A DNA stretch of 48,791 nucleotides from contig JAITMJ010000108.1 of NCBI GenBank assembly GCA_031277475.1, positions 1-48,791 of the forward strand, read 5' to 3'. Source of the stretch: Flavobacteriaceae bacterium. GTDB lineage: Bacteria > Bacteroidota > Bacteroidia > Flavobacteriales > Weeksellaceae. Positions 1 to 48,791 of this stretch are shown one piece after another. The notes beneath the pieces are model-generated. The model saw nothing but the letters and a program-made list of their open reading frames with translations. It did not search any database and had not been told where the DNA came from. Position 1 is the first letter of the stretch. Every line of letters begins with the position of its first letter. The position numbers and the translations under genes are program-made.

Positions 1-139
1 AGCCGTAAAGATTGTCTTTATCATCAAACAGCGCGTTGAATCCCAAGAAATCTCCTTTTGCCAAAGAGTACAAATCTTGCGTCTGACCGGAAGCCAAAAC
101 CGCAAAAAACAGTGCGAAAATTAAAGCAATTTTTTTGAT
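1..139 (-). pseudogene. 5' end of a paralog of the 516-aa secreted protein, start codon lost (partial)
   Basis: This is a near-copy of the first ~45 codons of the gene at 2092-3642. It reads open through the window edge. The stretch 1-202 matches 3504-3705 with four substitutions (positions 90, 120, 137, 196). The change at 137 turns the ATG of the intact copy into ATC, and only ATT/ATC codons precede it in frame. Two further changes alter residues of the signal peptide (Thr to Ile, Phe to Ser). The hydrophobic signal sequence and the following QDLYSLAKGDFLGFNALFDD are otherwise kept. It may be a decaying duplicate or a paralog using a very rare start. The rest lies outside the window, so intactness cannot be judged. 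Confidence 0.6.
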
Positions 140-202
140 TTTTTTGATTTTTTTAATGATGCTAATTTACGAATTTTAAAAAACAAATTGAATATCCGTT
201 TT
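1..202. repeat. 202-bp direct repeat, copy 1 (copy 2 at 3504-3705)
   Basis: The two copies are colinear at an offset of 3503 bp with four mismatches. They cover ~45 codons of the secreted-protein gene plus ~63 bp upstream, and similarity stops abruptly after the shared GTTTT at 202/3705. The high identity suggests recent duplication or gene conversion. The AAA_14 ATPase and the intact paralog lie in between. Confidence 0.9.
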
Positions 203-493
203 ACAAATATCATAGTCGCTTTGAGTTTTTTTGTAATTCATCAAAGATGAATTTAAAAAAGGATATAAAAAATTAAAAAACTTTTGCGTGCTTAGTGTTA
301 AAAAAATGTGGTTTAAAACGCAACGAGCGCAAGGATTTCTAACAATGAAAATGTTTTTTTTAAGTTTCACAAAGGCAAATCAATGATTTTTCAATAAGGA
401 CAAAAAGAAAATATTAATAGCCGATTTGAGTTTTTTGTAATTCATCAAAGATGAATCTTTGAGAAACTTAAAAAAGGATAAAAAATTAAAAAA
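203..493. repeat. Intergenic stretch with two ~62-70 bp direct repeats
   Basis: The sequence at 220-281 recurs at 425-494. Both contain the small palindrome ATTCATC-AAA-GATGAAT followed by AAAAAAGGAT and an A/T tail. The second copy has an extra CTTTGAGAAAC segment and abuts the stop codon of the ATPase gene at 494. Neither hairpin is followed by a T tract, so I do not call a terminator. The only long reading frame here (176-370, minus) has no plausible protein character. Confidence 0.6.
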
Positions 494-1696
494 CTAATAC
501 AAAAACCCAAACAACCAAAGCGGAATTTCATTGCGAAATCCGGTCGTCAAACCATCGAGAGCGAGGTAAGCATTGTTCAGATTTTTTATTTGTCGAGAAC
601 TTTTGTTTTTTCCGCCGATTTCAAAAAAGTATTTTTCATCAATGCAAAAATCGGTTTCGGAATTGTATGTAACATCGTGATTCTGTTGAAGTTGGTTAAA
701 GAAAAACGTTTCTCGCAAATTTCCGATTTCGGGATTTTCCGCCGAAAGTGCATAATTGTAATTGGTATTCTGCAAATATATTTTTTCGGGTTTCACCATT
801 TGTCTTATTCCCGTAGCCTTTTGTTTGAGCAACAAAACGGTGTGTGCTTTTTCGAGCACTTGCAAATAATTCGTTAAACTTTGTCGCGTTACATCCACCA
901 TTTGGCTGAGTTGAGAGATATTTGGGGTGAAAGGAACCATTTCCGAAAGAATGTAAAACAATTTTTTTATACGGTTAATGGAATAAAAATCAATGCTTTC
1001 CACATTTGGCAAATCGCTTTCCATAATCGTGTTGAATGTTTGCAAAACACGTTCGCCGTAGCCGTTCATATCTTCCTGATAATAAGGATAATAGCCATAT
1101 TTCAAATAGTTTTGAAAAGCAGGCAAAGGTGTCAATTTTTTTAAAAGTTTTTGTGCAATCGAAACGTGATTTTCCAAAATTTCCGCAAGCGCGAACGGTG
1201 TTTGCGATTTTTGCAACAATCCTTCGCAAATTAAAAATTCTCGAAAAGACATTCCGAACAACTGAAAATGCCTTACACGTCGGCTCAAATCAGCATTTGA
1301 TTTAAAAATTTGCAACATTGACGAACCTGTGAAAACCACTTTCAGTTTGGGAAAATCGTCATAAATATTTTTGATTTCTTGCGCCCAAGCAGGATATTTA
1401 TGAACTTCATCCAAATAGAGTTCTTTTCCGCCGTGTGCATAAAAATCTTCGGCAAGTGAATATAAATTGTTGATACTGAAATAGATATTGTCTAAACTGA
1501 CATACAACACATCTTCCGGATTTTCTCCGTATAATTCTTTTATATGTTGCAAAATCATTGTGGTTTTTCCGGTTCCGCGCGCTCCGGTAATCGCGATTAA
1601 CCGATTGTTCCATTCGATTTTATTTTTAAGATAGCGTTCAAAACGCATATCCGTTTCTTCTAATTTGCGGTGAAAAGACGGAAATAAAGATTTCAT
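494..1696 (-). CDS. AAA_14/DUF4143 family ATPase
   Basis: The 400-aa P-loop ATPase has Walker A GARGTGKT (residues 38-45), Walker B LYLDEVHK (93-100, acidic D96/E97) and a sensor-like VVFTGSS (~120-126). A winged-helix-like segment follows (~258-290, SQLSQMVDVTRQSLTNYL). The C-terminal part resembles the DUF4143 restriction-endonuclease-like fold, with the acidic/lysine stretch FEIGGKNK near 358-365. The family is widespread in bacteria and archaea, often as lone genes, and its role is not settled. The gene stands alone. A TATCTTTG promoter box lies at 1714-1721 and three palindromes with a 33-bp period lie just upstream, one inside the promoter. That suggests tight repression, perhaps by its own winged-helix domain (inference). 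A second member is at 27344-28486. Confidence 0.85.
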   Translation of the reverse strand: MKSLFPSFHRKLEETDMRFERYLKNKIEWNNRLIAITGARGTGKTTMILQHIKELYGENPEDVLYVSLDNIYFSINNLYSLAEDFYAHGGKELYLDEVHKYPAWAQEIKNIYDDFPKLKVVFTGSSMLQIFKSNADLSRRVRHFQLFGMSFREFLICEGLLQKSQTPFALAEILENHVSIAQKLLKKLTPLPAFQNYLKYGYYPYYQEDMNGYGERVLQTFNTIMESDLPNVESIDFYSINRIKKLFYILSEMVPFTPNISQLSQMVDVTRQSLTNYLQVLEKAHTVLLLKQKATGIRQMVKPEKIYLQNTNYNYALSAENPEIGNLRETFFFNQLQQNHDVTYNSETDFCIDEKYFFEIGGKNKSSRQIKNLNNAYLALDGLTTGFRNEIPLWLFGFLY

Positions 1697-1713
1697 ACTT
1701 TAAAAATTTTCCA

Positions 1714-1721
1714 CAAAGATA
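1714..1721 (-). promoter_or_regulatory. -7 promoter box TATCTTTG for the ATPase gene
   Basis: This is a perfect TAnnTTTG match on the minus strand. It predicts a start near 1710 and a ~14-nt leader to the ATG at 1696. A TTG at 1743-1745, the edge of the proximal palindrome, could serve as the -33 element (21-bp spacer). Confidence 0.7.
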
Positions 1722-1725
1722 TAAA

Positions 1726-1811
1726 TTGTATTTTAAAGAATACAATTTTTGAACATTTTTGTATTTTAAAGAATACAATATTTAATAGTTTTTGTATTTT
1801 AAAGAATGCAA
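1726..1811. promoter_or_regulatory. Three phased palindromic operators (33-bp period)
   Basis: Three 20-bp imperfect palindromes, TTGTATT-TTAAAG-AATACAA, start at 1726, 1759 and 1792, so the period is exactly 33 bp. The first two are identical over 20 bp; the most distal has one change (AATGCAA). The proximal one extends to 10-bp arms and sits between the presumed -33 and -7 elements of the ATPase promoter. Three sites on one DNA face overlapping a promoter is the layout expected for cooperative repressor binding. The bound protein is unknown. Confidence 0.75.
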
Positions 1812-1830
1812 AAAAACGTCGAAATTTTAT

Positions 1831-1965
1831 TTGAATATCTGCTTTGTGCAATAAGTTTACAATTATAACTTATTGATTATCATAATTTTGTTATTTTGTC
1901 TTAAAAAAGAACAAAATCAAAGATTGGCTACACCGAACCATTTTGTTGGTTTTCGTTGGTTCTTT
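1831..1965. repeat. Dispersed ~140-bp intergenic repeat, copy 1 (copy 2 at 26053-26196)
   Basis: The two stretches align along most of their length, from GAATATC-G-TTTGT-AATAA through AGATTGGCT-C-CCGAACCA. Both contain a hairpin whose stem differs in sequence but stays paired: ATTTTGT/ACAAAAT here and CTTTTGC/GCAAAAG in copy 2. The opening GAATA-C-G-TTTGT piece also occurs near 187-202 and 3691-3712. No reading frame is conserved. The rest of the 1812-2091 gap shows only low-complexity sequence. Confidence 0.6.
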
Positions 1966-2091
1966 TATTTCACACAGAGGAACAGAGTAAAAGAGACACA
2001 CAGAGTTTCTGTTTCTTTAAACCTATTGTTTTTCACTTTATTTTAGCACAGAGTTTTAAGCCTACTGCCTTTCGCTTACTGCCTACTGCCT

Positions 2092-3642
2092 TCAATAATT
2101 CAATCTTTCCAAACGAATTTTGTTGAATTTATCTTTTTCGTTGTATTCCCGCAGAAGAATGTAGCCTTCTTTGCCAACGTATGGAAAAGTAACGTATTTG
2201 TCTTTTTCGGAAATCTGAACTTGCTCTTGCTTGAATTTGCCGTCAATAAACGTATTGATGAAAAGTTGCCAATTTTTGTCTTTGGTTTCTTGGTCTTTTT
2301 GCAAATCTCGGTAAAAGAACACCACATCTTTACCGTCATTCAAATATTGCGAAAAAAGATAATCGTTGTTTGCCCATTTTGTTTTTTCTTTTTCAAAAAC
2401 TTTGAGGTCTGTCACTTTAAAATCTTTATCCAAAAAAGCACAATACAAATCCTTGGTTTTCTCTGCGTTGTATTGTCCGCCGGGTTTATATTTTTCCATC
2501 AAAATCCCGACGCTTCCGTCTTCCATAAAAAAGAAATCTTTGGTCCAAAGATAATATCCGTCTGAAAACTTGTCGTTACCCGTCAATTTCGGAAGAAAAG
2601 GTTTGAAGTTTTTTTCGTATTCGATGGTTTGAACATCTACGTTAAAATTGGTTTTATCTATTATCATTCTTGCAAAACCGATGCTTTTGTCTTTGTCAAA
2701 ATTTCGCCCGACCATTACGATTTTATCATCAAAAACTTTGTCATTACTGAGATTTTGAGAGACAAACGAATAAGCGGATGAATAGTAGATGAGATAGTAA
2801 GTAATTCTTTCCAAAGTTTCCGGAGACGCACTCGTAATCGTCTGATTATGAACTTCTTTTCCGGTTTTCATATCCAAAACCACAAGGAAAGTGGATTTGT
2901 CTTTTTTATTGTTTTTTTGAAGAATGCAGAACACATAATTTTCGTTTTTGTCAATCACTTTCAGTACTTCGCTTGTTTTTTTGTCTCCGCTTGTGTTGTA
3001 TTCGTATTTCCAAATTTGGTTTTTGTTTTCATCGAATTTCAGCAGAGCATTATTGTTGATGTAGCTGCCGTAATCATTGTATTCCGCCACGAGATAGCCG
3101 CCTTCTTTTATTTCCCAAACGTAAGATTCATAATTGTAGCCTTTTTCTTTTTTTTCGGCTTTATTTTCTTTTCGGTCTTCTTTCCAATTTTTTGGTTGGG
3201 CGATTTCGGTAAAATTTCCGTCCGCATAATCGTAATAAACTTTATATTTTATCGTATTTGTCTGTAAATCAATTTCCATCGAGCGCGGATAAAAGAAATC
3301 TTTGTTTTTTATTAAAGAAATATCGTAATCGCTCGGAGCGAGAATCACTTTGTTCCGGAAATCAATATATCCGAAATAATCTTTGGCGGTGATATCGCCT
3401 TCAAATTCTTTGTTGGCAACGGGATTCAGGTTTTTATCCAAAATCACGTATTCTAATTTTTTGGTTTTATCGCCGGATTTTCCGTAGTCGTAAAGTGCGA
3501 CGTAGCCGTAAAGATTGTCTTTATCATCAAACAGCGCGTTGAATCCCAAGAAATCTCCTTTTGCCAAAGAGTACAAATCTTGCGTCTGACCGAAAGCCAA
3601 AACCGCAAAAAACAGTGCGAAAGTTAAAGCAATTTTTTTCAT
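2092..3642 (-). CDS. Secreted protein of unknown function, 516 aa
   Basis: It has a clear N-terminal signal peptide (MKKIALTFALFFAVLAFG, cleavage probably before Gln) and no internal membrane segment. The mature protein is rich in Lys, Asp, Tyr and Asn and contains many short beta-type phrases such as GGYLVAEYNDYGSY and YVILDKNLNPV, which suggest a repetitive beta-propeller-like fold (inference). I see no catalytic motif, lipobox or T9SS C-terminal domain, so it is probably periplasmic or released. The gene is monocistronic, with rdgB divergent on one side and the ATPase on the other. Its first 202 bp including the upstream region are duplicated at the left edge of the window. I do not recognise a named family with certainty. 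Confidence 0.85.
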   Translation of the reverse strand: MKKIALTFALFFAVLAFGQTQDLYSLAKGDFLGFNALFDDKDNLYGYVALYDYGKSGDKTKKLEYVILDKNLNPVANKEFEGDITAKDYFGYIDFRNKVILAPSDYDISLIKNKDFFYPRSMEIDLQTNTIKYKVYYDYADGNFTEIAQPKNWKEDRKENKAEKKEKGYNYESYVWEIKEGGYLVAEYNDYGSYINNNALLKFDENKNQIWKYEYNTSGDKKTSEVLKVIDKNENYVFCILQKNNKKDKSTFLVVLDMKTGKEVHNQTITSASPETLERITYYLIYYSSAYSFVSQNLSNDKVFDDKIVMVGRNFDKDKSIGFARMIIDKTNFNVDVQTIEYEKNFKPFLPKLTGNDKFSDGYYLWTKDFFFMEDGSVGILMEKYKPGGQYNAEKTKDLYCAFLDKDFKVTDLKVFEKEKTKWANNDYLFSQYLNDGKDVVFFYRDLQKDQETKDKNWQLFINTFIDGKFKQEQVQISEKDKYVTFPYVGKEGYILLREYNEKDKFNKIRLERLNY

Positions 3643-3919
3643 TTTTTTGATTTTTTTAATGATGCTAATTTACGAATTTTAAAAAACAAATTGAATAGCC
3701 GTTTTGTATAATAAATTTACAGCGACGGATTTTCGGAAAAACTATAATCTGTTCAAAAAAACTTTAATCCGTTAAAAACACAAGCGGATACAGAATCCGC
3801 CGAACCTTACCGAAACGGCATAAAAACAATAGAGTTTTTTATAGTTTAATATGATTTATATGTGTTTTATCTCGCCTAAATTTTACTAAATTTAGAGCCT
3901 CAAACTTTGAACTTTAAAA
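3643..3919. other. Divergent intergenic region between the secreted-protein gene and rdgB
   Basis: The first 63 bp belong to the 202-bp repeat. The minus-strand TAAATTAG at 3665-3672 is a two-mismatch -7 candidate for the secreted-protein gene. No convincing TAnnTTTG box is seen for rdgB. The remainder is AT-rich with no open frame or strong hairpin. Confidence 0.4.
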
Positions 3920-4489
3920 ATGCAGTTATTAATCGCCACACACAACGAACATAAAAAAGAAGAAATCCGGCAGATTTTGGGGAAAAATTTTGTGGTGAAA
4001 TCTTTGACGGATTACGGTATTTTCGATGAAATTGCAGAAAACGGAAAAACATTTAAGGAAAATGCCGAAATAAAAGCAAAATATTGTTTTGAAAAGACCG
4101 GAATTCCAAGTTTGGGAGACGATTCCGGATTGGCAGTTGAAGCATTGAACGGCAAACCGGGAATTTTTTCGGCGCGATATGCCGATGACCACGATTTTGT
4201 AAAAAACATCGAAAAAGTTTTAGATGAAATGAAAAGCATTGAAAACCGAAAGGCTTATTTCATCACGGTTTTGTGCTATTATGATGAAAGCGGCGCCAAA
4301 TTTTTTGAAGGAAAAGTTCACGGAAATCTGCTCACCGAAAATAAAGGTTTCAAAGGTTTTGGCTACGACCCGATTTTTGTTCCCGACGGCTACGAAAAAA
4401 CCTTTGCCGAAATGCCGTCCGAAGAAAAAAACCAAATCAGCCATCGAAAAAAAGCGATTGAAAAGTTTCTGGAATTTTTGGAAAAATAA
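3920..4489 (+). CDS. rdgB: XTP/dITP diphosphatase (RdgB/HAM1 family)
   Basis: This 189-aa protein is of the family's usual length. It hydrolyses non-canonical purine triphosphates (dITP, XTP) to monophosphates and keeps them out of DNA. Hallmarks include the N-terminal ATHNEHKKEEI, with the conserved T-x-N-x-x-K substrate and phosphate motif, LGDDSGLAVEALNGKPG around residues 66-80, GFGYDPIFVP at ~147-156 and the closing SHRKKA. All expected catalytic residues are present. The ATG start fits the family N-terminus exactly. The gene is monocistronic and converges with the M48 protease gene 64 bp away. Confidence 0.97.
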   Translation: MQLLIATHNEHKKEEIRQILGKNFVVKSLTDYGIFDEIAENGKTFKENAEIKAKYCFEKTGIPSLGDDSGLAVEALNGKPGIFSARYADDHDFVKNIEKVLDEMKSIENRKAYFITVLCYYDESGAKFFEGKVHGNLLTENKGFKGFGYDPIFVPDGYEKTFAEMPSEEKNQISHRKKAIEKFLEFLEK

Positions 4490-4553
4490 TTTAGTATGAA
4501 ACTGATTTCTATTCTGCTGATTGTGAATTGATTATATGAATTTTTAAGAGAGG

Positions 4554-5867
4554 CTATTCATAAAACCCCGCAATATTTTTAATTTCATCGGCACTCAAAT
4601 TCCACATAAAACTCAGGAATTGCCGATAACTTTCGCTTTGGTTTTTCGGATCGATTCGGTCTAAATAGCGATTCAGATTGTAATTTTTTCTGCCGTCGTA
4701 GATTTTTCCGTAAAATTTTCCGAGCCATTTTTTCACATAATCCTCCTCAAATTCATCCTGAATCATTTGCATTGCCACATAAATTCCCACGCCGTAATCT
4801 TCGGATTGGAAAAGGTTCGGAAGGATTTCCATTTTCGCAATTTTTTGCAGATTTTTAAACGCTTCACTGCCTTCTTTTGGCGAATCTTCCGTTTTCAATT
4901 CGGGAAATTCTTTTTCCAAAGCGGCAATTCTCACAAGTGTTTCGGGATGCGTGGAAAGCGAATCTTCGTCTAATTTTTCTTTATAAAAATCGTAGTTGTA
5001 AAGCGAAAAATCTTCCTCTTTCATCCATTTTTCTTTGAACGGTTGAGCCGGCAAATCATACAGTTTTTTGTAAGTTTCTATTTTCAATTCCCTCGGCGAA
5101 ATAGAATCAAAATCTCGAATATTTTTCATCGCATTCAGAAATTCCGCTTTTTTAAAATCCGAATTTCGATAAATCACATAGCCCAAAGAATCCGCCTCGA
5201 TTTCACTTTCGCGTTTTTTTCCTCGCTTTTTATAGAGTCGGTTTTTGATGATGTCAAGCGCTTTGTCGGTTTTGTTAACCGATTGATTTTTAATTTCTTT
5301 CACTTTTTCCACATCGCTTTTTTCTTCATTAATGTTTTCCACCATCGCTTTTTCCGCGTGTTTCTTCAGTTTATGCGCAATTTCGTGAGAAAGAATCGAG
5401 GCGATTTGGTCGTCGTTGTCCATCCAATTAAACAATCCCATATTGATGATGAAGGTTCCGTCTGCCAAACAATAAGCGTTTGGTGTATTGTCTTTTGCAA
5501 TCAGAACATTCAGATTGGCGGAAATTTGCGGATAATTTTTTCTTAAATCCGAAAGCATTCCGTTCAAGATTTCGTTAAACGGCGATTTGAACGTGAAATT
5601 TTTATCTTTTACTTCCTTTTCAAAACTTTTGTAAAATTCGTTGTAATATTTTCCGAGTTCCGCACCCGTTTTCCCCGAATACTCGGCTTTCAAAGTTTTG
5701 ATGAGCACATCATTTTTAGTTTTAAATTCCGCGAGAAAAGTTTTTCTTTGTTGAAAATCCGCCGTATCTATTGGCACATAATTTTGCCCCGAAACAACGT
5801 GTTGCACGAAAAAAGCAATCGAAAATATCAAATATTTTTTCATCTGTTTATATTTTATTTTTTTCAT
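4554..5867 (-). CDS. M48-family metalloprotease, periplasmic
   Basis: The zinc protease motif HEIAH is at residues 161-165 (context SILSHEIAHKLKKHAEKA), and the third ligand glutamate is in ESEIEADSLGY (~224). This matches M48/BepA-Loi-type peptidases involved in outer-membrane protein quality control (family knowledge). The signal peptide reads better from the internal Met at residue 9 (MKKYLIFSIAFFVQHVVSG), so the true start may be position 5843. The rest is helical and charged. The gene follows the DUF2059/SecD-head gene by only 21 bp on the same strand, so the two are probably cotranscribed and may act together in the periplasm. Confidence 0.9.
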   Translation of the reverse strand: MKKIKYKQMKKYLIFSIAFFVQHVVSGQNYVPIDTADFQQRKTFLAEFKTKNDVLIKTLKAEYSGKTGAELGKYYNEFYKSFEKEVKDKNFTFKSPFNEILNGMLSDLRKNYPQISANLNVLIAKDNTPNAYCLADGTFIINMGLFNWMDNDDQIASILSHEIAHKLKKHAEKAMVENINEEKSDVEKVKEIKNQSVNKTDKALDIIKNRLYKKRGKKRESEIEADSLGYVIYRNSDFKKAEFLNAMKNIRDFDSISPRELKIETYKKLYDLPAQPFKEKWMKEEDFSLYNYDFYKEKLDEDSLSTHPETLVRIAALEKEFPELKTEDSPKEGSEAFKNLQKIAKMEILPNLFQSEDYGVGIYVAMQMIQDEFEEDYVKKWLGKFYGKIYDGRKNYNLNRYLDRIDPKNQSESYRQFLSFMWNLSADEIKNIAGFYE

Positions 5868-5888
5868 AAATTTTGCCGATATTCAAAT

Positions 5889-6725
5889 TTATTTTTTACC
5901 TATTTCTTCCGCCAATTCATCGGCTTCGCGTATGGAAAAATTTCCGCTGATTTGTACTTTTCCGTTTGGAATAGGTTCATTAACTATCGGGGCGGAAAGA
6001 ATCTTTTTGCCAAACACCATCGCAATCGGTTTTCCGACATTTTTTTCGGTTAAATTTTTGAATTTTTCCGCGCCTTCTTTTGTGAGTTGAATCTCAATCG
6101 TTGATCTTTGAAGTTGATCAAAACTTCTTTGTGCGCTCAAAATATCGCTTTTCACGATGCTTGGTTGGTCTGCGAGAACAATCTCGTCTAAACGGTGTGC
6201 TGCGAAATAATCTTCCGAATACGAAATTACTTCGTAGAAACCGTCTTCCTTATCGGTTGGAACGGGTTCTTCGGTTTTTGAATTTTCCTGTTTTTCTTGT
6301 ATGTTATAGCGAACATTGTCTGATATAATCGCTATTTCATCGTGAATATCTTTTAAATTTTCTTGAATTTTATCATTGAGAACTTCTGCAGAATTTTCTA
6401 CAAATTTTTTTCCTGTTTCCGAATTAAGAAAAATATAAATATCGTCAATTTCTTTATCGGAAAACGTTTCTGAACAGGCTTTGGATAATCTTTTTGTGAT
6501 TTCTCCGTCCGCTATTTTTTTCTCAATCTCAATTAATTTTATACTGTCTTCTTTATTTGTATTATTTTTTAACGAATTAATTTGATACTCAAAAATAGAT
6601 TGATAACCTTCCAAAATTCCGGTAGAATTAAGAATATTTTCAATTTTTTGTTCTTTGGATTGCCCGAAACAAATCAATGAAAATAAAATTAATGAGATTT
6701 GTAATAATGCGTTTATTTTTTTCAT
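5889..6725 (-). CDS. DUF2059-like + SecD P1-head domain secreted protein
   Basis: This 278-aa protein has a signal peptide (MKKINALLQISLILFSLICFG). Residues ~25-135 look like DUF2059: FSDKEIDDIYIFLNSETGKK resembles its 'Fysp.aGqK' signature. After a linker, residues ~165-278 look like the periplasmic P1 head of the translocase subunit SecD (IQLTKEGAEKF, then VGKPIAMVFGKKILSAPIV, NGKVQISGNFSIREADELA). No membrane helices of SecD are present, so this is a free-standing head domain. It probably binds proteins emerging into the periplasm (inference). It is the first gene of a two-gene operon with the M48 protease. The fusion is unusual; the DUF2059 half is the less certain assignment. Confidence 0.75.
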   Translation of the reverse strand: MKKINALLQISLILFSLICFGQSKEQKIENILNSTGILEGYQSIFEYQINSLKNNTNKEDSIKLIEIEKKIADGEITKRLSKACSETFSDKEIDDIYIFLNSETGKKFVENSAEVLNDKIQENLKDIHDEIAIISDNVRYNIQEKQENSKTEEPVPTDKEDGFYEVISYSEDYFAAHRLDEIVLADQPSIVKSDILSAQRSFDQLQRSTIEIQLTKEGAEKFKNLTEKNVGKPIAMVFGKKILSAPIVNEPIPNGKVQISGNFSIREADELAEEIGKK

Positions 6726-6776
6726 ATTCCTAAAAGTTTAAAGGATAATACTTGAGATATAACAATTCAGAATTTA

Positions 6777-7322
6777 CTAAAGATTATTTTCATTCACTTC
6801 ATTTTCTGTGATGTATCCGTCGTAAGAAATCGCTTGTCTGTCGGTGGAACTTATTGAAATATAGGCTTTTCCGGTTTTCGTGATTTCCAAATAGATTTGC
6901 CCGATGCTTTGGTTGTCGTTCACATTAATCACCCAAAGTGTTTTCTTTTGGGTGGATTTGGATTTATCAATCGTAAATTTTTTTGAGGTAAAATCGAAAC
7001 CGTTTTTATTGGGATCAAAATTCGTAACATACATCCTTCCAAAATACGGCAAATCAACGTTCATTTCGCCGTTTGAAAACTTCACGAAATAGCCCGGACT
7101 CAAATCCAAAACCTGCGAGGAACCTGCGGGAGATATAGAATTCATCACCTTAATCACGTCCATTCCCGTCGGGTTTGCTTTTTCCGCCACAAAAGTGAAA
7201 TTTTCCGAATTTAAAAGCGTTTGAAGTTTTTCCGGAGTTGCATAAACCTTGCTGCTGCTGCTGCAATTTTGAAACGAAAATGCAACCAAAAACACGAGAA
7301 TATATTTGAAAATGTTTTTCAT
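6777..7322 (-). CDS. DUF4251 family lipoprotein
   Basis: The protein starts best at 7322 (MKNIFKYILVFLVAFSFQNC), which gives a lipoprotein signal with Cys in FQNCSSSS. The longer frame to 7355 would begin upstream of the promoter box at 7344-7351. The mature domain fits DUF4251, a Bacteroidota family: FTFVAEKANP near the start, VDLPYFGRMY in the middle, then FTSKKFTIDKSKS, LEITKTGKAYISISSTDRQ and the closing ISYDGYI. Its function is unknown. It is probably anchored to the inner leaflet of the outer membrane. The gene is monocistronic, with a ~50-bp gap to the DUF2059/SecD-head gene downstream. Confidence 0.88.
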   Translation of the reverse strand: MKNIFKYILVFLVAFSFQNCSSSSKVYATPEKLQTLLNSENFTFVAEKANPTGMDVIKVMNSISPAGSSQVLDLSPGYFVKFSNGEMNVDLPYFGRMYVTNFDPNKNGFDFTSKKFTIDKSKSTQKKTLWVINVNDNQSIGQIYLEITKTGKAYISISSTDRQAISYDGYITENEVNENNL

Positions 7323-7343
7323 TTTAATTAATTTTAGACACAT

Positions 7344-7351
7344 CAAAGTTA
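7344..7351 (-). promoter_or_regulatory. -7 promoter box TAACTTTG for the DUF4251 gene
   Basis: This is a perfect TAnnTTTG match on the minus strand. It predicts transcription from about 7340, which gives an ~18-nt leader to the ATG at 7322. It argues against the longer open frame. Confidence 0.65.
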
Positions 7352-7379
7352 ACAATTAAATTTTTACGGAAAATATTGC

Positions 7380-7760
7380 GATTTATTTCTTAAATTCCTG
7401 TGGAATCCTGTGTAAATATTTGTGGAAAACTCGTAAAAAATTTTGCTTTTATATTTCATTTTAAATTCTTATGTAAAATTTTTTTTACGGAACTCGGTTT
7501 CATTTTTTAGAATTTATTTGGAAAATTTAATCCGGTTTTCAGCAATGGAATTATCCATAATCCTTTTAAAAAAACTTGTTCACATGTATTAATAAATCAT
7601 TTAATTAATTAATTATCAATAGATTAAAATGTTAATTATTTATGAACACGGAATAAATAATTTGTGGTAAAAAATTCGGAAAAACTTATCCTCAAAACTC
7701 ACAACACTCTACAACAAACAACATTATTTTTTTTTATTTATTAAATTAAATATTTGTCGA
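7380..7760. other. AT-rich gap with DnaA-box-like 9-mers (weak oriC candidate)
   Basis: Four sites match TTATNCACA with a single mismatch: 7421-7429 (TGTGGAAAA, reverse), 7551-7559 (TTATCCATA), 7576-7584 (TTGTTCACA) and 7686-7694 (TTATCCTCA). Weaker TGTG-type sites lie at 7399, 7409 and 7663. Between them is a very AT-rich run (7585-7655, repeated TTAAT) that could unwind. Genes to the left are mostly minus and pgk to the right is plus, as expected around an origin, but the strand bias soon disappears. Neither dnaA nor other origin genes are in the window. No protein-coding frame is seen here. Confidence 0.3.
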
Positions 7761-7833
7761 TGATGAATGTTGAGTTCGGGTCGGGCAAAAAAATTTTCGG
7801 AAAACTTTTCTTTTTTTTAAGCCCCGAAAATCT

Positions 7834-7841
7834 TAAATTTG
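7834..7841 (+). promoter_or_regulatory. -7 promoter box TAAATTTG, probable pgk promoter
   Basis: This perfect TAnnTTTG box lies just before the inverted-repeat element. A transcript from here would carry the whole ~200-bp element in its leader before pgk. No clear TTG -33 element is seen. Confidence 0.45.
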
Positions 7842-7850
7842 TATCCTAAA

Positions 7851-8046
7851 AGCCCCCTGTCCCCCGAAGGGGGAAAATGTGGCAAATTTTTATTATAATT
7901 TTTTTTTGAGAGACAAAGGGAAAAAAACAGCAAAAGTTTGCGTAATTTTATTAGGAATTTTTCCCCTTTTGGAAAACAAGGATAAAAACAGCAAAAGTTT
8001 GCGTAACTTTATTAGGAATTTTTCCCCCTTCGGGGGACAGGGGGCT
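7851..8046. repeat. 196-bp inverted-repeat element in the pgk leader
   Basis: Perfect 27-bp inverted arms (7851-7877 and 8020-8046, beginning AGCCCCCTGTCCCCC) frame the element. Each arm also carries its own CCCCCGAAGGGGG hairpin. Inside are two direct copies of a ~48-bp unit starting AACAGCAAAAGTTTGCG (7923 and 7984, period 61 bp, about one mismatch). Such C-run/G-run elements are common between genes in Bacteroidota. It ends 14 bp before the pgk start codon, so it must affect, or be tolerated in, pgk expression. Confidence 0.8.
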
Positions 8047-8060
8047 ACAAAGTATATTTT

Positions 8061-9251
8061 ATGAAAACAGTCAATAATTTTAATTTTAAAGACAAAAAAG
8101 TGTTGGTGCGCGTGGATTTCAATGTTCCGCAGAACGATGAATTGAAAGTTACCGACAATACACGAATTTCAGCCGCAAAACCTACGATTGATAAAATTCT
8201 GAAAGACGGCGGTTCCGTGATTTTAATGACGCATCTCGGGCGACCGAAAGGAAAATCTTCAGACGAATTTTCCCTGAAACACATCCTTCCCGAAATTGAA
8301 AATGTATTGGGAAAATCGGTGAAATTTGCCGAAGATTGCATCGGCGAAAATACCACGAAAATGGCTTCGGAACTGCAATCCGGTGAAATTCTTTTGCTCG
8401 AAAATTTAAGATTTCACAATGAAGAAGAAAACGGCGACAAAGATTTTGCGGAAAAACTTTCCAAATTGGGCGATGCTTATGTGAACGATGCTTTTGGAAC
8501 GGCTCACCGGAAACACGCATCCACAGCCGTGATTGCCAAATTTTTTCCTTTAACCAAATTTTTCGGATTGCTGATGGCGAAAGAATTGGAAGCCATTGAC
8601 AAAGTTTTGAAAACCGGCGAAAGACCGATAACCGCTATTCTCGGAGGTTCAAAAATTTCATCAAAAATTACGATTATCGAAAATATATTGCCTGCGGTTG
8701 ACAATTTGATTATCGGCGGCGGAATGGCTTTTACGTTCATCAAAGCGTTGGGCGGACACATCGGAAATTCCATTGTGGAAGAAGATAAAATGCCGCTGGC
8801 GTTGGAAATTTTAGAAAAAGCGAAACAAAAAAATGTGAAAATTTATTTGCCCGCAGACGTGATTATTGCCGATAGTTTTAGCAACGATGCGGAAAAAAAG
8901 GAAGCCGATGTTTACCACATTCCCGAAAATTGGCAAGGATTGGATGTCGGCACGAGAACGAGAGATATTTTTCACGATGTGATTTTGGATTCTAAAACCA
9001 TTTTGTGGAACGGACCCGTAGGTGTTTTTGAGATGCCTAATTTTTCTGCCGGAACCGAAAGTTTGGGAGAAAGTATTGCGGAATCCACGAAATTGGGAGC
9101 GTTTTCTTTAGTTGGCGGCGGCGACAGCGTTGCTTTTGTGAAACAATTCGGATATGCCGACAAAGTTTCCTACGTTTCCACCGGTGGCGGCGCAATGCTG
9201 GAAAGTTTGGAAGGCTTGGAACTTCCGGGAGTTGCGGCGGTGAATGTGTAG
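8061..9251 (+). CDS. pgk: Phosphoglycerate kinase
   Basis: This glycolytic enzyme transfers phosphate between 1,3-bisphosphoglycerate and ADP. Its 396 aa are full length. The N-terminal signature [10 protein letters not shown] is at ~12-21, substrate-binding HLGRPKG at ~60-66 and [10 protein letters not shown] at ~145-154. The nucleotide-domain motifs [17 protein letters not shown] and GGGDSVAF are all present and in order. The ATG start matches the family N-terminus. The gene is monocistronic, and an inverted-repeat element lies in its leader. A dispersed repeat and hairpin (9268-9336) follow the stop codon. Confidence 0.98.
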
Positions 9252-9267
9252 ATTTAGTTCAAAGTTT

Positions 9268-9336
9268 AACACTTCGACTTCGCTCAGTGTGACAAAATGT
9301 GTCAGATTAACACTTTCTCGTTTTTCAGAACGAGAC
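9268..9336. repeat. Dispersed repeat AACACTTCGACTTCGCTCAG... plus hairpin
   Basis: The 30 bp at 9268-9297 recur identically at 47747-47776, and in reverse with one mismatch near 24529-24552. Degenerate relatives lie near 15037 and 41728. The adjacent hairpin CTCGTT-TTTCAG-AACGAG (about 9313-9330) recurs inverted near 15046-15063. This matches a short repeat common between genes in flavobacterial genomes. It may act as a terminator for the convergent pgk and barrel genes, but no T tract follows. Confidence 0.6.
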
Positions 9337-9357
9337 TCATTGCCAAAAGCCATCAGC

Positions 9358-12090
9358 CTATTTAAAATTAAACTTCACCGTAAACATCACTTGGCTCGGG
9401 CGAATGTCGATTCGGTTGGTTGTGGTGGAAAGTTTTGCCGCGTCGTAGGAAATGGTTTCATAGACTTTTTTGTTGGCGATGTTCAGCCATTTTATTTCAA
9501 AATCTATTTTCTTTTTGTTCCAAGTAAATTGGTAAGAAATGTCGTAAAACGAGTTTCTGTAGTTGGTTTCGCCTTGTTTTGTGGAAACATCGTCCCAGAA
9601 AAATCCGATGGTATTGTTTTTCAACGGATAAATGTATGCGGCGAGATTGTGGTTCCAATCGAAAGATTTTTGGATGAAATTTGAGGTGATGTTTTTATTG
9701 TTCGTCCAATTCATCGAAAGGTTGTAATCTGCGCTAAACCACGAAAAATAGGTGTTGTTGAACTTGAATTTAAGAGATTGCCGATTGGTTTCGGATTCTT
9801 GCAGCGTGTTGAAAAAAGAGAAAGATTTGGAGTCCAAATTGGAAAAACTTGCGGAAACATTGGTTTTATATTTCGGGAAATATTTTCCGATTTCGGCTCC
9901 GGCGGTCTGAGATTGCAAAATATTTTCCTCCGGCGCGAGTTCCAAAGTCGAGGAAAATCCGTCTCCGGAATATCGTTCCATCAGGTTTCTTTTGGTTCGA
10001 TTAAAATTATATCTCACGTTGAAAAACAAATTGTTCAGCGGATTTCTGTATTCTATTCTGCTGCCGATGTTTCTACTGAGATTTTCCGGCATCATCATAT
10101 TTTCGCCGAATCTCAACATCAATGATCTCGGGTTGGTCAAAAGTTTTCCGCCGTAAAAATATCCGAAATTTCCAAAATCGTAGGATTGCGATGCAAACGC
10201 CCAAAGTTTAAAATAAGAAGCAAAATCGAGGCTCGCAAACAAACTCGGTTCAAAAACGGTTTTGTTCAATTCCAAGCGGTTCGGATCGGTGTTTCCTCTG
10301 AATTGGTTGAGGTTGTCTTTATAAATAACGCCGTAAAAATTCATCGGAATATTGATGTTAAAATTAAATTTATTGGATTTATAATTGATGCCAAGTTGCG
10401 TATATGGCTGCAATTCATTCCATTCGATATTGTTTTCAAACCGATTTCCCAAACTCGAAAACGTGCCGTTTTTTTCGCCCGAAAGTATAGAATTCATTTT
10501 GTTGAAATTCAGGCTCAAACCGACTTCCGGCATCAATGTAAATTTTTTGTAGGTGAAACCGACTGACGCGGAATGACTTACCATCAACGTTTGAGATTCG
10601 GCGAATTGTTTTGCGTTGTCATAATTTGCCATTTCGGGAAAACTGTTGTTAACATTCAAATATTCTGCGGGAATGATGTCCATCGTTTGTTTGTCTTTTT
10701 GATAACTGACGTAACTCGTAACATTAAAAAGTTTTTCTTTCCAAGGCAAAATCGCGCTGAGCGAGTTTTGAAAAGAGCCGGTCGGCGAATTGATAAATTC
10801 ATTTCCGATTTTGTTGATTAAACTTGTTCCCGAAATTGGCGGAATAAACGCGTTTACATAAGCATTCGCATCGTTCCAATATCCGTTCCAAGTGGTGGTA
10901 TTTTTAAAGAATCCTTTTTTGGCATTTTTTGTGAAAATCAATTCGCCTTTTGCGGCATTGTTGTAAAAATTATTTTTGATTTGCGAGGTGTAAGTTCCCG
11001 CAGCAACCGGAGAATTCGGCTCATAAACCGTGATTTGTTCGGCTTCGCGTTCGATGGTGTTGTTAGAATAATTCATATTCGCTTTCAGTTCCCATTCTTT
11101 GTTTTTAAACGGATTCGTGAGCAGATTCGCCGAGAGAAAATGCACGTTGTTCATCAAATATCTTTTTTCCGGAAGGTTCGGAACGCCGGCGGTTTCGATA
11201 TTCAGCCAATCGTTTTGTGCGGCTTGCCTCCTTCTGCCTTCCCAACGGCTTCCGAACGCCAAAATATTTCCTTCGTTTTGCACACTTTCGCCGGTGTTGT
11301 TCGCTTTATAATTCACGACCCATTGGTTTTTTTGTCCGAAAAACATCGGTGTCAATTTCACATTCCAAAGCAACGGGCTAAAGCCCGCCCCGATTTCGCC
11401 TCTGCCCGTCATTGTTACGGATTTCTTTAAAACCACGTTCATTGCGGCTTGTTCAGACGGCACTTTATCTTGCAGAATTTTTATCGGCTGATGATTTTCC
11501 ATCACTTCCACTTTTTGCACCGCATCTTTCGGCAGCGAGTTGTTCACCGTTCCGTAACTGCCTTCCATCAGGTCTTTTCCGTTCACATAAAATTTATTAA
11601 TCGGTTCACCTTGATACAAAATCGAGCCATCGGAACCGACTTCAATTCCGGGAATTTTTCTCAAAACGTCTGCCAAAGTTCGGTCGGATTTGCTGTCGAA
11701 AGCCGTTAAATCGTAGGTAATCGTGTCGCCTCTTTTGGTGATGAGTTTGGTTTTCAGTTGCACTTCTTTTATTTCGGTAGCGTCTGTTTCCATCGTGAAA
11801 TTCACGGTTTGCGTTTGGTTTTTCACGCTTTTTAGAAAAGGTTTTTGGTTGTAGCCTTTTATTTTCACGTTCACATTTTGCGAAGGCGACGAGAACGAAA
11901 TTTTAAATTCTCCTTTTCCGTTCGATATGGAATACGCCACCACCGCATCGTTTTCGATTTCCTCGATGGTAATGCTCGCGCTTGGAATCGGTTTTCCGTC
12001 TTCGTCCAAAACTTTTCCGGAGAATGTGGTTTGTGCCATTGCCAAAGCAGAAAAAACGAGCATTAAAAACGACAAAAAGTACTTCATCAT
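9358..12090 (-). CDS. Outer-membrane beta-barrel protein with CarboxypepD_reg and plug domains
   Basis: This 910-aa protein has a signal peptide (MMKYFLSFLMLVFSALAMAQ). A carboxypeptidase-regulatory-like Ig domain follows (~20-100, FSGKVLDEDGKPIPSASITI). Next is a plug domain (~115-225, LADVLRKIPGIEV and NKFYVNGKDLMEGSYGTV), then a long barrel rich in Asn, Tyr and aromatic strand ends, closing with VMFTVKFNFK. It resembles the TonB-receptor-like family found beside GLPGLI proteins, but I see no clear TonB box. The GLPGLI gene upstream on the same strand ends 125 bp away with a terminator hairpin (12184-12206), so this gene probably has its own promoter. It likely forms an outer-membrane export or uptake pore for products of the locus (inference). 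Confidence 0.88.
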   Translation of the reverse strand: MMKYFLSFLMLVFSALAMAQTTFSGKVLDEDGKPIPSASITIEEIENDAVVAYSISNGKGEFKISFSSPSQNVNVKIKGYNQKPFLKSVKNQTQTVNFTMETDATEIKEVQLKTKLITKRGDTITYDLTAFDSKSDRTLADVLRKIPGIEVGSDGSILYQGEPINKFYVNGKDLMEGSYGTVNNSLPKDAVQKVEVMENHQPIKILQDKVPSEQAAMNVVLKKSVTMTGRGEIGAGFSPLLWNVKLTPMFFGQKNQWVVNYKANNTGESVQNEGNILAFGSRWEGRRRQAAQNDWLNIETAGVPNLPEKRYLMNNVHFLSANLLTNPFKNKEWELKANMNYSNNTIEREAEQITVYEPNSPVAAGTYTSQIKNNFYNNAAKGELIFTKNAKKGFFKNTTTWNGYWNDANAYVNAFIPPISGTSLINKIGNEFINSPTGSFQNSLSAILPWKEKLFNVTSYVSYQKDKQTMDIIPAEYLNVNNSFPEMANYDNAKQFAESQTLMVSHSASVGFTYKKFTLMPEVGLSLNFNKMNSILSGEKNGTFSSLGNRFENNIEWNELQPYTQLGINYKSNKFNFNINIPMNFYGVIYKDNLNQFRGNTDPNRLELNKTVFEPSLFASLDFASYFKLWAFASQSYDFGNFGYFYGGKLLTNPRSLMLRFGENMMMPENLSRNIGSRIEYRNPLNNLFFNVRYNFNRTKRNLMERYSGDGFSSTLELAPEENILQSQTAGAEIGKYFPKYKTNVSASFSNLDSKSFSFFNTLQESETNRQSLKFKFNNTYFSWFSADYNLSMNWTNNKNITSNFIQKSFDWNHNLAAYIYPLKNNTIGFFWDDVSTKQGETNYRNSFYDISYQFTWNKKKIDFEIKWLNIANKKVYETISYDAAKLSTTTNRIDIRPSQVMFTVKFNFK

Positions 12091-12183
12091 AATTTTTATT
12101 TTGGTAAATTAGTTAATCATTCAACGGATTTGTTACGTTTTGTGAAAATTTTTATGACTACGAATGTAGTTAAATGGATTTAA

Positions 12184-12206
12184 TAAAAAAGCGGACTGAA
12201 ATCCGC
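12184..12206 (-). terminator. Intrinsic terminator after the first GLPGLI gene
   Basis: On the minus strand the stem GCGGA-TTTCAG-TCCGC is followed by T6. It starts 10 bp past the GLPGLI stop codon and ends transcription before the barrel gene. Confidence 0.75.
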
Positions 12207-12215
12207 GATTGTTTA

Positions 12216-13046
12216 TTAATCTTCCGGATAATGGATAGCTTTATCTATTTCGATGGGATTGTTGTTTTCCCTAATATATTGTTGTCTTGATTCAGTCAAC
12301 TCTTTGAATTGACTGAGATCTTTTACATCCACACCATTAATGCTAAATGTCATATTAGGATTTTTTTTGAATTCTTCACGGGTTTCGTGATATGGATCTT
12401 TATATTCGTTCATCAGCATCTTATCTATATTTTCTTGGGTTGTTTTTATTGGTTTTTGACCATAAAAACTTTCAATGAATGGAGTTCTGTACGTCGCTTT
12501 TAATTTAAAACTTTTCAATAAGGTGAACTCAAAATTATTTTTGTCATCATATATTTGAAAAATCATTCCGGGCAAACCACGAAATTTATATGGACCTTCA
12601 GGACTATTTATTTCTTCACAAAACCAAGCCGTCCAATTTCTGCCGCCAAAAGTTGTTGTTGCTTTTTGCAAAGTATAGTTCTCAAATTTTATGGTATCTT
12701 TTTCAATATTCCAATTAATTTCGTCTTCTGTGTCAAAAACAAATACATCATTGATTAAAATGTAATTGCTATTTGTATTAGAATTTCTTGCTCGAACAAC
12801 AACAGGAGTAGAAGTGTCCCAAAGTTGGCTATTTTGTCCTTTTGTAATATTGGTTGAGTCAATTGTAACGTAATGGTAGTTATAAAATTTGATATAATCA
12901 GGATTTATATCCAGAGTCATAATTTCTTTTCTAAACTCGGTTTGCTTAGGGTTTGGCTTAAACTTAAATTCATAAATGAAGCGATGAGTCTGGGAAAACG
13001 AAATTCCAAACGCGAGAATGAGGATAAATGTTGCTGTTTTTTTCAT
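12216..13046 (-). CDS. GLPGLI family secreted protein (paralog 1)
   Basis: This 276-aa protein has a signal peptide (MKKTATFILILAFGISFSQ). The family core is clear: TTFGGRNWTAWFCEEI (~136-151) followed by GPYKFRGLPGMI (~157-168), a variant of the eponymous GLPGLI. Members are secreted Bacteroidota proteins, typically next to outer-membrane barrels as here, but their biochemical role is not established. Two more paralogs lie at 15244-16104 and 16314-17156. Two mini-peptide genes on the same strand are immediately upstream, 97 bp away and separated by a strong hairpin terminator. Confidence 0.92.
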   Translation of the reverse strand: MKKTATFILILAFGISFSQTHRFIYEFKFKPNPKQTEFRKEIMTLDINPDYIKFYNYHYVTIDSTNITKGQNSQLWDTSTPVVVRARNSNTNSNYILINDVFVFDTEDEINWNIEKDTIKFENYTLQKATTTFGGRNWTAWFCEEINSPEGPYKFRGLPGMIFQIYDDKNNFEFTLLKSFKLKATYRTPFIESFYGQKPIKTTQENIDKMLMNEYKDPYHETREEFKKNPNMTFSINGVDVKDLSQFKELTESRQQYIRENNNPIEIDKAIHYPED

Positions 13047-13086
13047 TGTATTTATTTTTTATAAAAATATTAAATTTTAAAAAAAA

Positions 13087-13107
13087 GGAGATAAAGGAAT
13101 TATCTCC
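13087..13107. terminator. Hairpin terminator after mini-peptide gene 2
   Basis: Perfect 8-bp stem GGAGATAA/TTATCTCC with a 5-nt loop. It has A6 on one side and TTTT on the other, so it can work in either direction. It lies 37 bp past the stop of the 70-aa peptide gene. The same hairpin and flanks recur at 13391-13411. Confidence 0.8.
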
Positions 13108-13143
13108 TTTTATAAAATTACACATATTCCTATTGCAACATGA

Positions 13144-13356
13144 TTAGCGCGGGATAATCGCAACACGTTTGTAGTTAATATAGATTCCTCCCGTCCCAGC
13201 ACAATCAACGCCTTCTGATGGTAAACACGCAGTTCTCCCCGCCGCATTCGCCTTAAGACTTTCCAAAGAAGAATCCCTAACTGACAACGAGAAAATCGCT
13301 ACAGTTACAACTGCAATAAGTCCTGAAAATAGAACTTTTTTAATGATTGTATTCAT
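13144..13356 (-). CDS. Secreted mini-peptide, paralog 2 (70 aa)
   Basis: The N-terminal hydrophobic leader (KKVLFSGLIAVVTVAIFSLSV) is followed by the leader-like segment DSSLESLKANAAG. The short mature part has two cysteines spaced C-x7-C (CLPSEGVDC), then GGIYINYKR and a terminal PR. The 67-aa neighbour upstream shares the SSLE-L-ANA-G segment, the C-x7-C spacing, the G-IYINY-R motif and the final PR. The SSLE-L-ANA segment resembles that of NVEALA-type small exported peptides of Bacteroidetes, but the match is weak. Function is unknown; a secreted signal or antimicrobial peptide is possible. The downstream hairpin is also duplicated, so gene and terminator were copied as a unit. Confidence 0.75.
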   Translation of the reverse strand: MNTIIKKVLFSGLIAVVTVAIFSLSVRDSSLESLKANAAGRTACLPSEGVDCAGTGGIYINYKRVAIIPR

Positions 13357-13390
13357 ATGATTTGATTTTTAAATGTAAATTTCAAAAAAA

Positions 13391-13411
13391 GGAGATAAAG
13401 GAATTATCTCC
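13391..13411. terminator. Hairpin terminator after mini-peptide gene 1
   Basis: Same 8-bp stem GGAGATAA/TTATCTCC with a 5-nt loop as at 13087-13107, preceded by A7 on the plus strand (a T7 tract on the minus strand). It separates the two peptide genes and is part of the tandem duplication. Confidence 0.8.
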
Positions 13412-13447
13412 TTTTACAAAATTCCACATATTACTATTGCAATATGA

Positions 13448-13651
13448 TTAGCGTGGGTTAACCGTGGCACGCGAATAATTAATGTAAATCGTACCCGTTG
13501 CAGGGGATGCACAATCACTACCCGGTGATTGTTTACATACAGCTATCCCCACCGCATTTGCTCTAAGATTCTCCAAAGAAGAATTCTTAACTGACAAGGC
13601 GAAAACCGCCCCTCCTATCGCTAATGTAGCGACTAATAAAAACTTTTTCAT
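13448..13651 (-). CDS. Secreted mini-peptide, paralog 1 (67 aa)
   Basis: It has the leader MKKFLLVATLAIGGAVFALSV, then NSSLENLRANAVG, C-x7-C (CKQSPGSDC), GTIYINYSR and terminal NPR. It is a tandem paralog of the 70-aa peptide 91 bp downstream. It is the first gene of the minus-strand peptide pair and diverges from an HTH regulator that starts 229 bp away, which is the obvious candidate to control it. The ATG follows AAATTTTATTAAC, and no perfect -7 box is visible. It is probably cleaved after the leader and exported. A cysteine pair suggests a disulfide or modification. Confidence 0.75.
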   Translation of the reverse strand: MKKFLLVATLAIGGAVFALSVKNSSLENLRANAVGIAVCKQSPGSDCASPATGTIYINYSRATVNPR

Positions 13652-13854
13652 GTTAATAAAATTTTAATTTAAATTTGATTCTTGCACTTCGAGCGTTGCA
13701 TACTTGTGTTTCAAAAAAAATTCTTTTTCGTATTCGCGACTACAAAATCCGAAAACTTTTTATCTACATTGCAACATTACGCAAAAAAACCATACGCTCT
13801 GTCCCTATTTTCGGGAATTTGCAATCCCATTTATCGGGTCAAAAAGTTTTTTAA

Positions 13855-13862
13855 TAATTTTG
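13855..13862 (+). promoter_or_regulatory. -7 promoter box TAATTTTG for the HTH regulator
   Basis: Perfect TAnnTTTG box. It predicts a start near 13866 and a ~14-nt leader to the ATG at 13880. Confidence 0.6.
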
Positions 13863-13879
13863 TGGAAAATCAATAAGAA

Positions 13880-14245
13880 ATGAACAATAAATTAGGTAAT
13901 AGAATCCGCATTTTAAGAGAAAACAAAGGAATGTCTCAAGAGAAAATGGCAGAAAAAATTGGTCTTTCAAAATCCGCTTATGGTCGCATAGAAACAGGGG
14001 AAACAAACAATTGGGTTCACCTGATTGATAAAATATGCCAAGAACTCAGCACCACTCCGGAGGAACTTTTCGCGCCGGACAGTCTTGTACAAAATAATAA
14101 TGACAATGCTTCCGCAGTTCAAAATCACACCCAACACGATACGCACATCACCATCAATCAACTATCCGACAAAGTGATTGAACTTTATGAGGAAAAAATA
14201 AAATCTTTAGAGGAAAAAATTCAGGAATTGCAGGGAAATAAATAG
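13880..14245 (+). CDS. XRE-family HTH transcriptional regulator with C-terminal coiled coil
   Basis: In this 121-aa protein an HTH_3 domain occupies residues ~3-62 (LGNRIRILRENKGMSQEKMA, then GLSKSAYGRIETGE, then LSTTPEELF). A Gln/His/Asn-rich linker follows. The C-terminal helix (VIELYEEKIKSLEEKIQELQ, ~98-117) is a probable coiled coil for dimerisation. It is divergent from the two mini-peptide genes and is probably their regulator (inference). No ligand domain or peptidase is attached. Codon use is ordinary for the window. Confidence 0.9.
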   Translation: MNNKLGNRIRILRENKGMSQEKMAEKIGLSKSAYGRIETGETNNWVHLIDKICQELSTTPEELFAPDSLVQNNNDNASAVQNHTQHDTHITINQLSDKVIELYEEKIKSLEEKIQELQGNK

Positions 14246-14290
14246 ATTTTCAAATTGTCTCATTTCCAAATTATCACATTACTTCACACG

Positions 14291-14323
14291 TTTCCGCCGA
14301 ACAATGAATCGGGATTATTTTTC
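14291..14323. repeat. 33-bp direct repeat flanking the PIN TA module, copy 1
   Basis: TTTCCGCCGAACAATGAATC followed by GGGATTATTTTTC overlaps the toxin stop codon. It recurs at 15119-15151 with one mismatch in the same orientation. The PIN toxin-antitoxin pair lies between the copies. Confidence 0.85.
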
Positions 14324-14731
14324 TGTGATACCTGTTTCAATTTTGAAAGCAGATAAAGAAAGTGATTTTAACGGTGGATCAACCGAAACTGCGAGCACTT
14401 TTTTATCGCCGGAAACAAGAAAATCGGAACGGCTTTGATACGCCAAGTCAAAAAGATAGTTATCTTTCGGGTCAGAACATTGGTCGAAAACAGGTTTTGT
14501 GAGAAATAATTCGGCAACTTGCTCTACCAAGAAAATATATTCGTCCGGATTTCCGGAAAAATATTTGGCGAATTTTGGTCTGTTAATCACCTCTTTCAAC
14601 TCCGACATCAATTCCAAAGAACGATAGAAAAACACGTCGTTGTTTTCTATCATATCAATTATTTTTTCGGATTTTCCGGATATAAAATAACTCAACCAAA
14701 CATTGACATCAAATACGGTCTTGTTTTTCAT
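14315..14731 (-). CDS. PIN-domain ribonuclease toxin (type II TA)
   Basis: The 138-aa PIN protein has the acidic residues typical of the fold: D8 in KTVFDVNVWL, a glutamate in LMSELKEV (~44), aspartates in SDPKDNYLFDLA (~86-97) and in VSGDKKVL (~109). Such toxins cleave RNA when freed from their partner (family knowledge). The start overlaps the end of the upstream antitoxin gene by 23 bp, the usual order antitoxin then toxin. The last codons lie within a 33-bp direct repeat. Confidence 0.88.
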   Translation of the reverse strand: MKNKTVFDVNVWLSYFISGKSEKIIDMIENNDVFFYRSLELMSELKEVINRPKFAKYFSGNPDEYIFLVEQVAELFLTKPVFDQCSDPKDNYLFDLAYQSRSDFLVSGDKKVLAVSVDPPLKSLSLSAFKIETGITEK

Positions 14732-14945
14732 AGCGTTTTTTTCTTACCGCATTTACCTCATCCACAATCTCTTGCATCGTGATATCATTATCGAGAACGG
14801 AACTGTCAATTTTCTGTGCCATTGTTCGCAAATACATCATTTTCAGTCCGTTTTCCAATTCTTCGGGCTGCTTGCGTTTCAACACAGAAACATAATAATC
14901 AATACGTTGTGTTCTATTTTTTCTTTCTTTGAGAACCGTTTCCAT
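14709..14945 (-). CDS. Antitoxin partner of the PIN toxin
   Basis: The 78-aa, highly charged protein is encoded directly upstream of the PIN toxin with a 23-bp overlap, which is the basis for the call. The sequence (METVLKERKNRTQRIDYYVS, ending VRKKRYEKQDRI) is helical with no recognisable DNA-binding fold that I can name. A perfect TAACTTTG promoter box at 14969-14976 gives a ~20-nt leader. Autoregulation is expected for type II antitoxins but is not shown by visible operators. Confidence 0.75.
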   Translation of the reverse strand: METVLKERKNRTQRIDYYVSVLKRKQPEELENGLKMMYLRTMAQKIDSSVLDNDITMQEIVDEVNAVRKKRYEKQDRI

Positions 14946-15243
14946 TATTTTATTTTTAGTTCACTTCGCAAAGTTAAAGATTTTTTAGTTACGAGTTGCG
15001 AGTTGCGAGATTCGAGGTGAGGGTTCCGAGTTTTGTCACGCTGAGTCTCGTTCTGAAAAACGAGAAAGCGCAAATTCAAAAAGTCTTTTGTCTTTTGTCT
15101 AAAAGTCTATATCACAACTTTCCGCCGAGCAATGAATCGGGATTATTTTTCGTTTTAATGCGAGTTCTGTGTAAAAAATTTGCCCGAGTTTTGAGATTTT
15201 TAACAAAAATTGTCGTAGAAAATAATCATAATTGCAAAACATT
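14946..15243. other. Intergenic region upstream of the PIN TA module
   Basis: It holds the antitoxin promoter (TAACTTTG, 14969-14976, minus), a short GAGTTGCGA tandem (~14993-15010), an inverted copy of the hairpin seen after pgk (15034-15069) and direct-repeat copy 2 (15119-15151). No coding frame looks real. Confidence 0.55.
15119..15151. repeat. 33-bp direct repeat flanking the PIN TA module, copy 2
   Basis: One mismatch from 14291-14323 (CCGAG for CCGAA). It lies ~175 bp upstream of the antitoxin start and outside any gene. Confidence 0.85.
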
Positions 15244-16104
15244 TTAATTGCAAGCAGGAATCGGCTCGATAGGATTTTCAAATTTGCTCAAACGTTCTTT
15301 TTCTCTTTTATCATAAGATTCTTTCACATTTTTGTTGTTTACGTCTTGTCCGTCAATGACAAACGTAGTTTCTTCGGTATTCAAATTTGCAAAAATCATT
15401 GAGGGTTGAACATTGTATTTTTCCCAAAAATCCATCCATTTTCTATGGGTTAAATTAATTTTATTGTAACTAAAATTTCTTTGTTCCAAATTGTTTGTTT
15501 CTTTGGTGATGGCTTTTATTTCAAAAAAATAGTCTTCGGCATCATCGTACATTTTTAAAATAAGTCCGGGAAGTCCGCCGAATTTATAAGGTCCCTCTTG
15601 AAACGGAATTTCCGAAGTATAAAAAGCAATCCAATTTCTGCCGCCAAAACTTAGTTTTGCTTTCCTTACAGAATAACCAAAAAAATTAGGGCTGTCTTCG
15701 TTTAATAATTCCCATTTTAAGGATTGATCGCAGTTTGTAATGTAAACATTCGTAAATAGTTTTTCTTCCGAAGAAATTTTTCCGGAAATTCTGTTTTTTA
15801 CGATTAGTGTTGTGAAATTTGCATTAGTTCTGTCATCCGGCAACCGTAAATCGTTATTTTCGTTTTTGAAATAATTTGTTACAATCACGGTTTGCAATGA
15901 ATCTCGTTTGAAATTTTCCAAAGATTGGAACGAAGCAGTATAATCCGTATTTATCACCAAAGCACATAATTCTTTATTATAAATTGTGTCTTTTTTATTG
16001 GATTTCCATTTCATTTCATAAATCACTTTGTACTGCGAAAATACAAGCGGATTTGCGATAAATACAAACAAAATAAGGATGGTTTTATATATTAATTTTT
16101 TCAT
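15244..16104 (-). CDS. GLPGLI family secreted protein (paralog 2)
   Basis: This 286-aa protein has a signal peptide (MKKLIYKTILILFVFIANPLVFS). The core reads LSFGGRNWIAFYTSEIPF and then GPYKFGGLPGLILKMY, an exact GLPGLI motif. The start of the mature domain (YKVIYEMKWKSNKKDT) is the beta-strand opening shared with the other two paralogs. It is transcribed in the same direction as paralog 3, but 209 bp lie between, so they are probably separate units. The C-terminus ends IEPIPACN, unlike the ...NYPEK/HYPED ends of the other two. Confidence 0.92.
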   Translation of the reverse strand: MKKLIYKTILILFVFIANPLVFSQYKVIYEMKWKSNKKDTIYNKELCALVINTDYTASFQSLENFKRDSLQTVIVTNYFKNENNDLRLPDDRTNANFTTLIVKNRISGKISSEEKLFTNVYITNCDQSLKWELLNEDSPNFFGYSVRKAKLSFGGRNWIAFYTSEIPFQEGPYKFGGLPGLILKMYDDAEDYFFEIKAITKETNNLEQRNFSYNKINLTHRKWMDFWEKYNVQPSMIFANLNTEETTFVIDGQDVNNKNVKESYDKREKERLSKFENPIEPIPACN

Positions 16105-16313
16105 GTTAAAATAAGTTTATGGAGTTAAGTTTTTACAAAAAAGGACAATCGTCTCAATTATAAAAAATTACGGCACGAATTTAAGTGCATTAAAACATAA
16201 TACCAAAATTTCGCTCCCCTCAAAATCACGCGTTTGGTGGATTTTATAAAAAATATTGGGAAAAAAGGGAAAAATCAGGGGAATTTTCGGGGGTGATTTT
16301 AAAACCAATGGTT

Positions 16314-17156
16314 TTATTTTTCGGGATAATTTACGGCTTTGTCGAGTTCTATCGGGTTGTTGTTGTCTTTTATGGATTTTTGTAATTCGGTGGTCATTTT
16401 ATTGAAATTCGGTTTTTCAATGGTGTTTCCCTCGTCATCTTGAAAAAATCCTTTTTTCTGTCCGCTTTTAAATTCTTTGTAAGGATCAAGAAAGTAGTTG
16501 ATTTTCAATTTTTTAATTTGTTCAAGTTTTATCGGTAAAGGTTTATCATCGTAATAAGTTTCCAAAAAAGATGTGGTATCATATTCGCCGGGAAGTTTTT
16601 TAATTTGGGATAGAGAAAAAATATAATCTTCATTTGTATCGGCGATTTCGAGAATCATTCCGGGCAATCCGCAAAATTTGTAAGGACCGTATTGAAACGG
16701 AATGTCCGAAGCAAACCACGCAATCCATTCGCGATTTCCAAATGTGGTTTTTGCTTTTTGAACTTTGTAATCGGCGATGGTTTTAGTGTCATTCATCAGT
16801 TGCCAATCCATTTTGTCATTAGATTCATAAGAAAAAAAATCCACCAAAAAATTTTCGTAATTGGTTGTTTTTCCGGTTTTTAGGTTTTTGATAAATCTTT
16901 CCTCAAACTTTGGATTTGCATAAAAAATACCATTTTGCGGATTGGTTTTATTCAAAGAATCATACACGATAAATTCGTAACTGTATGATTTTATGGTATT
17001 TTCGGAAATATCCGTAACAACATTATCTTGCCAATATCTATCCGATGAAAGAGTTTTTTTGAAATTCACGGAATAGACAAATCTGTAGTTTTGCCCAAAT
17101 AAAGATAAACTACTTATTATTGGAAGCAGAAAGAGAAGTTTGATTAATTTTTTCAT
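16314..17156 (-). CDS. GLPGLI family secreted protein (paralog 3)
   Basis: The signal peptide is best from position 17156 (MKKLIKLLFLLPIISSLSLFG); the five-residue longer frame adds nothing. The core reads TTFGNREWIAWFASDIPFQ and then GPYKFCGLPGMILEI. The end (NNNPIELDKAVNYPEK) closely matches that of paralog 1 (NNNPIEIDKAIHYPED), so these two are sister copies and paralog 2 is more distant. The role is unknown for the family. It is probably secreted to the periplasm or surface. Confidence 0.92.
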   Translation of the reverse strand: MKKLIKLLFLLPIISSLSLFGQNYRFVYSVNFKKTLSSDRYWQDNVVTDISENTIKSYSYEFIVYDSLNKTNPQNGIFYANPKFEERFIKNLKTGKTTNYENFLVDFFSYESNDKMDWQLMNDTKTIADYKVQKAKTTFGNREWIAWFASDIPFQYGPYKFCGLPGMILEIADTNEDYIFSLSQIKKLPGEYDTTSFLETYYDDKPLPIKLEQIKKLKINYFLDPYKEFKSGQKKGFFQDDEGNTIEKPNFNKMTTELQKSIKDNNNPIELDKAVNYPEK

Positions 17157-17355
17157 TTTTTTAATTGCCATATTTTCAGATATTTAAGTCGCTGTTTCAG
17201 ATTTCCGACATTTACAACGATGCTAAAATTAGAAAGATGATTTTCAACAAAAATAGTCCTTTTTTTTGCAATTATTTTACTAAAATTTTTTTGTTGTACA
17301 TTCGCATCTACAAATAAAATGATTAAAACATTTAAAAATAAAGCACTAAAAAATG

Positions 17356-17363
17356 TACCTTTG
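17356..17363 (+). promoter_or_regulatory. -7 promoter box TACCTTTG for the second TA module
   Basis: Perfect TAnnTTTG box; predicted start near 17367 with a ~14-nt leader. It supports the ATG at 17381 rather than the upstream in-frame GTG at 17363, which would lie inside the promoter. Confidence 0.7.
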
Positions 17364-17380
17364 TGCAAATACACTGCATT

Positions 17381-17590
17381 ATGGAAGATATAGCAATCTC
17401 TACCGACCAAATTATTGATGCCATAAAAAATCTTTCGACAAAAGAAAAACAAAAAATAAATGATATGCTTTGGGATAGCGATATGCTTGCTCCAATAGAG
17501 CATCAGCACATTTTGAAAGATAGACAGAAAAAAATTATGGCAAATCCACAACGTTTGAAAGATTGGGATATTGTTTCCGAAACGCTTTAA
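17381..17590 (+). CDS. Antitoxin of ParE/RelE module
   Basis: This ~69-aa acidic protein starts MEDIAISTDQIIDAIKNLST and contains TKEKQKINDMLWDSD, the pattern of 'addiction module component' antitoxins. Its stop codon is 6 bp before the ParE toxin start, so the two form an operon. The start at 17381 is chosen because the -7 box occupies 17356-17363. It probably binds the toxin through its C-terminal helix. Confidence 0.8.
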   Translation: MEDIAISTDQIIDAIKNLSTKEKQKINDMLWDSDMLAPIEHQHILKDRQKKIMANPQRLKDWDIVSETL

Positions 17591-17596
17591 AAACCA

Positions 17597-17902
17597 ATGA
17601 TATACAAAATTGTAATTGACGAGGAAGCGATTGCTGATATTCAAGAAACTGCCGTATGGTATGATGATGCGCAAAAAGGCTTAGGGAAACGTTTTAAAAC
17701 GCAAGTAAAGAATCAAATAAACGGTTTGAAAAACGCACCTTTTATAGGTTCATTCAAAACAGAAACTACTCGCGGTTTGCTCGTTAAAAAATTTCCGTTT
17801 ATCATTTATTATGTGGTTGATAAAACTACGGCAATTATTGAAATTCACGCCGTATTACACACTTCCAGAAATCCTAAAATTTGGCAATCTCGCGTTAGGT
17901 AA
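17597..17902 (+). CDS. RelE/ParE family toxin
   Basis: The 101-aa toxin fits the ParE-type fold: an N-terminal strand (YKIVIDEEAIADIQETAVWY), a helical pair (GLGKRFKTQVKNQINGL), then strands LLVKKFPFIIYYVVD and IIEIHAVLHTSRNPKIW. The H-x-x-R-N-P-x-x-W ending is typical of the family. Target (gyrase or ribosome-bound mRNA) cannot be told from sequence. It sits 66 bp upstream of a truncated polA. Confidence 0.88.
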   Translation: MIYKIVIDEEAIADIQETAVWYDDAQKGLGKRFKTQVKNQINGLKNAPFIGSFKTETTRGLLVKKFPFIIYYVVDKTTAIIEIHAVLHTSRNPKIWQSRVR

Positions 17903-17968
17903 AACCATAAAAAATTATAATACCTTTATTTTGTAATTTAAAGACATTTAAAAAAAACCGTCATAATT

Positions 17969-19309
17969 ATGAATTCTTTTCGCGAAAACGACCTTAAAAC
18001 CCAAACCGAATACGCAGCAGAAGATGCCGATATTACGCTTCAACTGTATGAATTGTTTGCGCCTCAACTGAAAAAAGAAAATCTGGAATATTTATTTTAT
18101 AAAATAGAAATGCCGCTGATGAAAGTTTTGGCGAAAATGGAACTCAACGGAATTTTGCTCGACGAAAATTGGCTGAAACAAGAAAGCAAAGATTTGGAAA
18201 ACGATTTGAAAGAATTGGAAATCAAGATATTCGAACTTTCCGGAGAATCATTCAACCTAAATTCCCCGAAACAACTCGGAGAAATTTTGTTTGAAAAATT
18301 AAAACTCGATCCCAAAGCAAGGAAAACAAAAACCGGTCAATACGCCACTTCCGAAGATATTTTGCAGAAACTTTCCGCCAAACACGACATCATAAAATAC
18401 ATTTTGGAATACCGAACTTACCAAAAATTGAAATCTACTTATGTGGACGCATTGCCGTCTCAAATTGATAAAACCGACCGCCGCGTTCATACCACTTTTT
18501 CGCAAACAACGGCTGCGACGGGGCGATTGGCAAGCGTGAACCCGAATTTGCAAAATATTCCGATTCGGACTTTGAGAGGTCAGCAAATTCGCGGCGCATT
18601 TGTGGCAGACACGGGAAACAAAATTATTTCCGCCGATTATTCGCAAATCGAATTGAGATTAATCGCTGAAATTTCCGGCGAAGACAATATGATAAAAGCC
18701 TTTCAAAACGGCGAAGACATCCACATTTCCACCGCCTCGAAACTTTTTAAAATTCCATTGGAAGAGGTTACAAAAACGCAACGAAGCCAAGCAAAAACCG
18801 TGAATTTCGGAATTATTTACGGACAAAGCGCGTTTGGTTTGGCGGAACAAACCGGTCTTTCGCGAAGCGAAGCAAAACAGTTGATAGATTCCTATTACGA
18901 CACTTATCCGAAACTGAAAAATTTTATGGCAAATCAAATTCAAAAAGCCAGAGAATTGGGTTATGTGGAAACCATTTTGGGTCGGCGCCGACATTTGAAA
19001 GACATCAATTCCAACAATTTCACGGTGCGCGGACACGCCGAAAGAAACGCCATAAATGCGCCGATTCAAGGCAGTGCTGCCGACATTATTAAAATCGCGA
19101 TGATAAAAATCGACGAACAGATTTCTGCCCGAAATTTAAAAACCAAAATGCTGCTTCAGGTTCACGACGAATTGGTGTTCGAATCTCCCGAAACCGAAGT
19201 GGAAACCGCATCAGCACTGATAAAAACCGAAATGGAATCTGCCATAAAAACACAAGTTCCGCTTTTGGTGGAAATAGGCGTGGGAAATAATTGGTTGGAA
19301 GCGCATTGA
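17969..19309 (+). CDS. polA: DNA polymerase I, C-terminal polymerase domain only (N-terminally truncated)
   Basis: This 446-aa protein retains the family A polymerase domain: motif A DYSQIELR (~220-227), O-helix RSQAKTVNFGIIYG (~273-286) and motif C QVHDELVFE (~394-402) are intact. The first conserved piece, EYAAEDADITLQL (~15-27), is the very end of the 3'-5' exonuclease domain. The 5' nuclease and nearly all of the exonuclease domain, about half of a usual ~900-aa PolA, are absent from this window. The 66 bp before the ATG show no PolA-like sequence, and the ParE module lies directly upstream. Either this is a remnant beside a full polA elsewhere, or a free polymerase fragment. No internal stop is seen. 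Confidence 0.88.
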   Translation: MNSFRENDLKTQTEYAAEDADITLQLYELFAPQLKKENLEYLFYKIEMPLMKVLAKMELNGILLDENWLKQESKDLENDLKELEIKIFELSGESFNLNSPKQLGEILFEKLKLDPKARKTKTGQYATSEDILQKLSAKHDIIKYILEYRTYQKLKSTYVDALPSQIDKTDRRVHTTFSQTTAATGRLASVNPNLQNIPIRTLRGQQIRGAFVADTGNKIISADYSQIELRLIAEISGEDNMIKAFQNGEDIHISTASKLFKIPLEEVTKTQRSQAKTVNFGIIYGQSAFGLAEQTGLSRSEAKQLIDSYYDTYPKLKNFMANQIQKARELGYVETILGRRRHLKDINSNNFTVRGHAERNAINAPIQGSAADIIKIAMIKIDEQISARNLKTKMLLQVHDELVFESPETEVETASALIKTEMESAIKTQVPLLVEIGVGNNWLEAH

Positions 19310-19356
19310 GGAAGATTTAAACAAACACTTTATCTCAATTCTCACATCTTTATTAA

Positions 19357-19364
19357 TATCTTTG
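19357..19364 (+). promoter_or_regulatory. -7 promoter box TATCTTTG, leaderless start of the esterase gene
   Basis: The box ends 5 bp before the ATG at 19369. With the usual spacing the transcript would begin at about the start codon. Confidence 0.6.
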
Positions 19365-19368
19365 CATT

Positions 19369-20010
19369 ATGGAATTGCATTATCTCGTCCGCGAACCGGA
19401 AATCATCACTCCGAAAACGCCCGTTTTATTTATGCTTCACGGCTATGGAAGCAACGAAGAAGATTTGTTTTCTTTCACACCGAATCTCCCCGAAGATTGG
19501 TTAATCATCAGTTTTCGTGCGCCGAAAGGCAACGGATATGGCGGATTTTCGTGGTACAACATTGATTTTTTGGAGTCCGGAAAAATCATCAACGTTCCGC
19601 AGGCGGAAGAATCTCTGAGCAAAATTTTGAAAGACATTAATGAAATCCGCGAAAAATATCGAATTTCCGAAGGCGAAACTCATCTTTGCGGATTCAGCCA
19701 AGGTGGAATTTTGTGCTATGCGCTCGCGCTTTCGCATCCGGAAAAGTTTACAAAAGTGGCGTGTTTAAGCAGCTATCCCGAAGAAGAAATCCTCACGCAA
19801 ATCATAAAAGATAAAAAACAATTGCAGCATTTGAGATTTTTTGTTTCGCACGGAACCGATGATGCCGTCATTCCCTTGGAATGGGGACGAAGAGCCGCAG
19901 ATTTGCTCTACGATTTGGGTTGCTATTTTTCGTTTCGCGAATATATGTGCGGACACGGCTTGAATCAAAAAAATTATATAGATTTAATGGAGTTTTTTGA
20001 GGTAATGTAA
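19369..20010 (+). CDS. Alpha/beta hydrolase, carboxylesterase/phospholipase type
   Basis: The 213-aa cytoplasmic serine hydrolase has an oxyanion-hole LHGYGSNEEDL (~24-34), nucleophile elbow GFSQGG (~107-112), aspartate in HGTDDAVIP (~164-172) and histidine in CGHGLNQ (~195-201). This order matches the COG0400 group of carboxylesterases. The natural substrate is not predictable. No signal peptide is present. The -7 box almost touches the ATG, so the mRNA is probably leaderless. Confidence 0.9.
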   Translation: MELHYLVREPEIITPKTPVLFMLHGYGSNEEDLFSFTPNLPEDWLIISFRAPKGNGYGGFSWYNIDFLESGKIINVPQAEESLSKILKDINEIREKYRISEGETHLCGFSQGGILCYALALSHPEKFTKVACLSSYPEEEILTQIIKDKKQLQHLRFFVSHGTDDAVIPLEWGRRAADLLYDLGCYFSFREYMCGHGLNQKNYIDLMEFFEVM

Positions 20011-20069
20011 CTAACAATGTAACAATATATTCAAATCTCAAATTTTTAAAGCCAAAAGCAAATAACCAA

Positions 20070-20639
20070 ATGCCGAAAAACGAACTTTTAGAACTCATCA
20101 CTTCCGCGAAAAACAAAGACCGAAAAGCGCAAACCAAACTCATCAACCGATTTTGGACAGATGTTTTTTCGTTTGTGATGAAAAAAGTTCGGAACGAAAA
20201 CATCGCCGATGAAATCACCGTAAATATTTTCTCCAAAGTGCTTTCAAAATTGGATTTGTACGATTCTGAATTTCAATTTAAAACTTGGGTGCTCACGATT
20301 GCACAAAATACCATCATTGATTTTTGGCGAAAGAAAAACCGCGAAAACATCGAACTCGATTTCGTTTTAGACGAAGGAAGACAAGATGAAAACCTGAAAA
20401 ACCGATTTGCAAAATCTCCCGAAGAACTCCTGATTTCTGAAGAAGATCAACAAAAAATCCGAAGCATCGTAGAATCTATGGATGCCAATTATCAAGATAT
20501 GATTCGCCTGAGGTTTTTTGAAGAAAAAAGCATCAAAGAAATTTCCGAAGAACTGAATATTTCCGTTTCCAACACAAAAATCCGAATTATGCGAGCAAAA
20601 AAAATTCTGGCTCAACTTCTGAAAGACAATATGTTTTAA
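20070..20639 (+). CDS. ECF-type RNA polymerase sigma factor
   Basis: This 189-aa sigma-70 family protein has region 2 at ~10-80 (TKLINRFWTDVFSFVMKKV, DEITVNIFSKVLSKL, then FKTWVLTIAQNTIIDFWR, the core- and -10-binding helix). Region 4 is at ~125-185 (DANYQDMIRLRFFEEKSIKE, then NISVSNTKIRIMRAKKIL, the HTH). No anti-sigma gene adjoins it. The next gene, an M28 peptidase with its own promoter, is 64 bp downstream. Confidence 0.93.
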   Translation: MPKNELLELITSAKNKDRKAQTKLINRFWTDVFSFVMKKVRNENIADEITVNIFSKVLSKLDLYDSEFQFKTWVLTIAQNTIIDFWRKKNRENIELDFVLDEGRQDENLKNRFAKSPEELLISEEDQQKIRSIVESMDANYQDMIRLRFFEEKSIKEISEELNISVSNTKIRIMRAKKILAQLLKDNMF

Positions 20640-20679
20640 TTTTTCAAAACTTGTTTCGATGGGCTAACTGAAAAATATT

Positions 20680-20687
20680 TACTTTTG
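20680..20687 (+). promoter_or_regulatory. -7 promoter box TACTTTTG for the M28 peptidase gene
   Basis: Perfect TAnnTTTG box, ~13-nt leader to the ATG at 20704. Confidence 0.6.
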
Positions 20688-20703
20688 TGAAAAATAATTC
20701 ATT

Positions 20704-22137
20704 ATGCCTTTTAAAAAATTACTCTACGGATTTCTGATATGTTCTGCTGTTCTTAATTTGCAGGCACAGGAAAAATTTTATGCCACAATGGATGCTAATG
20801 ATGCCATTGCTCTGCAACAAAAATTTCCGAATGAAGTTCAAATCATAGATTCTAAAAATCTGCAATCTGCGGTTTATATCACGGAAAATGCGGCAGAATT
20901 TCTTCATAAAAATATTTTAACGCACGGTCCGGGTTATATTTTTAAAGCCAACAAAGAAAATGCTTTGCAAGCGATAAATTTCATTAAAACTGAAAATAAA
21001 GTCTTGAATTTCAGCATTACGGAAGACGTTTTGGTGAATCAGGCAATCAATATGGTGAACACCGAAAACATTAAAAATCACATTCAAATTCTTGAAAATT
21101 ACGGAACGAGAAGAGAAAATACAGCAGAAGGCACGCAGGCTTCCAACGATTTGAAAACGAAATGGGAAAATATGATTGTCGCTTCCGGAAGAACCGATAT
21201 TTCCGTGCGATTGGTAAATCATGTTTCAACACCGATGCCTTCTGTGGTTTTAACGATTACCGGAACTTCTTTTCCCGATGAATATGTGATTGTCGGCGGA
21301 CATTTGGATTCTTTTTCCAACGTTTCACAAGCGCCGGGAGCGGACGACGATGCTTCGGGAATTGCAACCATCACGGAAATGTTTAGAATTTTGCTCGATA
21401 TGAATTTCAAACCTCAACGAACAGTGGAATTTATGGCTTATGCTGCAGAAGAAGTCGGTTTGGTCGGTTCTTCCGAAATCGCGTCCGATTATTCCGCCAA
21501 TTCTAAAAATGTGATTTCCGTGCTTCAACTCGATATGACGAATTACAAAGGTTCCTCGAAAGATATTTATCTCGCTACCGATCCTCTTTATGTGAGCAAC
21601 GATTTGAATTTATTTTTAATCGAACTGATGACGCATTACAATTCTTCCGGAACACACACTTTTACTTATGGAAACACGCTTTGCAGCTACGGTTGTTCCG
21701 ACCACGCCAGTTGGGCAGCCCAAGGTTATGATGCCGCATTTCCGTTTGAATCTGCGTTTGGTCAGCACGATCCGAATATTCACACTGCCGGAGACACGCT
21801 GGCATTTATGGGAAATAATGTGAATCACTCCGCAAAATTTGCGAAACTCGGTTTGGAATACATCATCGAATCTGCAAAATCCGAAGTATTGGCGGTTCAA
21901 GATGTTCAAAAAGAAGACGTGAAAATTTATGTGGAAAACAAAATTTTGAAATATCAAGCCGGAAAAAATGTGATTGATAATGTTTCAATTATTGATACTT
22001 CCGGCAGAAATCTTCTTCAAAAAAACCATCTTCCTTCAATCGGACAAGTGGATTTAAGCCATATTTCCTCCGGATTTTATCTTGCGGTTTTCAAAACCAA
22101 AGACGGAAAAATATTCACAAAGAAATTTATTCTTTGA
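20704..22137 (+). CDS. Secreted M28 aminopeptidase with T9SS sorting domain
   Basis: This 477-aa protein has a signal peptide (FKKLLYGFLICSAVLNLQAQ) and an N-terminal prodomain-like part (~25-150). The M28 zinc peptidase domain has ligands in the expected order: VGGHLDS (His), APGADDDASG (bridging Asp), AAEEVGLVGS (catalytic Glu pair), LDMTNY (Asp) and HTAGDT (His). The last ~80 residues (IYVENKILKYQAG, then SGFYLAVFKTKDGKIFTKKF) form a type A T9SS C-terminal domain, so it is exported across the outer membrane. It resembles leucyl aminopeptidase-type M28 enzymes. Probable role: peptide scavenging at the surface. Confidence 0.93.
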   Translation: MPFKKLLYGFLICSAVLNLQAQEKFYATMDANDAIALQQKFPNEVQIIDSKNLQSAVYITENAAEFLHKNILTHGPGYIFKANKENALQAINFIKTENKVLNFSITEDVLVNQAINMVNTENIKNHIQILENYGTRRENTAEGTQASNDLKTKWENMIVASGRTDISVRLVNHVSTPMPSVVLTITGTSFPDEYVIVGGHLDSFSNVSQAPGADDDASGIATITEMFRILLDMNFKPQRTVEFMAYAAEEVGLVGSSEIASDYSANSKNVISVLQLDMTNYKGSSKDIYLATDPLYVSNDLNLFLIELMTHYNSSGTHTFTYGNTLCSYGCSDHASWAAQGYDAAFPFESAFGQHDPNIHTAGDTLAFMGNNVNHSAKFAKLGLEYIIESAKSEVLAVQDVQKEDVKIYVENKILKYQAGKNVIDNVSIIDTSGRNLLQKNHLPSIGQVDLSHISSGFYLAVFKTKDGKIFTKKFIL

Positions 22138-22193
22138 GGTTTGAGATAAGAATTTCAACATTAACCAAGAGTTTCAAATTTTCAATTTTCAAA

Positions 22194-22862
22194 CTAAATC
22201 ATTTCAATTTCTTCCAATTGTTTCAAATTTTTTCCGAGTTTTTTCATAATGATTCCGTAAACAATGCGGTAATAAAACCAAATCAAACCGATACTAAAAA
22301 CACAACCGATAATTAAACCGGTGATAAAAGCGATAAATGTATCTTCTTCCAAATGAATATTTTGATTGGAAAGTGTATTGAAAATAAAAAAGGTGAGAAT
22401 TAATATACTGATAATCAATAAGGTAATATTCGTTAAAATAAAAATATTCACGGTTTTTCTGAAACGGATAATTTGCAGAATGAATTTTTTGAGATTGGAT
22501 TCGATACGGATTTTTTTATAATTTTGATAAAATTTAACCACGAAAAAGGCAGTAATCAAAAGGCTTAACGCTTTTAAACCATCGTAAATGTGATTGAGAC
22601 TTTCCGCCAATTTCACATTTTCGGAAACGCCGAGCCGCTCCAAAATTCGCATAAAACTATTTTCTTCGTCGCCGTTTATCAAGTAATAAACCGTGATTCC
22701 GGTGAAAAAAAGAAATTCCGCAATGCTGATCCAGAGGATATATTTCACATAGTTGCGCGATTTTTTATTCAACATTTCCAGAATTTCGGAGTTGTTGTAT
22801 TTTGGCTCAAAGTCTTGTTGTTGCCACGTTTTTTTGAAGTTGTCCAATTCAAATTCAGGCAT
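22194..22862 (-). CDS. Membrane protein paired with ECF sigma factor (putative anti-sigma)
   Basis: The 222-aa protein has a soluble N-terminus (FELDNFKKTWQQQDFEPKY) and about four membrane helices (~42-62, ~92-110, ~137-160, ~180-205). It ends with a short charged tail. It overlaps the upstream sigma gene by 8 bp, so translation is coupled. That layout suggests a membrane anti-sigma factor or sigma regulator (inference); no standard anti-sigma zinc motif is present. Confidence 0.75.
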   Translation of the reverse strand: MPEFELDNFKKTWQQQDFEPKYNNSEILEMLNKKSRNYVKYILWISIAEFLFFTGITVYYLINGDEENSFMRILERLGVSENVKLAESLNHIYDGLKALSLLITAFFVVKFYQNYKKIRIESNLKKFILQIIRFRKTVNIFILTNITLLIISILILTFFIFNTLSNQNIHLEEDTFIAFITGLIIGCVFSIGLIWFYYRIVYGIIMKKLGKNLKQLEEIEMI

Positions 22863-23349
22863 ATCTTTCCATTAATTGTTTTAAAGTTTTCTTCAGTCGG
22901 TTCATTTTTACTCTTGCGTTTACCTCGGTAATTCCCAAGTTTTCGGCAATATCTCGATAAGGCAAATCGTCTAAATACATCGTAACGATGGCTCTTTCCA
23001 CGTTTGGAAGCATTTTTATCACTTTATACAGCAAAGAAATCTGCGCTTGTTTTTCGCGGTCATCTTCCACAAAATCTTTATAATGAAAATCTTGCAGTTC
23101 ATCGGTTTTTGGCGATTTTGTTTTTTTCCGAAAAGTTGTAATTGCGGTATTCAGAGCCACGCGATACATCCATGTTGAAATTTTGGAATTTCCTTTAAAT
23201 GTGTCGAAACTGCGCCATAATTGTAACACGATTTCTTGAAACAAATCTTCTTCGTCTTCCGCAGAACTCGTATAAAGCCGAGAAACTTTGATAATCAATC
23301 CCTGATTATCTTTGATGAGTTGCAAAAATTCTTTTTCTTTGGAAGTCAA
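22855..23349 (-). CDS. ECF-type RNA polymerase sigma factor, TTG start
   Basis: In this 164-aa protein region 2 includes DEEDLFQEIVLQLWRSF and SKISTWMYRVALNTAITTFR. Region 4 includes VERAIVTMYLDDLPYRDIAE and GITEVNARVKMNRLKKTL. The start is a TTG at 23347-23349: no Met occurs before region 2, and the -7-like box TATCTTCG (23374-23381, one mismatch) gives a ~21-nt leader to this TTG. It forms a coupled pair with the membrane protein downstream. Confidence 0.92.
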   Translation of the reverse strand: MTSKEKEFLQLIKDNQGLIIKVSRLYTSSAEDEEDLFQEIVLQLWRSFDTFKGNSKISTWMYRVALNTAITTFRKKTKSPKTDELQDFHYKDFVEDDREKQAQISLLYKVIKMLPNVERAIVTMYLDDLPYRDIAENLGITEVNARVKMNRLKKTLKQLMERYA

Positions 23350-23412
23350 TTTTTCTCGAAATTTTTTAGGATGCGAAGATAAAAATAATGTGGTAATTTG
23401 AAAATCACTTTT

Positions 23413-24399
23413 CTACAAATCCAAAAAATGTTTATGCGGCTGAGCGATGTTTTCGGCGTTCCAATCTATTTTTTTTACGAAAGGTTTTTCGCGAAAAGCG
23501 CAATTTGAAATTTGACAAATTTCGCAGGAATCGGGCTTGCAATCATCTAAATGAAAATTAAATTCGATGTTTCTGTCCGAATGTTCCACGATTTGTTTGA
23601 TGACTTCCTCCATTTCGCTGTGCGCATTGCGAAGTTGAAAATACCACGGCAAAGTGAGATGTGCATCAATGTGAAGCCTGCTTCCGAATTGTTGGATTCT
23701 CACGTTGTGAACATCAATCCAATCGGTTTTGCGGTTTTCGTTGAGAATTTTTGCTAATTTTTTCAGCATTTCAATATCGGCTTCATCCATAATTCCGCTC
23801 AAAGATTTCCGCACAATTTTGTATCCGATAATCATAATATATCCGCCGAAAACTAATGCTACAACGGAATCCAACCAATACAATTTCGTGAAATGAACAA
23901 TCATCAAACTCAAAACCACGCCTACGGTTGTGATGGTATCGCTTTGCAAATGTTTCCCCGAACTTTGAAGCACGAGCGAATTTTCTTTAATTCCTTTTTT
24001 GTAGGAAATATAGCCCATCAAATAGTTGATAATCGCCGTTGCTGCAACAATTGCCATTCCCCAATCCAATTTTTCCGGAACGTTTCCTTTAATTAAAGAA
24101 CCTATCGCTTGAATGATGATGATGATTCCGGCAATGATGATTAAACTGCCTTCGATTCCGGAGGTTACAAATTCCACTTTTCCGTGTCCGTACGGATGAT
24201 CTTCATCGCTGGGTTTTGCCGCAATATAAAGCGAATAAAGTCCCATAAACGCGGCAACAATGTTCACGATACTTTCCATAGCATCGGAAAAAACGGCATC
24301 GGAACCCGTCAATTGCCAAGCGAAAATCTTTCCCACAAAAAGTAAAACTCCGATGATGGCAATGTTTCGTTGAAAGGCGAAGTTTTGTTTTGTATTCAC
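23413..24399 (-). CDS. Cation diffusion facilitator (CDF) family metal transporter
   Basis: The 328-aa protein has about six membrane helices in the first ~200 residues. The CDF signatures are SDAMESIVN in helix 2, the HPYGHGKVE loop (~68-76) and the second-site SGKHLQSD in helix 5 (~147-154). A cytoplasmic C-terminal domain follows, with an extra cysteine cluster (CKPDSCEICQISNC, ~289-302) that is probably a metal sensor. It exports divalent cations (Zn, Fe or Mn) by proton antiport. The start codon is GTG (24397-24399). The gene is monocistronic. Confidence 0.92.
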   Translation of the reverse strand: MNTKQNFAFQRNIAIIGVLLFVGKIFAWQLTGSDAVFSDAMESIVNIVAAFMGLYSLYIAAKPSDEDHPYGHGKVEFVTSGIEGSLIIIAGIIIIIQAIGSLIKGNVPEKLDWGMAIVAATAIINYLMGYISYKKGIKENSLVLQSSGKHLQSDTITTVGVVLSLMIVHFTKLYWLDSVVALVFGGYIMIIGYKIVRKSLSGIMDEADIEMLKKLAKILNENRKTDWIDVHNVRIQQFGSRLHIDAHLTLPWYFQLRNAHSEMEEVIKQIVEHSDRNIEFNFHLDDCKPDSCEICQISNCAFREKPFVKKIDWNAENIAQPHKHFLDL

Positions 24400-24552
24400 G
24401 AGTTTATATAATAAAAATGTTTTAACATATTGATTTATATAAAATTATATAATTATAAAAAATTTGAACAGAATCTATATTTTTAAATCTTTCAAATTTC
24501 AAACCTCAAAATGTGTAAGATTTCTACTGTCACACTGAGCGAAGTCAAAGTG

Positions 24553-25617
24553 TTAAACCTTAAACAAAACCTTATCCACATTCAAAATTTTGTAAACCAT
24601 TTCTTTCAGAAGTTCGCTTTCTTCGGTTTGGTTTGCGCCGAGACCCTTGCTTTTCATATCGGTTTCGCGGAGAATGGAAATGGTTCTCGTGGCGTGTTTC
24701 AGCGGATAAAGTTTTGCCGCTTCCGCATAATCTTTCACAAAATACGGATTGATGCCCATTTCCGAAGCCATCGCTTGTTGCGGCTGACCGCTCATCGTAT
24801 GATAAATAATGATGTTGGAAAAAAAATTGTAGAGGTTTGCAATCGTCATCACAATCGGGCTGGTTTTGGGATTTTTTCCCATATAATAAACGATTTTCAT
24901 CGCTTTGGCGGCGTTTTTTTGTCCGAGTGCTTTTTGCAATTCAAAAACATTGAAATCTTTGGAAATCCCGATGTGTTTTTCCACCAATTTTTCATCTAAA
25001 ATTTCGCCGTTTTGAAGGATGAGTTTCAATTTATTGAGTTCGTTGGAAATCCGCGAAAGGTCGTTCCCGAGATGTTCCGCCAAAAGATTCGGAATGTTCG
25101 GCGAGGTTTTTATATTTTGATTTTTCAGTTCGGATTCTATAAATTTCGGGAGTTCATAATCCCGGATTTTTTCGCTCAAAAAAATATAGTTTTTCTTTTT
25201 CAGCAGGTCGTTCAGTTTGCGTTTTTTGCCGTCTAATTTTTTATTTTTATGGGCAAACACCAAAATCGTGGATTCTACGGGGTTTTCAATGTATTCTATC
25301 AACGCTTCGGTTTCGGATTTTTTCCCCTTTTCATTTTCTTCGCTTCCCATTTTCAAATCCTGCGCTTCTTTCACGATAATCAGCATTTTATCGCCCATCA
25401 TCGGAACTTGCCGGGCAGAAGCCAAAACGTCGAAATAATTCGTGTCTTTTCCATAAACCACAATTTGATTAAAGGCTTTTTCATCTTCTTGCAAAACATC
25501 ATTTTCAAAGGATTTTATTGCCAAATCTATGTAATACGGTTCTTCGCCGTGAAAAAAATAAAGCGGTGAAAGTGCATTATTTTTAATATTTTTGATGATG
25601 AGATCTAATTCTTTCAT
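24553..25617 (-). CDS. holA: DNA polymerase III delta subunit
   Basis: This is the clamp-loader subunit that opens the beta sliding clamp. From the Met at 25617 the protein (~354 aa) begins MKELDLIIKNIKNNALSPLY, then FFHGEEPYYID, the usual family opening. Other family marks are VYGKDTNYFDVLASARQVPM, LLAEHLGNDLSRISNELNKL and the C-terminal collar segment. A 50-residue longer frame to 25767 would cross the divergent neighbour and is not credible. The promoter box TATCTTTG (25680-25687) lies inside the neighbour gene. The two start codons are only 6 bp apart. Confidence 0.92.
   Translation of the reverse strand: MKELDLIIKNIKNNALSPLYFFHGEEPYYIDLAIKSFENDVLQEDEKAFNQIVVYGKDTNYFDVLASARQVPMMGDKMLIIVKEAQDLKMGSEENEKGKKSETEALIEYIENPVESTILVFAHKNKKLDGKKRKLNDLLKKKNYIFLSEKIRDYELPKFIESELKNQNIKTSPNIPNLLAEHLGNDLSRISNELNKLKLILQNGEILDEKLVEKHIGISKDFNVFELQKALGQKNAAKAMKIVYYMGKNPKTSPIVMTIANLYNFFSNIIIYHTMSGQPQQAMASEMGINPYFVKDYAEAAKLYPLKHATRTISILRETDMKSKGLGANQTEESELLKEMVYKILNVDKVLFKV
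25587..25594 (+). promoter_or_regulatory. -7 box TATTTTTG for the HSDR_N gene, inside holA
   Basis: Perfect TAnnTTTG on the plus strand, within the first codons of holA; leader ~26 nt to the ATG at 25624. Confidence 0.5.
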
Positions 25618-25623
25618 ACGCCG

Positions 25624-26046
25624 ATGGAACTTCCGAGACTGAACTTTTCTGCGGTTTTCGATTTTAAATTCAGGAAAGACAAAGATAAGTTTTTTATTTA
25701 TGATCCGGTGCGAAAATCGTGGCTTTTGCTCACGCCTGAGGAATGGGTTCGGCAGCATTGGATTCAATATTTTTTGCAGGAAAAAGGCTATTCCGCATCG
25801 GCGTTGATTACCGAAAAAAAAATCGAACTGAACGGACTTACCAAAAGAATTGATTTGCTAATCACAAAAAAAACAATTCCCGAAATTCTGGTGGAATGCA
25901 AAGCGCCAAATGTGAAACTGACGGAAAAAACTTTTGAGCAAACAGCCCGCTACAACTCGATTATCGGTGCCGGAAAAATTATTTTAAGCAACGGTCTTCA
26001 GCACATTTCCGCAAAATTTGAAAATGGAGAATATGTTTTTGAATAA
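25624..26046 (+). CDS. HSDR_N_2 domain protein (PD-(D/E)xK nuclease-like)
   Basis: The 140-aa protein has the nuclease-like triad D77 (RIDLLI), E91 and K93 (ILVECKAP). It matches the small stand-alone relative of the type I restriction HsdR N-terminal domain that commonly sits next to holA in Flavobacteriia. No methylase or specificity gene is present, so this is not a restriction system. A role in DNA repair or replication linked to HolA is plausible but unproven. The start is fixed by the family N-terminus (MELPRLNFSAVFDFKFRKDK). Confidence 0.88.
   Translation: MELPRLNFSAVFDFKFRKDKDKFFIYDPVRKSWLLLTPEEWVRQHWIQYFLQEKGYSASALITEKKIELNGLTKRIDLLITKKTIPEILVECKAPNVKLTEKTFEQTARYNSIIGAGKIILSNGLQHISAKFENGEYVFE
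25680..25687 (-). promoter_or_regulatory. -7 promoter box TATCTTTG for holA, inside the HSDR_N gene
   Basis: Perfect TAnnTTTG on the minus strand; leader ~58 nt to the holA ATG at 25617. Confidence 0.6.
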
Positions 26047-26052
26047 AAAAAA

Positions 26053-26196
26053 TCTGAATATCGGCTTTTGTAATAAATTCACATTTCCAATATAACTCTT
26101 TGATTTTCTGTATTTCGTTCTTTTGCCTTGAAGCAAAAGAATTAAATCGAAGATTGGCTGCGCCGAACCACTTTGTTAGGTTTCGCCGATTCCATT
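26053..26196. repeat. Dispersed ~140-bp intergenic repeat, copy 2
   Basis: Partner of 1831-1965. It contains the paired stem CTTTTGC/GCAAAAG with loop CTTGAA and the conserved GAAGATTGGCTGCGCCGAAC. It fills most of the 197-bp gap between the HSDR_N and deacetylase genes. Confidence 0.6.
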
Positions 26197-26243
26197 AAAA
26201 AAATAAAAATGAATGAGGCAAAAGTTCAAGGCTTGGAAACCCC

Positions 26244-27161
26244 TCAATTTCTGTGAATTTTATTTTTCCTCAACAAAAATTTCGCGATATATTTCAGGTA
26301 TTCTGTTTTCAAAATGGCGGACAAAGATTTAAAATTTTCCTGTTCACCGGCGATGCGCTGAAGATTAAAAGAAATTTCATCATCCTTAAGACCGGCGGTT
26401 CCAAAACTTAAATGAATATGTGGTTTTATGGCTTCAAAAAACGTCTTGGATACTTCAAAATCGGTAAACGGAAAAGCGAACATTTTTAATTTTTGATGTA
26501 CGACAGATGTCACAAAATCCAGACTTTCAAGGGTTTGTCGCAGTTGCTCGTCCGGCGAAATTTCAAAAAAATACGGATGGTCAATGCTGTGCGCACCGAT
26601 GCTAAACCCCTTTTCGTGCAAAGATTTTATCTGTTCGGAAGTCATAAACGGTTTTTCCCAATTTAAAAAATCGTCCACTTGAGATTGCGAAAAATATTGA
26701 AACAATTTGTCTTTTTCGGCGTATTTGCACGAAAGAATTTCCGTTTTCAGCAGATGGGTCAATTTTCCTTGTTGCAAAAGATTTTCTATGGACAAACTCG
26801 CGTGGTTGCGATAAAACAAGGCTTTGTTGTCCGCAAATTCGGAATTGATAAAAAATGTGGCGGGAATTCCTTTTTCCAATAAAATGGGCGCGATGATTTC
26901 ATAGGCTTCTTTCAATCCGTCATCAAAAGTCAAATGAAAAACCGGTTTTTTCGGCGAGGTTTTTTCGGATTGAAACCGGTGCAAAGTTTCTGCGTCTATC
27001 GGTTCAAAATGTTTCAGCAAAAAATCCAAATCTTTCCCAAATTCTTTCACGGTTTTCATTCGGTAAAGATGCTTGATGTGCGGCAAAGGCTGTTCGGCTA
27101 CCGCGTGATAAAACGGGAGTATAATGTTTTTTTTTGTGATGGAAGCAAGGAAACTCGTCAT
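26244..27161 (-). CDS. Polysaccharide deacetylase (NodB) family protein
   Basis: In this 305-aa protein the NodB catalytic motifs are LTFDDG (TFDDG at 78-82, catalytic base Asp and metal Asp) and GAHSIDHPYF (HSIDH at 191-195, metal histidines). There is no signal peptide or membrane helix, so it is probably cytoplasmic or membrane-associated and acts on a carrier-linked sugar or small saccharide (inference). A basic tail (LLRKNKIHRN) ends the protein. It may share function with the envelope operon at 28.9-33.5 kb, but the ATPase gene and MITE lie between. Confidence 0.9.
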   Translation of the reverse strand: MTSFLASITKKNIILPFYHAVAEQPLPHIKHLYRMKTVKEFGKDLDFLLKHFEPIDAETLHRFQSEKTSPKKPVFHLTFDDGLKEAYEIIAPILLEKGIPATFFINSEFADNKALFYRNHASLSIENLLQQGKLTHLLKTEILSCKYAEKDKLFQYFSQSQVDDFLNWEKPFMTSEQIKSLHEKGFSIGAHSIDHPYFFEISPDEQLRQTLESLDFVTSVVHQKLKMFAFPFTDFEVSKTFFEAIKPHIHLSFGTAGLKDDEISFNLQRIAGEQENFKSLSAILKTEYLKYIAKFLLRKNKIHRN

Positions 27162-27218
27162 ATTTTTACTTTCTTAACGCTTCCGAAGCAACTCGCAATA
27201 TACAAAATATAAGTTCAA

Positions 27219-27298
27219 ATTTTTCAAAATGACGGAGATAATATATATTGCGTCAAATAAATGACGGAAATTACATAAATCACGTCAATAAAATGACG
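27219..27298. promoter_or_regulatory. Phased palindromic operators (32-bp period) before the second ATPase
   Basis: Two palindromes CGTCA-N6-TGACG lie at 27251-27266 and 27283-27298. A third right half-site (TGACGGA) at 27230 continues the exact 32-bp period; its left arm has decayed. The repeats end 19 bp before the -7 box at 27318-27325. The layout parallels the 33-bp-spaced palindromes before the other AAA_14 gene, with unrelated sequence. Confidence 0.75.
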
Positions 27299-27317
27299 GA
27301 AATTAAAAAAAATATTT

Positions 27318-27325
27318 TATCTTTG
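27318..27325 (+). promoter_or_regulatory. -7 promoter box TATCTTTG for the second ATPase gene
   Basis: Perfect TAnnTTTG box, predicted start ~27329 and a ~15-nt leader to the ATG at 27344. Confidence 0.7.
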
Positions 27326-27343
27326 TCGTGAAAAAATAGAACA

Positions 27344-28486
27344 ATGGATACACCAATCATTCGTTATCAAGAAGAAGCGATTAAGAAAAAACTATTGCCG
27401 AACAAAGTGGTTGTACTCATCGGCGCAAGAAGAATTGGGAAAACGGAATTGATAAAAAAGATTGTCTCCGAAACCGAAGAAAAAACAATGTTTTTAACGG
27501 GGGACGATTTATCAACACACCAAATTCTGAAAAACAGAACTTTGGAAAATTATAATCGTCTCTTGGGCGACTGCCGTTTTTTGGTCATTGACGAAGCTCA
27601 AGAAATTCCGGACATTGGAATGAAACTAAAATTGATGATAGATCATATTTCGGGATTGAAAATTTTAATTTCCGGTTCTTCCGCTTTTGAATTGCACAAT
27701 CAAACCGGCGAACCATTGGTCGGCAGACAATATGTTTTCCAAATGTATCCGCTTTCTCAATTGGAATTTTCGGCAAGGGAAAACTATATCGAAACTAAAA
27801 ATAAATTAGAGGAACGCTTGATTTACGGCGGCTATCCCGAACTCACGAAAATCCCGAATCTGAAAGACAAAGCGGATTATTTAAAAGATATCGTCAGTTC
27901 GTATTTGTTGAAAGATATTCTGTCTTTTGAAGGCATCAAAAAACGGGATGTGATTATTTCATTGCTTCAAAAAATTGCGTTCAGAAGCGGATATGAAATC
28001 TCTGTACAATCTTTGGGAAATGAATTGCAAATCAGCAAAAATACGGTGGATAAATATTTGGATTTGTTTAAAAAAGTGTTCATCATATACGATGTCAGCG
28101 GGTTTAACAAAAATAAAGACAATGAAATTACCAAAATGAAAAAATGGTTTTTTACGGACACCGGAATTCGCAATGCGATGATTAACAATTTCAGCCCGCT
28201 GAATATGCGCACGGATGTCGGTCAGTTGTGGGAAAATTATTTAAATTCCGAGAGAAATAAAGTGGTTCATTATAAAAATTTGCAAGTAGATTCTTATTTT
28301 TGGCGCACACATTCTCAGCAAGAAATTGACAGAATTGAAACGATAAACAACGATATTTCCGCTTTTGAATACAAATGGGATTCTTCTAAAAAAGAAAAAA
28401 TTCCGCCGCAATTCGCAAAAACTTATCCGAATGCTCAATTCACAACCATTAATCAGGAAAATTATTTGGATTTTATTGTTTTTTAA
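27344..28486 (+). CDS. AAA_14/DUF4143 family ATPase
   Basis: This 380-aa protein has Walker A GARRIGKT (27-34), Walker B FLVIDEAQ (79-86) and ILISGSSAFEL as the sensor region. A winged-helix-like segment lies near 217-240 (LGNELQISKNTVDKYLDLF). The DUF4143-type C-terminal fold has LWENYLNSERNK, QEIDRIE and FEYKW, which form a plausible PD-(D/E)xK core. It is only a distant paralog of the protein at 494-1696. It is a lone gene with its own phased operators. A MITE-like element inserted immediately at its stop codon and supplies a possible terminator (28560-28603). Confidence 0.9.
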   Translation: MDTPIIRYQEEAIKKKLLPNKVVVLIGARRIGKTELIKKIVSETEEKTMFLTGDDLSTHQILKNRTLENYNRLLGDCRFLVIDEAQEIPDIGMKLKLMIDHISGLKILISGSSAFELHNQTGEPLVGRQYVFQMYPLSQLEFSARENYIETKNKLEERLIYGGYPELTKIPNLKDKADYLKDIVSSYLLKDILSFEGIKKRDVIISLLQKIAFRSGYEISVQSLGNELQISKNTVDKYLDLFKKVFIIYDVSGFNKNKDNEITKMKKWFFTDTGIRNAMINNFSPLNMRTDVGQLWENYLNSERNKVVHYKNLQVDSYFWRTHSQQEIDRIETINNDISAFEYKWDSSKKEKIPPQFAKTYPNAQFTTINQENYLDFIVF

Positions 28487-28809
28487 TTGTCAGACAGACC
28501 AAACGCATTAAAATTTTAGTTTCAAATTTCTATTTTTCGGGCGTGTCCCTCGCCAACGCATTGCAACCGCTCGGGTCGGGCTGTCCGTTGCAATCTTTTT
28601 TTTCCGCCTCCGCCAAAAAACCGACCGCAAAAAAAGGATTTCCACTTCCATCCCTCACGCAAAAAGCATATCAAGAGAACACAAACCTTTGCTAAATGAA
28701 ATGCCTTTGCGCTCCGAAAAAATATGAATAAAAAATCCTTGCGTTCCCCTTTGCGTGAAAAAAAAGACGGTGGATTAATATTTTTAATGCGCTTGTCCTG
28801 ATTGTCAGA
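28486..28809. mobile_element. MITE-like element A with 9-bp target duplication
   Basis: The target duplication ATTGTCAGA occurs at 28486-28494 and 28801-28809. The element between (28495-28800, 306 bp) has imperfect terminal inverted repeats, CAGACCAAACGCATTAAAA against the complement of the right end CAGGACAAGCGCATTAAAA (16 of 19). It shares internal sequence (AAGAGAACACAA-CCTTTG..., then ATGCCTTTGCG) and ends with element B at 47453-47740. There is no transposase; the reading frames inside look spurious. The rest of the gap to 28888 shows nothing further. Confidence 0.75.
28560..28603 (+). terminator. Possible terminator inside MITE A
   Basis: Inverted arms ATTGCAAC/GTTGCAAT enclose a GC-rich 19-nt loop, followed by C and then T8. 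It is ~75 bp past the ATPase stop codon. The long loop makes it uncertain. Confidence 0.45.
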
Positions 28810-28888
28810 TGGAACACCTTGTACAATCATTGCCTCCGTCATTTTTATTTTTTTAATGGTGTCGGCGAATCTTCGATTTCGCTTGTGT

Positions 28889-30571
28889 TCATGGGTGTTT
28901 CATTTTTAATATTTTCAATTCGGGATTCAATACCCAAAGAACGGAATCCGGAACGAATGTTTTTGCGGAAACGTCTTTTTCTTTCTGATGCAAATGGTAT
29001 TGAATTCCTGCGATATTTGCAAAAGTGGGAAAAACATTAGTCGTATTTATTCTTTTGTTCAGATGGTTTTCCAAATTTTCGACAAGCGATTGATTTTCCT
29101 GCAAATAGCGGTCTGAAAACCAGATAAACATCGGAATATGAAGTTCGTATTTCGTGGGATTTAGAGTTCCGTGTCCTATGCTGACATCGGGAGCATCAAA
29201 AATATTTTCGCCGTGGTCCGAAATATAAAACAGCACCGTTTTGCAATTTTTATTCTCAATTTTTTTGATGATTTCGTGAATAAAATAATCGGTGTACAGG
29301 ACGGAATTGTCGTAGGCATTTATAAACAATTCTTTATTTTTTTCGACAACTTCGTGGGTAAAATATGATTTTGGGATTGTGGGTTTAAATTTTTCAAAAC
29401 CGGAAGGATAGCGAAAATTATATTTATAATGACTTCCCAAAGTGAATAAAAACAGGGATTTCTTTTTTTCTTTTGCGTTTAAAATGGAATCAATGCGGGG
29501 CAGCAAAAGACCGTCGTATTTTTCGTCGAACTCAAAATCGTTGTTATTGATATAGTGATAATCGGCTTCAGTTGCCAATTGCCTCAAAAATATTTCATTT
29601 TCGCCTTGATTGGAAAGCATATAGGTTTTAAAACGGGCTTCTCTGAAAAGACTGACCAACGATTTTTCCCGATTTGCCATATTTTTTTCCGGAACGGTAG
29701 CCCGTGTCATCAAAATGGGAAATACGTTTTCCGTAAGGTTTCCGGAGGAAAATACATTTGAAAAAGTCAATAATTTTTTTGCTTTTTTCAGGCTGTCCAA
29801 AAAAGGTGTTGTGTTTCGCCGGTATCCGTTGATTCCAAAATGATCATAACGCGCAGATTCTCCTACGATGAAAATGTAGGTTTCGCACTCGTCATCTGTT
29901 TTTGCAGTCGGATTAAACTTGAAATTTCTGATTTTTTCCATCCGGCTTTCCAATGTTTTTTTTTCGGATATGGCGTAGTAAGTTTTGATTCCGATGCTGT
30001 ACGGATAGGTTCTAAACAATTTTATTTTAAAACTGTACCAAATCATTTCTTTTGCGCTGACTTCTTTCGACGGATGCACTGCCAAAACGGATATTCCGCA
30101 CAATAAAACCACATAAAACCAAATACCGATTTTTCTGCTTTTTGAGACAAGCAAACTGCGGTTGGGAATTTTAATCCATAAATAAATATAAGAAAACCAA
30201 TAAATTACAACCAAAACCGCCATAATTTTGAAACCGGACAAATAGTTGAGAATCTCATTGGCATTGGTATTGAAAATCGTTAATATAAATCCTGAAGTCA
30301 GAGGCGTTTGGTTCACGATGATGTGTCCGATTTCGAGCGGAGCCAACAAAACAAACGGAAAATAGATTCCAAAATATATTTTTGATTTTAAAAATATTGC
30401 CGGAAACAAGCAGAAAAACGCGCCCAACAACGTATATAAAATACTTTTTAAAGAGATTGCATCGTGAAAAAATAAATACAAATTCGGTGTGAACGCCAAT
30501 AAAAACAGGAAAATCCACATTCTGTAAAATGAATTTTTTGGGGAGAACATTGATGAAAAAAAAACGTTCAT
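28889..30571 (-). CDS. EptA-like membrane transferase (alkaline phosphatase superfamily)
   Basis: This 560-aa protein has about five N-terminal membrane helices (~18-165), then a periplasmic sulfatase-fold domain. Key motifs are VGESARYDHFGINGY (236-250), LTENVFP (~279-285), GSHY (~379-382), SDHGEN (451-456) and IGHGT (465-469). These match phosphoethanolamine transferases that modify lipid A or glycans. The catalytic position that is Thr in EptA is Ser239 here. It is the last gene of a four-gene operon and overlaps the ACP gene by 4 bp (ATGA). The true donor may differ from phosphatidylethanolamine given the FkbH/ACP partners (inference). Confidence 0.88.
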   Translation of the reverse strand: MNVFFSSMFSPKNSFYRMWIFLFLLAFTPNLYLFFHDAISLKSILYTLLGAFFCLFPAIFLKSKIYFGIYFPFVLLAPLEIGHIIVNQTPLTSGFILTIFNTNANEILNYLSGFKIMAVLVVIYWFSYIYLWIKIPNRSLLVSKSRKIGIWFYVVLLCGISVLAVHPSKEVSAKEMIWYSFKIKLFRTYPYSIGIKTYYAISEKKTLESRMEKIRNFKFNPTAKTDDECETYIFIVGESARYDHFGINGYRRNTTPFLDSLKKAKKLLTFSNVFSSGNLTENVFPILMTRATVPEKNMANREKSLVSLFREARFKTYMLSNQGENEIFLRQLATEADYHYINNNDFEFDEKYDGLLLPRIDSILNAKEKKKSLFLFTLGSHYKYNFRYPSGFEKFKPTIPKSYFTHEVVEKNKELFINAYDNSVLYTDYFIHEIIKKIENKNCKTVLFYISDHGENIFDAPDVSIGHGTLNPTKYELHIPMFIWFSDRYLQENQSLVENLENHLNKRINTTNVFPTFANIAGIQYHLHQKEKDVSAKTFVPDSVLWVLNPELKILKMKHP

Positions 30572-30813
30572 ATTTTGTCCGGAGATTTTTTTTCTATTAT
30601 ACTTTTCAAAAGCGTTTCAAAAGAGGTCAATTCCTGTATTTCTTCAATATGAAATGAGATTTGAAATTCAGCTTCTACGTTCATAATCAATCGAAGCTGT
30701 CCCAAACTGTCCCATTCGTGAAGATTTTCCACACGCGTTTCCGGCGAGATTTCCTGTTCCGAAACGTTAAATGTTTTCGCAAATACGTCTTTCAACCGAT
30801 TTTCTATTTCCAT
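30568..30813 (-). CDS. Acyl carrier protein (dedicated, non-housekeeping)
   Basis: In this 81-aa acidic helical protein the phosphopantetheine attachment site is Ser36 in EWDSLGQLRLI, a W-D-S-L form found in carrier proteins of specialised pathways rather than the fatty-acid DSLD form. It lies 3 bp after the FkbH gene and overlaps the transferase gene by 4 bp, so all are translationally coupled. It probably carries the acyl or glyceryl unit made by FkbH. Confidence 0.92.
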   Translation of the reverse strand: MEIENRLKDVFAKTFNVSEQEISPETRVENLHEWDSLGQLRLIMNVEAEFQISFHIEEIQELTSFETLLKSIIEKKSPDKI

Positions 30814-30816
30814 AAC

Positions 30817-32373
30817 TTAAAAATTTTCTAAAAAATAGTGTTTTTCATCATCGGAAATGAATCCGTTTTTGATGTAAAAATCTTTTGCCACAATATTTTT
30901 ATCGGTTTTATTGTAAATTCCTTCCACTTTTTTTATTCCTTTATCCTTGATTTTCATAATAATATGTTTCATAAAATCATTTTCCACATTTCTGCCCAGC
31001 ACTCGGCAACTTAACAAAAATGTATCAACGGTTGCTTTTTCATTTTCGGTTTTTATAATGGCACAGCCGATAATTCCCTCTTTCCCGAATTTATCTTCAT
31101 ATTCGCAAATATATATACTAAATCTGCTATCCGAGTTCATTGTGGAAATATCGGTTTCGGAATATCTTTTTCCGGTCAAATTAAACTGATTGGTTTTTTG
31201 GGTTAATTGTGCCACGCGAAAAAATTGACTGTCATTCGGTTCGGAGATGGTTAAACGAATTTGCAACGAGGCGATAAATTCTTCATAACTCAATGTTTTT
31301 TGGATTTCGTTTCGGCTGATATTTCTTTGATATTGCACGGTTTTTTCTTTATCTTCATCCGTCAATTGTTTTTTCGGGAAAAACGGATATACCACATTCA
31401 TCACAAACCACGGATTGAGCACGGAAATATCTTCGGGAAAATCCGGCGTTTCAATTTGGGGAAATGTTTGCTTGACCAATTCCCGCTCTCGGCGATTATC
31501 ATCAATGAAAACCATAGAATCCAAGCCTAATTGCAGGGATTCTGCTATTTCGGCGATGTTGTCCGTTTTTTGTCGCCAATTGATTTTATGCAAAATAAAA
31601 TCGTCCCATTTCAGGTGCATATTCGGATTTTTTTCAAACATTTCTTTGGCATCCGCTTCGTTGTTTTTGGAACAGGAAACCAGCAAAATGCCCATTTCTT
31701 TCAGTTGTTTTATCTTTTTTTGAAAATCCACGAAAATCAATCCGATTCCTTCCTGCGAAAGTTGTATGTTTTGTTCGTCGGTTTCTCCCAAAATGCCGCC
31801 CCATAAAGTGTTGTCCAAATCCAAAATCAGAACTTTTTTTGTTTTTCCGAGCAAACAAGTCAAAACATTTTTCACTTCGTCCGCCAAAACACGAAATCCC
31901 AAATTTGAAAACTTTATTCTTCCCAGATACCAATATTTGTCATCAAACAAATTTTTATAGCCGTTCCACAGAATTAATCGGTTAAAATCAAGGACAAACA
32001 CATTTTTGTTCCGTTGAGAAAACTCGTCTAATGCGGCGTTCAGCGAATTTATTTCGGTGTTTTTTTCCGAATAGGTAGCCACGGAATATGGCGGAAAATT
32101 AAAATTTGAAATTATAAATCGGGTTTGCGGCACACGCCGGAAATACGTTTCTACGCTTGCCAAAAACGCTTCCGGATTTTCTTTGTATTCGCCGGCATCC
32201 AAATGGATGAAAACATACTGCGGCGAAAATGCGTATAAATCGGAAGAAACATCCAATAAATCGGATTGCCAGCGATTGAAACCACTGAAATAAAGTTCCA
32301 AAAAATCGTTTTTTTGCAATTCGTTTTTTAATGGATCAATGTTTATGTTGCTGAGTATGGCTAATTTTATCAT
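30817..32373 (-). CDS. FkbH-like HAD-IIIC protein
   Basis: In this 518-aa protein residues 1-~175 form an SGNH-like N-terminal domain. The HAD core follows, with the nucleophile motif ILDLDNTLWGG (183-193, D185/D187), VSCSKN (~231) and FIDDNRRE (~290), all diagnostic of the FkbH/HAD-IIIC family. The C-terminal ~170 residues are a GNAT-like domain (FRVAQLTQKTNQFNLT, GCAIIK, YNKTDKNIVAKDFYIKNGF). Characterised FkbH enzymes move a C3 unit from 1,3-bisphosphoglycerate onto a carrier protein. An ACP gene directly follows, so that chemistry is plausible here. No polyketide or peptide synthetase is nearby. Confidence 0.92.
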   Translation of the reverse strand: MIKLAILSNINIDPLKNELQKNDFLELYFSGFNRWQSDLLDVSSDLYAFSPQYVFIHLDAGEYKENPEAFLASVETYFRRVPQTRFIISNFNFPPYSVATYSEKNTEINSLNAALDEFSQRNKNVFVLDFNRLILWNGYKNLFDDKYWYLGRIKFSNLGFRVLADEVKNVLTCLLGKTKKVLILDLDNTLWGGILGETDEQNIQLSQEGIGLIFVDFQKKIKQLKEMGILLVSCSKNNEADAKEMFEKNPNMHLKWDDFILHKINWRQKTDNIAEIAESLQLGLDSMVFIDDNRRERELVKQTFPQIETPDFPEDISVLNPWFVMNVVYPFFPKKQLTDEDKEKTVQYQRNISRNEIQKTLSYEEFIASLQIRLTISEPNDSQFFRVAQLTQKTNQFNLTGKRYSETDISTMNSDSRFSIYICEYEDKFGKEGIIGCAIIKTENEKATVDTFLLSCRVLGRNVENDFMKHIIMKIKDKGIKKVEGIYNKTDKNIVAKDFYIKNGFISDDEKHYFLENF

Positions 32374-32381
32374 CGTTTATT

Positions 32382-33467
32382 CTAAGTGAAAACATAATCT
32401 CCGTCGCCTTCCTGAAAAATATCGGGCGCAATATTTTGAGTTTTGGGTAAAATATATGCACGTTTGCAACGGCGTTCGAAAATATACCGCATTCCGGATT
32501 TTCGGATTTTATTTACAATTCTCTCGTCAAAAATAGTCAATAGAATTAAATTTTCATCGGAAATTTTCTTTAAAATATACGCCGAAACATCGTCCATCAT
32601 ATCATCATCGGCAAAAACATAACTCACGGTGAGGTTTCTGTTTTTTGTTTTCAGCAGCAAAAAAGCGTTCAATTTTCCGCTTCTGAAAAATGCTGTGGAA
32701 TCGTATTCAAATTGTTCGCTTTTTGAGGAAAAATAATACCGTTTGCTTTCCGAATCCTGTTTCCCCTGCAATATCCAAGGATATTTCAATATCCATTCAA
32801 AATGTTCCGAAAACCGCTCGGCAAAATTGTTTTTTTTGTAAAAAGCATTAATAAAATCTTGAAAATCTTCATCAAAATTGATATCGGAAGCGATTTCGGA
32901 ATGAAATTTTATAGGTTTGTAAAATATTTTTTTAATGCTTAACAATGAATTTATCACAAAATCCGATGCTCTAAAAAGCGGTTTCAGAAATCGAATCTTG
33001 GGAAAACGAGTCGGCAAAATATCGCCAAAACAACTTCTGAGATAGAATCGGCTGCCGAATTTGTAAAGCGTAGGTCTAAAAACGCCCAAACTTTGATACA
33101 TTTTTTCCAAACTCGGAAGGAAGTTGGAAATGAGAAGTTTGTCGCCGCACTGTTTTATCAGCGGAAAAAAAAGCATCGAGGCTAAATTGCCGTTTCTTAA
33201 ATTTTCGTTTACCCAAAAAGTGCTTACCCAAAATATTTTTTCCCGCACTTGATTGGTATTGATGTAGCCCGGCAAAACGCCAACATAACCCAATAATTGT
33301 TCATTTTCATAAGCCGCCCAAAGCAATATGTCGTTTTCATCGGCGTCGGGATTTTGAATATGCGCTATCGCCCGATGACGGCTTATCGGGATTTGATTCA
33401 AATTTTTGTAAAAATCAGAATTGATGAATTTTTGTAATTCAGCACGATTGTAGGATTTTATCTGCAT
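32382..33467 (-). CDS. GNAT-like N-acyltransferase, first gene of FkbH operon
   Basis: In this 361-aa protein the N-terminal half has a GNAT-type pattern (LLGYVGVLPGYINTN, VSTFWVNENLRNGNLASMLF, ISNFLPSLEKMYQSLGVF). The second half (~215-350) looks like a second acetyltransferase-type lobe (SKRYYFSSKSEQFEYDSTAF, IYFERR-like ends). I recognise the fold class but not a specific family. It is cytoplasmic. The stop is 8 bp before the FkbH start. It may transfer the acyl unit from the carrier protein to an amino sugar (inference). Confidence 0.7.
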   Translation of the reverse strand: MQIKSYNRAELQKFINSDFYKNLNQIPISRHRAIAHIQNPDADENDILLWAAYENEQLLGYVGVLPGYINTNQVREKIFWVSTFWVNENLRNGNLASMLFFPLIKQCGDKLLISNFLPSLEKMYQSLGVFRPTLYKFGSRFYLRSCFGDILPTRFPKIRFLKPLFRASDFVINSLLSIKKIFYKPIKFHSEIASDINFDEDFQDFINAFYKKNNFAERFSEHFEWILKYPWILQGKQDSESKRYYFSSKSEQFEYDSTAFFRSGKLNAFLLLKTKNRNLTVSYVFADDDMMDDVSAYILKKISDENLILLTIFDERIVNKIRKSGMRYIFERRCKRAYILPKTQNIAPDIFQEGDGDYVFT

Positions 33468-33501
33468 GAAAACACGCTACCGCTATAATTGTTATTATTT
33501 T

Positions 33502-33509
33502 CAAAGTTA
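33502..33509 (-). promoter_or_regulatory. -7 promoter box TAACTTTG for the FkbH/ACP operon
   Basis: Perfect TAnnTTTG on the minus strand, ~31-nt leader to the ATG at 33467. It appears to be the only promoter for the four genes. Confidence 0.65.
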
Positions 33510-33540
33510 ATGAATTTCGGTTAGAAAAACACAGGCGAAA

Positions 33541-33580
33541 ACAAAAAGAAAATATCCTCAAATACTTGACTTGAGGATAT
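33541..33580 (-). terminator. Intrinsic terminator after the small outer-membrane barrel gene
   Basis: Perfect 10-bp stem ATATCCTCAA/TTGAGGATAT with a 9-nt loop. On the minus strand it is followed by a T-rich run. It insulates the FkbH operon from the upstream barrel gene. Confidence 0.8.
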
Positions 33581-33639
33581 CCCAAAATAATTTATATTAT
33601 GAAAAATATACTTTCTGCTTTTTATCAAGCAAAAATTCT

Positions 33640-34251
33640 TTAGAAAAGGAATTTTACACCTACTGAAATAGGAGATAAAAGTCCTGTATAATCCAATCCT
33701 GCATCTGCTACGTGAGCAATTTGAAAATTGGTGGTTGTGGTTTTCTCTGCTCCGGGAGCGTCAGGATCCAATGTAGTCGATGAGAAGTTGATAATATTGT
33801 ATGAAAACTCAAAAGAAACATTTTTCCAAACTACCACATCAAAACCGGCAGAAGCGGCAAGTCCGAATTGGGAAAGTTTGTTTTCGCTTTCGCTTTCTTT
33901 ACCAAACAATATTGGCGCGCCTAATTGGCCGAAGAAATAAAACGGACCGCTGATGTTCCAATATTTTCTTACCAATGGTTCAATAGCGAATACGCCTAAA
34001 TCTTGAGTTGTAGTATCACCCGCTTTTATGGTGTTTTTAATATACCCAAAAGCCAAACCGACCGTTACATCCGGACTAACGAATGTACCTACAATCGGCA
34101 ATACATTAAAACTGGAGCCTTTAACCTCTCCTTCTTTTTGTTGAGAAAATCCTACTTGTGCAGTAGCATACCATTTCCCTTTCAAACCTGCGTCTTGTGC
34201 GCTGTATAATCCTGCGATTAAGAGTGCGCTTGCTAACAATAATTTTTTCAT
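33640..34251 (-). CDS. Outer-membrane beta-barrel protein
   Basis: From the Met at 34251 the protein is ~203 aa with signal peptide MKKLLLASALLIAGLYSAQ. It then alternates strands such as GKWYATAQVGFSQQ, VTVGLAFGYIKN, FYFFGQLGAPILFG and FGLAASAGFDVVVW. It ends with the typical aromatic terminus VGVKFLF, recognised by the barrel assembly machinery. This is an OmpW/OprF-type small porin-like barrel. The longer frame to 34308 crosses the -7 box TATCTTTG at 34278-34285 and is rejected. Confidence 0.88.
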   Translation of the reverse strand: MKKLLLASALLIAGLYSAQDAGLKGKWYATAQVGFSQQKEGEVKGSSFNVLPIVGTFVSPDVTVGLAFGYIKNTIKAGDTTTQDLGVFAIEPLVRKYWNISGPFYFFGQLGAPILFGKESESENKLSQFGLAASAGFDVVVWKNVSFEFSYNIINFSSTTLDPDAPGAEKTTTTNFQIAHVADAGLDYTGLLSPISVGVKFLF

Positions 34252-34644
34252 GTTAATAAGAATTTTAAAATTTGCTGCAAAGATATAACTATTTTTGATA
34301 TTTCTCACATCCGATATATATGATTATTATCATGGGCTTTTCAAATCTCGCCTGCTGTCCTGAATATCCGTACAAACGATAATAATACGGAAATGATTTT
34401 ATTTCATACCGATACATTCTTTTTTTTCTTTAAAAATGTCCTCCGATGATTTGCAAAAAAAAGTATTGCATTTGCCTTTTTTATCTTGTAAACCTCAAAG
34501 ACAATAAATGAGGCGCAAAATATGCAACCTATCTTTTTTTGTTTAGGACGCTATTTGGGAAGAAGATTAAAAATTTGTTAAAAAAGTTTTGTATGTAAAA
34601 AAAATTATTTATACATTAGCCAAGTTAATTATAAAATTAGTTAT
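34252..34644. promoter_or_regulatory. Divergent promoter region of the barrel gene and the giant adhesin
   Basis: It contains TATCTTTG at 34278-34285 (minus, barrel gene, ~23-nt leader). On the plus strand TTG (34589-34591), a 20-bp spacer and TACATTAG (34612-34619, one mismatch) fit a -33/-7 promoter for the adhesin. The middle (34310-34560) is AT-rich with no open frame or clear repeat. Confidence 0.55.
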
Positions 34645-37600
34645 ATGAAAAGATTTTTATTATCGTGCTTTTTAGCACTACTCGGAATTGGGCTAAATGC
34701 CCAGATTACCGGTACTAAAATCATTGGGACAGATTATACGACATTGGCTGCCGCCTTTGCCGATTTGAATGCCCAAGGTGTAGGTGCCGGTGGAGCCACG
34801 CTTAATATCCCTGTGGGATATTCGGAAACGGCTCCTGCAGGTGGTTTTCTACTTGGAACCGCTACATTGAATGGAACGCTTTCTGCAGCCAATCCGTTGG
34901 TGATACAGAAAAGCGGAACGGGAGCAAATCCTGTGTTTACGGCTTATACCGGAACGGGTACTCTGGATGCTTACTTTAAGTTTGTGGGAGTAGATTATGT
35001 TACCATTGATGGAATCACACTTCAAGAAAGCAGTAGTAATACCACTGCAGTAACATTGATGGAAAGAGGTTTTGCTTTTTATAACCTTAGTGCTACGGAC
35101 GGGTGCAACAACAATACCGTGCAGAATTGTACGGTGAATTTTCCTCCGGGTGCTGCAGTTGTAAACCAAACCGAGGGAATATACTTTACGCATACCAATG
35201 CAGCAGGAACAGAGATGACTCCGACTGCCGAGAGCGGAACACATTCCAACAACAAAATCTACGGAAATACGGTTAATAATCCTTTGTCAAGAGGTATTAC
35301 TTTTGTTGGAAACAGAAGTGCTGCGCCTTTTGCGTTGCGAGATACCGATAATGATGTCGGTGGAAGTTCTGCGGCTACAGGAAATACGCTTAACAATGTC
35401 GGAGATTTGGGATACGTTACTGCTAATGGTGTTTTTGGTATTGCACAGCAAAATATGAATGTTTCCAACAATATCATGATTTTTGCAGACGGCGGATTGG
35501 GAGTGCAAGCAATCTATATTGATGCGGATAATAGTTCTGCCACGGTAAATAACAATACCATCACCGCTCCGAACAGACAGCTGTACTATGCCAGCACAAC
35601 TGACCCTAATCAACAAGGAACCTATTCGGGTATTTATTGTCTTAACACAGCCGGAGCAGCAGCACCTTTTACAGTAACTGCAAACAACAACAATATCAAT
35701 ATCGGAACCCCAACGATATTCAACGCTGTTGCGATTCCGCCGATTCGACCGATTTTATCTGCTTTTGCAGCAACACCAAATACGGGAGCATTTACCGCTA
35801 TCGGCAATAATGTGCAAGGATCTGCTATAGGTGCTTTTTATGGAATATATTCTACCGCATCGGGTACATTAAATATTAACAATAATGAAGTCCACGGAAT
35901 TGCTACCGACGGTGCAGTGAGTGCCAGTACCGCTTATGGAATATGGCTTGGAGCATTAGGAGCAACCACGAATATTACAAATAATAAAATTCACGATTTC
36001 CAATCTATGGGTGCTACAAGTGCGGCTCACGGGATTTATGTGGCAACAGGCACTGCAGGTGCTACCGTAAATATCGTAAACAACTTGATTGGCGATTTGA
36101 GAACGCCGCTATCCAGTGTGGCTACGCCAAGTATTTCGGGGATTTATTTAGTTCCGGTAACGGCTAATACCAAATACAATGTGTATTACAACAGCATTTA
36201 TCTGAACGCTACCTCCACCGGAGCGAACTTCAGCACGACGGGTATTTTCCATACCAACTCTGCTACGGCTACTTCCGGAGAATTGGATATGAGAGACAAC
36301 ATCATTGTAAATCTTTCTACACCTAACGGAACAGGGCGCGCAACCGCATTGAGAAGAAGTGCGGCGGCTTTAGCCAATTATGCCTCAACTTCCAACAATA
36401 ATGATCTTTCTGTAGGCACTGCTACCAACAGCAATATTTATTTTGACGGAACCACAGGATATAATTTCGCGAATTTCCAAACAGCAGTAGCCCCAAGAGA
36501 AGCGGCTTCGGAAAATATTAATCCGGCATTTGTATCTACTGTCGGCGCAAACGCAAGTTTCCTTACTCCAAAAGGAGGAGACGTAGCAAACCAGCCGTTA
36601 GATAATAAAGGTGCAACCATTACCGGAATTACTACGGATTATACAGGTGCTACAAGAAATGCCACAACGCCGGATATGGGTGCTTATGAGTTTACTTACG
36701 CACCGCTTGCATATTGTGCGGCAGGTGCTACCACTACAGGTGCAGAGAAAATTACAAATGTAACTTTTGCAGGTTTTAACAATAATTCTACTTCAACAGC
36801 GGGTTATGAAGATTTCACAAGCATTACAGGAAATGTAACCGCAGGAACCGCTTATCCGTTTTCTGCCACACAGAATGGACTTGGATATTCCGGCGATATT
36901 TTGAAAGTGTGGATAGACTATAATCAAGACGGCGATTTTGCAGATGCCGGTGAATTGGCGCTCACAAATGCCGGCGGCGGCGGATTAGGTCCCTATATCG
37001 GAAACATCACCATTCCGGCAACCGCTTCGGGAGGAATTACCAGAATGAGAGTAAGACTTTACGATGGCGGTGAAACTACCGGAGACCCTTGTGGAACAAC
37101 TCCTTTTTACGGTCAAGTGGAAGATTATACGCTGGATATCACACCGGGAACGGCAGTAGGATATTGCGATGCCGGAGGTGCTATTACTGCTTTTGAAGTC
37201 ATTAACAATGTAACTTTTGCAGGTATTAACAATAATTCTACCACAACAGCAGGCGGTTATCAGGATTTCACAAACGTTGTAGGAAACGCAATACAAGGAA
37301 ATTCTTATCCGTTCTCGGCTGCGGAAAATTTGGGTTATTCTTATGCAGACGATCAACTTTTAGTTTGGATAGATTTCAACCAAGATATGGATTTTGATGA
37401 TGCCGGCGAACAAGTTTTCTCAGCTTCGGGTCCATCTCCTTGGTCAGGAAACATCGCTATTCCGGCAACTGCAACACAGGGACCTACAAGAATGAGAGTA
37501 AGATTGCATGACACATTCTCCGGTGGAAATGCTACGCCTTGCGGATATTCCACTATTGGCGAGGTAGAAGATTACACCATCAATATCAAACTTCCGCCAA

Positions 37601-40600
37601 CCATCAATGTAACTGCAAGTGCAGGAACACCAACAGGTGCGTATGCTACTTTGAAAGAAGCGTTTGATGCCGTTAATGACGGAACACACCAAGGAAATAT
37701 TGACGTGGTTGTATTCGCTAATACCATAGAAACCGCTACTGCCGTGTTGAACGCAAGCGGAACAGGAAGCAGTAACTATACCAATGTTACCGTGAAACCG
37801 GATGCATCAACTACACCAACCATTGGTGGATCCGTAGCAAGTGCACCATTGATAGAGATTCGGGGAAGCAACTTTACCATAGACGGTTCAAACAACGGAA
37901 CAACTTCTCGCGATTTGACCATCCAAAACACTGCGACTACAGCCCCTGTGGTGATTCGCATGTCTTCCACTCCTACTAACAGAACTGATAATATCACTTT
38001 GAAAAACGCAACGTTTATTGATGGTATCAATCAAAATACTGCGATTTTATTAGCGGATATTAATCCGACCTTAACCGGAGGTAACTTTAAAGACGTGATG
38101 ATAGATAATATTTCTGTTCAAAATGCCTTTAATGGTATCCTTGCGTTTGGAGTTTTTAGTCCGGGAGTCAATGGTAACATAACCGTTAAAAACTCTAATT
38201 TTGATACTGCGGGAGCCAATGCGATTTCCGGTTCGGCTATCGCTATACAAGGGGTAGATGGTGCTGTAGTAGATAATAATACTATTGGAAACTTTGCATC
38301 ATCATTGAATCAAGCGATGAGAGGAGTTTGGTTCGCGAACGGTACTATCAATGCCAGTGCTACTAACAATACCATTTTCAACTTATCATCAGGGGTAGGT
38401 AGTAACAACGTAGGTATTAATGTAACCGGTACTGCTACCACTGCACCGAATTTCAATATTACCATTACCAATAATAAAATTACCAATATTAAAAATACCA
38501 GTACCACCGGTTATGGAGCAGAAGGTATTGTATTAAGTGGTAATAACACTACCGGAAATATAACGGTGTATAACAATTTTATTTCCGATGTTGCAGCGTA
38601 TGGATACACTCCGGCTTGGGGAGTAACAGATAATGGTTACGGAATATTTGTAGCTCCGGGTACAGGTTATAAAATTTATAACAATACCGTTAATATGGCT
38701 ACTGACCAAATCAGTGCCGCCGGAGGTAATACAGCACCAATAACCATTGCTACCGGTGTTGCGGCAGGAGCCATTGATTTGAGAAATAATATTTTTGTTA
38801 CCACTCAAACCAAAGGTACTCGCTATGCGATATACAGTGCTTCACCGAACACTGCATACAGCAATATTGATAACAACGATTATTATTCCGCAGGTCCAAA
38901 TCTCGGGTTTATCGGAGGAACAGCAAGAGCAACGTTGGCTGACATTCAAACAGGTTTCGGAGGAAATACCAATTCAGCAGATATTTTGCCGGTATTCACT
39001 TCCGCTACAGACTTGCACTTGGATGCAACCAATATTGCGCTGAATAATCTCGGAACTCCACTTGCTGAAGTTACCACAGATATTGACGGCGAAACCAGAA
39101 ACACAACTACGCCGGATATGGGTGCAGATGAATTTGATGCTACGCCTCCGGGCTGTCTCAACGATCCTTACGGAGAATATCCGCACAGCATCTATACACC
39201 TGTATGTAATGGAGTTGTAGGAGTAATTGTTCCGGACGGTTGGGCAGGAGAATATTCTACAGTAGCAGTAACCGCAGGAACAGAATATACATTCGCAAGT
39301 TCCATTGCCACCGATTTCATCACCATCAGCGATGATGCAGGAACTACCACATTGGCAAGCGGAACGGGAACTGTAGTTTGGACTGCAACTGCAAGTGCAA
39401 ACGTTCGATTCTATACTCATTTGGATTCTAATTGTACACCGGATGATCAATCATTGAGAGCGAGAACCGTGAAATGCGGAACATTGACGTATTGCGGACC
39501 GATTGTCTTCGACTTTAATGTAGAGCCGATCACATTGGTAGATTTCGCAGGAATTCATAATGAAACTTCACCGGCGATAAACGGAACACCAGACCACGAA
39601 GACTTCACTACTTCTGTAGCACCGGGCAACGTGAACCAAGGATTCCCTTATCAAATCAGCGTGAACGGAAATGCAGACGGAGGCTTTGAAAACTACTATG
39701 TAGTATTCGCAGACTGGAACCAAAACGGCGTATTGAACGATGCCGGAGAAGTTTACTTCGGAGACGGAAGCCTTATGCTTGTCGGTTCAGACGGCGTGAG
39801 CAATCCGCCTGCTACAGGAATTATTACCGTTCCTGCAGGAGCAACATTGGGCAACACCCTAATGAGAGTGAAAAAAGTGTATAGTTTTGGAGTTCCACCG
39901 GTATTCCCATTCACCGACCCTTGTGAAGGAGACGGTTACGGACAAGTGGAAGACTACACCATTACTGTAGGTACTCCACCGACCATACTTCCGGATTGTA
40001 CAGGTTTTGGAATCACTTACCCTCAAAATCAAGATGTAATTGCCGGAGGAAACGTAACCCTTACTTGGACTGCCGCTGCAAATTCTATCGGCTACCACGT
40101 GAAAGTGGGAACTACTTTCGGAGGTATTGAAGTATTTGGAGGTGATGTTATCGGAGCCACTTCGCTTACGGTTACATTAGATCCGGAAACTATTTATTAT
40201 CTGAGCGTAACGCCATATAATAATATGGGTAATGCCGCTTGTACCGAGGAAATCCTGTTCCAAACAGACGATTCTCCGATTGGTTGTACCAATGCACCAA
40301 ACGGTCAATATCCGGGTGGTGTGTTCGTACCTGCGTGCATAGGAACTCCACAAGCGATTACCACAATAGGATGGCCGGGAGAATATTCATTAGTAGCGGT
40401 AACCGCCGGAACTGAATATATCTTCTCAAGCGATATTTCTACAGACTACATTACCATCTCGGATGCAAACGGAATTGTAACATTGGCAGCAGGCACAGGT
40501 TCTGTAACTTGGACTGCAACTGCAACTGCAAACGTTCGATTCTATACTCACCTTGATGCAAGTTGCAACGTTGATTCATCATTCAGAGCAAGAATGGTAC

Positions 40601-41382
40601 AATGCGGAACACCACCGCCGCCACCTGAAGATTGCGAAGATTTCTTTGCATTGACGAATCCTGTTGCCGTTGATAACGCATTGTTCTTTGGAGGAGCCAC
40701 TGCTCAACATATAGCAACAGATATTCCGGTAGGAAATACAGCATTCACTGTTTACGGTATGGAACCGACAGTAGCCTATCCTGCGGGATGGCCTACGCCA
40801 ATCACGTTCTCATTCAGATTCTATGATGATGGTAGCGGAGTTCCGGGAACTGAATTCGATACCAGAACAGGTATTGTTACAAACTTCGTGTATGTATATT
40901 CAGAATTCGGTCGAGATTTCTACAAATATACCGTAGCATTCGATACTCCGATTAACTTTAATGCCAATACCACTTATTGGATAGAAGTTGAATCCACTGC
41001 CGAAGCATGGGAAACAGAAGAAGTCCTTATGTTCGGTAGCGACGATGCGTTCTACAATACCAATACCGGAGGTGCTTGGACTAATACCGGTATCGATCAA
41101 TTTGTATTCAATTTACTTTGCGACGACCCATTGGCAGTAGGCGAAGCAGGAAATTCCGGCTTGGCATATTATCCAAACCCTGTGAAAGATGTATTGAACA
41201 TTACATCTAAACAGAAAGTGGAAAGCGTAGAAATCTACAGCGTTGCCGGTCAGAAAGTAATGACGGTATCTAAAGTGTCAGACGGAAAAGTGAACGTGAG
41301 CAAATTGTCTCAAGGCGTTTATGTATTCCGCGTGAAACTTGAAAACGGACAAGTGGAAACCTTTAAAATTATTAAAGACTAA
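34645..41382 (+). CDS. Giant T9SS-sorted surface protein (beta-helix, GEVED, Fn3 domains), 2245 aa
   Basis: Signal peptide MKRFLLSCFLALLGIGLNAQ. Domains: beta-helix repeats (~25-690) closing with TTPDMGAYEF; two GEVED domains (~690-833 and ~838-982; GQVEDYTL, GEVEDYTI); a second beta-helix region (~985-1500) closing with TTPDMGADEF; a ~110-residue module (~1501-1612) repeated at ~1880-1990 (GEYS-VAVTAGTEY, NVRFYTHLD); a third GEVED (~1613-1775); an Fn3-like domain (~1779-1875); a lectin- or choice-of-anchor-like part (~1995-2165); and a type A T9SS C-terminal domain (YYPNPVKDVLNI, then FKIIKD). It is probably a cell-surface adhesin. Base composition looks less AT-rich than neighbours. Two strong terminators follow. 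Confidence 0.93.
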   Translation: MKRFLLSCFLALLGIGLNAQITGTKIIGTDYTTLAAAFADLNAQGVGAGGATLNIPVGYSETAPAGGFLLGTATLNGTLSAANPLVIQKSGTGANPVFTAYTGTGTLDAYFKFVGVDYVTIDGITLQESSSNTTAVTLMERGFAFYNLSATDGCNNNTVQNCTVNFPPGAAVVNQTEGIYFTHTNAAGTEMTPTAESGTHSNNKIYGNTVNNPLSRGITFVGNRSAAPFALRDTDNDVGGSSAATGNTLNNVGDLGYVTANGVFGIAQQNMNVSNNIMIFADGGLGVQAIYIDADNSSATVNNNTITAPNRQLYYASTTDPNQQGTYSGIYCLNTAGAAAPFTVTANNNNINIGTPTIFNAVAIPPIRPILSAFAATPNTGAFTAIGNNVQGSAIGAFYGIYSTASGTLNINNNEVHGIATDGAVSASTAYGIWLGALGATTNITNNKIHDFQSMGATSAAHGIYVATGTAGATVNIVNNLIGDLRTPLSSVATPSISGIYLVPVTANTKYNVYYNSIYLNATSTGANFSTTGIFHTNSATATSGELDMRDNIIVNLSTPNGTGRATALRRSAAALANYASTSNNNDLSVGTATNSNIYFDGTTGYNFANFQTAVAPREAASENINPAFVSTVGANASFLTPKGGDVANQPLDNKGATITGITTDYTGATRNATTPDMGAYEFTYAPLAYCAAGATTTGAEKITNVTFAGFNNNSTSTAGYEDFTSITGNVTAGTAYPFSATQNGLGYSGDILKVWIDYNQDGDFADAGELALTNAGGGGLGPYIGNITIPATASGGITRMRVRLYDGGETTGDPCGTTPFYGQVEDYTLDITPGTAVGYCDAGGAITAFEVINNVTFAGINNNSTTTAGGYQDFTNVVGNAIQGNSYPFSAAENLGYSYADDQLLVWIDFNQDMDFDDAGEQVFSASGPSPWSGNIAIPATATQGPTRMRVRLHDTFSGGNATPCGYSTIGEVEDYTINIKLPPTINVTASAGTPTGAYATLKEAFDAVNDGTHQGNIDVVVFANTIETATAVLNASGTGSSNYTNVTVKPDASTTPTIGGSVASAPLIEIRGSNFTIDGSNNGTTSRDLTIQNTATTAPVVIRMSSTPTNRTDNITLKNATFIDGINQNTAILLADINPTLTGGNFKDVMIDNISVQNAFNGILAFGVFSPGVNGNITVKNSNFDTAGANAISGSAIAIQGVDGAVVDNNTIGNFASSLNQAMRGVWFANGTINASATNNTIFNLSSGVGSNNVGINVTGTATTAPNFNITITNNKITNIKNTSTTGYGAEGIVLSGNNTTGNITVYNNFISDVAAYGYTPAWGVTDNGYGIFVAPGTGYKIYNNTVNMATDQISAAGGNTAPITIATGVAAGAIDLRNNIFVTTQTKGTRYAIYSASPNTAYSNIDNNDYYSAGPNLGFIGGTARATLADIQTGFGGNTNSADILPVFTSATDLHLDATNIALNNLGTPLAEVTTDIDGETRNTTTPDMGADEFDATPPGCLNDPYGEYPHSIYTPVCNGVVGVIVPDGWAGEYSTVAVTAGTEYTFASSIATDFITISDDAGTTTLASGTGTVVWTATASANVRFYTHLDSNCTPDDQSLRARTVKCGTLTYCGPIVFDFNVEPITLVDFAGIHNETSPAINGTPDHEDFTTSVAPGNVNQGFPYQISVNGNADGGFENYYVVFADWNQNGVLNDAGEVYFGDGSLMLVGSDGVSNPPATGIITVPAGATLGNTLMRVKKVYSFGVPPVFPFTDPCEGDGYGQVEDYTITVGTPPTILPDCTGFGITYPQNQDVIAGGNVTLTWTAAANSIGYHVKVGTTFGGIEVFGGDVIGATSLTVTLDPETIYYLSVTPYNNMGNAACTEEILFQTDDSPIGCTNAPNGQYPGGVFVPACIGTPQAITTIGWPGEYSLVAVTAGTEYIFSSDISTDYITISDANGIVTLAAGTGSVTWTATATANVRFYTHLDASCNVDSSFRARMVQCGTPPPPPEDCEDFFALTNPVAVDNALFFGGATAQHIATDIPVGNTAFTVYGMEPTVAYPAGWPTPITFSFRFYDDGSGVPGTEFDTRTGIVTNFVYVYSEFGRDFYKYTVAFDTPINFNANTTYWIEVESTAEAWETEEVLMFGSDDAFYNTNTGGAWTNTGIDQFVFNLLCDDPLAVGEAGNSGLAYYPNPVKDVLNITSKQKVESVEIYSVAGQKVMTVSKVSDGKVNVSKLSQGVYVFRVKLENGQVETFKIIKD

Positions 41383-41395
41383 TCCTCACCCCCGA

Positions 41396-41416
41396 CCCCT
41401 CTCCAAAGGAGAGGGG
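41396..41416. repeat. CCCCTCTCC/GGAGAGGGG hairpin repeat
   Basis: Perfect 9-bp stem with AAA loop, preceded by CCTCACCCCCGAC, just after the adhesin stop codon. It resembles short repeats commonly seen between genes in Bacteroidota; no T tract follows. Confidence 0.5.
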
Positions 41417-41464
41417 AGCGGTGGATGACCAATGGCTGTTGGCAATAAATATTTAATTAATGCA

Positions 41465-41497
41465 AGCGGGCTCACAAAATTGTGAGCCCGCTTTTTT
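41465..41497 (+). terminator. Strong intrinsic terminator after the giant adhesin
   Basis: Perfect 13-bp stem AGCGGGCTCACAA/TTGTGAGCCCGCT with a 2-nt central AA, followed by T6. The helix is very stable and GC-rich. Confidence 0.92.
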
Positions 41498-41594
41498 GTG
41501 GCTTGAAATATGTGCGGATTGTCACCCTGAGTACAGACGAAAAGTCTGCGAACATAGTTCACGAAGGGTTGGGCTAATGGCTTTATATAAAACG

Positions 41595-41631
41595 CTCCGC
41601 CTCGTCAATAAAGACGAGGCGGAGGTTTTTT
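41595..41631 (+). terminator. Second tandem intrinsic terminator
   Basis: Perfect 12-bp stem CTCCGCCTCGTC/GACGAGGCGGAG with loop AATAAA, followed by G and T6. It is ~100 bp past the first terminator with no gene between. Confidence 0.92.
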
Positions 41632-41632
41632 G

Positions 41633-41796
41633 TTTTTGAAGATTCGAAAATGTTTGAGATTTATAGTTTAATATATTGATGTGAAATAAAAATCAATTTC
41701 GTATTATTTAACGTGTTTTAAACTGCGAAACTCTCAACACTTCGATAAACTCAGCGTAACAAGCCATTTGCTATAAGACAAAAGCCATCAGCAAAA
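41633..41796. other. Intergenic tail between convergent T9SS genes
   Basis: It contains a degenerate CAACACTTCGATAAACTCAG repeat (~41730) of the flavobacterial type and low-complexity AT sequence. No gene is seen. Confidence 0.4.
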
Positions 41797-43419
41797 TCAG
41801 TCTTTAACGATTTTAAATATTTCAATTTGTCCGCCCGCAAGTTTCACTTTGAACAGATAAATACCGGAAGTTAATCTGCTTACACTGATTTTCCCGTTAG
41901 AAATTTTAGATAAATTCATAACTTTTTGACCAATCATATTAAACACTTCCACATTTTCTATTTCTTTTTTAGCCGTAATGTTCAAAATATCTTTTACGGG
42001 ATTCGGATAAAATGAGATGTTGGAATTTGCAATGTCGTTTACAGCCGCTGTTTCGTCTTCTATTTTATAATTCTGCGCGTAAGCCACGCTTCCTGAGCCT
42101 CGATCTTCCGTCCAAACGGCAACGCTTTGTCCGCCCACATTTTTCGTGAAATCTATTCTGCCTTTATCCGTAGCGGTAGTCGCAATATTTCTGTATTGTT
42201 CAGACCAAACAAAGTCTCCGTTTTCATCCAAATAAGACACAAATAATTGAATCGGGCTTACGCCGTTTGGAATTCCGGTTGAGCCGAGAAAAAAGAGTTT
42301 GTTGTCCACCATTTGCGGATTTCCTTGCAGCATAAAAGAGTTTGCGCTTGTCGGGAAGAGTTGTTTTGCATCATCGGTGAACATTCTTGCGCCTGTGTTT
42401 TTGTCGAATTTTTGAACGTGCGCACTATACAAGTTTTGCAAATCGTCGGTAACGCGAGAAATAGACCACACATAATCGGAATTTTCTTGAAAAGCAATGC
42501 CGGTTTCCATTTCATAATGTGTGCCGTCCAATCTGAAATCAGAACCGTTTATGCCCCAAGGTAAAGTTCCGTCTGCGTTTATTCTTTGGAGAAAAGAATC
42601 GAATCGAAATCCGGTCGAGCCGTAATATCCGAGATAAGTAACATCGCCGTCTTGCAACACGGGATATCGTCGGTTGAACACCGTGGTTTGATTGGAAACT
42701 TGAACGGCATTTGCCCAAAGGGCGGTTCCGTCTGCATCATAACGTTGCGCCCAAAACATAGAATTTGGGGAAAAACCTCCTCGCACGTGCATCAAAACGA
42801 TAAAAGATCCGTCTGACAAACGAACCATTTCGCCGACACTTGTGTACGGATTAGAATTTGGTGAAGTCAGAACTTTCACGGCACTCCATTCCGGATTTCC
42901 GGTTGCGTCATATCTCATCAAACTTCCTGTTGTTCCGCCGTACCAGCCGATAAATGCTCCGCCGTTTCCGTCCGGAAGGATTTTGGTATCGAAAGCATTT
43001 TCGCCCAAATCTATTCCGCCTGTTCCCCAAAGTTGTTCGCCGGCAGGTGATATTTTGTGTGCATATCCGTGTCCGTCTCCTGTTGAAGTAAAAGAAATAT
43101 AAATATTTCCATTGTCGTCCACCGCTTGATCTCTGGTTACGGTGAAAGAACTCATTGCTACATCGCTTACCAACATTCCTTCATTTCCGAATAATTGATT
43201 TCCATCTTTGTCGAGCAACTGAACTTTAAGGACATAATCGTTTGCTCCCGCTGTTTCGTCCCAATATACCACATAAGTTTTTCCGTCATTAGTTCCTGTT
43301 GAAACAATATCGGCTGTGGGAGAATTTGCGACCAATGTGTTCACGCCGTAATCGTTGGTCCATTGCGCGAAAGCCGCAGTAAAAGCCATTAAGGCTAAAA
43401 GAATAAAAGTCTTTTTCAT
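41797..43419 (-). CDS. Secreted protein with T9SS type A sorting domain
   Basis: From the Met at 43419 the protein (~540 aa) has signal peptide MKKTFILLALMAFTAAFAQ. The 150-residue longer frame upstream has no signal and crosses the divergent VOC gene. The body has repeated short beta units with DG-, GT- and WxxxxG-type turns (GEQLWGTGGIDLGENAFDTK, DGNGGAFIGWYGG, MVDNKLFFLGSTG), suggesting a beta-propeller. The last ~75 residues (ISFYPNPVKDILNITAKKE ... FKIVKD) form a type A T9SS domain, similar to that of the giant adhesin. Substrate or ligand unknown. Confidence 0.9.
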   Translation of the reverse strand: MKKTFILLALMAFTAAFAQWTNDYGVNTLVANSPTADIVSTGTNDGKTYVVYWDETAGANDYVLKVQLLDKDGNQLFGNEGMLVSDVAMSSFTVTRDQAVDDNGNIYISFTSTGDGHGYAHKISPAGEQLWGTGGIDLGENAFDTKILPDGNGGAFIGWYGGTTGSLMRYDATGNPEWSAVKVLTSPNSNPYTSVGEMVRLSDGSFIVLMHVRGGFSPNSMFWAQRYDADGTALWANAVQVSNQTTVFNRRYPVLQDGDVTYLGYYGSTGFRFDSFLQRINADGTLPWGINGSDFRLDGTHYEMETGIAFQENSDYVWSISRVTDDLQNLYSAHVQKFDKNTGARMFTDDAKQLFPTSANSFMLQGNPQMVDNKLFFLGSTGIPNGVSPIQLFVSYLDENGDFVWSEQYRNIATTATDKGRIDFTKNVGGQSVAVWTEDRGSGSVAYAQNYKIEDETAAVNDIANSNISFYPNPVKDILNITAKKEIENVEVFNMIGQKVMNLSKISNGKISVSRLTSGIYLFKVKLAGGQIEIFKIVKD

Positions 43420-43478
43420 TTTTTTTAATTTTAAAATTAGTTTCGTAAAAATACATAAAATTAATTCTATAAATTCTA

Positions 43479-43486
43479 TAAATTTG
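43479..43486 (+). promoter_or_regulatory. -7 promoter box TAAATTTG for the VOC gene
   Basis: Perfect TAnnTTTG, ~44-nt leader. It lies within a short AATTCTATA tandem repeat in the divergent spacer to the T9SS gene. Confidence 0.5.
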
Positions 43487-43533
43487 TGGAAATTTGATAA
43501 TGAGGTGGTACAAAACACATAAATACAACAAAA

Positions 43534-44379
43534 ATGAACTCCGATATTTTTCCCTGCCTTTGGTTTGCAGGAAATGCAGAAGAAGCCGCCGAGTTTTATA
43601 CGAAAATCTTTAGCGGGAATATCACCGTAAATATGTTGCCGATTTTTCACATTGAGATTTTTGGGCAAAAAATAATGCTCTTGAACGGTGGTTCGCAATT
43701 TCAAAAAAATCCTTCGATTTCGCTGATGATTACATGTTCCGATAAAATTGAAGTTCAAAAATATTGGAACAAACTTTCCGAAAACGGAACACCGCTGATG
43801 CCTTTGGATTCTTATCCGTGGAGCAAAAAATACGGATGGATTCAAGATAAATTCGGTGTTTCGTGGCAATTTTATTTGGCTGAAAATTCAGAACATTCAC
43901 AAAAATTAGTCCCGACTTTGATGTTCATTAATGAAAACAAAGGAAAAGCACAAAAAGCAATGGATTTTTATACGCAAACTTTCCCAAACTCCAAAATCGG
44001 AAATGTTTTGAAATATGGAGAAAACGAAAACAATGAACCCGCTGAAAACGTGCAACACGCAGATTTTTCCATAGACGGTTATACTTTGTATTGTATGGAT
44101 TCTTCTTTTGAACATCAATTTAATTTTAACGAAGGAATTTCAATGATTGTGATGACGAACACTCAGCAGCAAACCAATTTTTTATGGGATTCCCTGATTT
44201 CCGAAGGTGGAAAAGAAAGTATGTGCGGCTGGCTGAAAGACAGATTCGGATTGAGTTGGCAAATCATTCCGAAAAAATTAATAGAATTACTGAATGATAA
44301 AAATCCCGATAAAGTTCAAAAAGCACAACAAGCATTGATGAAAATGAAGAAAATTGTGATTGCTGACTTGGAGGTATGA
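43534..44379 (+). CDS. Tandem VOC (PhnB/3-dmu-9_3-mt-like) domain protein
   Basis: This 281-aa protein has two copies of the PhnB-type vicinal-oxygen-chelate domain. Copy 1 (~4-125) has PCLWFAGNAEEAAEFYTKIF and then KFGVSWQFYL. Copy 2 (~128-265) has PTLMFINENKGKAQKAMDFY and then RFGLSWQIIPK. Members are cytoplasmic. Most have no known substrate, and methyltransferase names attached to the family are not supported. The gene is monocistronic, 58 bp before hypB, which has its own promoter. Confidence 0.9.
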   Translation: MNSDIFPCLWFAGNAEEAAEFYTKIFSGNITVNMLPIFHIEIFGQKIMLLNGGSQFQKNPSISLMITCSDKIEVQKYWNKLSENGTPLMPLDSYPWSKKYGWIQDKFGVSWQFYLAENSEHSQKLVPTLMFINENKGKAQKAMDFYTQTFPNSKIGNVLKYGENENNEPAENVQHADFSIDGYTLYCMDSSFEHQFNFNEGISMIVMTNTQQQTNFLWDSLISEGGKESMCGWLKDRFGLSWQIIPKKLIELLNDKNPDKVQKAQQALMKMKKIVIADLEV

Positions 44380-44404
44380 GAAAAAAAGATAATTATTAAT
44401 TCCA

Positions 44405-44412
44405 TAAATTTG
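44405..44412 (+). promoter_or_regulatory. -7 promoter box TAAATTTG for hypB
   Basis: Perfect TAnnTTTG, ~22-nt leader to the ATG at 44438. Confidence 0.6.
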
Positions 44413-44437
44413 TCGTAAACTTAAAAAAAATAAAATT

Positions 44438-45250
44438 ATGTGTTCCACTTGCGGTTGCGGTTCCGGTGAAAACGGAATCACTTTAACGAAAATCGGTGAA
44501 AATCATCACACGCATTTTCACACAGACGGGCATTCTCACTCACACTCTCATCATCATCACGATCATCATCATTCTCACGATCACCACGATCATCACCATT
44601 CTCACGAAGCGAATGTGGTGGAATTGGAGAGAGATATTTTGCAGAAAAATCAACTTAGTGCGGAAAAAAATCGAGGTTTTTTTGAAGCGTTGAATATTTT
44701 TGCAATCAATTTGGTAAGTTCGCCCGGAAGCGGAAAAACCACGCTTTTGGAGAAAACCATTTCCGATTTGAAAAACGAAATTGAATTTTCCGTAATCGAA
44801 GGCGATCAACAAACCACAAACGATGCCGAAAGAATTTTTGCGTTGCAAATTCCTGTTATTCAAATCAATACAGGAAAAGGTTGCCATTTGGATTCTGAAA
44901 TGATTGCTAAATCTTTAAAAGAACTGAAACCCAAACCAAATTCGGTTTTGATGATTGAAAATGTGGGAAATTTGGTTTGTCCGGCGATGTTCGATTTAGG
45001 TGAAAATCAGCGCGTTGTCATCGTTTCCGTAACCGAAGGCGAAGACAAACCTTTGAAATATCCCGATATGTTTTACACTTCGAATATTTGCATCATCAAT
45101 AAAATTGATTTGTTGCCGCATTTGAAATTCGATGTAGAAAAATTAAAAGAAAACGCCAAGAAAGTCAATCCGAACATCCGTTGTTTTGAAGTTTCTGCAA
45201 TCTCAGGCGAAGGCATGGAAAATTGGTATGAGTTTTTGAAAACGAGGTGA
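44438..45250 (+). CDS. hypB: HypB-like nickel GTPase with His-rich region
   Basis: This 270-aa protein begins with the CxxCGC nickel site (CSTCGCG, residues 2-8). A His/Asp stretch follows (~23-56, over 20 His) that can store nickel. The G domain has P-loop SSPGSGKTT (94-102), EGDQQTTND (switch I), IENVGNLVCP with the conserved Cys, and NKIDLLP for guanine binding. HypB inserts nickel into [NiFe] hydrogenase with HypA. No hypA, other hyp, hydrogenase or urease gene is in this window, so its client is unknown here. Confidence 0.93.
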   Translation: MCSTCGCGSGENGITLTKIGENHHTHFHTDGHSHSHSHHHHDHHHSHDHHDHHHSHEANVVELERDILQKNQLSAEKNRGFFEALNIFAINLVSSPGSGKTTLLEKTISDLKNEIEFSVIEGDQQTTNDAERIFALQIPVIQINTGKGCHLDSEMIAKSLKELKPKPNSVLMIENVGNLVCPAMFDLGENQRVVIVSVTEGEDKPLKYPDMFYTSNICIINKIDLLPHLKFDVEKLKENAKKVNPNIRCFEVSAISGEGMENWYEFLKTR

Positions 45251-45273
45251 TTTATTTTAATTCTTTAAATTCT

Positions 45274-46281
45274 TTATTTAATATATTTCTGCCATTTCCA
45301 AGTGGTTTTCAACGCTTCTTCCAATGTGGTTTCGGATTTCCAGCCGAGTTCTTTTTCCGCTTTGTCGGCGTTCGCATAAGCCATTGTGATATCGCCGGCT
45401 CGTCTGTCGCAAATTTCGTACGGTATTTTCACGCCGGTCGCCGTTTCAAAAGCACGAACCACTTCCAAAACCGATGAACCTTTTCCGGTTCCGAGATTAT
45501 AAATATCAATGGCGGTTTCGGATTTTTCGGAAATTAATTTTTTCAAAGCGGCAACGTGTGCTTTTGCCAAATCCACGACATAAATATAATCGCGAATCGG
45601 CGTTCCGTCCGGCGTCGGATAATCGTTTCCCCAAATTTTCAATTTTTCGCGAATTCCGGCGGCAGTTTGTGTAACGTATGGAACCAAATTGTTCGGAACG
45701 CCAATCGGCAATTCGCCGATTTTTCCGGACGGATGTGCGCCAATCGGATTAAAATAGCGCAACAAAGAAATTTTTTTACGATTCGCCAAAGCAAAATCTT
45801 TCAAAATTTCTTCGCTCATTTGTTTGGTTTTTGCGTAAACGCTTTCGGGTGTTTTCAGCGGAGCGTTTTCGTCAATCGGCATTTTGTCTGCTTGTCCGTA
45901 TACCGTGCAAGACGAACTGAAAATGAAATTGGAAATATTTCTCGCCTTAAATTCCTGCAAAACATTGATGAGCGAAAACAAATTATTTTCATAATATTCC
46001 AAAGGTTTTTCCTGACTTTCACCGACGGCTTTAAACGCCGCAAAATTCACACAACCCAAAATATTGTGCGCCTCAAAAACCTGAGAAAGAAGTTCTTTTC
46101 TCTTTAAATCGAAAGGATAAAAAGCGGGTTTTTTGCCGGTGATTTCTTCGATATTATTTAAAATAAATTTTTCGGAATTAGACAAATCGTCCACAATCAC
46201 CACTTCAAAACCATTGTTCAAAAGTTCCACAACTGTGTGAGAACCGATATATCCAAGTCCGCCGGTTACGAGTATTTGCAT
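45274..46281 (-). CDS. galE: UDP-glucose 4-epimerase
   Basis: In this 335-aa short-chain dehydrogenase-type enzyme the NAD-binding GGLGYIGSH is at 7-15, FSSSCTVYG at ~120-128 has the catalytic Ser/Thr, and YAKTK (~148-152) is the YxxxK motif. NPIGAHPSGKIGE and the C-terminal sugar-binding region are intact. It interconverts UDP-glucose and UDP-galactose for surface polysaccharides. It converges with hypB 23 bp away and is transcribed separately from tsf (240-bp gap). Confidence 0.96.
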   Translation of the reverse strand: MQILVTGGLGYIGSHTVVELLNNGFEVVIVDDLSNSEKFILNNIEEITGKKPAFYPFDLKRKELLSQVFEAHNILGCVNFAAFKAVGESQEKPLEYYENNLFSLINVLQEFKARNISNFIFSSSCTVYGQADKMPIDENAPLKTPESVYAKTKQMSEEILKDFALANRKKISLLRYFNPIGAHPSGKIGELPIGVPNNLVPYVTQTAAGIREKLKIWGNDYPTPDGTPIRDYIYVVDLAKAHVAALKKLISEKSETAIDIYNLGTGKGSSVLEVVRAFETATGVKIPYEICDRRAGDITMAYANADKAEKELGWKSETTLEEALKTTWKWQKYIK

Positions 46282-46521
46282 TGTTTTATTTGTTTAAAAT
46301 TCAACTTTGAAAATTATTCGGCTTCGCTCATCCTCACAAAGTAGAGATTAAGTAAAATATAATCGCTATCATCCTGCACACAAAGGAAAGTCTGCAGACG
46401 AAGTTCATGAAAGGACCGGAGTTTTCAAATTTTCAACTTTGACAAAGTGTTTTCACAAACATAAAAAGTTTTTCTCTTTTTATCTTGGCTCTTTTCATCC
46501 CGTTTTTCGATAAAAACGGCT

Positions 46522-47337
46522 TTAAGAAAGACTCGCTCGAACAAAACCCAAAATTTTCAAATCCGGATTCATGGATTTCACATAATTTGAAACGGAAATA
46601 TTTGTGTCTTTGATGAAGGCTTGATGTACCAGCGTATTGTCTTTATAAAAACGCTGAATTTTTCCTTTCAAAATATTTTCGATGATGTTTTCCGGTTTTC
46701 CTTCTTTCTGCAAAAGTTCCCTTTCGATTTCCAATTCCTTGTTAATCACGTCTTGTGAAACTTGGGTTTCGTCCAAAGCAATCGGGTTCATCGCGGCAAC
46801 TTGCATAGATACGGCTTTTGCGACTTCTTCAGAATTTGCGGACAATGAAGTAATGGCGGCGATTTTATTTCCGGCGTGAATATACGCGCCCAAATACGGA
46901 CCTTCGATTTTTTCAAAAGAACCGATTTCAATTTTTTCGCCAATAACGCCGGTTTGCTCGATGAGTTTTTCGGCAACCGTGGTTCCGTGAAAATCCGATG
47001 CTAAAAATTCGTCTTTGTTTTTATAAAAAATCGCTTGTTCCGCGAGTTCATAAGCCAATTCCACGAAAGATTCGTTTTTTGCCACGAAATCCGTTTCGCA
47101 ATTCAGAGCGATGATTGCGCCCAAAGTTCTGTCTTCGTTTATTCTCGCGATTACCGCGCCTTCGGAAGAATCTCTGTCGGCTCTGTTGGCTGCCACTTTT
47201 TGTCCTTTTTTTCTAAGGATTTCGATGGCTTTTTCAAAATCTCCTTCTGCTTCTGTTAAGGCTTTTTTGCAGTCCATCATTCCTGCACCTGTTGTGTTTC
47301 TAAGTTTGGCTACGTCTGCCGCAGTTGGTGAATACAT
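46522..47337 (-). CDS. tsf: Translation elongation factor Ts
   Basis: In this 271-aa protein the N-terminal UBA-like domain YSPTAADVAKLRNTTGAGMM and DCKKALTEAEGDFEKAIEIL is classic. The core has LNCETDFVAKNESF, the TDFV motif that contacts EF-Tu. It recycles EF-Tu-GDP. Flavobacteria normally have rpsB directly upstream; here the upstream ~500 bp contain only a promoter box and a MITE-like element. The TATCTTTG box (47404-47411) gives a ~63-nt leader. Confidence 0.97.
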   Translation of the reverse strand: MYSPTAADVAKLRNTTGAGMMDCKKALTEAEGDFEKAIEILRKKGQKVAANRADRDSSEGAVIARINEDRTLGAIIALNCETDFVAKNESFVELAYELAEQAIFYKNKDEFLASDFHGTTVAEKLIEQTGVIGEKIEIGSFEKIEGPYLGAYIHAGNKIAAITSLSANSEEVAKAVSMQVAAMNPIALDETQVSQDVINKELEIERELLQKEGKPENIIENILKGKIQRFYKDNTLVHQAFIKDTNISVSNYVKSMNPDLKILGFVRASLS

Positions 47338-47403
47338 AATTTTATTTACTTTTATTTGTTATTAAATAATAATTGTTATTTTAGCCCCGTTTTTAAGAGC
47401 GTG

Positions 47404-47411
47404 CAAAGATA
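47404..47411 (-). promoter_or_regulatory. -7 promoter box TATCTTTG for tsf
   Basis: Perfect TAnnTTTG on the minus strand, 41 bp from the end of MITE B. A TTTG about 23 bp further upstream could be the -33 element. Confidence 0.65.
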
Positions 47412-47443
47412 TGAAATTTTTTGCTTATTAAATTCAAAGTTCA

Positions 47444-47749
47444 ATGTTTAACCGGGTCAAACGCATTAAAATTTTAAATGTTTATAACTAAATAAATTAA
47501 ATACGCCTAATAGTTATTAAATATTTAAGTATAATTTTAACACAAGGAATTTTTGAAAAGGTTTGAAAATATTTTAAACGCAAAGTCGTTTCACTCTGCA
47601 ACCGGAAAAACGCATTAAGAGAACACAAGCCTTTGCTAAATAAAATGCCTTTGCGTTTTCGAAAAATTTGGATAAAAATATGGCGAACTTTGCGTTAAAA
47701 AAAAGACGGCGGATTAACATTTTTTAATGCGTTTAGCCTGATGTTCAAC
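47444..47749. mobile_element. MITE-like element B with 9-bp target duplication
   Basis: The target-duplication candidates are ATGTTTAAC (47444-47452) and ATGTTCAAC (47741-47749), one mismatch. The element (47453-47740, 288 bp) has ends CGGGTCAAACGCATTAAAA and, complemented, CAGGCTAAACGCATTAAAA. It shares interior sequence with element A (AAGAGAACACAAGCCTTTGC, then ATGCCTTTGCG). There is no transposase frame. It lies between tsf and the secreted-protein gene. Confidence 0.7.
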
Positions 47750-47776
47750 ACTTCGACTTCGCTCAGTGTGACAAAA
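47747..47776. repeat. Dispersed repeat, identical to 9268-9297
   Basis: Thirty identical bases, beginning AACACTTCGACTTCGCTCAG, directly at the right edge of MITE B. This is the common flavobacterial intergenic repeat. Confidence 0.7.
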
Positions 47777-47840
47777 GTTTAAAGCAAGAAGCAAAAAGCA
47801 AAAAGTTTCTCAATGTCTAATAATTTAAAATAATTTTAAA

Positions 47841-48458
47841 ATGAAAAAAATCCTGTTAATCCCGATATTTCTCGCATCAATTTGTGTGTTTTCTCAAACG
47901 ATAAGTTTTGACCAAGCCTCGAAATCCAATGATCCGAAAGTGGTGGCGACTTTTATTAAAAATAATCCCAATCATCCCGGAAATGCCGAATTGAAAAAAA
48001 GATTGGTAACGATTGTAAACAACAATAAAACTTCACCGCCGGCAACAACCTCGAAATCAACGGTTTCAAAATCGGGAACAAAAATAAGTTCGCAAAAATC
48101 TGCCGGAACTTCAACATCTGATACTCACAAACAGCAAGCGGTAGATCTTTTGAACCACATGTTCAGCAATGATCCGAACAGCAAAGAAGCCTACATTCAA
48201 ATTATGAACCAGTCTAATTGCAATTTGAATGTGAAAATCACCGGAAAAAAAACGTATAATTTAGCGGTTCCGGCAAACAATCAAAATTTTATTTTGGTGG
48301 ATAAAGGAAACTACACGCTTTCTTCCGATGTTTGCGGTGCGAAATACAGTTCTTCAAAAAATATTATCAAAGATATCATGATTACGTTGAATTCGCCGTC
48401 TTCGTCGCCTGCAACCTCTGCAAAAACAACTCCGAAAACAACAAAGAAAAAGAGATAG
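47841..48458 (+). CDS. Secreted protein, Ser/Thr-rich linker plus small C-terminal domain
   Basis: This 205-aa protein has signal peptide MKKILLIPIFLASICVFSQ. Residues ~22-60 form a short helical repeat (DPKVVATFIKNNPNHPGNAE). A low-complexity Ser/Thr/Lys linker spans ~60-95. A compact domain (~97-180) contains NCNLNVKITGKKTYNLAVPA, then NFILVDKGNYTLSSDVCGAKYSS with two Cys. A basic tail ends TTKKKR. The C-terminal domain resembles small beta-sandwich domains of unknown function seen in Chryseobacterium proteins (weak). It is monocistronic; no clear -7 box is seen. Confidence 0.8.
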   Translation: MKKILLIPIFLASICVFSQTISFDQASKSNDPKVVATFIKNNPNHPGNAELKKRLVTIVNNNKTSPPATTSKSTVSKSGTKISSQKSAGTSTSDTHKQQAVDLLNHMFSNDPNSKEAYIQIMNQSNCNLNVKITGKKTYNLAVPANNQNFILVDKGNYTLSSDVCGAKYSSSKNIIKDIMITLNSPSSSPATSAKTTPKTTKKKR

Positions 48459-48481
48459 AATTTTTTGCCATATCAATCTTG

Positions 48482-48517
48482 CAGGTCAAACGCATTAAAA
48501 ATGTAATTAAAATATAA
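48482..48517. mobile_element. Left end of a third MITE copy, cut by an IS5-like element
   Basis: CAGGTCAAACGCATTAAAA (48482-48500) matches the terminal repeat of elements A and B. The sequence then departs near 48505-48517, where the insertion sequence end appears to begin (AGAACCTGTTTGAG). Confidence 0.55.
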
Positions 48518-48791
48518 GAACCTGTTTGAGTTAATATTTCCGGACAAATCTTCTAATATCGATTAAAGTGATAAACGCATTTGCATTCTCTGTTTTCCTT
48601 TCATAATCTTTGGAGCATCTTCTATATATCAAGTGTCCACGAGATGGTTCTACAATCCAACATTTTTTTTGTGAGCGATGGGAATATTCAGGATTTCAAC
48701 ACTAATATTGTATTGCTGCTCCATTTTTTCATTTCGGAAAGCGTCACCGAAAGTTCCTCCAAAAGTTCCATCATAATTTATTGGCTGAAAC
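48518..48791 (-). mobile_element. IS5-family insertion sequence, right part (continues past window)
   Basis: It contains the C-terminal part of a transposase and a probable end starting near 48518 (AGAACCTGTTTGAG). The far end and any target duplication lie outside the window. Confidence 0.7.
48531..48791 (-). CDS. IS5-family transposase, C-terminal part, with -1 frame change (partial)
   Basis: Translation from the right edge in one frame gives PINYDGTFGGTFGDAFRNEK and then VEILNIPIAHKK. The reading then shifts by -1 at an A8 run (complement of 48663-48670). It continues WIVEPSRGHLIYRRCSKDYE, then AFITLIDIRRFVRKY, to a TAA at 48531-48533. WIVEPSRGHLIYRRCSKDYE matches the DDE-domain ending of IS5-group transposases (WVVERTF-W...RR-SKDYE), with the last catalytic Glu in IVEP. 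A-run slippage is used by several IS families to make the full transposase, so this is either programmed frameshifting or a disabling mutation. No single open frame covers the region. Confidence 0.7.

Follow-up and report, generated by a model that had tools for sequence, protein, structure and literature searches.

What do four tightly packed genes, for a two-domain GNAT N-acyltransferase, an FkbH-type enzyme, an acyl carrier protein (ACP) and an EptA/EptC-like membrane protein, make together, and do they serve one pathway at all? They lie in a 48,791-nucleotide contig of a Flavobacteriaceae bacterium of the Weeksellaceae (hereafter the window, meaning the whole stretch that was analysed), and an earlier note had taken them for a candidate pathway of carrier-tethered envelope decoration.

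Layout of the operon and its counterpart in another order

The genes lie on the minus strand with the spacings first described, and run from GNAT (32382-33467, 361 aa) through FkbH, a HAD-IIIC glyceryl transferase/phosphatase by family (30817-32373, 518 aa), and the ACP (30568-30813, 81 aa, with its phosphopantetheine Ser in a DSL motif at residues 35-37) to EptL, a putative membrane phosphoethanolamine transferase of the EptA/EptC kind (28889-30571, 560 aa). GNAT and FkbH are 8 bp apart, FkbH and ACP 3 bp apart, and ACP and EptL overlap by 4 bp. The earlier note placed the end of the unit at 28889, but it extends further, since a gene encoding a CE4 polysaccharide deacetylase, PSdeac (26244-27161, minus strand, 305 aa), belongs to it as a fifth member. 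That note missed the deacetylase, which would generate the amine for GNAT to acylate and makes sense of the pathway. The window operon is not adjoined by any sugar-nucleotide or glycosyltransferase gene.

Public genomes were scanned with a PSdeac alignment, which yielded 80 loci; one of them (L077, in a Bacteroidales MAG) carries on one strand the order LpxD-LpxC-FemAB-like-GNAT-FkbH-ACP-EptL-PSdeac. The four-gene order that the earlier note had proposed to look for in other genomes is thus present there, with PSdeac as the fifth gene, and the proteins are 62 (GNAT), 64 (FkbH), 63 (ACP), 66 (EptL) and 59% (PSdeac) identical to those of the window; because the same order is kept at 59-66% protein identity, the gene order in the window is not a matter of chance. 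Apart from this match the operon is patchy in its occurrence. PSdeac begins 5 bp past EptL in L077, with no ATPase gene between the two, whereas 1.7 kb separates them in the window. That interval holds a plus-strand AAA_14/DUF4143 ATPase gene that lies outside the pathway (27344-28486; PF13635 and PF13173), flanked by interspersed repeat pieces (28487-28888), and the simplest reading is that the window operon was split by insertion of the opposite-strand gene and the repeats. The repeats in the operon gap comprise three distinct sub-repeats side by side; with 28487-28900 as the query there are 54 matches in the window's own genome, and pieces of this kind recur in the window at 47606-47742. 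A second AAA_14 ATPase gene of the same kind, with a weak DUF4143 match, lies at 494-1696.

In the genome of L077 (G609) a single lpxC was detected, and it stands in front of the operon with lpxD adjacent. This position ties the operon to envelope work there; the envelope product that the earlier note envisaged gains support from it.

The signals upstream of the window operon carry less weight. A candidate Bacteroidota -7 box, TAACTTTG, is indeed present on the minus strand (33502-33509), but the window contains 68 matches to this 8-mer pattern where shuffles lead one to expect 63.6. Such a count does not exceed chance, and the box taken by itself does not indicate a promoter; all that speaks for it is its position, 35 bp ahead of where GNAT starts. 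Similarly, the terminator that had been noted corresponds to a terminator-like 15-pair stem followed by CTTTTTG (33583-33549, minus strand), between the operon and the upstream OMP gene, downstream of which it sits, although sites of this class are not in excess in the window (9 against 7.8 expected). Elsewhere the window holds T9SS type A cargo genes (TIGR04183; 20704-22137, 34645-41382 and 41797-43869) and a phosphoglycerate kinase gene (8061-9251). The reaction of phosphoglycerate kinase involves 1,3-bisphosphoglycerate, the expected substrate of FkbH; that both genes share the window is probably coincidence.

A deacetylase-acyltransferase pair and its loading module

PSdeac matches PF01522 (Polysacc_deac_1; E 1.2e-19), and the CE4 metal motifs Asp-Asp and His-x3-His are intact (D80, D81, H191 and H195) and invariant in 15 sequences, so that it is predicted to free a sugar amine. 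It keeps close company with GNAT. Homologues of GNAT occur in 16 of 294 other genomes of the class and all 16 have a full-length PSdeac homologue (E < 1e-28), which is found in 20 of the 294 overall (hypergeometric probability ~5e-23); the two genes share one cluster in 14 of the 16 genomes and are directly adjacent in 12 loci. Within the window's own family GNAT occurs in 129 of 295 other genomes, mostly at ~30-35% identity, and the pair was present at each of the six same-family loci inspected. PSdeac and the two-domain GNAT are a widespread gene pair of the Bacteroidia, for which we found no described role in the literature searched.

By sequence GNAT matches Pfam Acetyltransf_1 weakly (E 6e-4), and a sequence search of solved structures gave no relative. 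Its AlphaFold model is a confident tandem GNAT fold (pLDDT 93), the best structural match of which is an N-myristoyltransferase (NMT; Z 17.6, rmsd 3.9, 280 residues aligned, 10% identity); NMTs match over the full length and Foldseek agrees, but the modelled likeness is one of fold, and we claim no sequence kinship. The protein ends exactly one residue past a conserved F/M/Y in 67 of 67 homologues, with FT as the final residues in 54 of them, which is consistent with a functional C-terminus. NMTs acylate primary amines and usually employ the C-terminal carboxylate as the base, although truncated human NMT1 retains activity (PMC7048800). The shared fold and the constant C-terminus thus argue for an amine acceptor. 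The pyrophosphate loop is degenerate (RNGNLA), and the ACP as acyl donor is suggested by gene neighbourhood alone; GNAT is predicted to move an acyl group from the ACP to a sugar amine.

The nature of that acyl group is indicated by FkbH, which scores 288.7 bits against TIGR01686 (cut-off 146.65) and has intact HAD-IIIC motifs (DLDNT at 185, SCSKNN at 233 and IDDN at 290), which are kept in those relatives whose sequence spans these sites. The ACP matches PF00550 (PP-binding) at 28.5 bits. Formation of glyceryl-ACP from 1,3-bisphosphoglycerate by FkbH and an ACP has been described (PMC7489565), and the earlier proposal that the two form a glyceryl-ACP loading pair, with D-glyceryl derived from 1,3-bisphosphoglycerate, is supported as a prediction. 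FkbH is a single-copy gene in the window's genome. Scanning genome contigs with the FkbH protein alone gave no confirmed match, plasmids gave distant matches only, mostly from Sinorhizobium and Streptomyces, and the literature searched for FkbH together with LPS yielded no link. The FkbH copies of the same family (34-39% identity) were rejected as instances of the same operon, since they usually adjoin an ACP but none adjoins this GNAT.

Variants of the locus and the place of EptL

Other PSdeac loci differ in what accompanies the pair. Two of them (L104 and L140) have PSdeac-GNAT-FkbH and an ACP without an adjoining EptL, and a third (L115) has PSdeac-GNAT-FkbH without an adjoining EptL but stops at a contig end. 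No close EptL was found elsewhere in these genomes, and the phosphoethanolamine (PEtN) step would therefore be optional or separate. In four loci (L046, L110, L121 and L124) a DltA-like amino-acid ligase, a second GNAT and an ACP replace FkbH-ACP, and in L082 the DltA-like ligase and second GNAT alone are present.

A tree built from 68 GNATs unites the five FkbH-linked proteins in one clade (100/100) and the four ligase-linked proteins in another (100/99), while six same-family GNATs from loci with the pair only fall outside both; L110 is a long branch. Because each loading module has its own GNAT clade, module and transferase appear to fit together, a split that is expected if GNAT must match its acyl-ACP. 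The window GNAT goes with FkbH-ACP by the same token, and its assignment in the earlier note as the transferase of this pathway is supported. Vertical inheritance of GNAT within the family is not favoured, as the six same-family proteins form a different clade, and acquisition of the window gene is more likely on the tree.

At the FkbH-type loci PSdeac does not fall into a single clade, so that there is no strict match between deacetylase and acyl group. The proteins of the window and L077 cluster with those of L076 and L080, two loci with FemAB-like genes as neighbours, and those of L104, L140 and L115 lie elsewhere. FemAB and PSdeac are adjacent in L076, and in L077 the set GNAT-FkbH-ACP-EptL stands between them, as if the four genes had moved into a FemAB-PSdeac pair. 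L076 also has a gene for an S46-type dipeptidyl peptidase (Pfam S46) adjoining PSdeac, and putative S46-type proteins of ~710 aa with similar N-termini adjoin PSdeac in L173, L175 and L177.

EptL itself matches PF00884 (Sulfatase/EptA-like) at 172 bits, and its closest solved chain is EptC (5zzu; E 1e-36). Residues E238, T280, H381, D452 and H453 align with catalytic or metal residues of EptA; EptA His465 aligns to S464, beside rather than on a His, with a GHG motif at 466-468. The nucleophile aligns as Thr280, and we reject the 'Ser-type' label given to EptL earlier. The protein has N-terminal membrane segments, and its catalytic domain is predicted to be periplasmic by family. It falls below all NCBIfam equivalog cut-offs (best PRK10649, CptA type, 242.8 against 404; CptA 198.1 against 900), its best matches being of the CptA/EptC and EptA types.

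Such matches, like the lpxD and lpxC genes directly upstream in L077, would suit lipid A itself as the substrate, with PSdeac and GNAT altering a lipid A/core intermediate at an N-acyl or N-acetyl group and EptL acting as a classic PEtN transferase. The lpxC-fabZ genes of G000 are on another contig, however, and no other PSdeac-GNAT locus lies beside lpx genes among the annotated loci; we know of no glyceryl amide in lipid A, and regard this reading as improbable.

The genes might also be neighbours without a common pathway, glyceryl-ACP serving another product and EptL being an independent stress or polymyxin-resistance gene that was carried along. The absence of EptL from L104 and L140 would fit this, as would the fact that EptA-like genes are common in the window's own family, mostly without this gene set. 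That a different bacterial order keeps the gene arrangement and its tight spacing at the identities given above speaks against it, as does a 37% identical EptL homologue that lies one (metallopeptidase-like) gene from PSdeac in L058, in a genome (G091) with no GNAT match, and we think it unlikely that the genes are unconnected. A further EptL homologue (40% identical; L012/L060, contig 98 of G017) has in-frame stops and is a decayed copy.

A proposed route and its relation to known systems

The reading that we prefer, with a probability of about 0.6, is that the operon is an acyl-swap cassette whose substrate is a precursor in the cytoplasm, either a glycolipid or a nucleotide sugar, that probably leads to LPS or to a glycan linked to it. 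PSdeac would strip the N-acetyl group from an amino sugar; FkbH would take the glyceryl unit of 1,3-bisphosphoglycerate, remove the phosphate and charge the ACP; and the NMT-like GNAT would place the ACP-borne glyceryl group on the exposed amine, so that an N-glyceryl (glyceramide) sugar results. PSdeac, GNAT, FkbH and ACP all lack signal peptides and membrane segments, and these three steps are predicted to be cytoplasmic. After export EptL would attach PEtN, perhaps on the glyceryl hydroxyl or at another position of that glycolipid. The sequences themselves establish the parts and their order, the intact catalytic motifs, the conservation of the module and the link to lpxC and lpxD in one genome; we infer the four reactions, what they act on and where EptL adds its group.

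The cassette might instead make the linking sugar of T9SS cargo, PSdeac being of the VimE type and the re-acylated amine serving as the handle for the sortase PorU. On the T9SS linking sugar of P. gingivalis and T. forsythia an N-acetyl group gives way to Ser or Gly through the Wbp/Vim pathway, in which the deacetylase VimE belongs to CE4 and the transferase VimA is FemAB/GNAT-like (PMC7468200). Of the 80 PSdeac loci, 35 have FemAB-like genes with weak TIGR03019 matches in the scanned flanks, and one such gene directly precedes PSdeac in L076, which holds GT2, GT4, FemAB-like and a closely related (65% identical) PSdeac in a vim-like order. Two T9SS type A cargo genes also lie close upstream of the window operon. 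PorU is present in 16 of 16 tested genomes, but also in 285 of 295 genomes of the class (270 above cut-off), so that its presence is uninformative; co-occurrence with PorU was dropped as a test of T9SS involvement for this near-universality. A glyceryl group moreover lacks an amine, whereas known linkers use that of the amino acid, and no VimA-type FemAB-like protein is encoded beside the deacetylase or elsewhere in the window, the genome having one, 24-29% identical, on contig C83. On balance a linking-sugar role seems rather doubtful. It is very unlikely that PEtN is placed on the glyceryl hydroxyl of the N-glyceryl sugar and that the ethanolamine amine is the T9SS sortase acceptor; this would be a T9SS counterpart of the rhombosortase anchor of V. 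cholerae, where a glycerophosphoethanolamine anchor accompanies rhombosortase (PMC6219818).

If the acyl-swap reading is right, a glycolytic intermediate would be routed into envelope glycans, the widespread PSdeac-GNAT pair of the Bacteroidota would gain a function, and the logic of deacetylation and re-acylation would reach donors that are carrier proteins, with FkbH or a DltA-like ligase as interchangeable loading modules. It would also show one way in which T9SS linking sugars could diversify, a matter left open by work on P. intermedia, where N-alanyl is used on a different sugar (PMC11969387).

The statement in the earlier note that no pathway with precisely this set of parts is described is literally true in the literature searched, but the logic is described, in VimE/VimA (PMC7468200) and in NodB/NodA, where deacetylation is followed by re-acylation from an ACP (PMC5380657). 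With Wbp/Vim the window shares a CE4 deacetylase that would free an amine, an acyltransferase that would add a small acyl group, and its setting in T9SS genomes of the Bacteroidota; VimA, in contrast, is FemAB-like and adds Ser or Gly, whereas the window has a two-domain GNAT with an ACP and FkbH for glyceryl, and EptL. Nod factor synthesis likewise passes an N-acyl group from an ACP to a sugar amine freed by a deacetylase, but NodA belongs to another family (there was no match to its Pfam family at E up to 1), the acyl group is fatty rather than C3, and the substrate is a chitooligosaccharide. The glyceryl-ACP (glycerate-utilisation) modules of polyketides also have FkbH beside a standalone ACP, with intact HAD-IIIC motifs (PMC7489565); the window operon lacks a polyketide synthase, FabH-like or dehydrogenase partner, and the predicted fate of the glyceryl group is a sugar amide. 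Neisseria GATDH carries a glyceramide made by PglB2 (PMC6959607), and there too a glyceryl amide replaces acetyl on an amino sugar, although PglB2 uses a distinct C-terminal domain, with no FkbH, ACP or deacetylase step described. EptL shares with EptA and EptC the sulfatase fold, Thr nucleophile, metal ligands and N-terminal membrane domain, and differs in its scores below equivalog level and in being encoded within an acyl-swap operon. The resemblance to DltA/DltC is confined to the four loci in which a DltA-like ligase and ACP replace FkbH-ACP, and is not seen in the window; no DltB-type O-acyltransferase was seen beside them, and GNAT would take its place.

By the tests made, the window set thus shares its logic with VimE/VimA, NodB/NodA and Neisseria GATDH and is a member of none. 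By analogy VimE/VimA and NodB/NodA come closest, and the cassette would vary a known deacetylate-and-reacylate logic in that its acyl donor is unusual and a phosphoethanolamine transferase goes with it.
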